Assembly: GCA_021827745.1 (NCBI GenBank)
Contig: JAKAUI010000048.1
Span: 1-40,326, forward strand
DNA: 40,326 bases
Direction: 5' to 3'
Source: Bacillota bacterium
GTDB taxonomy: Bacteria; Bacillota; Sulfobacillia; JAJZYS01; JAJZLH01
Position numbers and translations under genes: made by a program
The notes under the pieces: generated by a model
Seen by the model: the letters and a program-made list of their open reading frames with translations, nothing else
Databases searched by the model: none
Told to the model about the DNA's origin: nothing
Part shown: one piece after another, positions 1 through 40,326 of the stretch
Numbering within the stretch: position 1 is the stretch's first letter
How the letters are laid out: each line of letters starts with the position of its first letter

Positions 1-894
1 GATCCCAGGCAGAGAGCGGGCGATCGTGTCGGCCAGGATCAGAAACGACGCCCCGCCCAGGACCGACACCGGGAGCGCATAGCGATGCAGGGATCCGACC
101 AGACGGCGCGCCACGTGGGGTGCGACCAGGCCGACGAAGCCGATCAGGCCGGAGGCCGAGACGGCCACGGCGGTGACCAGGCCGGCCAGGATGATCAGTT
201 GCCAGCGCAGGCGCCTGACGTCGATGCCGAGCGCATGGGCCTCCTCTTCGCCGATGGCCACGGCGTCAAGCTCGCGGTGCAAATAGAGCACGCCGCCTAC
301 CCCCACCACCAGGGCGACAGCCAGCTCCGTGACCTGCGGCCACAGCACGCCGCCCAAGCCGCCCAGCTCCCAGAAGAAGATGGTCTGCAGATCGTTGGCG
401 TGCAGAGTGAGGAGGAGGGCCGTGGCGGCGCCCAGGATCACCGAGAGGGCATACCCGACCAGCACCACCGTCACCACCGAACTGCCGCCCCGCCGCCTGG
501 CTGCAGCGGTGGCGGCGAACACGGCCGCCACCGCCCCGACGAATGCCCCGGCCGGAATGGCGGCCACAATCGGAAAGACGAGCAGCATCAAGGTGGCGCC
601 GAGGCTGGCCCCGGACGAGGTGCCGATCAGGTAGGGGTCAGCGAGCGGGTTCTTGAGCAGAGCCTGAAACACCAGGCCGGCCAGCGCCAGGCTTCCGCCG
701 ACCAGGGCGGCCGCCAGCACCCTGGGCAGGCGGATCTGCCAGATGATGACGCTGATCAGGGACTGGTTCGGGTGGGCCAAAGACCAGGCCAGCTGCGAGA
801 GCGTTACCGGCGTGGGCCCGGTCCACAGCCCGACGATCAACGAGGCGATCAGTGCCAGCACGCTGAGCCACAGCACCCGGCGCGGATATGCCAC
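1..894 (-). CDS. btuC: BtuC-like cobalamin ABC transporter permease, 3' truncated by window edge
   Basis: The frame stays open from a GTG at 894 down to base 1, so the last part of the gene is outside the window (about 298 codons seen; the family is usually about 330-350). The product is a very hydrophobic FecCD/BtuC-type permease with many membrane helices. Family-typical stretches are visible: RLPRVLAAALVGGSLALAG near the N-terminus, NPLADPYLIGTSSGASLGA after it, and GLIGFVGLVAPHVARRLVG, the segment that contacts the ATPase. It should form the membrane channel for the substrate delivered by the lipoprotein encoded 20 bases upstream. The cobalamin riboswitch in front of the operon points to vitamin B12 or a precursor rather than iron-siderophore. 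No strong Shine-Dalgarno precedes the GTG, and a CTG at 903 or translational coupling is possible. An ATPase gene (btuD) would be expected beyond position 1. Confidence 0.85.
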   Translation of the reverse strand, partial: MAYPRRVLWLSVLALIASLIVGLWTGPTPVTLSQLAWSLAHPNQSLISVIIWQIRLPRVLAAALVGGSLALAGLVFQALLKNPLADPYLIGTSSGASLGATLMLLVFPIVAAIPAGAFVGAVAAVFAATAAARRRGGSSVVTVVLVGYALSVILGAATALLLTLHANDLQTIFFWELGGLGGVLWPQVTELAVALVVGVGGVLYLHRELDAVAIGEEEAHALGIDVRRLRWQLIILAGLVTAVAVSASGLIGFVGLVAPHVARRLVGSLHRYALPVSVLGGASFLILADTIARSLPGI

Positions 895-913
895 GACGCT
901 CAGCGGCCGTCCA

Positions 914-1870
914 TCAGGGTGAGACGCCCGGCACGGTTAGGCCGGGATGCAGGGCCTGGGCCAGTTCAAGCAATCCCTCAACCACGCTGGGGCCGGGGTT
1001 GGAAAGCAGATTGGGATCGACCGAGCTGACGATGCGGCCGTTTTTGACCGCTGAGATCGCCGACCACCCGGGACGGGAGGTCACGCCCTGAACACTTCCG
1101 CCGAATCCCTGGTCCTGCAGGATGATCACCTGTGGGTCGGCTGCGATCACCTGCTCCGAGCTCACTTCCGGGTAGGCGCTGTGCGAGATCTTGTCCACCA
1201 CGTTGACGCCGCCGGCCAACGACACCAGCTGGTCGATGTAGCTGCCGGGGCCAACCGTGTACAAGGTAGGCGGCGGGTTCAGCTCCACAAAGGTGGAGAC
1301 CGCAGGTCCTGCGGCCTTGGCCGCCTTGGCGATGGCGTTGATCTGACTTCCGATCTTGGCAGTCAGGCTGGTGGCAGCGGCGCTGTTTCCCGTCGCTAGG
1401 CCGACATCCTTGATGTCCCCCATGATCTGCGCCACCGTCGTCGGGTCCAGGACGGCCACCGGAATGCCGAGCGCCTTGATCTTGGCGACGTACGGTGCGC
1501 CATAGACCACCAGAACGAGTCCGGGATGGGCGGAGCGGATCGCCTCTAGATTGGGGGTGGTCAGGGCGTTGCCGACGTTTTGGACACCCTTCAGCTGGGC
1601 CTCGTAGGAGGCCGGAAGGTACTGGAAGGAGGCAGTGTCGGCGCCGACCAGGTCCTTTTTCAGACCGAGGGCAAGCACGATCTCGGTGTCGGAGGGTCCC
1701 AGGGTCACGATGCGGGTGACCGGGGCCTTCAGCGTGATCACGGAGCCGGCGTCGTCCTTGAACTGCACGGCCGTCGAGACCGGCTTGGCTGCGGCACCGC
1801 AACCGGCCAGCGCCAGGACCGACACCAACACCAAGGGAACCAGGAACGAAGACCATCCTCGAGCCTTCAC
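914..1870 (-). CDS. btuF: BtuF-like cobalamin-binding lipoprotein (ABC substrate-binding protein)
   Basis: The product is a 318-residue periplasmic-binding-fold (TroA/BtuF type) protein. The N-terminus is a lipoprotein signal: basic residues, a hydrophobic run, then the lipobox LAGC, so it is probably anchored outside the membrane. The mature part has the usual features of this class: RIVTLGPSDTEIVLALG, a middle helix region, and a C-terminal lobe with AADPQVIILQ. I chose GTG 1870 because AGAGGGGTGG (1877-1886) lies 6 bases upstream; an upstream ATG at 1909 has no comparable site and would place 13 residues before the signal peptide. The gene follows a cobalamin riboswitch and precedes a BtuC-like permease, which sets the likely ligand as a corrinoid. 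The binding protein alone could not be told apart from a siderophore or haem binder, so the assignment depends on the riboswitch. Confidence 0.85.
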   Translation of the reverse strand: MKARGWSSFLVPLVLVSVLALAGCGAAAKPVSTAVQFKDDAGSVITLKAPVTRIVTLGPSDTEIVLALGLKKDLVGADTASFQYLPASYEAQLKGVQNVGNALTTPNLEAIRSAHPGLVLVVYGAPYVAKIKALGIPVAVLDPTTVAQIMGDIKDVGLATGNSAAATSLTAKIGSQINAIAKAAKAAGPAVSTFVELNPPPTLYTVGPGSYIDQLVSLAGGVNVVDKISHSAYPEVSSEQVIAADPQVIILQDQGFGGSVQGVTSRPGWSAISAVKNGRIVSSVDPNLLSNPGPSVVEGLLELAQALHPGLTVPGVSP

Positions 1871-1897
1871 ACAGGTCCACCCCTCTGGACACAGATT

Positions 1898-1921
1898 CCG
1901 CCTCGGCATCTCCCGAGGCGG
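1898..1921 (-). promoter_or_regulatory. Perfect 9-bp hairpin in btuF leader
   Basis: The leader RNA between riboswitch and btuF contains a perfect inverted repeat (CCGCCTCGG, 6-base loop, CCGAGGCGG). It lies 11 bases upstream of the Shine-Dalgarno. No U-run follows, so it is a poor intrinsic terminator. It may be the expression platform acting on translation, or a spacer structure. Confidence 0.5.
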
Positions 1922-1978
1922 ACGAGGGCAGGGTGAACCTCCCCTCGGCAGACCTTCTTCACCGGAAGTCGCCGACTA

Positions 1979-2131
1979 GAACAGGCAGGTCTCCTGGCTC
2001 GCCGATCCGGGGCGCCCCTTCCCGCCCGTTAGGGCAGTGGTCTGGCGACCTTCATCTTCGGCATACAGTGGCGGGACCGCTCAGGCATCGCACCTGATTC
2101 CCTCTTCGCTCCCAGGCGGGAGCACCTGTTC
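1979..2131 (-). promoter_or_regulatory. Cobalamin riboswitch
   Basis: On the minus strand this 153-base element has the conserved cobalamin aptamer core: the GAATCAGGTGCGATGCCTGA region, then GGTCCCGCCACTGT, and the B12 box reading GCCAGGAGACCTGCC at 1984-1998. The two ends pair (GAACAGG with CCTGTTC) as a 7-bp P1 stem, and I used this to set the borders. It sits about 108 bases upstream of btuF, so B12 should reduce expression of the uptake genes. The whole gene-free stretch 1871-2404 holds this element, its promoter and the leader hairpin. Confidence 0.93.
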
Positions 2132-2150
2132 CGCTATGCGGTTTGCGGCA

Positions 2151-2179
2151 ATTATCCAATCTCCGGCCCAAGACCGCAA
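2151..2179 (-). promoter_or_regulatory. Predicted sigma-70-type promoter of the btu operon
   Basis: On the minus strand TTGCGG (2174-2179) and GATAAT (2151-2156) are separated by exactly 17 bases. The -10 box ends about 20 bases before the 5' end of the riboswitch, the expected distance for a transcript that begins with the aptamer. From here to 2404 I see no gene or other clear signal. Confidence 0.6.
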
Positions 2180-2404
2180 GCCGCGCCGGCACCGAGACGG
2201 ATGCACCCTTGCCCCTTTGGCTCACCCGCTGAAGGGCGGCTGAAGGCGTGATCAGGGGCGCCGGGAGCGGTGTCGCTTGTGGGAGGGGCTTCCCAGCCCG
2301 TTCGGATCGGTGCTGGAAGTTCCTTGCTCCACTTTCTCTCTTTAGGGAGACACTTCACATATGCGAGACGTGATCGTGGCTAGATCCGGGAGGGCGAGGC
2401 CATC

Positions 2405-2992
2405 TTGCGCCAGATGAGACTCGGCCGCTGGGTGGCTTCTCTTCTACTCGCCCTATTGCTCGCGGCGCTCTTGACCGCGCACGTTGCGCAGTCGGCCAAG
2501 CATCCGGCCATCTCGGGCACGCCTGTATACCGAATCGGTCGCAGCTGCCCCTCCAGCCTTCCCCTTCCCAAGTGGGTCGGAAGGGTTCCGCTCTGGGAGC
2601 GCGTCAACTTCGGGCCAGGGATCGTCGGCTACTTGGGCGGGCCCTCCGATCAGCAGGCCGTGACCTGGACCAGCGCCGATTGGCGCTACCAGGAGATCGG
2701 ATTCGAGGTGGCGGCCTCCCCACTCGGCCCGCCCTGGACGGCGTCAGACGGCAACCTGCCTGGCAGCGGGGTGTGGTCCCTCACCTTGACCAAGCAAGGG
2801 TATACGTTTCAGGCGGCCTGGGTTGTCAACGGCGCCTGCCGCTCCTTCTCCGGCCCGACATCGCCAGAAGCTCAGGAGGTGATCGCGGCGGTGATTCGCG
2901 CCGCCAGCGCCCAGCCGGACGTCACGGAGTTCCGCCTGCAGTGCCACTTCACAGCAGCCAATCTGTCCTGCTCCGCCGTCCCTGGGCGCTAG
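2405..2992 (+). CDS. Secreted hypothetical protein with four cysteines
   Basis: I do not recognise the family. The 195-residue product begins with a basic stretch and a long hydrophobic run (about residues 10-28), either a signal peptide or an N-terminal anchor. The rest is soluble, rich in Trp, Gly and Ser, and probably mostly beta. It has four cysteines after the signal (about residues 49, 145, 179 and 188), compatible with two disulfides. TTG 2405 is preferred because GGGAGGGCGAGG (2388-2399) ends 5 bases before it; ATG 2414 would be 14 bases away. The gene diverges from the btu operon and converges with the alpha/beta hydrolase gene, so it appears to be monocistronic. Confidence 0.65.
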   Translation: MRQMRLGRWVASLLLALLLAALLTAHVAQSAKHPAISGTPVYRIGRSCPSSLPLPKWVGRVPLWERVNFGPGIVGYLGGPSDQQAVTWTSADWRYQEIGFEVAASPLGPPWTASDGNLPGSGVWSLTLTKQGYTFQAAWVVNGACRSFSGPTSPEAQEVIAAVIRAASAQPDVTEFRLQCHFTAANLSCSAVPGR

Positions 2993-3028
2993 CCGCGCCG
3001 GGTCAAGAGACGACCTGGCCCGCCTGGG

Positions 3029-3769
3029 TCAGGGAGCGGCCGCTTTCGGCCCGGAGAGGAAGTCTGAGATCGCCACGGCTACCTGCGCTGGCGCCTCCAG
3101 CGGCAGGAGATGGCCTGCCCCTTCCACCACCACCAGCTCGGCTCCGATGGCGTCCTGCAGGGCCTGGGCATACTTCAAGGGGGTGTATCGGTCGTCTGTG
3201 CCGCAAACCACCAGCGTCGGAGTTCCCTTGAGCCGGCTCAGATCGTTCAGGCGGTCAAAACCGTTGCATGCCAAGAAATCGCCGTAGGTAGAGGCGACAG
3301 GAGCGGTGCCCATCTGGTCGAGGAGGGTGCCCGGGGCCTGCGGCGAGAGGTACGCCCGGCGAAAGTCCTCGGGAAAGACGCCGCCGGCCAGGCTCTCGAG
3401 CAGCTTGGGATGGACGCGCAGCCGGCCGCCGGTCGCGATCAGAAGCAGGGACGCTGGCCGATACGGCCCATCTAAGGCCAGCGTCAGGCTGATGGCGCCG
3501 CCCATCGAGTGGCCGCCCACCCTGCGGGGCGCCCACCCGCCAGCCGAGAGCGCCCGGCTCACCCAGGCAGCGTAGGCGTCGATCGTGTCGTATCCCGGGC
3601 CTTCGCTCTGGCCATGCCCGGGCAGGTCCAGTGCAAAGGCATCCGGCAGACGCCCCAGCAGTTCGGAAAAGACGACGCCGGACTCGCCGGCGCCGTGCAG
3701 CAGCAGAAGCCCATCGCCAGGCTGGCCAAAGACGGCCACCCGTCGCCCGTCCACCGTCAGCTCAGGCAT
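3029..3769 (-). CDS. Alpha/beta-fold hydrolase
   Basis: This is a 246-residue alpha/beta hydrolase. LLLLHGAGESG near residue 20 is the oxyanion-hole region. GGHSMGGAIS (about residue 90) is the nucleophile elbow, with Ser as the catalytic residue. VCGTDDRYTP (about 190) carries the acid, and GAGHLLPLEAP (about 220) carries the catalytic His. The start at ATG 3769 has AAAGGGGAG about 8 bases upstream and overlaps the end of the enoyl-CoA hydratase gene by 8 bases. It is the third gene of a unit with an acyl-CoA dehydrogenase and a crotonase, so it may hydrolyse an ester or thioester intermediate. The substrate cannot be read from the sequence. Confidence 0.85.
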   Translation of the reverse strand: MPELTVDGRRVAVFGQPGDGLLLLHGAGESGVVFSELLGRLPDAFALDLPGHGQSEGPGYDTIDAYAAWVSRALSAGGWAPRRVGGHSMGGAISLTLALDGPYRPASLLLIATGGRLRVHPKLLESLAGGVFPEDFRRAYLSPQAPGTLLDQMGTAPVASTYGDFLACNGFDRLNDLSRLKGTPTLVVCGTDDRYTPLKYAQALQDAIGAELVVVEGAGHLLPLEAPAQVAVAISDFLSGPKAAAP

Positions 3770-4523
3770 GGTCCGACTCCCCTTTCTCTGGATGGCCCGG
3801 GGAGGCAGACCCGCCGTGCGCTGGGCGCCCGGCCATGAACCGCCGGACCGCCTGGCGGTGCGCCGGTCCCTCCCACAGCCTGGAGAAGAGGTCCGCGTCG
3901 AATGCCCCTCCCTGCTTGACCCAGGCCACGGCGTCCCTGGCAAGCTCAGCCAGTCGCTCCGCCTCCTGGCGTGCTGCGCTCAGGTCTTCCAGCACCCTGT
4001 CGGCGAGACCAAGGGCAACGGCCTCTTTGGCGTCGATCCAGCGCGGATCCAAGAACAGGGCTCGGGCCCGGGCCTCGCCCAGGCGCTGGCTCGCCCGCTC
4101 CAGACCGCCCCAGCCTGGCACCAGCCCCATCTCGAGCTGGGCGGCCCGCAGCCTGGCCCGAGGGTGCATCCAGATCAGGTCGGCGGCCAAAGCGAGCTCC
4201 AGGCCGCCGCCGAGCGCCACCCCGTCCACCCAGGCCACCACGATGCCAGGCGCAGCGCTCAGCTGTTCCAGCGCCTCTTGGATCTGAGCCATGGTCGCCT
4301 GCAGGTCGGACACGGGCAGGCGATGCAGATCGGCCAGATCTCCACCCGAGCAGAAGCTCCCGCCCTCACCGCGCACCATCACAGAAGGCGCTCCAAGGCT
4401 GGCTGAAACCGCCACGTCGAGGTCTTTAGCCGCCTCGCGATCCAGTGCATTCCTGCGCTCTGGCCGGTTCAGCACGATCTCCACCCGGCCGCTTGCAAAC
4501 CTCTGGCAGCAAACGCTGCTCAC
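3762..4523 (-). CDS. Enoyl-CoA hydratase/isomerase (crotonase family)
   Basis: This 253-residue product has a complete crotonase core. NRPERRNALD is near the N-terminus, GSFCSGGDLADL forms the first oxyanion-hole segment, and VDGVALGGGLELALAADL contains the second Gly and the first Glu. LEMGLVPGWGG supplies the second conserved Glu. Both glutamates used by classical hydratases are thus present, so hydration of an enoyl-CoA is plausible, although isomerase or lyase activity in this superfamily cannot be excluded. The start is GTG 4523, which overlaps the TGA of the acyl-CoA dehydrogenase gene (GTGA), indicating translational coupling. Together the two enzymes would perform the first two steps of a beta-oxidation-type pathway in the cytoplasm. 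Confidence 0.85.
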   Translation of the reverse strand: MSSVCCQRFASGRVEIVLNRPERRNALDREAAKDLDVAVSASLGAPSVMVRGEGGSFCSGGDLADLHRLPVSDLQATMAQIQEALEQLSAAPGIVVAWVDGVALGGGLELALAADLIWMHPRARLRAAQLEMGLVPGWGGLERASQRLGEARARALFLDPRWIDAKEAVALGLADRVLEDLSAARQEAERLAELARDAVAWVKQGGAFDADLFSRLWEGPAHRQAVRRFMAGRPAHGGSASPGHPEKGESDHA

Positions 4524-5668
4524 TGCCGGCGCTCTTTGCCCAGCCAGCGGGCAATCACCATGCGCTGGATCTGATTGGTCCCCTCGAAGATCTGATAGAT
4601 CTTGGCATCCCGAAACAGCTTCTCCACCGGATACTCGGTCATGTATCCGTAGCCGCCGAAGACTTGCACCGCCCGCTCCGCAGCCCGCATCGCGCTGTCC
4701 GAGGCGAAGGCCTTGGCCATCGAGGCATGGGCCGAGAAGTCCCACCCTGCATCTGCCCGCCACGCCGCCTGGACCGTGAGCAGGTGAGCAGCCTCCACCT
4801 CCATGGCGCTGTCGGCCAGCATGGCGGCCACCATCTCGTGCTCGATGATCGGCTGTCCGAACTGGCGGCGCTCTTGGGCGTACGCCACAGCCTCATCGGT
4901 GGCCCGCCGGCCGATGCCAACGGCGTGGGCGGCGATGTTGGCCCGGGACAGGTCCAGGGTGCGCAGCGCCACCTTGAACCCGTCGCCCTCCGCCCCCAGG
5001 CGCAGGTCGTCCGGAACAAAGGCGTCGTCGAACACGACCTCGGTCGTGTTCGACGCCCGAATGCCTAGCTTGTGCTCGACCTTTCCGGCCGTCACGCCCG
5101 GTGTGGTGGCGGGAACAGCGAACGCCACCACACCCTTGGGGCCGAGGGCCGGGTTGATGGTCGCAAACACGCTGTAGAGGTTGGCCACGCCGCCGTTTGT
5201 GATGAAGCGCTTGACGCCGTTCAGCCGGTAGCCTCCGGCCACCTGGTGGGCCCGGGTCGCGAGCGACGCCGCATCCGATCCGGAGCCGGCCTCGGTCAGG
5301 CAGAAGGCTGCGAACTGAAGCGTGCGGGTGAAGGCCGGGAGCAGCCGCTCTTTCTGCTCCGGGGTGCCTGCCACCAGGATCGGGGTCAGGCCCAGATTGT
5401 TGGCCGTCTTGGCCAGCGTGATCCCGGCACAGCCCCAGGCCAGCTCCTCCGTCACCAGGGCGTCCAGCCAGCGCGGCAGCCCGGCGCCACCGAACGACTC
5501 CGGGATCTCGGGGTCGAGCAGTCCCGATTCGAATACCCGCTGCAGCTCCGGTCGTGGGAACTCACCGCTTCGATCATAGGCGGCGGCGGCTGGCGCCAGC
5601 ACCTCTCGGCCCAGCCGGCGGGCCATCGACACGACCTCAGCCGCCACGTCGTCGAGCGCAAAGTCCAC
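4520..5668 (-). CDS. Acyl-CoA dehydrogenase
   Basis: The gene encodes a 382-residue flavin-dependent acyl-CoA dehydrogenase, the normal length for the family. The N-terminal helical domain is followed by FCLTEAGSGSDAASL (FAD/acyl binding) and GVKRFITNGGVA. The C-terminal domain has QERRQFGQPI, QVFGGYGYMTEYPVEKLFRD and IFEGTNQIQRMVIAR, where the Glu of EGTNQIQ is the usual catalytic base. I place the start at GTG 5668. The longer ORF, from ATG 5752, adds 28 basic, low-complexity residues without homology to the family and would run into the divergent gene. It should oxidise an acyl-CoA to the trans-2-enoyl-CoA and pass electrons to ETF; no etf gene is in the window. Confidence 0.9.
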   Translation of the reverse strand: MDFALDDVAAEVVSMARRLGREVLAPAAAAYDRSGEFPRPELQRVFESGLLDPEIPESFGGAGLPRWLDALVTEELAWGCAGITLAKTANNLGLTPILVAGTPEQKERLLPAFTRTLQFAAFCLTEAGSGSDAASLATRAHQVAGGYRLNGVKRFITNGGVANLYSVFATINPALGPKGVVAFAVPATTPGVTAGKVEHKLGIRASNTTEVVFDDAFVPDDLRLGAEGDGFKVALRTLDLSRANIAAHAVGIGRRATDEAVAYAQERRQFGQPIIEHEMVAAMLADSAMEVEAAHLLTVQAAWRADAGWDFSAHASMAKAFASDSAMRAAERAVQVFGGYGYMTEYPVEKLFRDAKIYQIFEGTNQIQRMVIARWLGKERRQ

Positions 5669-5743
5669 CTGTGATCTGGCCCCCTTGCCCCTAGCTCTCT
5701 GATGGCCAGCTTCCTTCTTGCCCTGGCCGTCCCCTGCTCGCCT

Positions 5744-6307
5744 GTGCGACAATGCCTGACGATTGCGGGAAGCACTTTTGGGGGGTTCACCATCGCCAAG
5801 TCACAGGTCGAAGAGCGAGCATTCTACCGGTTTGTGAACCCAGTCGGCATTGTCACCGCCTGCCACGATGGCCGGTGCAACGCCATGAGTGCGGAGTGGA
5901 CCAGCCTGATCTCGCTCAAGCCCTACCTGCTCGGAGTCTACGTGGCTCAAGAGCGCTACACCCACAGCCTGATCGAACAGGAAGAGGTGTTCTCGGTCAG
6001 CCTGCTCCGAAACGACCAGGCGGCGCTCGCCGTGCTGTTCGGCAACAGCACCGCCTGGGAGGTGGACAAGACCCCGCTGCTTGAGCAATACACGGAACCT
6101 TCCCCGCTCGGCGGGGGTCCTTTGGTCAAGGGAGCGAATGCCCACTTTGTGTGCAAAATCGCCGACCGCCACACGGTCGGGTCGCACACCCTCTTGGTGG
6201 GCGTCCCCCTGTACGCCAAGCCAGTGGCTGAAGATCAGCCGCTGGCCTATCACGGCGGCCGCTATTTCCGGTTGGGAGAGCAGCTGCGGCGGCCTCGGAC
6301 CGAGTGA
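5744..6307 (+). CDS. Flavin reductase-like (FMN-binding split-barrel) protein
   Basis: The core has the split-barrel signature of the flavin reductase-like domain: FVNPVGIVTACHDGRCNAM, then SAEWTSLISLKPYLLGVYV, and near the C-terminus ANAHFVCKIADRHTVGSHTLLVG. Members bind FMN and either reduce free flavin for a partner oxygenase or act as oxidoreductases of unknown substrate; no oxygenase is adjacent. The start is unclear. GTG 5744 and ATG 5702 lack a Shine-Dalgarno. The only strong one is GGGGGG at about 5780-5785, which lies 6 bases before an ATC (5792), where homologues would be expected to begin (171 residues). It diverges from the acyl-CoA dehydrogenase gene and is followed after 22 bases by the small membrane protein gene. 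Confidence 0.8.
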   Translation: MRQCLTIAGSTFGGFTIAKSQVEERAFYRFVNPVGIVTACHDGRCNAMSAEWTSLISLKPYLLGVYVAQERYTHSLIEQEEVFSVSLLRNDQAALAVLFGNSTAWEVDKTPLLEQYTEPSPLGGGPLVKGANAHFVCKIADRHTVGSHTLLVGVPLYAKPVAEDQPLAYHGGRYFRLGEQLRRPRTE

Positions 6308-6329
6308 CCCACGCTGAGGAGGGACGCCT

Positions 6330-6518
6330 GTGTTGCGCTGGGTGTTGTCCGACGTGTTCCTGGTGCTCGGCGCCATCTGGTTTTTGCAGGGCATCGGCGT
6401 GCTTCCCGGCAGCTTCATGAGCCACAGCCTGGTGTGGGCGGTGATCGGCGCCGTCGTGGTCCTCCTCGCTGCCCAGATGCAGCGGCGGTGGATCGTGGCC
6501 GGAGCGGAGAAAAAGTGA
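6330..6518 (+). CDS. Small hydrophobic membrane protein
   Basis: This is a 62-residue protein with two predicted membrane helices (about residues 6-25 and 33-48) joined by a short loop, and a basic tail ending in AEKK. It starts at GTG 6330 with TGAGGAGGGA about 7 bases upstream, which supports real translation. It lies 22 bases after the flavin reductase-like gene, in the same orientation. The layout resembles short uncharacterised membrane proteins common in bacteria. No function can be stated. Confidence 0.7.
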   Translation: MLRWVLSDVFLVLGAIWFLQGIGVLPGSFMSHSLVWAVIGAVVVLLAAQMQRRWIVAGAEKK

Positions 6519-6562
6519 TTTATTTCACGACGCCCCGTGAGACCGCTAGACTAGGATGATCT

Positions 6563-6576
6563 GGGCCTTCGGGCCC
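6563..6576 (+). other. UUCG-capped hairpin in intergenic leader
   Basis: GGGCC and GGCCC pair around a TTCG tetraloop, 26 bases before the lipoprotein gene. No U-run follows, so it is not a convincing terminator. It may stabilise or partly insulate the downstream message. Confidence 0.4.
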
Positions 6577-6601
6577 GGTCTGTGACCGGAGGGATGACAG
6601 C

Positions 6602-7744
6602 GTGACATGGCCTCGCCTGCGCAGTTCTCTGTGGCTCTCTGGTGCATCGCTCCTGATCCTGCTTTCCGGCTGCGGGCTGACCAGCGGCGTCGTCCCGCCG
6701 CAGAACACCCCCTCGCCGACAGCCACCAAGCCGAACAGTGTCCAGAAGCCGAATCTGGCCTGGCACAGCCACCATGCCAACCCCTATCTGCCTGGCGACG
6801 TCTTGATCGCCGACTCCGGAAACAACCGCATCCTGCTGGTCACGCCCGGAAAGCGCATCGTCTGGCAGTTTCCCAAGGCCGGCCAGCCTTCTCCGCTCTA
6901 CGACAACGACGATGTCTTTTTCGGGCCTCATTTTGACGAGATCATCACCAACCAGGAAAACAACCAGATGATCTCGATCGTCAACTTCAACCAGGAGAAG
7001 GTGGTCTGGAACTACGGCCACGCCGGCGTCAGCGGCACCGCCCCGGGGTACCTGCACACGCCGGACGACGCCTTCTTGTACGACCGCGGCGGCAATCAGG
7101 TGATCACCGTCGCCGACATCTACAACCAGCGCATCTTGTTCATCAGCCGGGCGACGCACCAGATCGTCAAGCAGTACGGCCAGACCCGGGTCTACCGCAA
7201 CAACCCCCCCACCACCTACGCGGCGCCAAATGGCGACTTCCCAGCACCGAACGGCGGCACCCTGATCACCTCGATCGGCGCCAACGACGCCATCTTGGTC
7301 AACAGTCAGGGCCAGGTGGTGTGGACCGTGCACTTCCCGTCCTATCTGTCCTTTCCGTCGGATGCCAACTTCACCCCGCACGGCAACATCATCGTCGCCT
7401 TCTACACCAAGCCGGGCGCCATCTTGAAGATCTCGCCGCAGGGCAAGATTCTGTGGCTGTACCGCCTCTTGAGCGGACCCGGCGCCCTCAACACGCCGTC
7501 CTTGGCGGTTGAGTTGCCAAACGGCATGATCCTGGCCAACGACGACTCCAACAATCGGGTCATCGTGATCGACCCCAAGACCAACCAGATCGTGTGGCAG
7601 TATGGACACACCGGCGTTTCTGGCAGCGCTCCCGGCTATCTGAGCGATCCCGACGGCATCGACTTTCTGCCGATCGGCGTCACGCCCGGCGGCAACAATC
7701 CGATTGGCCACCACCTGTGGAGCTATCCCAATAATGGCTACTAG
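6602..7744 (+). CDS. Beta-propeller lipoprotein (NHL/PQQ-like repeats)
   Basis: The 380-residue product begins with a lipoprotein signal ending in LLSGCG, so it is likely anchored on the outer face of the membrane. A Pro/Thr/Ser-rich linker leads into repeats typical of a beta-propeller: GDVLIADSGNNRILLVTPG, NQVITVADIYNQRILFISR, GTLITSIGANDAILVNSQG and NGMILANDDSNNRVIVIDP. Each is followed by a strand such as IVWQ. The phrase YGHxGVSGxAPGYL occurs twice, about 190 residues apart, suggesting internal duplication. The start GTG 6602 follows CCGGAGGGA. Genes for a thioredoxin-fold protein and VKOR follow directly, so it may be a sensor or scaffold in the same envelope process. That role is an inference; no catalytic residues are evident. 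Confidence 0.8.
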   Translation: MTWPRLRSSLWLSGASLLILLSGCGLTSGVVPPQNTPSPTATKPNSVQKPNLAWHSHHANPYLPGDVLIADSGNNRILLVTPGKRIVWQFPKAGQPSPLYDNDDVFFGPHFDEIITNQENNQMISIVNFNQEKVVWNYGHAGVSGTAPGYLHTPDDAFLYDRGGNQVITVADIYNQRILFISRATHQIVKQYGQTRVYRNNPPTTYAAPNGDFPAPNGGTLITSIGANDAILVNSQGQVVWTVHFPSYLSFPSDANFTPHGNIIVAFYTKPGAILKISPQGKILWLYRLLSGPGALNTPSLAVELPNGMILANDDSNNRVIVIDPKTNQIVWQYGHTGVSGSAPGYLSDPDGIDFLPIGVTPGGNNPIGHHLWSYPNNGY

Positions 7745-7774
7745 CAGCATCTGGACAGAGAGAGGAGATCGGGC

Positions 7775-8677
7775 ATGAGTGGAGCGGCCTCGTCCAAGAA
7801 GAGCGCACAGCGCCGCCGCCCGGGCGGAAGCAAGGGCCAGCCGAGCCGGACCAACCTGTACCTAGTCGGGGCGCTGGTGGCGGCCCTCTTGATTCTGGTC
7901 GGGGTCCGCTTTCTGTCCACGCCTGCCGCTCCCACCGCCCTGGATGGCAAGCCGGCGCCAGCGAGCTTGGTCAGTCAGCTGGTGCAGGCGGGAAAGAACC
8001 CGGCCGGTTTTTCAGTGGCTGGTGGCGGCTCGGCGCCCTACACCGTGGCGACCAGCACGCCGACGCTCGATCTCGGCGGCAAACCGGCGCTGGTGTTTGT
8101 TGGAGCCGAGTTCTGCCCCTACTGCGCCGCCCTGCGCTGGTCTTTGATCATCGCCCTCAGCCGCTTTGGCACCTTTTCCGGCCTCACCTACATGACCTCG
8201 TCAGCGACGGACGTCTATCCGAACACCCACACCTTCTCGTTTCTGAAGAGCCACTACACCAGTCCCTACCTCACCTTTTTGAGCGATGAGATCGAAGGCA
8301 ACGTCGCCGGTTCGAACGGCCAGTATCCGCTGCTCCAGCCGCCGACTCAGCTCGAGGCGCAGCTGCTCAGCCAGTACGACACGGCTCCCTACGTCCAGGC
8401 GACCACCTCCGGAGGCGTGCCGTTCGTCGATGTCGCCAACCGCTTCATCTGGGGTGGCTCGGTGTACGACCCCGGCCTGCTGGCCGGCCTGACGTGGAGC
8501 CAGATCGCCCAGCAGCTGTCCTCTCCGGGTTCCACCCAAGTCTCGGTGGCGATCATGTCAAACGCCAACCTGTTCACGGCCGGCATCTGCAAGGCGGACG
8601 GCCAGCAGCCGGGCTCTGTCTGCCAGCTGCCCGGGATCACCCAATTGGAGGCGACGCTGCCGCCGCCCGGTCAGTGA
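7775..8677 (+). CDS. Membrane-anchored DUF929-like thioredoxin-fold protein
   Basis: The product has 300 residues. A basic N-terminus is followed by one membrane helix (about residues 29-46) and a large external domain. [17 protein letters not shown] (about residue 110) carries a CxxC motif in a thioredoxin-like setting, as in DUF929 proteins. Further features are the segment [16 protein letters not shown], with a cis-Pro-like VP, and two cysteines near the C-terminus ([13 protein letters not shown]). It probably works as an extracytoplasmic thiol oxidase or isomerase. Its stop overlaps the GTG of the VKOR gene, so the two are co-translated; VKOR enzymes re-oxidise such partners. ATG 7775 is preceded by AGAGAGGAGA at a suitable distance. 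Confidence 0.85.
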
Positions 8678-9084
8678 CTGCGGCCCGCCGCTGGCTGGTC
8701 GGACTGAGCGCCCTTGGCCTGCTCGACGCCACCTACCTGACGATCGTCCACTTTCAGTCCTCTGCCCTAGTCTGCAGCGCGACTGGCGTGGTCGACTGCC
8801 ACGCCGTGCTGACCAGCGCCTACAGCGTGATCGGAGGCATCCCGACATCGGTCTTCGGTCTCGTGTGGTTCTTAGCCGTCGGCCTGGTCGTCCTGCTGAG
8901 ACCCGGCTGGTCGACGGCGCTGCGCTGTGCCAGCTGGCTGGGCGCCTTCGTGGTCCTCGGTTTGGTGTATGTCGAGCTGTTTTTGGTCGGAGCCATCTGC
9001 ATCTATTGCTCGATCGCCCACCTGCTCGTGCTGGCCATCTTGGTGCTGGTCGAGTGGCACCACGGTCAGTTGGCGGCTGGCTGA
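8674..9084 (+). CDS. Vitamin K epoxide reductase (VKOR) family protein
   Basis: The 136-residue integral membrane protein has about four helices and the complete VKOR cysteine set. [13 protein letters not shown] contains the loop pair, followed by the conserved Ser region [15 protein letters not shown], and CIYC in the last helices is the quinone-side active pair. In bacteria VKOR oxidises a DsbA-like partner and transfers the electrons to quinone, replacing DsbB. Start GTG 8674 overlaps the TGA of the upstream DUF929-like gene. The partner thioredoxin is not fused here as it is in some bacteria, but is encoded in the adjacent gene. Secreted proteins with paired cysteines, such as the one at 2405-2992, are possible clients. 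Confidence 0.92.
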
Positions 9085-9212
9085 GTCCCACTTGCCGATT
9101 ATGGTAGACTGCACGGCAAGGAAGGCCCCTTAAGCACCTCTTGGGTCTGGTCGCATCTTCGCCCGACCCGCCCTGGTGCCTGTGCCCTCGACCCGGCAGA
9201 GAGGGGGATCCG

Positions 9213-11351
9213 ATGCGACTCGGGCGGCTCACCATTTTGGGCCTCGTGTTCAGCGCCGTAGCGGCGATCTTGCTCATCCGACTGGCCGAGGTGCAGCTCG
9301 TGATCGGCCCCAAGTTGGCTGCCCAGGGTGCGGCCGAAGTGAACCGCACCATCTCGCTCACTCCTCTGCGCGGCGAAATCTTGGACAGCAGCGGCCAGCC
9401 GCTGGCGCTCGAGACCCCGGCGACCTTGATCTACGCCATCACGCCAGAGGTCACGGACGCCAAGGGCGAGGCCACGGCCATGGCGCCGATCCTGCATGTG
9501 TCGGAGGCGACCTTGCAGTCCGAGCTCTCGGCCCAGGGCTGGTACCATGTCATCGACCATGCCGCCACCGCCGCCCAGGTCAGCGCCCTCAAGCAGCTCT
9601 TTCTGCCCGGCATCGGCTATACGCCCGAACAGATCCGTAAGTACCCTGACGGCATCATCGGCCAGCCGGTGGTCGGCTGGGTCAGCGCCAGCCAGGTGGG
9701 CATCGCCGGGGTCGAGCAGTCCTACAACCAGATCCTGTCCGGCACGCCCGGACAGGCCCAGGTGAAGGTGGACGCCCTGGGCCAGCCCCTGCCGTCTTAC
9801 GGCATCCAGGTCACCCGCCAGCCGATCCCCGGCAAGAGCATTCAGCTGACGATCAATGGGACGCTGCAGGCGTATGCCCAGGCCACGATCACGGCAGACG
9901 TGATCACGCACAAGGGCACGAGCGGCCGGATCATCATCATGAACCCCAGTAACGGCGCCATCTATGCCATGGCCCAGTGGCCGACGGTCAACCCCAGTCA
10001 GTGGCAAAACGCCTCGGTGCAGGCTCTGGCCGATCAGTCGGTGGAGTTCGCCTATCCGCCCGGATCCATCTTCAAGCCGATGGTGGCCTCCTTGGCCCTG
10101 ATGGATCACGTGGCCACGCTGCAGAGCCGCTACTACGACCCCGGCTACAAGATCGTGGACGGCCTCAAGATCCACACCTGGAAGCACAGCGGATACGGCT
10201 GGCTGAGCTTCGACGGCATCCTGGCCTACTCCAGCGACGTCGGCTTCATGGACCTCGGTCTGGCGCTTGGCCTCAATAACTTCTACGCCGGGCTGCACCT
10301 GTTCCACCTGGACCGGCCGACCGGGATCGACCTGCCCGGTGAGGCGACCGGGGTCTGGCCGCCCTTGGCCAGCGCCAACACCCTGGATCTGGCCGAGATG
10401 TCCTTTGGCCAGACCCTGGCCATCACCGCCATTCAGGAGGCGGCCGCCGTGGCCGCCATCGCCGACGGCGGCGTCTGGCACACACCGCACGTGGCCCAGG
10501 CCATCATCTCGCCGAACGGCCAGAAGCAGACCCTAACCTTCCCCTCGAAGCGGATCCTGCCCACCTGGGTGGCCACGGACGAGATGCAGGGCATGAAGCA
10601 GGTGGTGTCCAGTCAGGGCGACGCCGCCAACGCCGAAGTGGCCGGATACGTCGTGGCCGGCAAGACCGGCACGTCGCAGCTGGCGCCCCGGGCCAAGGTG
10701 CAGACCTACATGGCGTCGTTCATCGGCGTGGCGCCGGTGCCCAATCCCCAGGTGTTGATCCTGCTCGAGGTGAACAATCCGCAGAACGTGGCCAATCAGC
10801 CTGGGTACTACTACTACGGAGACCAGGTGGTCGTCCCGACCTTCCCGCAGCTGATGGCCAACGTGCTGCGCGTGCTCGGCATCCCTCCCCAGACCCCGGT
10901 TCCGACGCCAGCCGTGGCCGTCACGGTGCCGGATCTGAGCGGCGTTTCCATCTCCACCGCCCAGGCCGACGCCTCGCTGTCCGGGCTGAACCTCAAGGTC
11001 AACGGCGCCGGCCAGGTGGTGACCGGCCAGTACCCCTCCGCTGGCGCCCAGGTGTCGGCCGGCTTCACGATCAGCGTCAACACGACGGGCGTGGCGACCG
11101 GCCAGGGAGTCGTCCCGGATCTGCTCGGCCTGACCATGCGCCAGGCCGCCATGGAGCTCTCAAGCGTCGGACTCGGCTTCTGGCCGCACGGCGCCGGACT
11201 GGCGGTCGGCCAGACGCCGGCCGCCGGCACCAAGCTCAAGCCGGGATCACCCGTCCAGGTCACCTTCACCATTCCCGAGGCGCCGGCGCCTACGGTGTCG
11301 GCCGCCAAAACGCAGTCAGGCGGCACCAGCAGCAGCCCGTCCTACCCCTAG
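9213..11351 (+). CDS. Class B penicillin-binding protein with two PASTA domains (SpoVD/PBP2-like)
   Basis: The 712-residue transpeptidase has an N-terminal membrane anchor, a dimerisation domain with LRGEILDSSGQPLA, and a transpeptidase domain. The nucleophile motif is SIFK (Ser 285, Lys 288) and KTGTSQ starts at about residue 484. The middle motif reads SSD (residues 340-342) instead of the usual SxN. Two PASTA repeats follow, at about 570-627 and 632-692, starting VPDLSG and VPDLLG. PASTA-bearing class B enzymes cross-link septal or spore peptidoglycan in monoderm bacteria. ATG 9213 follows GCAGAGAGGGG. The gene is 128 bases downstream of VKOR and converges on recD2, with stop codons overlapping by 2 bases. 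It could equally be an FtsI-type enzyme. Confidence 0.9.
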   Translation: MRLGRLTILGLVFSAVAAILLIRLAEVQLVIGPKLAAQGAAEVNRTISLTPLRGEILDSSGQPLALETPATLIYAITPEVTDAKGEATAMAPILHVSEATLQSELSAQGWYHVIDHAATAAQVSALKQLFLPGIGYTPEQIRKYPDGIIGQPVVGWVSASQVGIAGVEQSYNQILSGTPGQAQVKVDALGQPLPSYGIQVTRQPIPGKSIQLTINGTLQAYAQATITADVITHKGTSGRIIIMNPSNGAIYAMAQWPTVNPSQWQNASVQALADQSVEFAYPPGSIFKPMVASLALMDHVATLQSRYYDPGYKIVDGLKIHTWKHSGYGWLSFDGILAYSSDVGFMDLGLALGLNNFYAGLHLFHLDRPTGIDLPGEATGVWPPLASANTLDLAEMSFGQTLAITAIQEAAAVAAIADGGVWHTPHVAQAIISPNGQKQTLTFPSKRILPTWVATDEMQGMKQVVSSQGDAANAEVAGYVVAGKTGTSQLAPRAKVQTYMASFIGVAPVPNPQVLILLEVNNPQNVANQPGYYYYGDQVVVPTFPQLMANVLRVLGIPPQTPVPTPAVAVTVPDLSGVSISTAQADASLSGLNLKVNGAGQVVTGQYPSAGAQVSAGFTISVNTTGVATGQGVVPDLLGLTMRQAAMELSSVGLGFWPHGAGLAVGQTPAAGTKLKPGSPVQVTFTIPEAPAPTVSAAKTQSGGTSSSPSYP

Positions 11352-13447
11352 AGATCTTCCATCTCGGCGCTGAGGCGCTCTAGGAGCCGGCCGCGCCGGA
11401 CTTGGTCCTGATCGTTGCGGATGGCTGTCCCCAGCACCCGCCCGCCGGCCACCAAGTGCAGCCGCACCTTGGCCCGGGTGACGGCGGTGTAGAGCAGATT
11501 GCGCCGCAAGAGCGGGTAGTGCTGGCTCGACAGCACCACCACCACCACTGGGAACTCGGAGCCCTGCGCCTTGTGTACGGTCAACGCATAGCCGAGGCTG
11601 AGGTCTGTGCTGTCGGCGCTGTCATAGCTGACGGTGATCTCGCCCTCCGGCGCCGGGTAGCGCACCTGGGCGCTGGTGTCCGAAAGCGCCACCACGCGGC
11701 CCACCTCGCCGTTGAAGACGCCCTTCTTGTAATCGTTGCGCCGGTGCAGCACCTTGTCGCCGACGGCCAGCCGCAGGTCGCCGAGGCTGTGTCTGGGCTG
11801 GCGGGCGTTGAGCGCATCCTGCAGCCGTTCGTTCAGGGCCTCGGCGCCGAGCAGGCCGCGGTTTCCGGCCGTGAGCACGATCACGTCGTCGGCCCCGAAG
11901 CGCTCGCCTTCCTCTCTGGCCAGCTGCAAGACGGTGGCCAGCATCTTTGGCGGATCGTCCTCCCGGTGCCAGACGAAGTCGGGGCCGCCGCCCTGCGGGA
12001 ACGATCCCGCCAGGATGCGGCGCGCATTCTCGTGCAAGAGCCCGGCCGCATCCTGGCGGTAGAGGGCGGTCAGTCGGGTGGTCGGCACGCGTCCGCTCCG
12101 GATCAGATCGGAAAAGGGTGCCCCGGCGCCAACCGGCGGCAGCTGGTCCACATCGCCGACCAGAAAGAGGGTGGCGTCTTCCGGCACCGCCTGCATCAGG
12201 TTCCAGAACAAGAACAGGTCGAGCATCGACGCCTCGTCCACGACCACGACGTCCGCTTCAAGCTCCCTTCGCTCGGCGCCGTGATGCGGCCTGAGCCCCA
12301 GGGCGCGGTGCAGGGTGCGGGCGCTGTGGCCGGTGACCTCGACCAGGCGGCGAGCGGCCCGACCAGAAGGCGCCATCAGTTCCAGTCTCAGCCCCAGCCT
12401 CTCGGCCGCTTCCACCACGCCGCTCAAGGTGGTGGTCTTCCCGGTGCCCGGCCCTCCGGTCAGCACGGACAAGGGAGCGCTGAGCGCTGAGCGCACAGCC
12501 ATGGCCTGCTCTCTTGAGAGCTCCTGAAGATCCGGGAAGCGGGCCACCGGGTGCGCCGCCTGGCGCAGTCGGCGGGCAACCAGGCGGGCTGCAGACGCCT
12601 CCACCCGGCCTAGGGCCGGCTGATAGACCCGGTCTTCCTCGACGATCAGATCGCCCGCCGCCGCCCAGCCGGCCAGCTGGGCTAGCGTGGGCTCGGCCAC
12701 GCCCCAGGCGGCAACCCTCTGTCCCAGCTCAGCGCCTTCCTGGTAGACATGGCCTTCAGCCTCTGCCTCTTTCAAGCCGAACAGCACCGCTGCCCGCACC
12801 CGCCTAGGATCGTCGCCACTGATCCCCATCTGCTGCGCCACCTGATCGGCGCGCTTGAAGCCGATGCCGTCCACGGCCTCGGCCAGTCTGTACGGATCGG
12901 TCCGAATCTTCTGCCCAGCGTCGGCCCCAAGGGCTTGACGCACCCTGCGCACCAGCTTGGGGCCCAGTCCGGCCGAGACCAGGAGCACCTCGAGGCGAGC
13001 CTCCTCCTCAGCCGACCGAAAGGCCAGGGCCAGCGCCTGAGCCTTCTTTTCGGGCATCTTGGGCAGGGCGGCGAGCGCCTTCGGGTCCTTGCCCCGCTCT
13101 AAGACGTCTTCTCCGAACCGATCGACCAGGCGGGTGGCCATCACCTTGCCGACCCCGGGAAAGCGCGGTCCGGACAAGAAGGCGATCAGGCCGTCGCGGC
13201 TGGTCGGGGCACACAGCTCGTAGCCCTCGACCGAGACCTGCGGCCCATAGTTGGGATGCTGGCTCCACTGCCCCCAGGCCCTGATCCGCTCGCCTTGGGC
13301 AAGAGTCGCCAGCGCCCCGGTCAGGGTGACGATCTGGCCCCGATCAAGGCGCAGCCGGAGCACGGCGAAGTCGCCCGAGGCCGCCCGGTACACGACGCGG
13401 GTGACGGCCCCCTCCACCCTGGCGGCTTCGCCTGAGAAGAGCCCCAT
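11348..13447 (-). CDS. recD2: RecD2-type 5'-3' DNA helicase
   Basis: The 699-residue helicase matches RecD2 (YrrC) in length and order. An N-terminal OB-like domain (residues 1-80) is followed by helix-hairpin-helix segments around FPGVGKVMA and VDGIGFKRAD. The SF1B motor has TGGPGTGKTTT (motif I), VVVDEASMLDL (II), LVGDVDQLPPVGAG (III), ALYRQD (IV), LTVHKAQGSEF (V) and LLYTAVTRAK (VI). It unwinds DNA 5' to 3' in repair or recombination and does not need RecBC. It is the last gene of the long minus-strand run, and its ATG overlaps the preceding stop by 1 base (TGATG). An AddA gene lies elsewhere in the window, so both systems coexist, as is usual in Bacillota. Confidence 0.95.
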   Translation of the reverse strand: MGLFSGEAARVEGAVTRVVYRAASGDFAVLRLRLDRGQIVTLTGALATLAQGERIRAWGQWSQHPNYGPQVSVEGYELCAPTSRDGLIAFLSGPRFPGVGKVMATRLVDRFGEDVLERGKDPKALAALPKMPEKKAQALALAFRSAEEEARLEVLLVSAGLGPKLVRRVRQALGADAGQKIRTDPYRLAEAVDGIGFKRADQVAQQMGISGDDPRRVRAAVLFGLKEAEAEGHVYQEGAELGQRVAAWGVAEPTLAQLAGWAAAGDLIVEEDRVYQPALGRVEASAARLVARRLRQAAHPVARFPDLQELSREQAMAVRSALSAPLSVLTGGPGTGKTTTLSGVVEAAERLGLRLELMAPSGRAARRLVEVTGHSARTLHRALGLRPHHGAERRELEADVVVVDEASMLDLFLFWNLMQAVPEDATLFLVGDVDQLPPVGAGAPFSDLIRSGRVPTTRLTALYRQDAAGLLHENARRILAGSFPQGGGPDFVWHREDDPPKMLATVLQLAREEGERFGADDVIVLTAGNRGLLGAEALNERLQDALNARQPRHSLGDLRLAVGDKVLHRRNDYKKGVFNGEVGRVVALSDTSAQVRYPAPEGEITVSYDSADSTDLSLGYALTVHKAQGSEFPVVVVVLSSQHYPLLRRNLLYTAVTRAKVRLHLVAGGRVLGTAIRNDQDQVRRGRLLERLSAEMEDL

Positions 13448-14625
13448 CAGGCGCCGCCTAGGGCGATCACCCCGTCCGGATAGTCGACCAGCGCCTCGGG
13501 CGGCCCCTCTCCCACCAGATAGGTCGTCTCCAGCCCGACCGCCCCCTCGCCCGGAAAGACGAACTTGGGCTCGACGGCGATCACCATCCCAGCCTCGAGC
13601 GCCTGGGTGGAGCCTGCGACCAGCACCGGCAGCTCGTCCAGCTCGAGCCCGACCCCGTGCCCGAGGAATCGGACCCGGTCCACTCCATAGCCCATGAAGT
13701 GGTCTTCTAAGCCGGCCGCCTCGGCCAGATCGAAGGCGCTCGTCGTGACCTCCGCCACCGTCCCTCCGACCCGCAGCTTGGTTTGGAGCATCTCGTGCAC
13801 CGTGCGGCAGACGTCGTAGGCCCGCTGCAGCCGACTGCCCAAGGCGCCGTGCACAAAGGTGCGGGTGCCGTCGTAGATGTAGCCGTCTTGGGCGCAGGCG
13901 TAGTCGGCCAGCACCGGATCTCCCGGTCCGATCGGCCGGTGGCCGGCGCCCTGGGCGGTGGCCGGGTGCACGCCGGGACCGCCGGTCGGGCCATCGAAGC
14001 GGGTCGGCACGGCGCCGTGCGGGCCACTGAGCAGATGGCCCAGAAAGATCTCGAAGTCCAGGGCATGGGTCCGGACCAATCCCTGGTGGCCGGCCTGCCG
14101 ACTGGCGCTCTCCACCCGCAGCGTGAGCTCGTATTCGTCGATCCCCGGCTCAAACGACTGCAAGACGGCGTCCATCGTCTTGACCCACACCTCGCCTGTC
14201 CTGCGGATGGCGGCGACCTCGAATCTGTCCTTGAGCATCCTCAGCCGGCGCAGCGCCCCGCCGACATCCACCGGCCGGGCGCTTGGAAACAGCGTGAGCA
14301 GTCGGAGCGCGCTCTGATAGGGCAGCCGATCGAGCTCCAGGCCGATCCTGGACACCTGGGCCACGCCCCGGGCGGCGATCATGGACGGCAGGTCCTTGGG
14401 GTTGGCCAGGGCCACGATCTCGACACCAGCTTCGGCGGCTTCCTTTTCTGCGCGCTGAAGGCCCTTGCGCACGGCCAGCAGGGGACGCTGTCCCGGGACC
14501 AGCACCAGGAACCCAGTCTGGATGGTGCCGGTCAGGTAGTACATGTTGACCATCCCCGAGATCAGGGCGACCTCGCAGCCCAACTCGGCAACCGCCGCCG
14601 CAAGGGCCGCAAGCCGCTTGGTCAT
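13447..14625 (-). CDS. M24 family metallopeptidase (Xaa-Pro aminopeptidase-like)
   Basis: The protein has 392 residues: an N-terminal creatinase-like domain and a C-terminal pita-bread catalytic domain. All five metal ligands can be placed: Asp in LADYACAQ, Asp in YDGTRTF, His in GHGVGLELDELPV, Glu in IAVEPKFVF and Glu in GLETTYLV. It is therefore likely an active dinuclear-metal aminopeptidase acting on Xaa-Pro peptides in the cytoplasm, although some relatives hydrolyse other amide bonds. The start ATG 14625 overlaps the coaX stop (ATGA). The longer ORF, from 14754, would lie inside coaX and is not needed. Position between coaX and recD2 indicates co-transcription but no shared pathway. Confidence 0.87.
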   Translation of the reverse strand: MTKRLAALAAAVAELGCEVALISGMVNMYYLTGTIQTGFLVLVPGQRPLLAVRKGLQRAEKEAAEAGVEIVALANPKDLPSMIAARGVAQVSRIGLELDRLPYQSALRLLTLFPSARPVDVGGALRRLRMLKDRFEVAAIRRTGEVWVKTMDAVLQSFEPGIDEYELTLRVESASRQAGHQGLVRTHALDFEIFLGHLLSGPHGAVPTRFDGPTGGPGVHPATAQGAGHRPIGPGDPVLADYACAQDGYIYDGTRTFVHGALGSRLQRAYDVCRTVHEMLQTKLRVGGTVAEVTTSAFDLAEAAGLEDHFMGYGVDRVRFLGHGVGLELDELPVLVAGSTQALEAGMVIAVEPKFVFPGEGAVGLETTYLVGEGPPEALVDYPDGVIALGGA

Positions 14626-15386
14626 GCCTTGGCCTCCAGAGCGCCGAACAGGCGGAACAGGCCGTCCACCGTCAGGTCCTGGTCCACCTCCTGGATGGTC
14701 CGGCTGGCTTGGGCGATCAAGGGCGCGTAGCCGCCGGTGGCCACCACGAGACACGGCGCGCCGAGCTCGCCTTGGATCCGCTCGACGATCGAGTCGACCA
14801 GGCCTGCGAAGCCGAAGACATGGCCTGACTGCAGGCAGCTGGTGGTGGTCCGGCCGATCGCCGAACGCGGCATCTCCAGGGAGAACCCAGGGAGCTGGCT
14901 GGCCCTGGCCAGGAGCGCTTCAGTGGCAACGCCGACGCCCGGTGCGATCGCACCGCCGATGTAGGCGCCCCTGGCGTCGACCACGTCGATGTTGGTGGCG
15001 GTGCCGAAGTCGACGATGATCGCCGGCGCCCGACCCGCCCGGTGGATGCTGACGGCGTTGATCAGGCGGTCAGCCCCGACCGACGCCGGATCCACCACAT
15101 CGACTAAGATGCCGGGCGTGCGGTGGTCGACCCGCTCCACGGGAACGCCAAGCGCCCGCTCGGCAGCCTCTGCCAGGGCCATGGTGGCGTCTGGGACCAC
15201 AGAGGCGAGCGCCACCCGGTCGATCGGCGCCTCCTTGGCCAGAAGGCCGGTCAGCCACACCCACCACTCGTCGGCGGTGCGCCGGGCGTCGGTGGAGATC
15301 CGCCAGCTGCCGGCCTTGCGCCCGGACCGGTAGAGGCCGATGGTCAGGTGGCTGTTGCCCAGATCCAGGGCCAGGAACGATCCCAT
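14622..15386 (-). CDS. coaX: Type III pantothenate kinase
   Basis: The 254-residue ASKHA-fold kinase catalyses ATP-dependent phosphorylation of pantothenate, the first step of coenzyme A synthesis. LALDLGNSHLTIGLY is the N-terminal phosphate-binding motif, GADRLINA and IIVDFGTATNIDVV carry the substrate-binding and catalytic Asp region, and GGAIAPGV is the conserved glycine loop. Type III enzymes need a monovalent cation and are not inhibited by CoA. Both GTG 15389 and ATG 15386 are possible; ATG has GAGGAG 8 bases upstream and overlaps the birA stop by 1 base. BirA lies directly upstream, a common adjacency. Confidence 0.95.
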   Translation of the reverse strand: MGSFLALDLGNSHLTIGLYRSGRKAGSWRISTDARRTADEWWVWLTGLLAKEAPIDRVALASVVPDATMALAEAAERALGVPVERVDHRTPGILVDVVDPASVGADRLINAVSIHRAGRAPAIIVDFGTATNIDVVDARGAYIGGAIAPGVGVATEALLARASQLPGFSLEMPRSAIGRTTTSCLQSGHVFGFAGLVDSIVERIQGELGAPCLVVATGGYAPLIAQASRTIQEVDQDLTVDGLFRLFGALEAKA

Positions 15387-16213
15387 CACACCATCTCCTC
15401 TGCAGTCGAAACTTCACCGGCAAGCGCCCTTACCAGCCCATCTGCTGTGTCGAGCACCAGGCGGCCGTCGCTGTCGATGTCCACAGCCCGGCCGCGCACT
15501 GTGGTGCTGCCTGCCCGCAGCACCACCTCCTGGCCCAAGGTCGCCGAGCACTGCCGGCACTCGGCCAAGAGGGCGGAGCTGTCTCCGGACACCAGTGCCT
15601 GATAGCGCCGGTGCATGCCGGTCAGAATGTCGCCAAGGAGGGCGAATCTGGGGCAAGGCGCACCGGTCAGGCAAAAGAGCGAGGTGGCCCGGTCGGTGGC
15701 AAAGGCCTTCTGGTTGACGTTGACCCCGATGCCGGCGATCACCGCCGCCAGCTGGCCCCCCTCCAGCCACGACTCTGCGAGCACGCCGCACAGCTTCTTG
15801 CCGCCGACCAAGACGTCATTGGGCCACTTGATGGCGGCATCGACGCCTGCTCGCTCCGCCACCGCTTCGCGCACCGCCGCCGCCGCCATCAGGGCGATCA
15901 GGGCCGCCTTGGCGGGCTCGATCTGCGGTCGCAGCACCACGGAGAAGAGCAGCGCGCTGCCGGCCTCTGCCTCCCAGGACCGCCCAAAGCGGCCCCGGCC
16001 CTCGGTCTGGTGGTCCGCCACCACCAAGGCGCCCTCGGCGGCCCCGCTGCGGGCCCAGGCCTTGGCTCTGGCGTTGGTGGAGCTGATCTGGGCGTGAAAC
16101 TCCACCGGGTGGCCCCACACCGTCTCGCTGAGGGCAGCGGTCAGCTCGGACTGATCCGGGGATACCAGTCTTCTTGTGCTGCCACGGCCAAAGAAGGGTC
16201 GTCGCTCAGGCAC
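15386..16213 (-). CDS. birA: Biotin-[acetyl-CoA-carboxylase] ligase, lacking the HTH domain
   Basis: The product attaches biotin to the carrier domain of biotin-dependent carboxylases through biotinyl-AMP. Signatures are SSTNARAKAW, the loop GRGRFGRSWEAEAG (biotin and ATP binding), IKWPNDVLVGGKKLCGVL with the catalytic Lys, and GIGVNVNQ. A small C-terminal SH3-like domain follows (VVLRAGSTTVRGRAVDID). With 275 residues and no N-terminal winged helix it is monofunctional and should not repress biotin genes. GTG 16213 has AGAGAGGTG 8 bases upstream but overlaps folK by 73 bases; a GTG at 16120 would start just before the catalytic domain, so the exact start is uncertain. Confidence 0.92.
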   Translation of the reverse strand: MPERRPFFGRGSTRRLVSPDQSELTAALSETVWGHPVEFHAQISSTNARAKAWARSGAAEGALVVADHQTEGRGRFGRSWEAEAGSALLFSVVLRPQIEPAKAALIALMAAAAVREAVAERAGVDAAIKWPNDVLVGGKKLCGVLAESWLEGGQLAAVIAGIGVNVNQKAFATDRATSLFCLTGAPCPRFALLGDILTGMHRRYQALVSGDSSALLAECRQCSATLGQEVVLRAGSTTVRGRAVDIDSDGRLVLDTADGLVRALAGEVSTAEEMV

Positions 16214-16635
16214 CGCTCAATCACCTCTCTTGGCACTGGGATTGCCTCAGCCGGCCACACTTCGAGCAAAGGCACCAGGACGAACGCCCTTTGTCCGATC
16301 TCGGGGTGCGGCAGCCGGAGGTAAGGGCTTTCTGGAAGCGGCTGATCGGTCAGCAAGAGATCGAGATCGACCGTGCGCGGGCCCTTGGCGATCAGGCGAC
16401 GACGGCCGCAGGCCCGCTCCACCGCCAGCATGCGAGCCAAAAGTCCGACCGGATCGGGGGGTGTGTCGATCACGGCCACCGCATTCAGGAACCGGCCCTG
16501 GGGCACGTCCCCGACCGGCGCCGTGTCGTAGAGGCAGGAGACGGCCAGGACCGGAAGATCCAGAAGGTCAAGGGCCAGCGTGAGCCAGCGCCTGCGGTTT
16601 CCGAGATTGGAACCGAGCGCCACGGCAGCCCTCAC
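16141..16635 (-). CDS. folK: 2-amino-4-hydroxy-6-hydroxymethyldihydropteridine pyrophosphokinase
   Basis: The 164-residue HPPK transfers pyrophosphate from ATP to the pterin that FolP then uses. ALGSNLGNR is the N-terminal motif. TAPVGDVPQGRFLNAV is the family loop, GPRTVDLDLLL carries the two metal-binding aspartates, and LPHPEIGQRAFVLVPL is the C-terminal motif. The start GTG 16635 overlaps the TGA of folB. The birA start lies inside the last 73 bases of this gene. With folP and folB directly upstream it completes three consecutive steps of dihydropteroate synthesis. Confidence 0.95.
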   Translation of the reverse strand: MRAAVALGSNLGNRRRWLTLALDLLDLPVLAVSCLYDTAPVGDVPQGRFLNAVAVIDTPPDPVGLLARMLAVERACGRRRLIAKGPRTVDLDLLLTDQPLPESPYLRLPHPEIGQRAFVLVPLLEVWPAEAIPVPREVIERCLSDDPSLAVAAQEDWYPRISPS

Positions 16636-16988
16636 CGCTCGTGCACCGACTCCGCCTCCGTGTGCTCGGACAGCCCGCCGAGGGGCGCCCATGGCTTGCG
16701 GACCCGCACCACCACCCGGTCCACCAGCGAAAAGGCGTCGAGCACGTCGCGGCCGATACGCTCGGCCATCGCTTCGATCAGCCGCACCGGCTCCCCTTCC
16801 ATCGTCCGGGCGACGACGGCATAGACGGCGCGGTAGTCGAGGGCGTCGGCCAGGCGATCCGATCCGTCCTTGGCCCGATAGCTGATTTCCAAGTCGACCG
16901 TGAAGGGCTGGCCGTCCTGTCGTTCGTGGCGATAGGCGCCGTGCCTGGCATAGAAACTGAGCCCGGCGAGACGAATCAGGCGCTTCAT
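16632..16988 (-). CDS. folB: Dihydroneopterin aldolase
   Basis: The 118-residue enzyme cleaves dihydroneopterin to 6-hydroxymethyl-dihydropterin and glycolaldehyde. The family motifs are clear: IRLAGLSFYARHGAYRHERQ, with the conserved Tyr/His-Gly segment, DLEISYRAKDGSDRLADALDY in the middle, and RLIEAMAERIG with the catalytic-site Glu. The size fits this homo-octameric T-fold family. ATG 16988 overlaps the folP TGA by 4 bases (ATGA) and the gene's own stop overlaps the folK GTG, so folP-folB-folK are translationally coupled. Confidence 0.95.
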   Translation of the reverse strand: MKRLIRLAGLSFYARHGAYRHERQDGQPFTVDLEISYRAKDGSDRLADALDYRAVYAVVARTMEGEPVRLIEAMAERIGRDVLDAFSLVDRVVVRVRKPWAPLGGLSEHTEAESVHER

Positions 16989-17806
16989 CGGACCATGGCG
17001 TCTGCCACCCGCACCGCCTCCACCACCTCGGCCACGTCATGCACCCGCACCGCATCCGCACCCAAAGACACCGCCAGGGCGCTGGCCACGGCCGTGGCAT
17101 GGGCTCTTTCGCCCACCGGCCGGCCGGTTAGGTGCCCGAGCACCCGCTTTCGGCTCACACCGACCAGAACCCGCCAGTCACGGCGGACCAGGGTGGGGAT
17201 CAGCCGCAACGCCTGAACGCTCTCCTCGGCGTTCTTGCCAAACCCGATGCCCGGATCCATCAGGATCTGTTCCGGTGCGATTCCGGAATCTTCGGCGATC
17301 TCCTGCGACGTCTTCAGGAAGCTCAAGATCTCGGCCTCGAGGTCGCCCACACCGTCCCTTTGCCGGTTGTGCATCAAGACGACCCCCGCTCCGTGTCGGG
17401 CGACCACCCGGGCCAGTTCGGTGCTGCGCTGTAGCCCCCACACGTCGTTCACGATGTGAAAGCCACTCGAGAGGGCCGCCTCGGCCACCTCCGGGTCAGA
17501 GGTGTCGATCGACCAGACCACCCCAGGCACCGCATCGAGGCGGGAGAGCAGGGGCGAAAGACGGGCCAGCTGCTCGGCTGCCGCGACCGGAGCGGCGCCG
17601 GGACGGGTGGACTCGGCGCCGACGTCGATCACCTCGGCGCCTTCTGCCAGCATCTTTTTGGCATGGGCTAGGGCCATCTCAGGGTCGAGGTAGAGGCCGC
17701 CGTCGGAGAAGGAGTCTGGGGTCAGGTTCAAGATCCCCATCACCACTGTCCGCGCCCCAAGCGGCAAGATGCGGTCCCGGCAGCGCCAGGAGGAGGGGCG
17801 GTCCAT
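16985..17806 (-). CDS. folP: Dihydropteroate synthase
   Basis: The 273-residue TIM-barrel enzyme condenses 6-hydroxymethyl-dihydropterin pyrophosphate with p-aminobenzoate; it is the sulfonamide target. VMGILNLTPDSFSDGG and DVGAESTRPGA are the two PROSITE-type signatures. Also visible are WSIDTSDPEVAEAAL, IVNDVWGL, VVLMHN, ILMDPGIGFGKN, LVGVSRKR with the pterin-binding Lys/Arg, and RVHDVAEVVEAV. The usual GR(K/R) sequence of the C-terminal region is kept. ATG 17806 overlaps the fhs stop (TGATG), so it is coupled to formate-tetrahydrofolate ligase, which uses the folate product. Confidence 0.96.
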   Translation of the reverse strand: MDRPSSWRCRDRILPLGARTVVMGILNLTPDSFSDGGLYLDPEMALAHAKKMLAEGAEVIDVGAESTRPGAAPVAAAEQLARLSPLLSRLDAVPGVVWSIDTSDPEVAEAALSSGFHIVNDVWGLQRSTELARVVARHGAGVVLMHNRQRDGVGDLEAEILSFLKTSQEIAEDSGIAPEQILMDPGIGFGKNAEESVQALRLIPTLVRRDWRVLVGVSRKRVLGHLTGRPVGERAHATAVASALAVSLGADAVRVHDVAEVVEAVRVADAMVR

Positions 17807-19473
17807 CAGAACAGGCCGCGGATGTGGCCGTCCGACGCCAGGTCGATCCGCTCGGCTGCCGGTTCCTTGGGCAGGCCCGGCATCTGCATCACCGAGCCGA
17901 GCAGCGCCACCACGAAGCCTGCTCCCGCCGCCAGGCGGACCTCTTTCACCGTCACGGTGAAGCCCTCGGGTCGCCCCAAGCGGCTTGGGTCGTCGGTCAG
18001 GGAGTACTGGGTCTTGGCCAGGCAGACCGGCAGGTGTCCGTAGCCCATGGCCGTGATCTGGTCCAGGCGGCGGCGGGCCGCCGTAGAGAACTGCACGCCG
18101 TCTGCCCCGTACACGCTGCGCACAACCGTCTCCATCTTCTCGATCAGCGTCTTTTCAGGACCATAGAGGGCGTGCGGAGAAGACGGCTCCTCGGCTGTCG
18201 CCACCACGCGCTGGGCGAGGGCGATGGCGCCGTCGCCGCCCTTGGCGAAGGCGTCCACCTGCTCGACGGCCACGCCGCGCGCTCTGGCGTGGGCCACCAC
18301 CAGCGCGCGCTCGGCCGGACTGTCGGTCGGGAAGACGTTCAGTGCCACCACCGGCGGCAGGCCGTAGGTCAGAACGTTGTCGATGTGCCGGTCCAGATTG
18401 ACGAGGCCCTGGGCGAGGGCGTCCAGATTCTCGACCTTGAGGTCGGCGGCACGGGCCCCGCCCTGCAGCTTGAGCGCCCGCACGGTGGTCACGACCACCG
18501 CTGCGGCCGGCCACAGGCCAGAGAGCGGGGCCACGATGTCCATGAACTTCTCCGCTCCCAGATCGGAGCCGAAGCCGCACTCCACGACGGCATAGTCGCG
18601 CAGCTCAAGCGCCAGCCGGGTGGCCAGGATCGAGTTGGTGCCATGGGCGATGTTGGCGAAGGGACCGCCATGGATGAAGGCCGGCGTGTGCTCCAGGGTC
18701 TGGACCAAGTTCGGCTTGATGGCGTCCTTGAGCAGCGCGGCCATCGCCCCGGCCGCGCCCAGGTCCCGGCTGGTCACCGGCGACCCGTCTGTCCGATAGG
18801 CCACGATGATGTTCCCCAGGCGCTCCTTCAGATCGTCGATGCCGGTCGCGAGGCACAAGATGGCCATCACCTCGGAGGCGACCGTGATCACAAAGCCGCT
18901 CTCCCTGGGCACTCCCTCGGTGCGGCCGCCAAGACCGATCACGATCTGGCGCAGGGCGCGGTCGTTCATGTCGATCGCCCGCGGCCAGGTGATCTGGCGG
19001 ATGTCGATGTTGAGGGCGTTGCCCTGGTGCAGGTGGTTGTCAAGCATGGCTGCCAGCAGGTTGTGGGCGGACGTGATGGCATGGAAGTCGCCGGTGAAGT
19101 GCAGATTGATGTCCTCCATCGGGACGACCTGGCTGAAGCCGCCGCCGGCGGCGCCGCCTTTCAGTCCCATGCACGGCCCCAAAGACGGCTCGCGCAGACA
19201 GACCGCCGCCTGCTTGCCGATCTTGGCCAGGGCCTGACCGAGTCCGACCGAGACGGTCGTCTTGCCTTCGCCGGCGGTGGTGGGGCTTGTAGCCGTGACC
19301 AGGATCAGCTTGCCGAGCTGGCCGCCCTTGCGCCGGGCGATGGCGGACAGCTCCACCTTGGCCTTGTAGCGGCCGTAAGTCTCAACCTCATCCTCACCCA
19401 GCCCGATCTCGCCGGCGATCTCCATGATCGGCCGCAGTGTGGCCTTTTCGGCAATTTCCACGTCGGACAGCAT
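17806..19473 (-). CDS. fhs: Formate-tetrahydrofolate ligase
   Basis: The 555-residue enzyme makes 10-formyl-tetrahydrofolate from formate, ATP and tetrahydrofolate, and its length is typical. The P-loop region reads TATSPTTAGEGKTTVSVGL, where many homologues have INPTPAGEGKTT. Other motifs include REPSLGPCMGLKGGAAGGG, MEDINLHFTGDFHAI, GFVITVASEVMAILCL and EHTPAFIHGGPFANIAHG. AAGAGFVVALLGSVMQMPGLP is at the C-terminal end. ATG 19473 is preceded by AAGGAGG. Its place ahead of folP-folB-folK links folate synthesis with one-carbon use. No folD is in the window, so use in acetogenesis or in purine synthesis cannot be decided. Confidence 0.96.
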   Translation of the reverse strand: MLSDVEIAEKATLRPIMEIAGEIGLGEDEVETYGRYKAKVELSAIARRKGGQLGKLILVTATSPTTAGEGKTTVSVGLGQALAKIGKQAAVCLREPSLGPCMGLKGGAAGGGFSQVVPMEDINLHFTGDFHAITSAHNLLAAMLDNHLHQGNALNIDIRQITWPRAIDMNDRALRQIVIGLGGRTEGVPRESGFVITVASEVMAILCLATGIDDLKERLGNIIVAYRTDGSPVTSRDLGAAGAMAALLKDAIKPNLVQTLEHTPAFIHGGPFANIAHGTNSILATRLALELRDYAVVECGFGSDLGAEKFMDIVAPLSGLWPAAAVVVTTVRALKLQGGARAADLKVENLDALAQGLVNLDRHIDNVLTYGLPPVVALNVFPTDSPAERALVVAHARARGVAVEQVDAFAKGGDGAIALAQRVVATAEEPSSPHALYGPEKTLIEKMETVVRSVYGADGVQFSTAARRRLDQITAMGYGHLPVCLAKTQYSLTDDPSRLGRPEGFTVTVKEVRLAAGAGFVVALLGSVMQMPGLPKEPAAERIDLASDGHIRGLF

Positions 19474-19513
19474 CGCGACTCAGCCTCCTTGGCGAACCTG
19501 GGTGCCTCGGTAC

Positions 19514-20656
<1,143 letters not shown>

Positions 20657-20677
20657 CGGAAGAAACCCTCCTTTGGA

Positions 20678-21934
20678 CTAGCTGGCGTCACGGACGACCG
20701 AGACGGCTGCCTGTGCCGGGTCCAGGAGCGTAAGCCGCTCATCCACCGCCGTGACCGTGATCGATTCCAAAAGATCCGGCAGCTCAAACAGATCCTGACC
20801 CTGAAAGGCCATGCCCAGCCAAGCGTGCGCCAAGGCCTCCGGCCGGTCGAAGAGCCCCCAGAACTGGCCGATCTGCCGCCGACGCAGGCGGTCGACCCGG
20901 GTGTGGTCGAGGCCGTTCTTGCGGATCGTCTCGATCCCGCGCCACAGTTCCCCTTCCAGACGCTCCGGGTCGATCGTCTCGCCGCCGACCGCCACCAGCC
21001 CGAACCCCGGTCCGGTGAACGACTGGGCCCCAAAGCCGTCTGTGATCAGGCCCTGGCGGTGCAACTCCAGATAGAGGTCGCTCGACTCCCCGAACAAGGC
21101 CTCGGCCATCAGGCCGGTGGCGGTCTCCTGGCCAAGATCCGTGCTCGGATCCCGGTCCTTGAACCCGATCTCCAGGATCGGCACCGACACCGCCATCGTC
21201 GTCTCCACCCGCTCTTGGCTGATGGTGGGCGGCTCGGCCGGAGGCGCAAAGGCCGGGGCCGGTCCGGATGGCGTCGGAAAGGCCCGCTCGGCTTGGGCCA
21301 CAACCGCCTTGGGATCCACGTCCCCGACCACCACAAGACGCATGTTGCTCGGGCGGTAGAAGGCCTGGTGGCATGCGATCAGGAGATCGGCGGTGATCTC
21401 GGCAACCGACTGCTCGCTGCCGCCGATCTCCTGGCGGACGGGGTGCAGGTGGTAGAGGGCATTGAGCAGGGCATGCCAGGAGCGGTGTTCAGGCATGTCG
21501 CGGTACATCCTGAGCTCTTGGACGATGATGCCGCGTTCTTTGTCGACGCCGGCCGCTGTCAGGTGGGGGTGCTGCACAAAGGTCAGCAGGTGGTCGAGAC
21601 AGGCCTCTTCCTCCGAGGTGGCTGAGAAGAGATAGGCGGTCTGGAAGTAGTCGGTGAAGGCATTGTAGGAGGCTCCCAGCGCGGCGAAGCGATCCATGAC
21701 ATTGCCGTCCGTGGACTCGAACAGGCGGTGCTCCAGAAAGTGGGCGGTTCCGGCTGGAATCGGACGGCTTGCGCCTGGGGCCGGTACGCGCGTGTCCATC
21801 GACCCGTAGCGCACGCCGAGCATCGCATAGGTCTTTGCAAACTGCGGCAGCACCAGGGTCGACACGGTCAGGCCCGAGTCGAGCCGGCTCTCGTAGTGGT
21901 GGAGGTCGAGCTCTTCCAGGCGCCTTGCGATCAC
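20678..21934 (-). CDS. ymfH: M16 family zinc peptidase (YmfH-like)
   Basis: The 418-residue M16 peptidase keeps the inverted zinc motif HxxEH (AHFLEHRLFES, about residue 70) and the downstream Glu in ERGIIVQELRMY, so it is the catalytically competent member of the pair. The C-terminal half is the non-catalytic M16 domain (LFGESSDLYLELHRQGL, RLRRRQIGQFWGLFD). In Bacillota YmfH is paired with the inactive YmfF, and the same order is found here. Start GTG 21934 overlaps the stop of the upstream ymfF-like gene (GTGA). The complex is thought to cut small peptides; the substrate in this organism is unknown. Confidence 0.9.
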   Translation of the reverse strand: MIARRLEELDLHHYESRLDSGLTVSTLVLPQFAKTYAMLGVRYGSMDTRVPAPGASRPIPAGTAHFLEHRLFESTDGNVMDRFAALGASYNAFTDYFQTAYLFSATSEEEACLDHLLTFVQHPHLTAAGVDKERGIIVQELRMYRDMPEHRSWHALLNALYHLHPVRQEIGGSEQSVAEITADLLIACHQAFYRPSNMRLVVVGDVDPKAVVAQAERAFPTPSGPAPAFAPPAEPPTISQERVETTMAVSVPILEIGFKDRDPSTDLGQETATGLMAEALFGESSDLYLELHRQGLITDGFGAQSFTGPGFGLVAVGGETIDPERLEGELWRGIETIRKNGLDHTRVDRLRRRQIGQFWGLFDRPEALAHAWLGMAFQGQDLFELPDLLESITVTAVDERLTLLDPAQAAVSVVRDAS

Positions 21935-23261
21935 GAGCGCTCCCCCTCTTCTCGGCGCGACAAGAAGTACACGGTGTCGAGGGCGATGTCGGCGAAGGCG
22001 TGCTGCACGTCTTCCCGTCCGATGGCGTTCAGCGCCGCCTGCTCTTCTTCCGGGCGGTACGGCTCGCCGAGCAGGTCGAGGTCGTAGGCCTGGCCGAGCA
22101 CGGCCTCGGGGCGGTCGGTCTGTGCCATCAGCTCGTTCAGAAGCGCCCGCTTGGTCATCTCCAGCTCCTCGTCCGAGAAGCCGCCCTCACGGATGGCGGC
22201 CACCTGCTGCTCGATGATCTCTTGCGCCGGCCGCCGCTTTTTCGGATCGATCCCGCTGTGCACGGTCAGAAGACCCTTGAACAGGTCGAGCTGGCTGGCT
22301 GCGTAGTAGGCCAACGACGCCTCCTCGCGCACATGGCGAAAGAGCAAAGAGTGCGGGTAGCGACCGAGCACGGCGCTGGCCACCCGAGCGGCAAGGCGGT
22401 CTCGATCGCCGGCATGGCGGCCGAGCCGGTATCCCATCACCAGCTTGCCCTGGTCGACCGGCTGCTCCTCATCCACGGATCGGACTTCTTCCCTCTTTGG
22501 CAAAAGCGGCGGCTGATACGGGTCTTCGGCCCGCATCGGCAGATCGCCGAACAGCCGTTCGATCTGGCGGATCATCTCGTCCGGATCCATGTCGCCGCTC
22601 GCCGCCACGGTGATCGGCGCCTGCGCCATCAGTTCGCGATAGGCGAAGGCCACCTGCTTGGGGCTGGTCGCCTCCAGCTGCTCGATCGTGCCGTAGGCCG
22701 TCTGGCAGTAGGGGTCCCCCTGGAACATCGCCTCCAGCATCCGAATCTGGGCGTACTCGGTCTTGTTGTTGAAGATGCCCTGCAGCTCGTTCGAGATCGA
22801 ACGGCGCTCCTCCTCGAGATAGCCGGCGTGAAAGCCATCGCCATCGATCAGAGGCTCGCGCAGCACCTCGGACCACAGGCCAAGCGCCTGCTCCCAGATC
22901 GGCTCAGGCAGGACCCGATCCGACACGCAGCCCAGTCTCAGGTGCAGAAGGTGGGCGTTTCCGAGCTTGCTCGCACCTCCAGTCAGCGAGGCGCCGTAGA
23001 GGCCGTCCAGGAGGGCTCTCAACTCCCGCGTCTTAGGCACCCGGCTGCTGCCGCGCACCAAGACGGCGGGCACCAGCGCCTGCCGTGCCGTCGCCTCTCC
23101 CATCTTCATCCGACAGGTGACCATGATGCTGCGCCGGCGGAACTTGCGGCTGGGCAACAAGAGGACCCGCACCTTGTTGGGAAGGGTGTGGGCGATCAGC
23201 GGGCTTTGCGCCGCCAGCTGTCCCGCCTCCTGACGCTGTGGGTGAAGCGGTGAGGGAGAGC

Positions 23262-23265
<4 letters not shown>
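21931..23265 (-). CDS. ymfF: M16-like peptidase homologue without zinc motif (YmfF-like)
   Basis: The 444-residue protein has the M16 fold features: [45 protein letters not shown] and [18 protein letters not shown]. It has no HxxEH sequence, so it is probably the inactive partner of the following enzyme. I place the start at TTG 23265, which overlaps the ftsH TGA (TTGA) and begins just before the homologous region; the longer ORF, from 23400, would overlap ftsH by 139 bases. The pair is encoded between ftsH and htrA, so it is likely co-expressed with membrane quality-control proteases. Confidence 0.87.
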
Positions 23266-25073
<1,808 letters not shown>

Positions 25074-25160
25074 CGGCGGGCAGACGCCCCTTTCCTGCCT
25101 GCCCAAAAGCCAGGCGGCCCCTTGGCGCAGGTCCCTCTACATTACCACAATCAGCGGACC

Positions 25161-26450
25161 TTAAGACCCAGACCCGAGGAGCGCTGGGGCCGTCTGCTGG
25201 CCGATTAGCGTCCCCTCGCTCGGAGAAAACTGGAGTCCGCCCGCTCCCTGCCACGGGCCTCTCACCCCCACCACCGCCGCCACTCCCCTTTCCGTCACGA
25301 TCAAAGGCACCCTGGCCCGAAGCGGCATCGGCACGCCGGAACCGTCCCAGACGGCACCCAAGCCACCGCCCGAAACCAGGCGGTCTCCCGTCCGCCAGCC
25401 GCGGACCCAGATCGGCGGCGGGATCTCTCTCAGCGACATGGCCTTCAGCCCCGGCGCAAGCGGGCCTGGGATGCACACCGTCTGACCGAGCCCGGGAGCT
25501 GGCATCAGCGCGAGGCCTGGCAGCGGCGCGCTCGGCCCCAGCCACAGCTGGCGGTCCATCTTGCCCACCCACAGCCCGCGGCCACCGCCGCCGCCGTTGG
25601 AAAGGGCCCGGACCAGAGCCGCCACCTGACCCTCGGTCGGCCGCCGGCCAAGCCGGACCAGAAGCTGGTAGGCGATGCGGGCCAAGACCGCAGACGAAAG
25701 GCCAGGCGCCAGGTCGATCAGCCAGCCGTCGCAGGCTGGGCGCAGTGTCCGTAGGCAGACGTCGGCCTCGGCCGTGAGCGCGTCGTCGTCTTGGGCGGCC
25801 AGCTGGGCGGCCCGGATCAGGAGGCGCTCGATCTGCGGCTGGCGCGCTGCCAGCGCCGGCATGATCTCGCGCCGGATCCAGTTGCGCAGCTGCGTTCCTT
25901 CGGCATTGGTCGGGTCGTCCTCGTAGGGGAGCTCGTGCGCCTTCGTCCAGCTCCTGAGCTCACTGCCCGGCACATCCAGGAGCGGACGCAGCCAGAGGCC
26001 CTCGGACCATGGGCGCATGCCTCGCAGGCCATGGTCGCCGCCGCCCTGGATCAGATGGGCGAGTACGGTTTCGGCCTGGTCGGAGCCGTGATGGGCCAAG
26101 ACGACGGCTTGTGCGTCCACGGCCGCCGCCACCTGGGCGAGAAATCTGCGTCGCTCGTCTCGGGCCTGTCCCTCCGTCCGTGCCCAGCCTGCTGGCAGAT
26201 GGCCGACGGTCAGAGGCAGATCGTGCTGGCGGCAGAAGGCAGCGACCAGCTCTGGGGCCCGGCTCTGTCGCCAGCCGTGATCGAGGCAGGCGACATGCAG
26301 GGTGAGGCCGAGCTCGGGGGCGATCCGCGCCAAGACGTCGAGCAGGGCCATGGAGTCGGCGCCGCCGCTTGCGGCCACCACGACCACGGGCTCGGTCCAG
26401 CTGCTCAGGGCAGCCTGCAGGCGCTGGCGCAGGATCAGAGTCCAGTCCAT
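25161..26450 (-). CDS. tilS: tRNA(Ile)-lysidine synthase
   Basis: The 429-residue enzyme converts cytidine 34 of the AUA-reading tRNA-Ile to lysidine. The PP-loop ATP pyrophosphatase motif is AASGGADSMALLDVL (about residue 28), followed by LTLHVACLDHGWR. HHGSDQAETVLAHLIQGGGDHGLRGM is the family motif, and DDPTNAEGTQLRNWIRREIMP binds tRNA. A C-terminal domain follows (IPPPIWVRGWRTGDRL). ATG 26450 was chosen because the PP-loop then lies at the usual distance; the longer ORF, from 26609, adds a low-complexity basic tail. It lies 83 bases downstream of the MazF-like gene and 87 upstream of ftsH. Confidence 0.94.
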   Translation of the reverse strand: MDWTLILRQRLQAALSSWTEPVVVVAASGGADSMALLDVLARIAPELGLTLHVACLDHGWRQSRAPELVAAFCRQHDLPLTVGHLPAGWARTEGQARDERRRFLAQVAAAVDAQAVVLAHHGSDQAETVLAHLIQGGGDHGLRGMRPWSEGLWLRPLLDVPGSELRSWTKAHELPYEDDPTNAEGTQLRNWIRREIMPALAARQPQIERLLIRAAQLAAQDDDALTAEADVCLRTLRPACDGWLIDLAPGLSSAVLARIAYQLLVRLGRRPTEGQVAALVRALSNGGGGGRGLWVGKMDRQLWLGPSAPLPGLALMPAPGLGQTVCIPGPLAPGLKAMSLREIPPPIWVRGWRTGDRLVSGGGLGAVWDGSGVPMPLRARVPLIVTERGVAAVVGVRGPWQGAGGLQFSPSEGTLIGQQTAPALLGSGS

Positions 26451-26533
26451 AGGCCGACAGTTCGCCAGCCCTGCGCCGCGGGCCTGTGCCGCTGGCCGCC
26501 CAGGCTGGGCGCGCCTAGCCCGGTGGGCAGAGT

Positions 26534-26887
26534 CTAGGGTGTGATCTCCAGCACGATGCCGACTGCGGCAACCACATCCTGCAGTTGTTCGTCGCTGACG
26601 ACGCCGCACTTCTCGACGAAGCGCTGCACGGAGACCGACCGCACCTGGAATGCGTCAGCAGCGGAGGCTTTGGCCAGACCGTTGCCTCGATCGGGGTCGA
26701 TTTGAACCATCCAGGGCACGGTTCGAAAGGAGTCCCGCCACTCGGTCAGCGGCACCACAACACGCAACCTGAGCTTCCCCACATGATCGCTGCTGACAAT
26801 CAGGCAGGGCCTGGCCTTTTGGATTTCGTCGCCCTCGGTCGGGTTGAGTCGGACCCGCCAAATCTCGCCTCTAAGCACCCGGCTCAT
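26534..26887 (-). CDS. MazF/PemK-type endoribonuclease toxin
   Basis: The 117-residue protein belongs to the MazF/PemK family: RGEIWRVRLNPTEGDEIQKARPCLIVSSD is the N-terminal beta-barrel, and LRLRVVVPLTEWRD and KASAADAFQVRSVSVQRFVEK contain the usual conserved positions. Family toxins cut mRNA at short sequences. No classical MazE-type antitoxin precedes it. The gene directly upstream, only 3 bases away, encodes a helix-turn-helix protein with an ImmA/IrrE metallopeptidase domain. Together they may form a toxin-antitoxin unit in which the XRE-ImmA protein is antitoxin and repressor. The start ATG 26887 depends on weak AGAGG and probably on coupling to the upstream stop. Confidence 0.88.
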   Translation of the reverse strand: MSRVLRGEIWRVRLNPTEGDEIQKARPCLIVSSDHVGKLRLRVVVPLTEWRDSFRTVPWMVQIDPDRGNGLAKASAADAFQVRSVSVQRFVEKCGVVSDEQLQDVVAAVGIVLEITP

Positions 26888-26890
26888 CCT

Positions 26891-28000
26891 CTAGTCTAGC
26901 TCGTCGCCAGAGAACTCCACCAAGTCCGGACTGCCCGCATAGATCGACGCCATGTGAGCTGCCGCTCGCATCAGATCGCTGGCCGTGGGCCACTGTGCGG
27001 CTCTTGGCGCCGCGTCCTGCAGCAGTCTGGCCGCCTCGCTTGGCGCGATGCGTCCCTCCGCCAGTGCTTGGTGGACGACCATGAACAGCCTTGTCGGTTG
27101 CTCGGGCCGCACCTCGCCAGGCTCGTCTTTCCGCCAGCCCCAGCTGCTCATCTGCCGGAACAGAGACGTGTAGACCTCTCGGTCAATGATCCCAAGATCG
27201 AAGGCGCGCCGAATCCACGCCTGCATGCTGACCCCGTATCTCGCCTTGAGCAGTCGCAACTCCTCGAAGCTGAGTCTGGAGCGCCGGGCTCCGAGTTCGG
27301 CCTTCGCGGCCGCCGCGGGGATGAGAAATGCCGCCGCAAACCGGCTCGCCGCCGCTTCTGCATCGATTCGGTGGACCTGCATTCTCAGATGGCCAAGCTC
27401 ATGAGCCAGATCAAATCGTTGGCGGTCACCGGCGCGCTCCGAGCTGAAGGCGATGACGGGGACCGATCCATTGACCCAACAGGCGTAGCCATCGAACGTA
27501 GCCCCGGCATCGAGTGGGATCACCTTCACTCCAGCATTTTCTAGCTGCCCGCAGAGATCCTCGATTGGACCTGTCCCAAGGTGCCACTGCTCGCGCAGCA
27601 AAGCTGCAGCATCCTCCGCCTCATCGAGCGACCCGACATCCACCTGCGTCAGGTCGCACTCGGCCACTGCTGGCCCGTACTCCTCTGCGATCAGGTGACG
27701 TTCGACGACTTCCTTGATCGAGGCTTCGATCGATCGCTGAGTATGACTTCCCAGAGTGCTGTGCTTACGGTAGGCGGCCTGCAACGTCTCGACCTGCACC
27801 TCGCGAAAGAAGAACTCCGTGCCAACCGACAGCGACCTCGCCAGGGCGAGAAGTGTGCTCTGGCGTGGGCTCGTCACGCCGCGCTCGAACTTGGAAATCG
27901 CCGTGGCCGAGACGCCGACGCGCCCGGCCAGGTCCCTTAGGGACATGTGTGCCCTGGCCCGTGCCAGCCTGATGCGCGGCCCCACATCCACCGTCCTCAC
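26891..28000 (-). CDS. XRE-family HTH regulator with ImmA/IrrE metallopeptidase domain
   Basis: The 369-residue protein joins an N-terminal XRE helix-turn-helix (about residues 8-62, LRDLAGRVGVSATAISKFER) to an ImmA/IrrE (COG2856) zinc peptidase domain with HELGH at 200-204 and a helical C-terminus. Known relatives control mobile elements or stress genes, sometimes by cleaving a partner repressor, and COG2856-XRE proteins also occur as antitoxin-like partners. It is followed after 3 bases by a MazF-type toxin gene. Its promoter carries two inverted repeats, which suggests autoregulation. The start is among three GTGs (28000, 27991, 27985). If transcription begins about 28004, the mRNA is almost leaderless with the first one. 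Confidence 0.88.
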   Translation of the reverse strand: MRTVDVGPRIRLARARAHMSLRDLAGRVGVSATAISKFERGVTSPRQSTLLALARSLSVGTEFFFREVQVETLQAAYRKHSTLGSHTQRSIEASIKEVVERHLIAEEYGPAVAECDLTQVDVGSLDEAEDAAALLREQWHLGTGPIEDLCGQLENAGVKVIPLDAGATFDGYACWVNGSVPVIAFSSERAGDRQRFDLAHELGHLRMQVHRIDAEAAASRFAAAFLIPAAAAKAELGARRSRLSFEELRLLKARYGVSMQAWIRRAFDLGIIDREVYTSLFRQMSSWGWRKDEPGEVRPEQPTRLFMVVHQALAEGRIAPSEAARLLQDAAPRAAQWPTASDLMRAAAHMASIYAGSPDLVEFSGDELD

Positions 28001-28003
28001 CTC

Positions 28004-28040
28004 GGTTTACAGTCTAACCGTCTCGTTACATTTCGTAAAC
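28004..28040 (-). promoter_or_regulatory. Promoter of the HTH-ImmA/mazF operon with two operator-like inverted repeats
   Basis: On the minus strand TTTACG (28034-28039) and TAGACT (28011-28016) are 17 bases apart. The predicted transcription start is about 28004, next to the first GTG of the gene. Two imperfect 16-base inverted repeats cover the boxes: 28025-28040 (GTTAC...GTAAAC, overlapping -35) and 28004-28019 (GGTT...AACC, overlapping -10). They are likely operators for the encoded XRE protein. From 28041 to the tRNA region I see only the hairpin described separately. Confidence 0.55.
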
Positions 28041-28216
28041 TCTCTTCTGGGGCTGCACCCTGCGATCTCGAGATATCGACCGGAGTCAATCGTCGCCATC
28101 CGGTTCGGTGTGCCTTGCGACCACCTGAGCACACGTGGGAGGCCCCTTGGTGCCATGGCTGAAGCTCTGGGCGCGGCACTGAGTCGCCGCGCAGTGGCCT
28201 TGGAGGCAAGAACAAG

Positions 28217-28261
28217 GGGGCTGTTCCAAGAGTGGCCAGCGGCCGCTTCTGGGACAGCCCC
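28217..28261 (-). terminator. Probable intrinsic terminator after tRNA-Glu
   Basis: Downstream of the tRNA on the minus strand, GGGGCTGT and ACAGCCCC pair as 8 bp. The stem continues after one mismatch with CCA/TGG, and an internal AGCGGCCGCT palindrome lies in the loop. CTTGTTCTTG follows, which is only moderately U-rich. It lies 15 bases after the encoded CCA. Confidence 0.5.
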
Positions 28262-28276
28262 GTGCTTAAGGTGCGC

Positions 28277-28352
28277 TGGTGACCCCACCGGGATTCGAAC
28301 CCGGGTCTTCACCGTGAAAGGGTGACGTCCTAGGCCTCTAGACGATGGGGTC
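28277..28352 (-). tRNA. trnE: tRNA-Glu (anticodon UUC) with encoded CCA
   Basis: The minus strand folds as a complete 76-base tRNA. The acceptor stem GACCCCA pairs with TGGGGTC, the anticodon stem TCACC pairs with GGTGA around the loop CTTTCAC (anticodon TTC), and the T arm contains GGGTTCGAATCCC. Discriminator A and an encoded CCA follow (28277-28280). Its 5' end is 10 bases after the stop codon of the core-MetE gene. Confidence 0.97.
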
Positions 28353-28361
28353 TGGCGGCAC

Positions 28362-28367
28362 ATTATA
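28362..28367 (-). promoter_or_regulatory. Consensus -10 box (TATAAT) for tRNA-Glu, overlapping the upstream stop codon
   Basis: TATAAT on the minus strand includes the TAA stop of the methionine synthase gene (28363-28365) and ends 10 bases before the tRNA 5' end, leaving a predicted 3-base 5' leader. No good -35 box is visible at 16-18 bases, so read-through transcription from the upstream gene is also possible. Confidence 0.5.
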
Positions 28368-29415
28368 GCACGCCGGCCGCCGCCTTCCGCACGCCCTCCA
28401 CCAGAGCGCTGAGCTTCCTCAGGGCCTGCCAGCGCGGCGTTTGCGAAAAGCCGCAGTCGGTGGTCAGGCTCAGGTCTTCGGCAGGCACATGGCGGAGCAG
28501 GGTCTCAACGCGCCACGCCACGTCGTCCGCCGTCTCGATGTACGAACTCTTGACGTCGATCACGCCGGCTGCCAGAAAGAGGTGGCGTCCGGCCTGGTCC
28601 AGCCAACTGGACCAGAGCTCCGCCTCGGCCATCTCGCGATTGGCAAACTCCAGCACCCACTCCTCGGCCGGGATCTTGACCAGCTCCCGGACCAAAGGGT
28701 CGTACCGGCGCCAGGCAAAGGGCCGGCCCTGGTTGTCGCCAAAGCAGATGTGGATGGAGACGGCGACGTCGATGCCTGCGAGGGCGCGCTGGGCTGCCTC
28801 CACGGCGAGCCCCGGATCCTGGTCGCGGGCCATCGTCGGCTCGTCGATCTGGACGTGGGTGGCACCCGCCTGGACGAGGGCCTTGAGCTCCCGATTGACG
28901 AGATCGGCCAGGCTGAGCACGGCGGCGCTGCGGCTCGGGTAACCTGACGCCACCTCAAGCGGCATGGCCAAGGTGATCGGGCCCGCCACCGTGGCCTTGA
29001 CCGGGCGGCTGGCGAAAGAGCGGGCGGCGGTCCAGGTCTGGACGGCCCCCAGGGTGGTCTCGGGCGAGAAGGCCTCGGTCAGGCGCCGCTTTGGCATCTG
29101 GTCGTAGCCGAAGGGGCCAAGCCGGCGCTCAACCGGCTGGAGCGGGATGCCGAGCGCATCGAAGTACTGGCCCAAAAAGCCGCCGGGGATGTACACCTCG
29201 CCGCTTCCGATCTCATCGAGGCCCGCTGCCTCCTGGTCCAATACGGCGAGTCGGGTGGCGTCGCGAGCGGCCTCGGCCAAATCGGCCGGGCCGATCGAGG
29301 ACTCATGGGCGGCGTTGGCCCGCAGGTGGCTCAGCCATCCTGGCGCCGACATGCTGCCCACGGCAGTGGTCTTCAGTCCTCCAAAGGCGTGGACGGCTCC
29401 GTTTCGCTGGCTCAT
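28363..29415 (-). CDS. Core-type MetE methionine synthase (cobalamin-independent, C-terminal domain only)
   Basis: The 350-residue product corresponds to the catalytic C-terminal barrel of MetE and lacks the N-terminal half of the roughly 750-residue enzyme. Zinc ligands are visible: HxC in SIHICFGD, Glu in WVLEFANREM and Cys in SLTTDCGFSQTPRW. VQIDEPTMARD is the substrate-loop motif. Such short proteins occur in archaea and several bacteria and transfer a methyl group to homocysteine. The donor may be a methylated corrinoid protein or something else rather than methyl-folate, and that cannot be read here. ATG 29415 follows GGGGAGGA at 6 bases. It diverges from the Sec-glutaredoxin candidate. 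The B12 uptake operon elsewhere in the window would fit a corrinoid donor. Confidence 0.85.
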   Translation of the reverse strand: MSQRNGAVHAFGGLKTTAVGSMSAPGWLSHLRANAAHESSIGPADLAEAARDATRLAVLDQEAAGLDEIGSGEVYIPGGFLGQYFDALGIPLQPVERRLGPFGYDQMPKRRLTEAFSPETTLGAVQTWTAARSFASRPVKATVAGPITLAMPLEVASGYPSRSAAVLSLADLVNRELKALVQAGATHVQIDEPTMARDQDPGLAVEAAQRALAGIDVAVSIHICFGDNQGRPFAWRRYDPLVRELVKIPAEEWVLEFANREMAEAELWSSWLDQAGRHLFLAAGVIDVKSSYIETADDVAWRVETLLRHVPAEDLSLTTDCGFSQTPRWQALRKLSALVEGVRKAAAGVL

Positions 29416-29443
29416 CGGCGGTCCTCCCCACGTGGCGATGCAC

Positions 29444-29454
29444 CGAATGATTCG
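29444..29454. repeat. Short perfect inverted repeat upstream of core-metE
   Basis: CGAATGATTCG is an 11-base palindrome with one central base, about 30 bases upstream of the core-metE start. It may be a regulator site, but its small size makes chance possible. Confidence 0.3.
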
Positions 29455-29484
29455 TGATCGGCCGCGCCACTCCCGCACCCACCG

Positions 29485-29513
29485 TGGCGAATGGGGGCGA
29501 CCCGCGCTATGCT
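29485..29513 (+). promoter_or_regulatory. Possible promoter of the Sec-glutaredoxin gene
   Basis: TATGCT (29508-29513) is a fair -10 box. TGGCGA (29485-29490) lies 17 bases upstream but matches the -35 consensus at only three positions. It is placed about 48 bases before the GTG start. Confidence 0.4.
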
Positions 29514-29561
29514 CAGACGAGGACTCGCTTCTTTGGCCCTACCTTAGAGGAGGTGCCTTCG

Positions 29562-30029
29562 GTGGCTGAGCTGACCCTGTACCAGTTCGACACCTGACCC
29601 TACTGCGTATTGGTCCGCCGCCGGCTCGGAGAGCTCGGCCTCGCCTTTCACGTGGTCACGATTCCCCGCCCGTCCAGCCAGCGCCAGGAGGTCCTGGCCG
29701 TCAGCGGTCAGCCCACGGTGCCGGTTCTGGTCACAGAGGACGGCGTCTTCACAGATGAAAACGACATCCTGGCCTATCTCGAGAAGACCTACGGCTCCCC
29801 ACCCAGACGGCCGCAGGCCAAGGCGCAGCTTTGGCCTGACGACGTCAGCGCCCATCTGGATCTCTTGGCTGAGCGTCTGGAAAAGACCAGCGAGGAGCTG
29901 GCGGCCATTTCCCGCGCCGCCAGCTCCCGCAAGGCCGTCGATCTGACCAACGTGCTGCAGGTCGCCGCCCAGGCGGCTGCCGACGCTGCCCACTGGACCG
30001 CCGGACGGGCGGAATCGCTTCGGTCCTGA
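29562..30029 (+). CDS. Candidate selenocysteine-containing glutaredoxin-like protein (UPYC motif)
   Basis: Read from GTG 29562, which has AGAGGAGGTG just upstream, the frame gives VAELTLYQFDT, then TGA at 29595-29597, then PYCVLVRRRLGELGL, and stays open to 30029 (155 codons with the TGA as an amino acid). The TGA stands exactly at the first position of a glutaredoxin CPYC motif. The rest of the N-terminal domain is typical (GQPTVPVLVTEDGVFTDENDILAYLEK, with the cis-Pro segment TVP). A helical tail of about 70 residues follows. A SECIS-like hairpin lies 30 bases after the TGA. The likeliest reading is Sec insertion, giving a UxxC thiol-disulfide oxidoreductase. Alternatives are a nonsense mutation, a read error, or internal initiation at TTG 29610 giving a domain without its active site. 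A normal annotation would miss the N-terminus. Confidence 0.8.
29620..29639 (+). promoter_or_regulatory. Candidate bacterial SECIS element
   Basis: In the mRNA, GCCGGCTC (29620-29627) pairs with GAGC-CGGC (29631-29639). This makes an 8-bp stem with a single bulged U at 29635 and the three-base apical loop GGA (29628-29630). The loop starts 30 nucleotides after the in-frame TGA. A short stem, guanines at the start of the loop, a bulged U and this distance are features described for bacterial SECIS elements bound by SelB. The pairing is drawn by hand and has not been checked with a folding program. Confidence 0.6.
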
Positions 30030-30079
30030 CCCCGTCTCCCTAACCGTCCGCCAAGCGACCACCTTTCCTCCGAGTCGAC

Positions 30080-31249
30080 CTAGACCGAGCGGCCCAGAAG
30101 CGCGGCGCCGTCCGTGGCGCAGAGCTCGGCGAGCAGGCGGGCCGCCGGCCGCCAGGCAAAGCGCTGGCCCGGCACGGGACGCGGGCAAAGGCCGAAGGCC
30201 GGTCCCCAGCCCTCGCGCCATTCGAAGTTGTCCCAGAGCGTCCAGTGCAGGTAGCCGGCCACCGAAAGTCCCGCTGCCCGCGCCTCGAGCAGCACCCGCA
30301 CGTGGCTCTTCAGATAGTCCGAGCGCGCGTCTTCGTCCAGAGTGGCGATGCCGTTTTCGGTGATCAGAACGGGCAGACCTAGCGGCTTCAGCCAGGACAG
30401 GACGGTGGCCAGATCGGCGCTGTCCGTCACCCAGCCCATCTGGGTCACCGCTTCATGCGGTCTTGAGCGGCAGACGGCAAAGAGCCCCTTGGCGTAGCTG
30501 CGGGCGTAGAAGTTGACGCCCAGAAAGTCGTGGCCGCCCTTGGTCCACTCATAGAAGCGCTGGTTGAAGAAGGTGTGCTGCAGGCGGCTTCCGACCTGGT
30601 CCACCAGGTTGTGCGGCCGATAGGCCAGGATCGGGGTCAGATGCTTCGCCACGCCGACCTTCCGGGCCGAGTCGGCCTCGTGCAGAATCTCGTAGGCCTG
30701 GAGGTGCGATCGGGCCAAAACCCGCCCCACCCGGCTCGCCTCCGTGGCGGAGCGGCGGCCCGGCGCCCACTCTCCCAAGAGGTGGCCCATCACGGCCAAC
30801 ACCATCGGCTCGTTGATCGTCACCCACCAGGTGGCGTCAAGGGCCGTACCGACCGCCGTGCAAAAGCGGGCGAAATGGTCCGAAAAGTGCGGACTGAGCA
30901 CGCCGCCCTCGGCGGCGAGCCACTTGGGCAGGGTGAAGTGATGCAGTGTGACCACCGGCTCGATGCCGCACTCCTGGGCCGTTACGACCATCCGCCGGTA
31001 GTGGTCGAGGGCGGACTGGTCGGTCACGCCGGGTGCCGGCTCGATCCGGCTCCACTCCACCGAGAAGCGGTAGGCGTTCAACCCAAGGGCCCGAAGCGCC
31101 CGGATGTCGTCTTGCGCGTGCAGGTAGTGGCCGCAGGCCTCTTTGGCACCTTGAAACTGGGGCGCGATCGTCTGCTCGAAGTCGGACCAGTCGGCGTCGT
31201 GGATGTCGCCTTCCACCTGGTAGGAGGAGGTCCCGACGCCCCACAGCAT
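30080..31249 (-). CDS. Glycoside hydrolase family 1 (beta-glucosidase-like)
   Basis: The 389-residue enzyme has the GH1 barrel: GVGTSSYQVEG at the N-terminus, AYRFSVEWSRIEP, TLHHFTLPKWL, the acid/base Glu in TINEP and the nucleophile Glu in LITENGIA. HWTLWDNFEWREGW binds sugar near the end. It is shorter than common members (about 440-480 residues) but has all catalytic segments. It should hydrolyse beta-glucosides or beta-galactosides; no signal peptide is seen, so it is probably cytoplasmic. ATG 31249 has GGGGAGGGG 5 bases upstream. No sugar transporter is near, and the gene diverges from tmk and converges with the Sec-glutaredoxin candidate. Confidence 0.92.
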   Translation of the reverse strand: MLWGVGTSSYQVEGDIHDADWSDFEQTIAPQFQGAKEACGHYLHAQDDIRALRALGLNAYRFSVEWSRIEPAPGVTDQSALDHYRRMVVTAQECGIEPVVTLHHFTLPKWLAAEGGVLSPHFSDHFARFCTAVGTALDATWWVTINEPMVLAVMGHLLGEWAPGRRSATEASRVGRVLARSHLQAYEILHEADSARKVGVAKHLTPILAYRPHNLVDQVGSRLQHTFFNQRFYEWTKGGHDFLGVNFYARSYAKGLFAVCRSRPHEAVTQMGWVTDSADLATVLSWLKPLGLPVLITENGIATLDEDARSDYLKSHVRVLLEARAAGLSVAGYLHWTLWDNFEWREGWGPAFGLCPRPVPGQRFAWRPAARLLAELCATDGAALLGRSV

Positions 31250-31337
31250 GCCGACCCCTCCCCAGATGGTGCCGAGACAGGTTTTCGCCTCGGTCAGGGC
31301 GAACGCCTTCGCACTTCTGCCACCCGCCCGAGGAGGC

Positions 31338-31952
31338 ATTGCCACGCCAGGTATCCTGATCGCCATCGAAGGCATCGACGGCAGCGGGATCAGCACCCAG
31401 TCCCGGGCGCTCACCCGCTGGCTCAAAGACTCGGGACACTCGGCCGTGTGCACCAAAGAGCCCACGGCCGGTCCCGTCGGCCAGTTGATTCGGCGCTCCC
31501 TGCGCGGCCAGGGGTCGGCCGCTCACGTGAGCGAGCCGGTGCTGGCCGCCCTCTTCGCGGCAGACCGGCTGGACCACCTGCAGCGGGTGATCGAACCGGC
31601 CCTGGGAAGAGGCGAGATCGTGGTCTGCGACCGCTATCTGCTCTCCTCGTTCGCCTACCAGTCCCTGGCCGTGGACATGGACTGGCTGCGCCAGCTGAAC
31701 CGGCGGGCCAGGCGACCGGATCTCACGCTCTGGCTGACCGTGTCTCCGGCCACCAGCCGCCAGCGCCGCGTCAGCCGGGTGACGGACGAACGCTACGAGT
31801 CAGACGACCACCTGGCCCTGGTTTCGGCCCAGATGCGCGACCTAAGCCGGCGGCTTTCAGGCGAGCTGCACATCTTGCCCGTGGACGGCGAAGGCAGCGT
31901 GAGTGACGTGCTTACCCGCCTTCAGGCGGCGGTGACGGAAAGGCTGCGCTGA
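31338..31952 (+). CDS. tmk: Thymidylate kinase with altered P-loop
   Basis: The product (about 204 residues) matches dTMP kinase: IAIEGIDGSGISTQSRAL, TKEPTAGPVGQLIR, AALFAADRLDHL, CDRYLLSSFAYQ (the DR[YH] motif) and LTVSPATSRQRR. It would phosphorylate dTMP to dTDP. The Walker A motif reads GSGIST, with Ile where Lys is expected (codon ATC at 31389). The start is uncertain: a strong GAGGAGG (31330-31336) is followed by ATT 31338 (1 base away) and ACG 31344 (7 bases away), with no in-frame ATG, GTG or TTG nearby. The first ATG in frame is 31248, without a Shine-Dalgarno and over the start of the divergent GH1 gene. The last 41 bases overlap the convergent methyltransferase gene. Confidence 0.85.
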   Translation: MATPGILIAIEGIDGSGISTQSRALTRWLKDSGHSAVCTKEPTAGPVGQLIRRSLRGQGSAAHVSEPVLAALFAADRLDHLQRVIEPALGRGEIVVCDRYLLSSFAYQSLAVDMDWLRQLNRRARRPDLTLWLTVSPATSRQRRVSRVTDERYESDDHLALVSAQMRDLSRRLSGELHILPVDGEGSVSDVLTRLQAAVTERLR

Positions 31953-32805
31953 TCCGCCGGTTGGCCAACCTGACGTAGTCTGCCTCCTGCTCCACCCCGA
32001 TCCCTCTGCGCCCCCGCCGCATGGCGGCGATCACGGTTTGTCCGCTGCCGGCGAACGGATCGAGCACCACGTCTTGGGGATAGGTGTAGAGCTCGATCAA
32101 CCGTCCGGGCAGCTCCTCGGGAAAGGGCGCCGGATGGCCGATTCGGCGCGCTGAGACCGACGGGACGTGCCAGACGCTGCGGGTCAGCTCTGTGAAGCGG
32201 GCAGCCTCCAGGGTCCCGTCGGTCTGGCCCGTTCGCCGGTATTGCTCTTTGGAGAAGACCAGCACGTATTCATGGACATCGCGCAAGGTCGGGTTGGCCG
32301 GCTGTCGCCAGCTGCCCCAGGCGGTCGAGACTCCGGCGCTCGCCCCCTTGTCCCACACCACCTCGCCCCGCATCAGATAGCCGAGCCCGATCAGGTCGAT
32401 CGCCACGTAGCTGGCCAGCGGTATGTACGGCCGGCGGCCCAAATTGGCGACATTCACCGCCAGGCGCCCGCCCGGCACCAGCACCCGGTACACCTCGGAA
32501 AACACCTGCTTCAGGAGCTTTCGGTACTCCATGAGCGTGAGGTCGAGATCGTAGTCCTTGCCGGCGTTGTACGGTGGCGACGTGACGGCCAGGTGGCAAG
32601 AGCGGTCGGGCAAGAAATCGAGGCGGCGGCTGTCGCCGCTGACCACGGTGTCCAGGAGCCCGGGCTCGATGGCGCCCGCTGCGCCTGCGGCTGACTCGTC
32701 CGGGCTGACACCCTTGTTGTACAGCCTTCGCTGGTAAAAGGCGCTTGAGTCATGACCCTGCCGCCCAGCCATGCCAAACGACTGCGTCTTAGTGGTCCGC
32801 CGCAT
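31912..32805 (-). CDS. Site-specific DNA methyltransferase (N4-cytosine/N6-adenine, beta class)
   Basis: The 297-residue methyltransferase has the catalytic motif TSPPYNAG (motif IV, about residue 75) before the SAM-binding motif DPFAGSGQT (motif I, about residue 258), the order of the beta class. RRGRRGIGVEQEADY follows it. TSPPY proteins methylate the exocyclic amino group of cytosine or adenine. No restriction nuclease or target-recognition subunit is adjacent, so it is an orphan in this window, and a regulatory role is possible. ATG 32805 has GAGGGG at about 8 bases. Its end overlaps tmk tail to tail. Confidence 0.9.
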   Translation of the reverse strand: MRRTTKTQSFGMAGRQGHDSSAFYQRRLYNKGVSPDESAAGAAGAIEPGLLDTVVSGDSRRLDFLPDRSCHLAVTSPPYNAGKDYDLDLTLMEYRKLLKQVFSEVYRVLVPGGRLAVNVANLGRRPYIPLASYVAIDLIGLGYLMRGEVVWDKGASAGVSTAWGSWRQPANPTLRDVHEYVLVFSKEQYRRTGQTDGTLEAARFTELTRSVWHVPSVSARRIGHPAPFPEELPGRLIELYTYPQDVVLDPFAGSGQTVIAAMRRGRRGIGVEQEADYVRLANRRISAAFPSPPPEGG

Positions 32806-32913
32806 CTTGTCATCCCCTCAAGTCTCAAGAGTTCGCGTTCGGCCGTCTGGCTCCTTGTCCGGCTCAAACGGCGCGCCGATCGGCCAAGGGTGCGGTCGAG
32901 ACGGCTGAATGTG

Positions 32914-32919
32914 TACAAT
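32914..32919 (+). promoter_or_regulatory. -10-like box (TACAAT) upstream of the MFS gene
   Basis: TACAAT lies 34 bases before the ATG of the transporter gene, within the divergent region between the methyltransferase and MFS genes. No clear -35 box is seen. Confidence 0.35.
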
Positions 32920-32953
32920 GTTGGGCGTGTCGGCAAGGAGGCATCGGCTGCCG

Positions 32954-34429
32954 ATGGACGCGGTTTCCCACTCTGCCACCCCCACTCCGCCCGTTGCGCC
33001 TCAGTCGATCAACCACTGGCGAGTGGTTGGCACCGTCTGCATCGGCGCCTTCATGGCGGCGCTCGATGCCAGCATCGTCACGGTTGCGATCCCGACCCTG
33101 CACACCTTCTTTCACGCCCCGGTCGGCGTCGTCGGCTGGGTGGCGATCGCCTATCTCCTGACGCTCAGCTCCCTGCTCATCATCTTCGGCCACCTGGCCG
33201 ACAGGATCGGCCGGGCGCGCATGTACGCCTATGGCTTCACCGTCTTCATCATCGGCTCGGCCCTGTGCGGGCTCGCCCCCAGCATCATGGTGCTGATCGT
33301 GTCCCGGATCCTGCAGGCCTCGGGAGCGGCCATGCTCCAGGCCAACAGCGTGGCCCTGGTCACCGCCTACACGCCGCCGCGCGAGCGCGGCCGGGCCATC
33401 GGCGTCCAGGCGGCGGCTCAGGCGCTCGGCCTGTCGGCCGGGCCGGCCGTCGGCGGCGGGCTCCTGGCCCTGTTCTCCTGGCGAGCCCTCTTCTACGTCA
33501 ATTTGCCGATCGGCATCCTCGGCACCCTGCTGGCACTGCGCTTCTTGCCCAAGGACCCGGAGGCCGGCGTCAGCGAGCCCTTCGACTACGCCGGTGCCGG
33601 CATGATGATCGTGGGCCTGGTCCTGTTCATGTGGGCCCTGAACCAGGGCTATCTCTTGGGCTGGGGGTCTTGGCCGATCATCGCCAGTTTCGTGGTGGCG
33701 GTGCTCGCCTGCTATCTGTTTGTCCGCCGCCAGCTCGGCATCAGCCACCCGATCCTCGACCTGACGCTGTTTCGCAACTGGGTGTTCTCCAGCGGCAACG
33801 TCTCCGGACTGCTCTCGTACACCCTGCTCTACGGCACCTTGTTTCTCGGCCCCTTTGAGCTGCAGCTGGTCCAGCACCTGCCGATCTCCCAGGAGGGGCT
33901 GGTGCTGACGGCTGTGCCGGTGGCGATGACGGTGCTGTCTCCGATCAGCGGTCGGCTGGCCGACCGCTTCAGCGCCAAGGACCTCTCCTTGGTCGGGATG
34001 GCGATCGGCACGGTCGGTGCCTTCTGGCTGGCCTTCACCGCAGGCGCCGCCTCGATCGCCGACACCCTGACCGGTCTGGTTCTGGTCGGCGTCGGCATGG
34101 GGCTGTTCACCCCGCCCAACAACTCGTCGGTGATGGGTGTGGTGCCACGCGCCCGCCTCAGCTCCGCCGGCGGCTTTTTGAACATGGCCCGCTCGCTCGG
34201 CATGAGCATCGGCGTCGCCGTGGCCGGATCGCTGTACGCCGGCATGCTCTTGGCCACCATCGGCAACGACACCCCGACCCTGGCCCAGTCCCCGGCCGTC
34301 GGCCATGCCCTGATGCTGGCCTTCGTCGGCATCGGCGTGGCCGCCTTGATCGCCACCGCCATCTCTGCGGTCAAGCCCAACTTCACGGTCGCGCGCGGCG
34401 GTGACTCCGAGCCCCAGGACCTGATGTGA
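32954..34429 (+). CDS. MFS transporter, DHA2-type (14-helix) drug exporter family
   Basis: The 491-residue protein has about 14 membrane helices. ALDASIVTVAIPTL is motif D1 of the DHA2/EmrB family and GHLADRIGRARMYAYG is motif A between helices 2 and 3. RILQASGAAML is a motif-B-like region, and GVQAAAQALGLSAGPAVGGGLL is motif C, diagnostic of antiporters. It should export small molecules in exchange for protons. ATG 32954 has AAGGAGG 12 bases upstream. The ArsB-like gene follows after 13 bases, so the two may be transcribed together. The substrate is unknown. Confidence 0.92.
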   Translation: MDAVSHSATPTPPVAPQSINHWRVVGTVCIGAFMAALDASIVTVAIPTLHTFFHAPVGVVGWVAIAYLLTLSSLLIIFGHLADRIGRARMYAYGFTVFIIGSALCGLAPSIMVLIVSRILQASGAAMLQANSVALVTAYTPPRERGRAIGVQAAAQALGLSAGPAVGGGLLALFSWRALFYVNLPIGILGTLLALRFLPKDPEAGVSEPFDYAGAGMMIVGLVLFMWALNQGYLLGWGSWPIIASFVVAVLACYLFVRRQLGISHPILDLTLFRNWVFSSGNVSGLLSYTLLYGTLFLGPFELQLVQHLPISQEGLVLTAVPVAMTVLSPISGRLADRFSAKDLSLVGMAIGTVGAFWLAFTAGAASIADTLTGLVLVGVGMGLFTPPNNSSVMGVVPRARLSSAGGFLNMARSLGMSIGVAVAGSLYAGMLLATIGNDTPTLAQSPAVGHALMLAFVGIGVAALIATAISAVKPNFTVARGGDSEPQDLM

Positions 34430-34442
34430 GGCCCACCGCCTC

Positions 34443-35735
34443 GTGGCCGCTCCCCTGACTCCCGCCCTCACCCTCGTCCTGTTTCTGGCGGTCGTCGTGG
34501 CCAGCGTGATGCGGCCAGGGCGGCTGTCGCCTGGACTTTTCGCCGCCGTCGGCGCCGCCGTGGCCGTGGCTGTCGGGTTCACGGCCCCCTCCAGCCTCTC
34601 CACCATCTGGTCTCTGATCTGGGACCCCACCCTGGCCTTTGTGGCGGCCATCGTGATGTCTCTCGTGCTGGACCAGATCGGCGTCTTCGCCTGGGCGGCC
34701 CGCCATGTGCTGATCGCAGCCCGCGGCCACACCTTTCTCGCCTTCGGCGGCCTGCTGCTCCTTGCCGCTGTGGTCAGCATGCTGTTCAACAACGACGGCT
34801 CCGCCCTAATCATGACCCCGATCGCGCTCGAGATGGCGGCCTTATTCGCCCTGGGCCCGGGGCCGTCGATGGCGCTTTTGCTGTCGGTCGGCTTCATGGT
34901 GGATGCCGCCTCCTTGCCGCTGCCGATCAGCAACCTGGTGAACATCCTGGCCACGGACAGCGCCCACATCAGCTTCGTGGCCTTCGCCCAGACCATGCTG
35001 CCGGTCGACGTGGCGGTGGTGACGGCCAGCGTGGTGCTGACCTGGGTGCTGCTCGGCCGCAGGCTTCCCGAGCAGGTCGCAGTGGAGGTGCCCGATCCCG
35101 CCGCCGCCGTGCCTGACCTCGTGCTGCTGCGCCGGGCGCTTTTGCTCATCGGCGCCCTGCTGGTCGCCTATGTGGCGAGCGGGCTGCATCCCTTTCCCGT
35201 CTCCCTCCCGGCCACCGCCGCCGCCGCCGTCCTGGTCGTGATGGCCCAAAGGCGCCGCCTGCTCCGGCCGCGGGCGCTCTTCTCCGGTCCCTGGCAGGTC
35301 GTCGCCTTCTCGATCGGCATGTATGTGCTCATCTTCGCCTTGGGCCAGAGCGGGCTTCTCGCCAGTCTGCAGTCCGCCCTGGCCTGGGCCAGCCGGCTCT
35401 CCCCGGCCGGCGGCGTGTTCGCTGTGGGCCTGATCACGGCCGCCCTCTCGGCACTCGTGAACAACCTGCCGGCGATCATGGCGGTGATGCTCGGTCTCGG
35501 CCATCTGACCCTCTCCCATGGGGCCAGCTTGAGCCTGACCGCTGCCGCGGCCGTCGGCGCCGACATTGGGCCCAAGATCTCTCCGATCGGCTCTCTCGCC
35601 ACCTTGATCTGGCTGCACCGCCTGGAGCGACATGGGATCTCGATCAGCTGGCGAACCTACGTCGGGGTAGGCGTCGTGCTCACCGTTCCGGTCCTCTTGG
35701 TCGCCCTGGTCACCCTCGCCTCCATTCCGCACTGA
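34443..35735 (+). CDS. ArsB/NhaD-like ion transporter
   Basis: The 430-residue membrane protein belongs to the ion transporter superfamily with the ArsB fold: about 11-12 helices and two related half-motifs, MLFNNDGSALIMTPIALEMA in the first half and SALVNNLPAIMAVMLGLGHL in the second. The C-terminal GADIGPKISPIGSLATLIWL is also typical of ArsB. It may extrude arsenite or antimonite with protons; other anions or Na+/H+ exchange are possible, and there is no arsR, arsC or arsA nearby to confirm arsenic resistance. The start GTG 34443 follows the MFS stop by 13 bases, with only a weak GAGG upstream. Confidence 0.85.
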   Translation: MAAPLTPALTLVLFLAVVVASVMRPGRLSPGLFAAVGAAVAVAVGFTAPSSLSTIWSLIWDPTLAFVAAIVMSLVLDQIGVFAWAARHVLIAARGHTFLAFGGLLLLAAVVSMLFNNDGSALIMTPIALEMAALFALGPGPSMALLLSVGFMVDAASLPLPISNLVNILATDSAHISFVAFAQTMLPVDVAVVTASVVLTWVLLGRRLPEQVAVEVPDPAAAVPDLVLLRRALLLIGALLVAYVASGLHPFPVSLPATAAAAVLVVMAQRRRLLRPRALFSGPWQVVAFSIGMYVLIFALGQSGLLASLQSALAWASRLSPAGGVFAVGLITAALSALVNNLPAIMAVMLGLGHLTLSHGASLSLTAAAAVGADIGPKISPIGSLATLIWLHRLERHGISISWRTYVGVGVVLTVPVLLVALVTLASIPH

Positions 35736-35771
35736 GCGCCGGATCGCACGATCGCAAAGGGGGACCCCGCC

Positions 35772-36746
35772 ATCGACCGGACACAGTGGCCCACTTTGGA
35801 GCAGATGATGGAGGCGCATCTGGCCTTTTCCGCCCAAGGCGGTCTGCGCACGCCGACCCTGAGTGCCGAGGGCCTGGCCGAGGAGCTGCACCTGGACGCC
35901 CTCTACCTGAAGGCGGAGTGCCTGCAGGTCACCGGCTCGTTCAAGTTTCGGGGGGCCTTCACCAAGGTGCACCGGATGGCTCCGTCTCTGAGCGGCAGGG
36001 GTGTCGTCACCTATTCGTCCGGCAACCACGGCCAGGCGGTGGCGGCAGCGGCGAGGCGCCACGGCCTGGCGGCCCTGGTCGTCATGCCGGAGGATGCCGT
36101 GGCCGAAAAGGTCGCCGGCGCCTTGGCGTTCGGGGCCGAGGTGCGTTTTTCCGGTCGGACCTCGCTGGCCCGCCAGGCAGAGGCCGAGGCGATCGCCCAT
36201 GAGCGCGACTGGCCGCTGGTCCCTCCCTTCGACGACCCCTGGGTGATCGCCGGCCAGGCCACGATCGGACTGGAGATCGTCGAGGACGCACCGGACACAG
36301 ACGGTGTGCTGGTCCCGATCGGTGGCGGCGGCATGGCTTCTGGCATCGCGCTCGCCCTCTCCCGGCTCCGTCCCGAATGGCGGGTGTTCGGAGTGGAGCC
36401 AGAGGGCGCCGACGACGCCAGACGGTCTCTCGCCGCTGGCAGCCTGGTCAGCCTGGAGCATCCCGACACCATCTGCGACGGGCTGCGCACCAGTCGGCTC
36501 GGCCAGCTCCCCTTTTCGATCCTGAAGACACACCTCAGCCGGGTCGTGACCGTCACGGACGATCAGGCCGGGCGGGCCGTGCTCCGGCTGTTCAGGGACC
36601 AACATCTTGTGGTCGAGCCCTCCGGCGCTGTCGGCCTGGCCGCCCTGATTGCCGGCCTGGGCGGACAGTTGCGCCGGCCGACCGTGGTGCTCTCTGGGGG
36701 CAACATCTCGGCATCCTACCTGCAGGGCCTGCTCAGCCACAGCTGA
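35772..36746 (+). CDS. PLP-dependent threonine dehydratase-like enzyme
   Basis: The 324-residue fold-type II PLP enzyme carries TGSFKFRGA with the Schiff-base Lys, SSGNHGQAVAAAARRHG (substrate loop), VPIGGGGMASGIALAL (phosphate loop) and VVLSGGNISAS near the C-terminus. Without a regulatory ACT domain it resembles catabolic threonine/serine dehydratases or serine racemases. I place the start at ATC 35772: AAAGGGGGA (35756-35764) lies 7 bases upstream, and the residues read from there (DRTQWPTLEQMMEAH) match the usual N-terminus. The first conventional codon in frame is TTG 35796, which has no Shine-Dalgarno. The gene follows the ArsB-like gene by 36 bases and converges with the metallo-hydrolase gene. 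Confidence 0.88.
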   Translation: MDRTQWPTLEQMMEAHLAFSAQGGLRTPTLSAEGLAEELHLDALYLKAECLQVTGSFKFRGAFTKVHRMAPSLSGRGVVTYSSGNHGQAVAAAARRHGLAALVVMPEDAVAEKVAGALAFGAEVRFSGRTSLARQAEAEAIAHERDWPLVPPFDDPWVIAGQATIGLEIVEDAPDTDGVLVPIGGGGMASGIALALSRLRPEWRVFGVEPEGADDARRSLAAGSLVSLEHPDTICDGLRTSRLGQLPFSILKTHLSRVVTVTDDQAGRAVLRLFRDQHLVVEPSGAVGLAALIAGLGGQLRRPTVVLSGGNISASYLQGLLSHS

Positions 36747-36777
36747 GGTGGTCCGCACTGTTCGGACGGCCCGGTCG

Positions 36778-37401
36778 CTAGGCGCCTTCTGGCCCCTTCC
36801 AGGGTCGTCCATGGCCGGTCAGGAGCCAGCTTGGCCCAAGGGCCAAGAGCCGGGCCGCGCTCTTTTGGGCCTGCTCTTGATCCTCGTTCAGCCACGGGCG
36901 CGGCAGGATCGGGCCCTCGCGGCTGACCACCAGGGCATCTCCGGCAACCACCACCCGGTCGGCCGTCCTGACCAGGGATAGATGGCCGGCCGTGTGCCCG
37001 GGCGTCTCCCAGACTCTGAAGCCGGCCACCTCATCTCCCTCCTTGAGCCAGCGATCGACCGCCACCGGAGAGAGCAGATGGGTCATCATCCGCCGCACCA
37101 GGCGGCGCGGCCTGAGGCTGCCGGAGAGAAACGGACGCTCTAGGGCGCCTGCCCATACTTCGGCGCCGGCCGCCTTGGCCAGCGCTGTGGCAGCGCCGCG
37201 GTGATCGATGTCGCCGTGGGTCAAGGCGACGACATCGAGGCGCCAGCCGGCCAAGGCGAGGAAGCGGCCGATCTGCTCCCGGTCTTTGGGCATGCCGCAG
37301 TCGACCAGCACCGTCTGCCCGCGGTCGCGTATCAGATAGCAGTTCGACTGGCCCAGCCGCGGGCCTGAGAACACCCCGGGAACGAACTCCAGTGCGTTCA
37401 C
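36778..37401 (-). CDS. Metallo-beta-lactamase-fold hydrolase
   Basis: The 207-residue protein has the zinc motif THGDIDHRGA (HxxxDH with the preceding Asp), the third His in ETPGHTAGHLSLV, Asp in VVAGDALVV and the last His in LLTGHGRPW. This glyoxalase II-like set binds two metals. The substrate cannot be stated; thioester or lactone hydrolysis is common in this group. Start GTG 37401 overlaps the TGA of addA (GTGA), so it is co-translated with the helicase-nuclease gene. It converges with the dehydratase-like gene. Confidence 0.88.
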   Translation of the reverse strand: MNALEFVPGVFSGPRLGQSNCYLIRDRGQTVLVDCGMPKDREQIGRFLALAGWRLDVVALTHGDIDHRGAATALAKAAGAEVWAGALERPFLSGSLRPRRLVRRMMTHLLSPVAVDRWLKEGDEVAGFRVWETPGHTAGHLSLVRTADRVVVAGDALVVSREGPILPRPWLNEDQEQAQKSAARLLALGPSWLLTGHGRPWKGPEGA

Positions 37402-40326
37402 TGCTCTTGCCCCATCGGTTCTGGCCCCCCGTTGAGATCCGAGTCGACGACCAGTGCTCCGACATGGCTGAAGTAGAGGGCGACCGTGACCGGTCGCTCC
37501 GCGAAGAGCGCCCTGATTGCCCGCCGATAGCTGTGCATCTGCGGCCCATACTGGGCCGCTCTGCGGGCAAGGTCGTCTTTGCTGATGCGGTCGGTCTTCA
37601 GGTCCACGACCACCACCGCGTCGTCTGCGACAAAGAGGACGTCGATCTGCCCGTGCAGGAGAGAGCCGGCAAGCGGTGTCCCTTCCTCGGCCAGCAGGGT
37701 GAACGGCACCTCGCGCTGCACCCGCTCTGGTGCGGCGGCCAGCCGCTTTCCGATCGGTGTCGAAAAGAGGGCGGCCAGGCCCGGGATGTCGATATGGCCA
37801 GCCTCTTCGGCCGAGAGCACCCCCGCCTGGACCAGCTCCCGGCACTGGCGCTCGATCTCAGGCACGGCATCCTTCGTGGGGTAGTCCAAATGTGCGAGCA
37901 AGAGGTGGCTTGCGGTGCCAATGGCCGCCGGCTGCAGCGAGGCCGCCCGCGGCAGCACGCCCACCGATTGCGCCCTGCTCTCCAGTTCCGTCTCGGCCTC
38001 GTCCTCGACCAGGGAGGTGGCGGTCACCACCTCGGGGGCGCCTGCCTCCGGCAGGGGCAGCCGCTCATCCCAGAGTTCTGGGAGCGAAGGCAGGCCGCTA
38101 TTGGCGGCTCGCTCCTCGGTCGGCGGCAGGAAGGCGCCAGGTGCGTCTGGATGGGGCCAGCTCAAGGACAAAGTGGCAGGGTCCTGAAGCGCCACTGGCG
38201 CCGCCCAGTCCAGATAGCTCCGACCGTCTCTCCAGCGCCCCGCCGGCGTCAGGCCAGACGCCGCCCGCCACCGTACGAGCGCCGCTGTCTGGTCGCGCAC
38301 GGTGCCGACCAGAACCAGCCGGTCCTGGGCCCTGGTCATGGCCACATAGAGCAGGCGGGCCTCTTCCTCGCGCGCTTCTCTGGCCACGGCCAGCTCGATG
38401 CCGGTCGCAAGCGGCGTCAGGCGCCGCACCGCCCGGGCGGGATCAGGGGTGAGCAGTCCCACCCCGAGCTCACGGTGCACGCCCAGGTAGGGCGCCTGGC
38501 GGCGATGGGTCAGGAGGGGCAGGGCGACCCCCGCGCCGGCCAGCACCACCACCGGAAACTCCAGCCCCTTGGCCTGGTGGATGGTCAGGAGCTGGACCGC
38601 GTCTTTTGTCCCCTGCTCGGGCCGGGCATGGTAGGCGTCCCCGGCTCCGGCCCTCGTCGCCTCCACGAAGGCCTGGGGCCCGCCCGACCACCCCTGGCTG
38701 TAGGCGTCGGCCCAGTCTAAGAAGGCGAGCAGGTGGTCGTGGCGCCGCCCTCCGTTCGCCATCGGCAAGACCAGGTCCATGTAACCGGTCTCCTCCATCA
38801 GCTGTCCTACCATCTCTCCGACCGGAAGCCACCGCCAGCTCTGCCAGGTCTCGATCCGCTGGGCGACCTGCTCGTTCACCCGTCTCACGCCGGCCAAGAG
38901 CCCGCCCTCGCCGCCCTTGGCCATGTCGGTCAGCTGATCGAGGCCGACCGCTACAATCGGCGAGCGCAGGACAGTCGCCAGGTCCTGTTCGGTGCAGGTT
39001 CCGGCCGCCACTGCCACAAGACTCTCCATCGTCTGCCACTCCAAGGAGTGGTGCGGCTTGCGGCCAGCGCGCACCTGGGTGGCGAGGCCCAATTCTCCGA
39101 ACACCTCCTGAAAGGCGTGCACCGACTCGGCGCTGCGCACCAGCACCGCCACATCGGACGGTTGGATCGGGCGCAGGCCCAGTCGGCGGTCAAAGACCAT
39201 CTCCTTGTCGGCACACCAGCGGCTGACGCTGCGACCGATCACGGCGGCCTCCGCCTCGGGCCGACTCAGCCATAACTCCTGATCGTCGTCGTCTTCGTCC
39301 TCGCTCGCCCGGTCGGACTCCACCACCCAGACCTCGACCAGCGGCCGCCTGGCATCCGGATAGGTGGCGCGATCGCGGGCCGCCACCAGTGCGGCGGCGC
39401 CCTCGATGCCGGGGAACTCGCCGGTCACCGCCTGCACGGCGTCTAAGATCTCCGTACGGCTGCGAAAGTTCTCGGCCATCTCAAGACGCCGGCCCTGAGT
39501 CGGGAGCCGGTCGGCCAGGGTCTGCAGCAGTTCGGGCTCTGCGTGCCGGAAGCGGTAGATCGACTGGCGCCCGTCTCCCACCACCAAGAGGTTGGGCGGG
39601 GTCGGGGCGGCGGCCAGGAGGCGGGCGAGCAGGGCGTCTTGCAGCGGGTTCGTGTCCTGGTACTCGTCCACCAGGAGGAGGTCGAGGCCGACTGCAAGCT
39701 CCTTCGCCACCGCCGACGGCGCCTGGCCGCTGGTCAGAATCTGATAGGCCATCTGCAGCTGGTCGTCGTAGTCGATCAACCGCCGCTGCCGCTTTAGGCC
39801 CTGGTAGGCCCGAAGCCAGCCAGCGCTCAGCTCGCTTGCGGCGCTGGCCACCGGTGCGAGCACCTGCGCCTCGGCCGCAAGCGAACCCGGCACCGTCGAG
39901 GCGGCGAGGTTCCCCACGGTCGCCTCTGCCGTCTTCACAATCTTGCGCAGCTGGTCCAAAACGGCGTGGTCTCCCTCGTTCAGGCCGACCATCCGCTTGG
40001 GCAAGATCTCGGAAATGACGGCCCCCTGGCCTCCACCAGCCAGGGCGGCCAAGGCGTGGCTGAGCCGAGCGGCCGCGGTGGCCAACGTGGCGTCGGCGAT
40101 CGGCGAAGCGCAAAGCCGCTCGACCTGCCGCCTCCACTGGTCGGCCTGGCGGCCTAGGTCGGCGGTCAGCTCATTGAGCAGGCTGTCTAGCCGCCTGGGG
40201 TCTGTGAACTCGGTGCCAATCCGTTCCAAAAACCCCTCAGGGTCGGGCATCGAGCGGGCAAACCCGATCAGGTGGGAGAGCGCCTGCCGCGTTAGGGGCT
40301 GGGTCCTTTCGTCCCAGTGCCTGGCC
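37398..40326 (-). CDS. addA: ATP-dependent helicase/nuclease subunit A (AddA), 5' end outside window
   Basis: The frame is open at the right edge, so the N-terminus with Walker A is missing; about 975 codons are present out of the usual 1,100-1,250. The UvrD-like motor is represented by LLVDEYQDTN (motif II), VVGDGRQSIYRFRHAEP (III), ENFRSRTEI (IV), TIHQAKGLEFPVVVLAG (V) and LLYVAMTRAQDRLVLVG (VI). The C-terminal RecB-family nuclease domain has HGQIDVLFVADDAVVVVDLKTDR with the metal-binding Asp and the catalytic Lys. With AddB, expected upstream beyond the window, it resects double-strand breaks to start recombination. A metallo-hydrolase gene overlaps its stop. Confidence 0.93.
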   Translation of the reverse strand, partial: ARHWDERTQPLTRQALSHLIGFARSMPDPEGFLERIGTEFTDPRRLDSLLNELTADLGRQADQWRRQVERLCASPIADATLATAAARLSHALAALAGGGQGAVISEILPKRMVGLNEGDHAVLDQLRKIVKTAEATVGNLAASTVPGSLAAEAQVLAPVASAASELSAGWLRAYQGLKRQRRLIDYDDQLQMAYQILTSGQAPSAVAKELAVGLDLLLVDEYQDTNPLQDALLARLLAAAPTPPNLLVVGDGRQSIYRFRHAEPELLQTLADRLPTQGRRLEMAENFRSRTEILDAVQAVTGEFPGIEGAAALVAARDRATYPDARRPLVEVWVVESDRASEDEDDDDQELWLSRPEAEAAVIGRSVSRWCADKEMVFDRRLGLRPIQPSDVAVLVRSAESVHAFQEVFGELGLATQVRAGRKPHHSLEWQTMESLVAVAAGTCTEQDLATVLRSPIVAVGLDQLTDMAKGGEGGLLAGVRRVNEQVAQRIETWQSWRWLPVGEMVGQLMEETGYMDLVLPMANGGRRHDHLLAFLDWADAYSQGWSGGPQAFVEATRAGAGDAYHARPEQGTKDAVQLLTIHQAKGLEFPVVVLAGAGVALPLLTHRRQAPYLGVHRELGVGLLTPDPARAVRRLTPLATGIELAVAREAREEEARLLYVAMTRAQDRLVLVGTVRDQTAALVRWRAASGLTPAGRWRDGRSYLDWAAPVALQDPATLSLSWPHPDAPGAFLPPTEERAANSGLPSLPELWDERLPLPEAGAPEVVTATSLVEDEAETELESRAQSVGVLPRAASLQPAAIGTASHLLLAHLDYPTKDAVPEIERQCRELVQAGVLSAEEAGHIDIPGLAALFSTPIGKRLAAAPERVQREVPFTLLAEEGTPLAGSLLHGQIDVLFVADDAVVVVDLKTDRISKDDLARRAAQYGPQMHSYRRAIRALFAERPVTVALYFSHVGALVVDSDLNGGPEPMGQEQ

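What the first reader, a model, noticed from the sequence alone, without database searches (positions are those of the whole stretch)
26534..28000. XRE-ImmA/IrrE protease regulator paired with a MazF toxin
A MazF-type RNase normally has a small MazE-type antitoxin. Here the only partner is a 369-residue HTH-metallopeptidase, 3 bases upstream. This suggests a toxin-antitoxin module in which the regulator may neutralise or proteolytically control the toxin, or a stress switch. The location in front of tilS-ftsH could also connect it to expression of that core run.
Basis: partly seen in the sequence, partly recalled or inferred. Interest (0 to 1): 0.6.

Follow-up and report, generated by a model that had tools for sequence, protein, structure and literature searches.

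The report
MazF toxin with HTH-protease antitoxin
A bacterial RNA-cutting toxin (MazF) is encoded directly behind a combined DNA-binding repressor and protease that probably serves as its antidote, a two-gene pair that recurs in unrelated bacteria and looks like a new version of a known family of cell-suicide and phage-defence switches.

Summary
Window 26891-28000(-) encodes an XRE-ImmA/IrrE (M78) fusion and 26534-26887(-) a MazF/PemK RNase, 3 bp apart. The regulator is an RmrA-type protein, the antitoxin half of RosmerTA systems. The pairing recurs: at least 12 distinct loci (window included) in several Bacillota families, Ca. Aegiribacteria and Planctomycetota, with no separate small antitoxin at the seven intact ones. 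RmrA relatives otherwise mostly precede PIN toxins; MazFs otherwise have small antitoxins, as does the other MazF of this genome. MazF-paired RmrAs carry a 41-65-residue acidic C-terminal tail (10 of 10); PIN-paired ones end after 3-23 residues (27 of 27). That tail resembles the C-terminus of a small antitoxin of a related MazF. The genes share a 36-bp inverted-repeat promoter/operator with the PIN versions. Congeners lack the module at the same tRNA-Glu/tilS site, so it is an insertion and the tilS-ftsH link is unsupported. Best reading: a type II toxin-antitoxin module of the RosmerTA kind with a MazF effector, neutralised by the tail, repressed by the HTH, switched by the protease. Toxicity, neutralisation and cleavage are inferred, not tested. 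New variant of a known kind.

The parts
26891..28000 (-). rmrA-like antitoxin/repressor gene: XRE HTH (aa 7-66), ImmA/IrrE M78 zincin domain with HELGH (aa 200-204) and E215, C-terminal tail
26891..27019 (-). acidic C-terminal tail (from about aa 328), found in MazF-paired members; linker, helix 340-356, disordered end
26534..26887 (-). mazF/pemK-like endoribonuclease toxin gene
28005..28040 (-). 36-bp inverted repeat GTTTACGA-N20-CTGTAAAC, probable operator over a weak -35 (TTTACG) / -10 (TAGACT, spacing 17) promoter
26492..28267 (.). stretch absent from the same site in two congeners: the inserted module with its promoter
28217..28261 (.). 45-bp imperfect palindrome at the tRNA-Glu end of the insertion; terminator or mobile-element relic
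28277..28352 (-). tRNA-Glu (ttc), whose 3' side borders the insertion

Best explanation
A type II toxin-antitoxin module of the RosmerTA kind in which the toxin is a MazF RNase. One mRNA makes the RmrA-like antitoxin first and MazF second. The XRE domain binds the 36-bp inverted repeat over the promoter and represses the operon. The acidic C-terminal tail binds and blocks MazF, taking the place of MazE. The ImmA/IrrE domain is the sensor and switch: on a signal (by family precedent single-stranded DNA, zinc/redox or infection) it cleaves the repressor part or frees the toxin, so MazF cuts RNA and stops growth, as stress response or abortive infection. Shown by sequence: architecture, recurrent pairing, operator, intact catalytic motifs, tail that goes with the toxin type, insertion. 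Inferred: toxicity, neutralisation by the tail, cleavage, signal, defence role.
For: Family assignment: RmrA 5.5e-58 in PADLOC; CapP Z 12.0 over 160 residues and PprI-ssDNA Z 10.9 over 154. Pairing: at least 12 loci; in 398 genomes of the phylum the 4 MazF matches above 180 bits are all behind RmrA, the next best scores 79. Co-inheritance: RmrA and MazF distances correlate, r 0.754, Mantel p 2e-4, 8 pairs. Operator: 18 of 33 upstream regions, spacing N20 or N21 between 8-bp arms, none in 200 shuffles of each. Tail: 41-65 aa in 10 of 10 MazF-paired, 3-23 aa in 27 of 27 PIN-paired rows. Tail profile: best non-RmrA match among 7655 ORF stretches is the small antitoxin of a related plasmid MazF (E 0.1); 0 of 200 column shuffles reach its score for that protein. 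Catalytic H200, E201, H204 invariant in 19 rows. XRE-ImmA antitoxins antagonise toxins experimentally (PMC10440598, PMC12795458).
Against: No experiment. The RmrA-MazF read-through model showed no rise in tail confidence, so no sign of docking. The tail-antitoxin likeness is short and weak by E-value. Tail and toxin type change together only about twice on the tree, so they are few independent events. Two RmrAs with the MazF-type tail have no MazF next door (L006, L010). In the Kita RosmerTA the toxin was not fully neutralised by its antitoxin (PMC10440598).
Confidence: 0.7

Rival explanations
1. Neutralisation is mainly proteolytic or chaperone-assisted: the M78 domain degrades MazF, or presents it to ClpXP, and the tail is only a tether.
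For: Catalytic motif kept in nearly all members; RipB antitoxin action depends on ClpX (PMC12795458).
Against: In L060/G091 the protease motif is HQLAH, yet mazF is intact and the tail is kept; the ImmA-type proteases with a known target cut HTH repressors (passages of PMC2701414 and PMC10440598).
Confidence: 0.15
2. Control is only transcriptional: the regulator represses the operon and the protease inactivates the repressor; MazF is never bound and is toxic only when derepressed.
For: Conserved operator; ImmR/ImmA and DdrO/IrrE precedents.
Against: The toxin-type-specific tail is unexplained, and the operator is shared by PIN and MazF versions; leaky MazF would be costly without a binder (inference).
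Confidence: 0.1
3. A decaying or domesticated module: MazF is weak or inactive here and the locus has little function.
For: mazF is broken in several relatives: G018 internal deletion, G050 and G464 stops, L043 truncation; congeners live without it.
Against: Both window ORFs are intact and the window MazF has every column that is invariant in the nine-row MazF alignment.
Confidence: 0.1
4. A chance neighbourhood of two unrelated genes.
For: MazF belongs to a common Pfam family.
Against: Recurrence, correlated distances and the score gap.
Confidence: 0.01

Closest known systems
RosmerTA (RmrA/RmrT), including Gordonia phage Kita RmrTA and pneumococcal RipAB
   Same: Antitoxin is an XRE-ImmA fusion in an operon with its toxin; the window protein hits all 14 RmrA models listed by PADLOC
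   Different: Toxin is a MazF RNase, not the membrane-acting Kita toxin or RipA; longer acidic C-tail
Xre-COG2856 systems with PIN or RelE toxins (Makarova et al. 2009, PMC2701414; NetFlax node D25, PMC10440598)
   Same: Fused HTH-protease next to an RNase toxin; same operator and architecture as the PIN-paired relatives found here
   Different: MazF is not among the COG2856 partners in the passages read (RelE, PIN); different C-terminal tail
MazEF / PemIK
   Same: MazF family match PF02452; nearest solved relatives by sequence are M. tuberculosis MazF9
   Different: No small MazE; a 369-aa regulator instead
ICEBs1 ImmR/ImmA, Deinococcus DdrO/IrrE, CBASS CapH/CapP
   Same: XRE domain and M78 protease of the same families
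   Different: There repressor and protease are separate proteins (recalled, and for ImmR/ImmA); here fused and paired with a toxin

Membership tests
RosmerTA | RmrA antitoxin: XRE plus ImmA domains | tested here: met
   PADLOC RmrA E 5.5e-58 over residues 9-328; Pfam HTH_3 and Peptidase_M78
RosmerTA | Partner is a recognised RmrT toxin | tested here: inconclusive
   MazF hits no PADLOC model at E 0.1; which RmrT models that library holds was not checked
RosmerTA | Toxicity relieved by RmrA; anti-phage activity | not testable with these tools
   needs expression and infection assays
MazEF (type II) | MazF/PemK endoribonuclease | tested here: met
   PF02452 84.4 bits; invariant R26 and T48 (their catalytic role is recalled)
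MazEF (type II) | Small MazE-type antitoxin gene beside mazF | tested here: not met
   none at the window or the intact relatives; the other MazF of the genome has one, PF11455 103.7 bits
ImmA/IrrE M78 peptidases | HExxH and third ligand Glu, zincin fold | tested here: met
   HELGH 200-204 and E215; CapP and PprI structure matches; the ligand role of E215 is recalled
ImmA/IrrE M78 peptidases | Site-specific cleavage of an HTH repressor on a signal | not testable with these tools
   needs a protein assay
Autoregulated TA operon | Operator overlapping the promoter of the antitoxin-toxin operon | tested here: met
   36-bp inverted repeat, 18 of 33 strict matches, 0 in shuffles; binding itself not tested

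The most novel reading that the evidence does not exclude
RmrA proteins are a modular chassis: a constant sensor-repressor (XRE plus ImmA) with an exchangeable C-terminal neutralising tail matched to the toxin. The MazF-type tail was grafted from the small antitoxins of the same MazF subfamily, so the ImmA domain can release MazF by cutting the protein in two, a self-cleaving antitoxin that turns a DNA-damage or phage signal directly into RNA cutting.
Probability: 0.35. Interest if true: 0.75.

Novelty: new variant of a known kind. Interest (0 to 1): 0.5.

Why it matters
It extends RosmerTA-type systems to the best-studied RNase toxin, whose structures and neutralisation are known in detail. 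This makes the open question of how XRE-ImmA antitoxins block and release their toxins directly testable, with PIN- and MazF-paired members that share one operator and differ in the tail. The pairing was not named in what I saw of the papers found by the full-text searches (open-licence papers only; NetFlax Dataset S1 and Millman 2022 not seen).

Tried and rejected
Link to tilS-ftsH: rejected, because G001 and G002 have the same order without the module and blastn blocks stop at 26491 and resume at 28268 or later. Polar effects remain possible, and no terminator-like site was found on the - strand between 26300 and 28400.

Small hidden antitoxin: rejected for protein ORFs at the window; an RNA antitoxin was not sought.

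Phage or plasmid origin: the 26 viral MazF loci have no RmrA directly upstream (0 of 26; two have a weak repressor-like hit on the other strand). Of 22 viral RmrA-like loci, 11 are full-length and have PIN-like genes next (11 of 11 by eye). The two plasmid RmrA neighbourhoods read carry PIN/DUF3368. The viral scan with the MazF-type profile found nothing.

Complex prediction: RmrA-MazF read through in frame was folded as a stand-in for a complex and gave no docking signal; the MazF part itself was partly low (424-451 under 50), so this is inconclusive.

Single origin of the MazF pairing: not decided, two label changes on the tree with weak deep branches. MazF tree: the RmrA-linked MazFs split from 12 viral ones at 97/98; the genome's other MazF is a long branch of unsure place. 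No Foldseek PDB match passed E 0.001; the structure links rest on the second look and the profile search.

Rows dropped: near-duplicates and partial genes (L011, L012, L043, L051, L056, L057, L063, L069 and loci seen twice) were left out of the tail table; L006 and L010 were in the tail table but too short for the tree. PIN labels were given by eye, with Pfam on three examples; L007 and L052 have broken PIN frames.

Full report
What is there. On the minus strand, a 369-aa ORF (26891-28000, GTG start; GTG 27991 is a possible alternative by my reading) is followed after 3 bp, in the same frame, by a 117-aa ORF (26534-26887). The first holds HTH_3 and Peptidase_M78 domains, the second a PemK/MazF domain at 84.4 bits against a cut-off of 23.1. 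PADLOC matches the first to RmrA models (best 5.5e-58), with CapP and CapH lower down. NCBIfam gives the spr1629 repressor/antitoxin model, below its cut-off (117.8 of 335 bits). An AlphaFold2 model of the regulator is confident to about residue 327. Residues 120-294 superpose on CapP (Z 12.0, 160 residues, 3.2 A) and on Deinococcus PprI with ssDNA (Z 10.9, 154 residues, 3.2 A), and about residues 3-68 on P22 c2, ImmR and DdrO DNA-binding domains. H200, E201 and H204 are invariant in 19 rows.

Recurrence. The search of 398 genomes of the phylum found RmrA-like genes in 44 (48 places). Of the 30 places fetched, 4 have MazF next (window included), 23 a PIN-like gene, 3 neither (PIN by eye, Pfam on three examples). 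In the class, 30 of 154 genomes match; of 30 loci fetched, 6 have MazF or a broken mazF next. The scan of named genome contigs returned 11 loci, 8 of them with MazF or a broken mazF downstream (L034, L035, L036, L037, L040, L041, L043, L044), in Bacillota, Ca. Aegiribacteria and a Planctomycetota MAG. After merging loci seen twice I count 12 distinct RmrA-MazF loci. Seven have both ORFs intact (window, L034, L036, L037, L047, L040, L041). In the others mazF has an internal deletion (G018), an internal stop (G050, G464) or a truncation (L043), or rmrA has a TGA (G091). A decayed thirteenth (L186) keeps a tail-like end and a broken mazF.

Specificity of the link. In 45 genomes, 43 of them chosen for carrying RmrA-like genes, Pfam finds 94 MazF matches, 9 of them directly behind RmrA. 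With the RmrA-linked MazF profile on 398 genomes, four matches score 182-190 bits, all behind RmrA, and the next is at 79. The profile was built from nine RmrA-linked MazFs, these four included, so their high scores are partly by construction; the gap is what counts. Of 29 loci fetched from that search, 23 have a small ORF (68-133 aa) just upstream, 4 RmrA, 1 the decayed case, 1 nothing. The window genome's own second MazF overlaps an 85-aa MazE-like gene (PF11455, 103.7 bits). The six plasmid relatives of the window MazF that I read, of 1156 records, each have a small gene (74-127 aa) upstream. RmrA and MazF distances over 8 pairs correlate (r 0.754, Mantel p 2e-4).

The tail. After residue 328 the ten MazF-paired rows continue for 41-65 residues, acidic at the end; the 27 PIN-paired rows stop after 3-23. 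Seven rows with other or unknown partners plus a phage row run 11-49, and two of them (L006, L010) carry the MazF-type tail without a MazF, so the tail is not an absolute mark. On a tree built without the tail the MazF label needs two changes, one origin not ruled out, so tail and toxin are few independent events. A profile of 13 tails, run on 7655 ORF stretches, hits first the RmrAs, then the 96-aa DUF2281 antitoxin of a Nostoc plasmid MazF (E 0.1), whose end reads NPELTEFSVLDTEDWELEHD against NPELTAFIDVDLEDFNEKDQ in L010. Among 30 upstream proteins the best score belongs to L186 and the next to this antitoxin; 0 of 200 column-shuffled profiles gave that protein its score, though 1 of 200 gave some protein more than 10.0 bits. 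This is suggestive, not proof. The structure model shows a low-confidence linker (330-337), a helix (340-355) and a low-confidence end; folding with MazF attached did not raise its confidence.

Control. Upstream of 18 of 33 RmrA genes lies GTTTAC or GTTGAC, then N24 or N25, then GTAAAC or GTCAAC, with almost fixed spacing. None arose in 200 shuffles of each region. The arms cover the -35 and -10 of a promoter (direct reading); the promoter scan itself lists no site at the window because the two hexamers are weak. The window has GTTTACGA-N20-CTGTAAAC at 28005-28040. The operator is shared by PIN and MazF versions; 3 of 9 MazF-paired rows meet the strict pattern, others have variants by eye or are cut by a contig end.

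Setting. In two congeners the run metE-like gene, tRNA-Glu, tilS, ftsH is intact without the module; similarity to the window stops at 26491 and resumes at 28268. The 1.8-kb insertion has 63.5% G+C against 67.5% for the window. It starts beside the tRNA 3' end with a 45-bp palindrome that has no second exact copy in the genome. There is no sign of a functional tie to tilS-ftsH.

Known background. Makarova et al. 2009 (PMC2701414; passages read) list COG2856-HTH fusions with RelE and PIN toxins. Ernits et al. 2023 (PMC10440598; passages read) place ImmA antitoxins (D25) as a hub of RosmerTA systems, mention PIN partners, and test a Gordonia phage system that defends against phages; the window RmrA matches other Gordonia phage proteins at about 30%. 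Maziero et al. 2025 (PMC12795458; passages read) show that RipB (spr1629), an XRE-ImmA protein, antagonises the toxin RipA. Full-text searches showed no paper that names an XRE-ImmA/MazF pair in what I saw; only open-licence papers are covered and supplementary data sets were not seen.

Mechanism. Repression by the XRE domain, neutralisation by the tail and release by the ImmA protease is the reading that uses every conserved part. Steps shown by sequence are the architecture, pairing, operator and intact motifs; toxicity, binding, cleavage, signal and purpose are inferred. L060/G091 is a hint that the tail matters most: a stop separates the HTH from the rest and the protease motif is HQLAH, yet mazF is intact and the tail is present.

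Noticed in passing
window 28217-28261: 45-bp imperfect palindrome beside tRNA-Glu inside the insertion, GGGGCTGT-type ends; no other exact copy in the genome and none in two congeners.
   Followed up: partly
L197 (G001:C2, about 239076-239288): A congener holds a MazF C-terminal remnant of the same subfamily next to nucleotidyltransferase/HEPN-like genes and without RmrA.
   Followed up: no
L006/L038 (G042:C78): RmrA with a MazF-type tail followed by a Pol-beta nucleotidyltransferase and a HEPN-like gene instead of MazF: possible toxin swap.
   Followed up: no
L005/L035/L085 (G018:C245): mazF with an in-frame internal deletion between two similar RLSP stretches; the near relative L036 is intact.
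   Followed up: partly
L060/L116/L183 (G091:C69): TGA splits the HTH from the protease part; protease motif HQLAH; mazF intact.
   Followed up: no
L146-L156: Eleven viral contigs carry RmrA with a PIN-like gene (by eye), a likely prophage-borne defence or TA cassette.
   Followed up: partly
L002 1205-1785 (G000:C50): Canonical MazE-like/MazF pair in the same genome.
   Followed up: yes

Follow-up and report, generated by a model that had tools for sequence, protein, structure and literature searches.

The window analysed here is a 40,326-nucleotide stretch of contig JAKAUI010000048.1 from a Bacillota bacterium. On its plus strand, a gene that we interpret as encoding a selenocysteine (Sec)-containing glutaredoxin occupies positions 29562..30029, from a GTG start codon to a TGA stop codon at 30027-30029, and specifies a protein of 155 amino acids. 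The sole internal stop in this frame is another TGA, at 29595-29597 (plus strand), which falls on the first cysteine of the CPYC motif and which we read as Sec12, giving FDT-U-PYC. A Shine-Dalgarno-like element lies at 29547..29556 on the same strand, in the AGAGGAGGTG region, with GAGGAGGT approximately 8-15 nt 5' of GTG 29562, and the sister genomes have AGGAGGT or GGAGGA ahead of an ATG at the position equivalent to this GTG. The standard ORF list contains only a truncated ORF of 139 amino acids, beginning at a TTG codon (29610-30029) and lacking the active site. The initial annotation had described the continuous frame with a single TGA at the catalytic position and the Shine-Dalgarno sequence upstream of the GTG, and had predicted that a gene finder would make an N-terminally truncated call; the sequence, its translation and the ORF list bear it out on all three points. 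The gene is flanked by a MetE-like gene and a glycosyl hydrolase family 1 (GH1) gene, at 28363-29478 and 30080-31465, both on the minus strand.

The thioredoxin-fold sequence continues past the TGA, as the initial annotation had noted. With the TGA entered as Cys, the protein matches Pfam GST_N_3 (E = 3.9e-17, residues 6-81) and Pfam Glutaredoxin (PF00462; E = 2.1e-12, residues 5-59, 47.5 bits against a curated cut-off of 22.9), and both matches span the TGA. An AlphaFold2 model built from 20 sequences (mean pLDDT 84.6, pTM 0.55) has a thioredoxin-fold domain at residues 5-77, a poorly modelled linker at residues 80-88, and two long helices (residues 95-122 and 126-154). From Pfam and the model together, we place a glutaredoxin/GST N-terminal domain at 29574..29801 (plus strand, residues 5-80) and a predicted two-helix C-terminal extension, which has no Pfam family of its own, at 29844..30023 (plus strand). 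Foldseek and HMMER searches return glutaredoxins and GST N-terminal domains. The longer Foldseek alignments to GSTs are obtained only at approximately 10 A rmsd, and the C-terminal part has no convincing match. The identification as a glutaredoxin stands, with a refinement: Pfam and the model point to a GST-N-like glutaredoxin fold followed by a helical C-terminal extension, and not to a plain glutaredoxin.

We searched for homologs in 61 genomes and then class-wide, in 154 genomes. The long form of the protein is confined to 12 genomes in the class-wide search, all from one order, and nearly all of the named relatives are metagenome-assembled genomes (MAGs) labelled Bacillota bacterium. Half of the 12 have TGA at the motif's first position: three in the window's genus (G000, which is the window's own genome, G001 and G002) and three in another family of the same order (G005, G008 and G010). 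The other six have TGC, encoding Cys (G006, G007, G009, G012, G013 and G014). The two congeneric TGA homologs are 81% and 70% identical to the window protein. Across the alignment the motif region is ungapped and its flanks are conserved, without the random decay that would have argued against the initial annotation, and conservation is seen alignment-wide at the C/U-P-Y-C motif and at the cis-Pro (TVP) segment TVPVLV. Because the exact column has TGA in five other MAGs, the TGA is not a chance event or a sequencing error. The gene's own terminator is TGA in G000 and G001 and TAG in G002, and in the first two genomes UGA serves as both Sec and stop inside one ORF. Short Cys paralogs (~80-95 amino acids) are also present in the second family. 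Synteny with the MetE-like and GH1 neighbors is seen in both sister genomes and is limited to the genus: neither gene was recovered from the flanks retrieved for the other family, where two of the Sec genomes have instead, just upstream, an ORF that we judge by eye, from a DLDGTLTD motif, to resemble a HAD-type phosphatase. No functional link follows from these neighbors.

The frame beyond the TGA is under purifying selection. Pairwise dN/dS among the three genus members is 0.105, 0.158 and 0.067 for residues 13-80, compared to 1.2-2.3 in shifted frames, and there is no decay on either side of the TGA. An in-frame stop is what a pseudogene would show, and a nonsense mutation ending a decaying glutaredoxin gene would account for it, but the TGA is retained in two families, across six genomes, dN/dS is low to either side of it, and no other disruption is present, which makes this explanation very improbable. 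We give a similarly low probability to the idea that the real product is the truncated protein initiated at TTG 29610, with the upstream frame untranslated. Although this is the ORF that a standard caller reports, such a protein would have neither the first beta strand nor the catalytic motif, and the segment that it leaves out is conserved in its UPYC motif, its start and its Shine-Dalgarno region, with a dN/dS of 0.14-0.22 among the genus members for residues 1-11 (an estimate from few sites).

The initial annotation had proposed looking for selA, selB, selC (tRNA-Sec) and selD in the rest of the genome, and all four are present in the window's genome assembly (1.62 Mb in 64 contigs, 96.8% complete): a tRNA-Sec (72.7 bits, with anticodon tca according to ARAGORN), selA (479 bits) with selD directly downstream of it, selB (359 bits), and selD itself (343 bits), with an in-frame TGA of its own (SNKSG-U-GCK). 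In the related family, some genomes (G005, G007 and G010) have a pair of different selD genes, each with TGA at the position of Sec (for example, SGUGCK and SPGSGUACKVG). The formate dehydrogenase alpha subunit gene of the window's genome also has an in-frame TGA (SCNRT-U-HAP), and the hairpin after it has the loop GGUCU, which we take to be the same as the loop of the E. coli fdhF SECIS element. Because this genome combines the Sec machinery with TGA-bearing selD and formate dehydrogenase genes, Sec decoding is very probably in use in the organism. Reassignment of TGA throughout the genome, or readthrough without Sec, would give the codon a sense reading as another amino acid (such as Trp or Cys) and likewise keep the frame open, but we regard this as extremely improbable given that in G000 and G001 the gene itself terminates at a TGA where homology ends, and that the genome's Sec machinery is complete. 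Coding on the reverse strand, where an ATG frame of 225 amino acids is open (29544-30221, minus strand), can be practically dismissed, as that ORF has no Pfam match, is interrupted by five stops in sister genome G001, and has a dN/dS of ~1.1.

Bacterial SECIS elements are hairpins lying just 3' of the UGA, with a small apical loop that contains a conserved G (PMC1088965). We found a putative element of this type at 29620..29639 (plus strand), GCCG-GCUC-GGA-GAGC-u-CGGC, whose GGA loop (29628-29630) is at nt 34-36 counting from the U of UGA. A CCGGCUC-GGN-GAGCU hairpin with 7-8 pairs and its loop at nt 34-36 is present in all six Sec genes and in none of the six Cys genes, so a GGN loop with the small size and conserved G of a bacterial SECIS lies just 3' of the UGA in every Sec form. 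To gauge how readily such a structure appears, we recoded the Sec genes with random synonymous codons drawn according to local usage, and the hairpin arose in 7-9% of cases; we infer that the chance of obtaining it in two separate lineages, each counted once, is roughly 0.6%. Most of the selD hairpins in the same genomes have a C-GGA-G or C-GGC-G triloop like that of the Sec-glutaredoxin hairpin, and the glutaredoxin loop is farther from the UGA than the selD and fdhA loops of the same genome (~nt 21-26). RNAalifold recovers the helix and finds no compensatory covariation in it. Since the hairpin is without covariation, the evidence for it as a SECIS is of moderate strength, supportive but not decisive. 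A second hairpin closer to the UGA (GACC...GGUC, nt 2-21) was rejected as a SECIS: it is predicted in G000 and G002, but neither in G001 nor in the second family.

Conservation of the TGA, its pairing with Cys in homologs, the Sec machinery, purifying selection, the hairpin and the fold lead us to conclude that the gene almost certainly encodes a Sec-containing glutaredoxin. The UPYC protein proposed in the initial annotation is thereby upheld, with the machinery, the TGA and Cys homologs and the selection on the frame all speaking for it. Incorporation of Sec at UGA 29595 would involve decoding of this codon by SelB and Sec-tRNA, directed by the downstream hairpin inside the coding sequence. 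By analogy with known Sec-glutaredoxins, Sec12 would be the nucleophile, its selenolate most likely attacking substrate disulfides or selenenylsulfides, and Cys15 would resolve the intermediate; the oxidized protein may then be returned to its reduced state by a cellular thiol or the thioredoxin reductase/thioredoxin system. A thioredoxin reductase was found in the window's genome. A search limited to the GCS2 profile gave no match there for a GCS2-type gamma-glutamylcysteine ligase (GshA). For BshA there was nothing above the cut-off, and the matches below it are as expected from other glycosyltransferases. Because GCS2-type GshA was not found, dependence of the protein on glutathione is doubtful.

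Sec-glutaredoxins with a UxxC motif are already known, so what we describe is a new lineage and an extension and not a new kind of system. In the review PMC13188914 they are a listed selenoprotein family, classed as experimentally studied through work on Clostridium, and they have been reported in Sargasso Sea data (PMC1088965). Like the glutaredoxins of Clostridium sp. OhILAs and the Sargasso Sea, the window protein has a PF00462 domain in which Sec replaces the first cysteine of CxxC, Cys homologs, and a hairpin 3' of the UGA (PMC13188914, PMC1088965), but it comes from a different lineage, GST_N_3 outscores Glutaredoxin, and it has a 70-residue helical C-terminal extension. It resembles the UXX-star and YruB-type proteins (NF041212, NF041114, NF041211) in its short glutaredoxin-like fold and in having Sec at the motif's N-terminal end, but it retains the resolving Cys (UPYC) and scores far below the NCBIfam cut-offs (35 bits against 66 for NF041212). 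Another genome of the class, G047, contains a second, different short glutaredoxin-like gene (C10:3471-3635) in which TGA takes the place of the first cysteine of CPYC (ITVYTTPT-U-PYC) and which lies just 5' of a groES-like frame; judging by its sequence, its product is another candidate for Sec, of the YruB/UXX-star type. The window protein shares the GST N-terminal fold with the GST-like selenoprotein family (PF13409/COG0625), but it has UPYC and no full GST C-terminal domain, whereas those proteins are listed without UxxC in PMC13188914. Short haloarchaeal Cys glutaredoxins (~85 amino acids, LDGCPYC) are ~50% identical to it over the first 78 residues, but they lack both Sec and the C-terminal extension.

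In a tree of the glutaredoxin domain the Sec forms occupy two positions: those of the window's genus stand alone, and the remaining three group with the Cys long forms; the short and haloarchaeal Cys forms are outside. Among the long forms, either Sec was lost once or it was gained twice. Several genomes with the Cys form retain tRNA-Sec, and one of them (G007) has selA, selB and selD, so the machinery was present when Sec and Cys were exchanged. Three elements are novel: the lineage, which consists of uncultured Bacillota MAGs; the 70-residue two-helix extension, for which Pfam has no family; and the Sec/Cys exchange within one order. Tentatively, and with slightly more doubt than belief, we suggest that these proteins form a distinct selenoprotein subfamily of Sec-glutaredoxins joined to a two-helix domain of their own, which in a Bacillota lineage lacking glutathione would have a dedicated reductant and substrate, Sec and Cys having been exchanged at least once within the order. 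Our understanding of Sec decoding is unchanged by this Sec-glutaredoxin, but the annotation is corrected at a gene whose active site ordinary gene calling would drop. The range of known Sec-glutaredoxins now includes a little-studied order of uncultured Bacillota, in which near-relative Sec/Cys pairs (two genera of one family) make the gain of Sec over Cys measurable.
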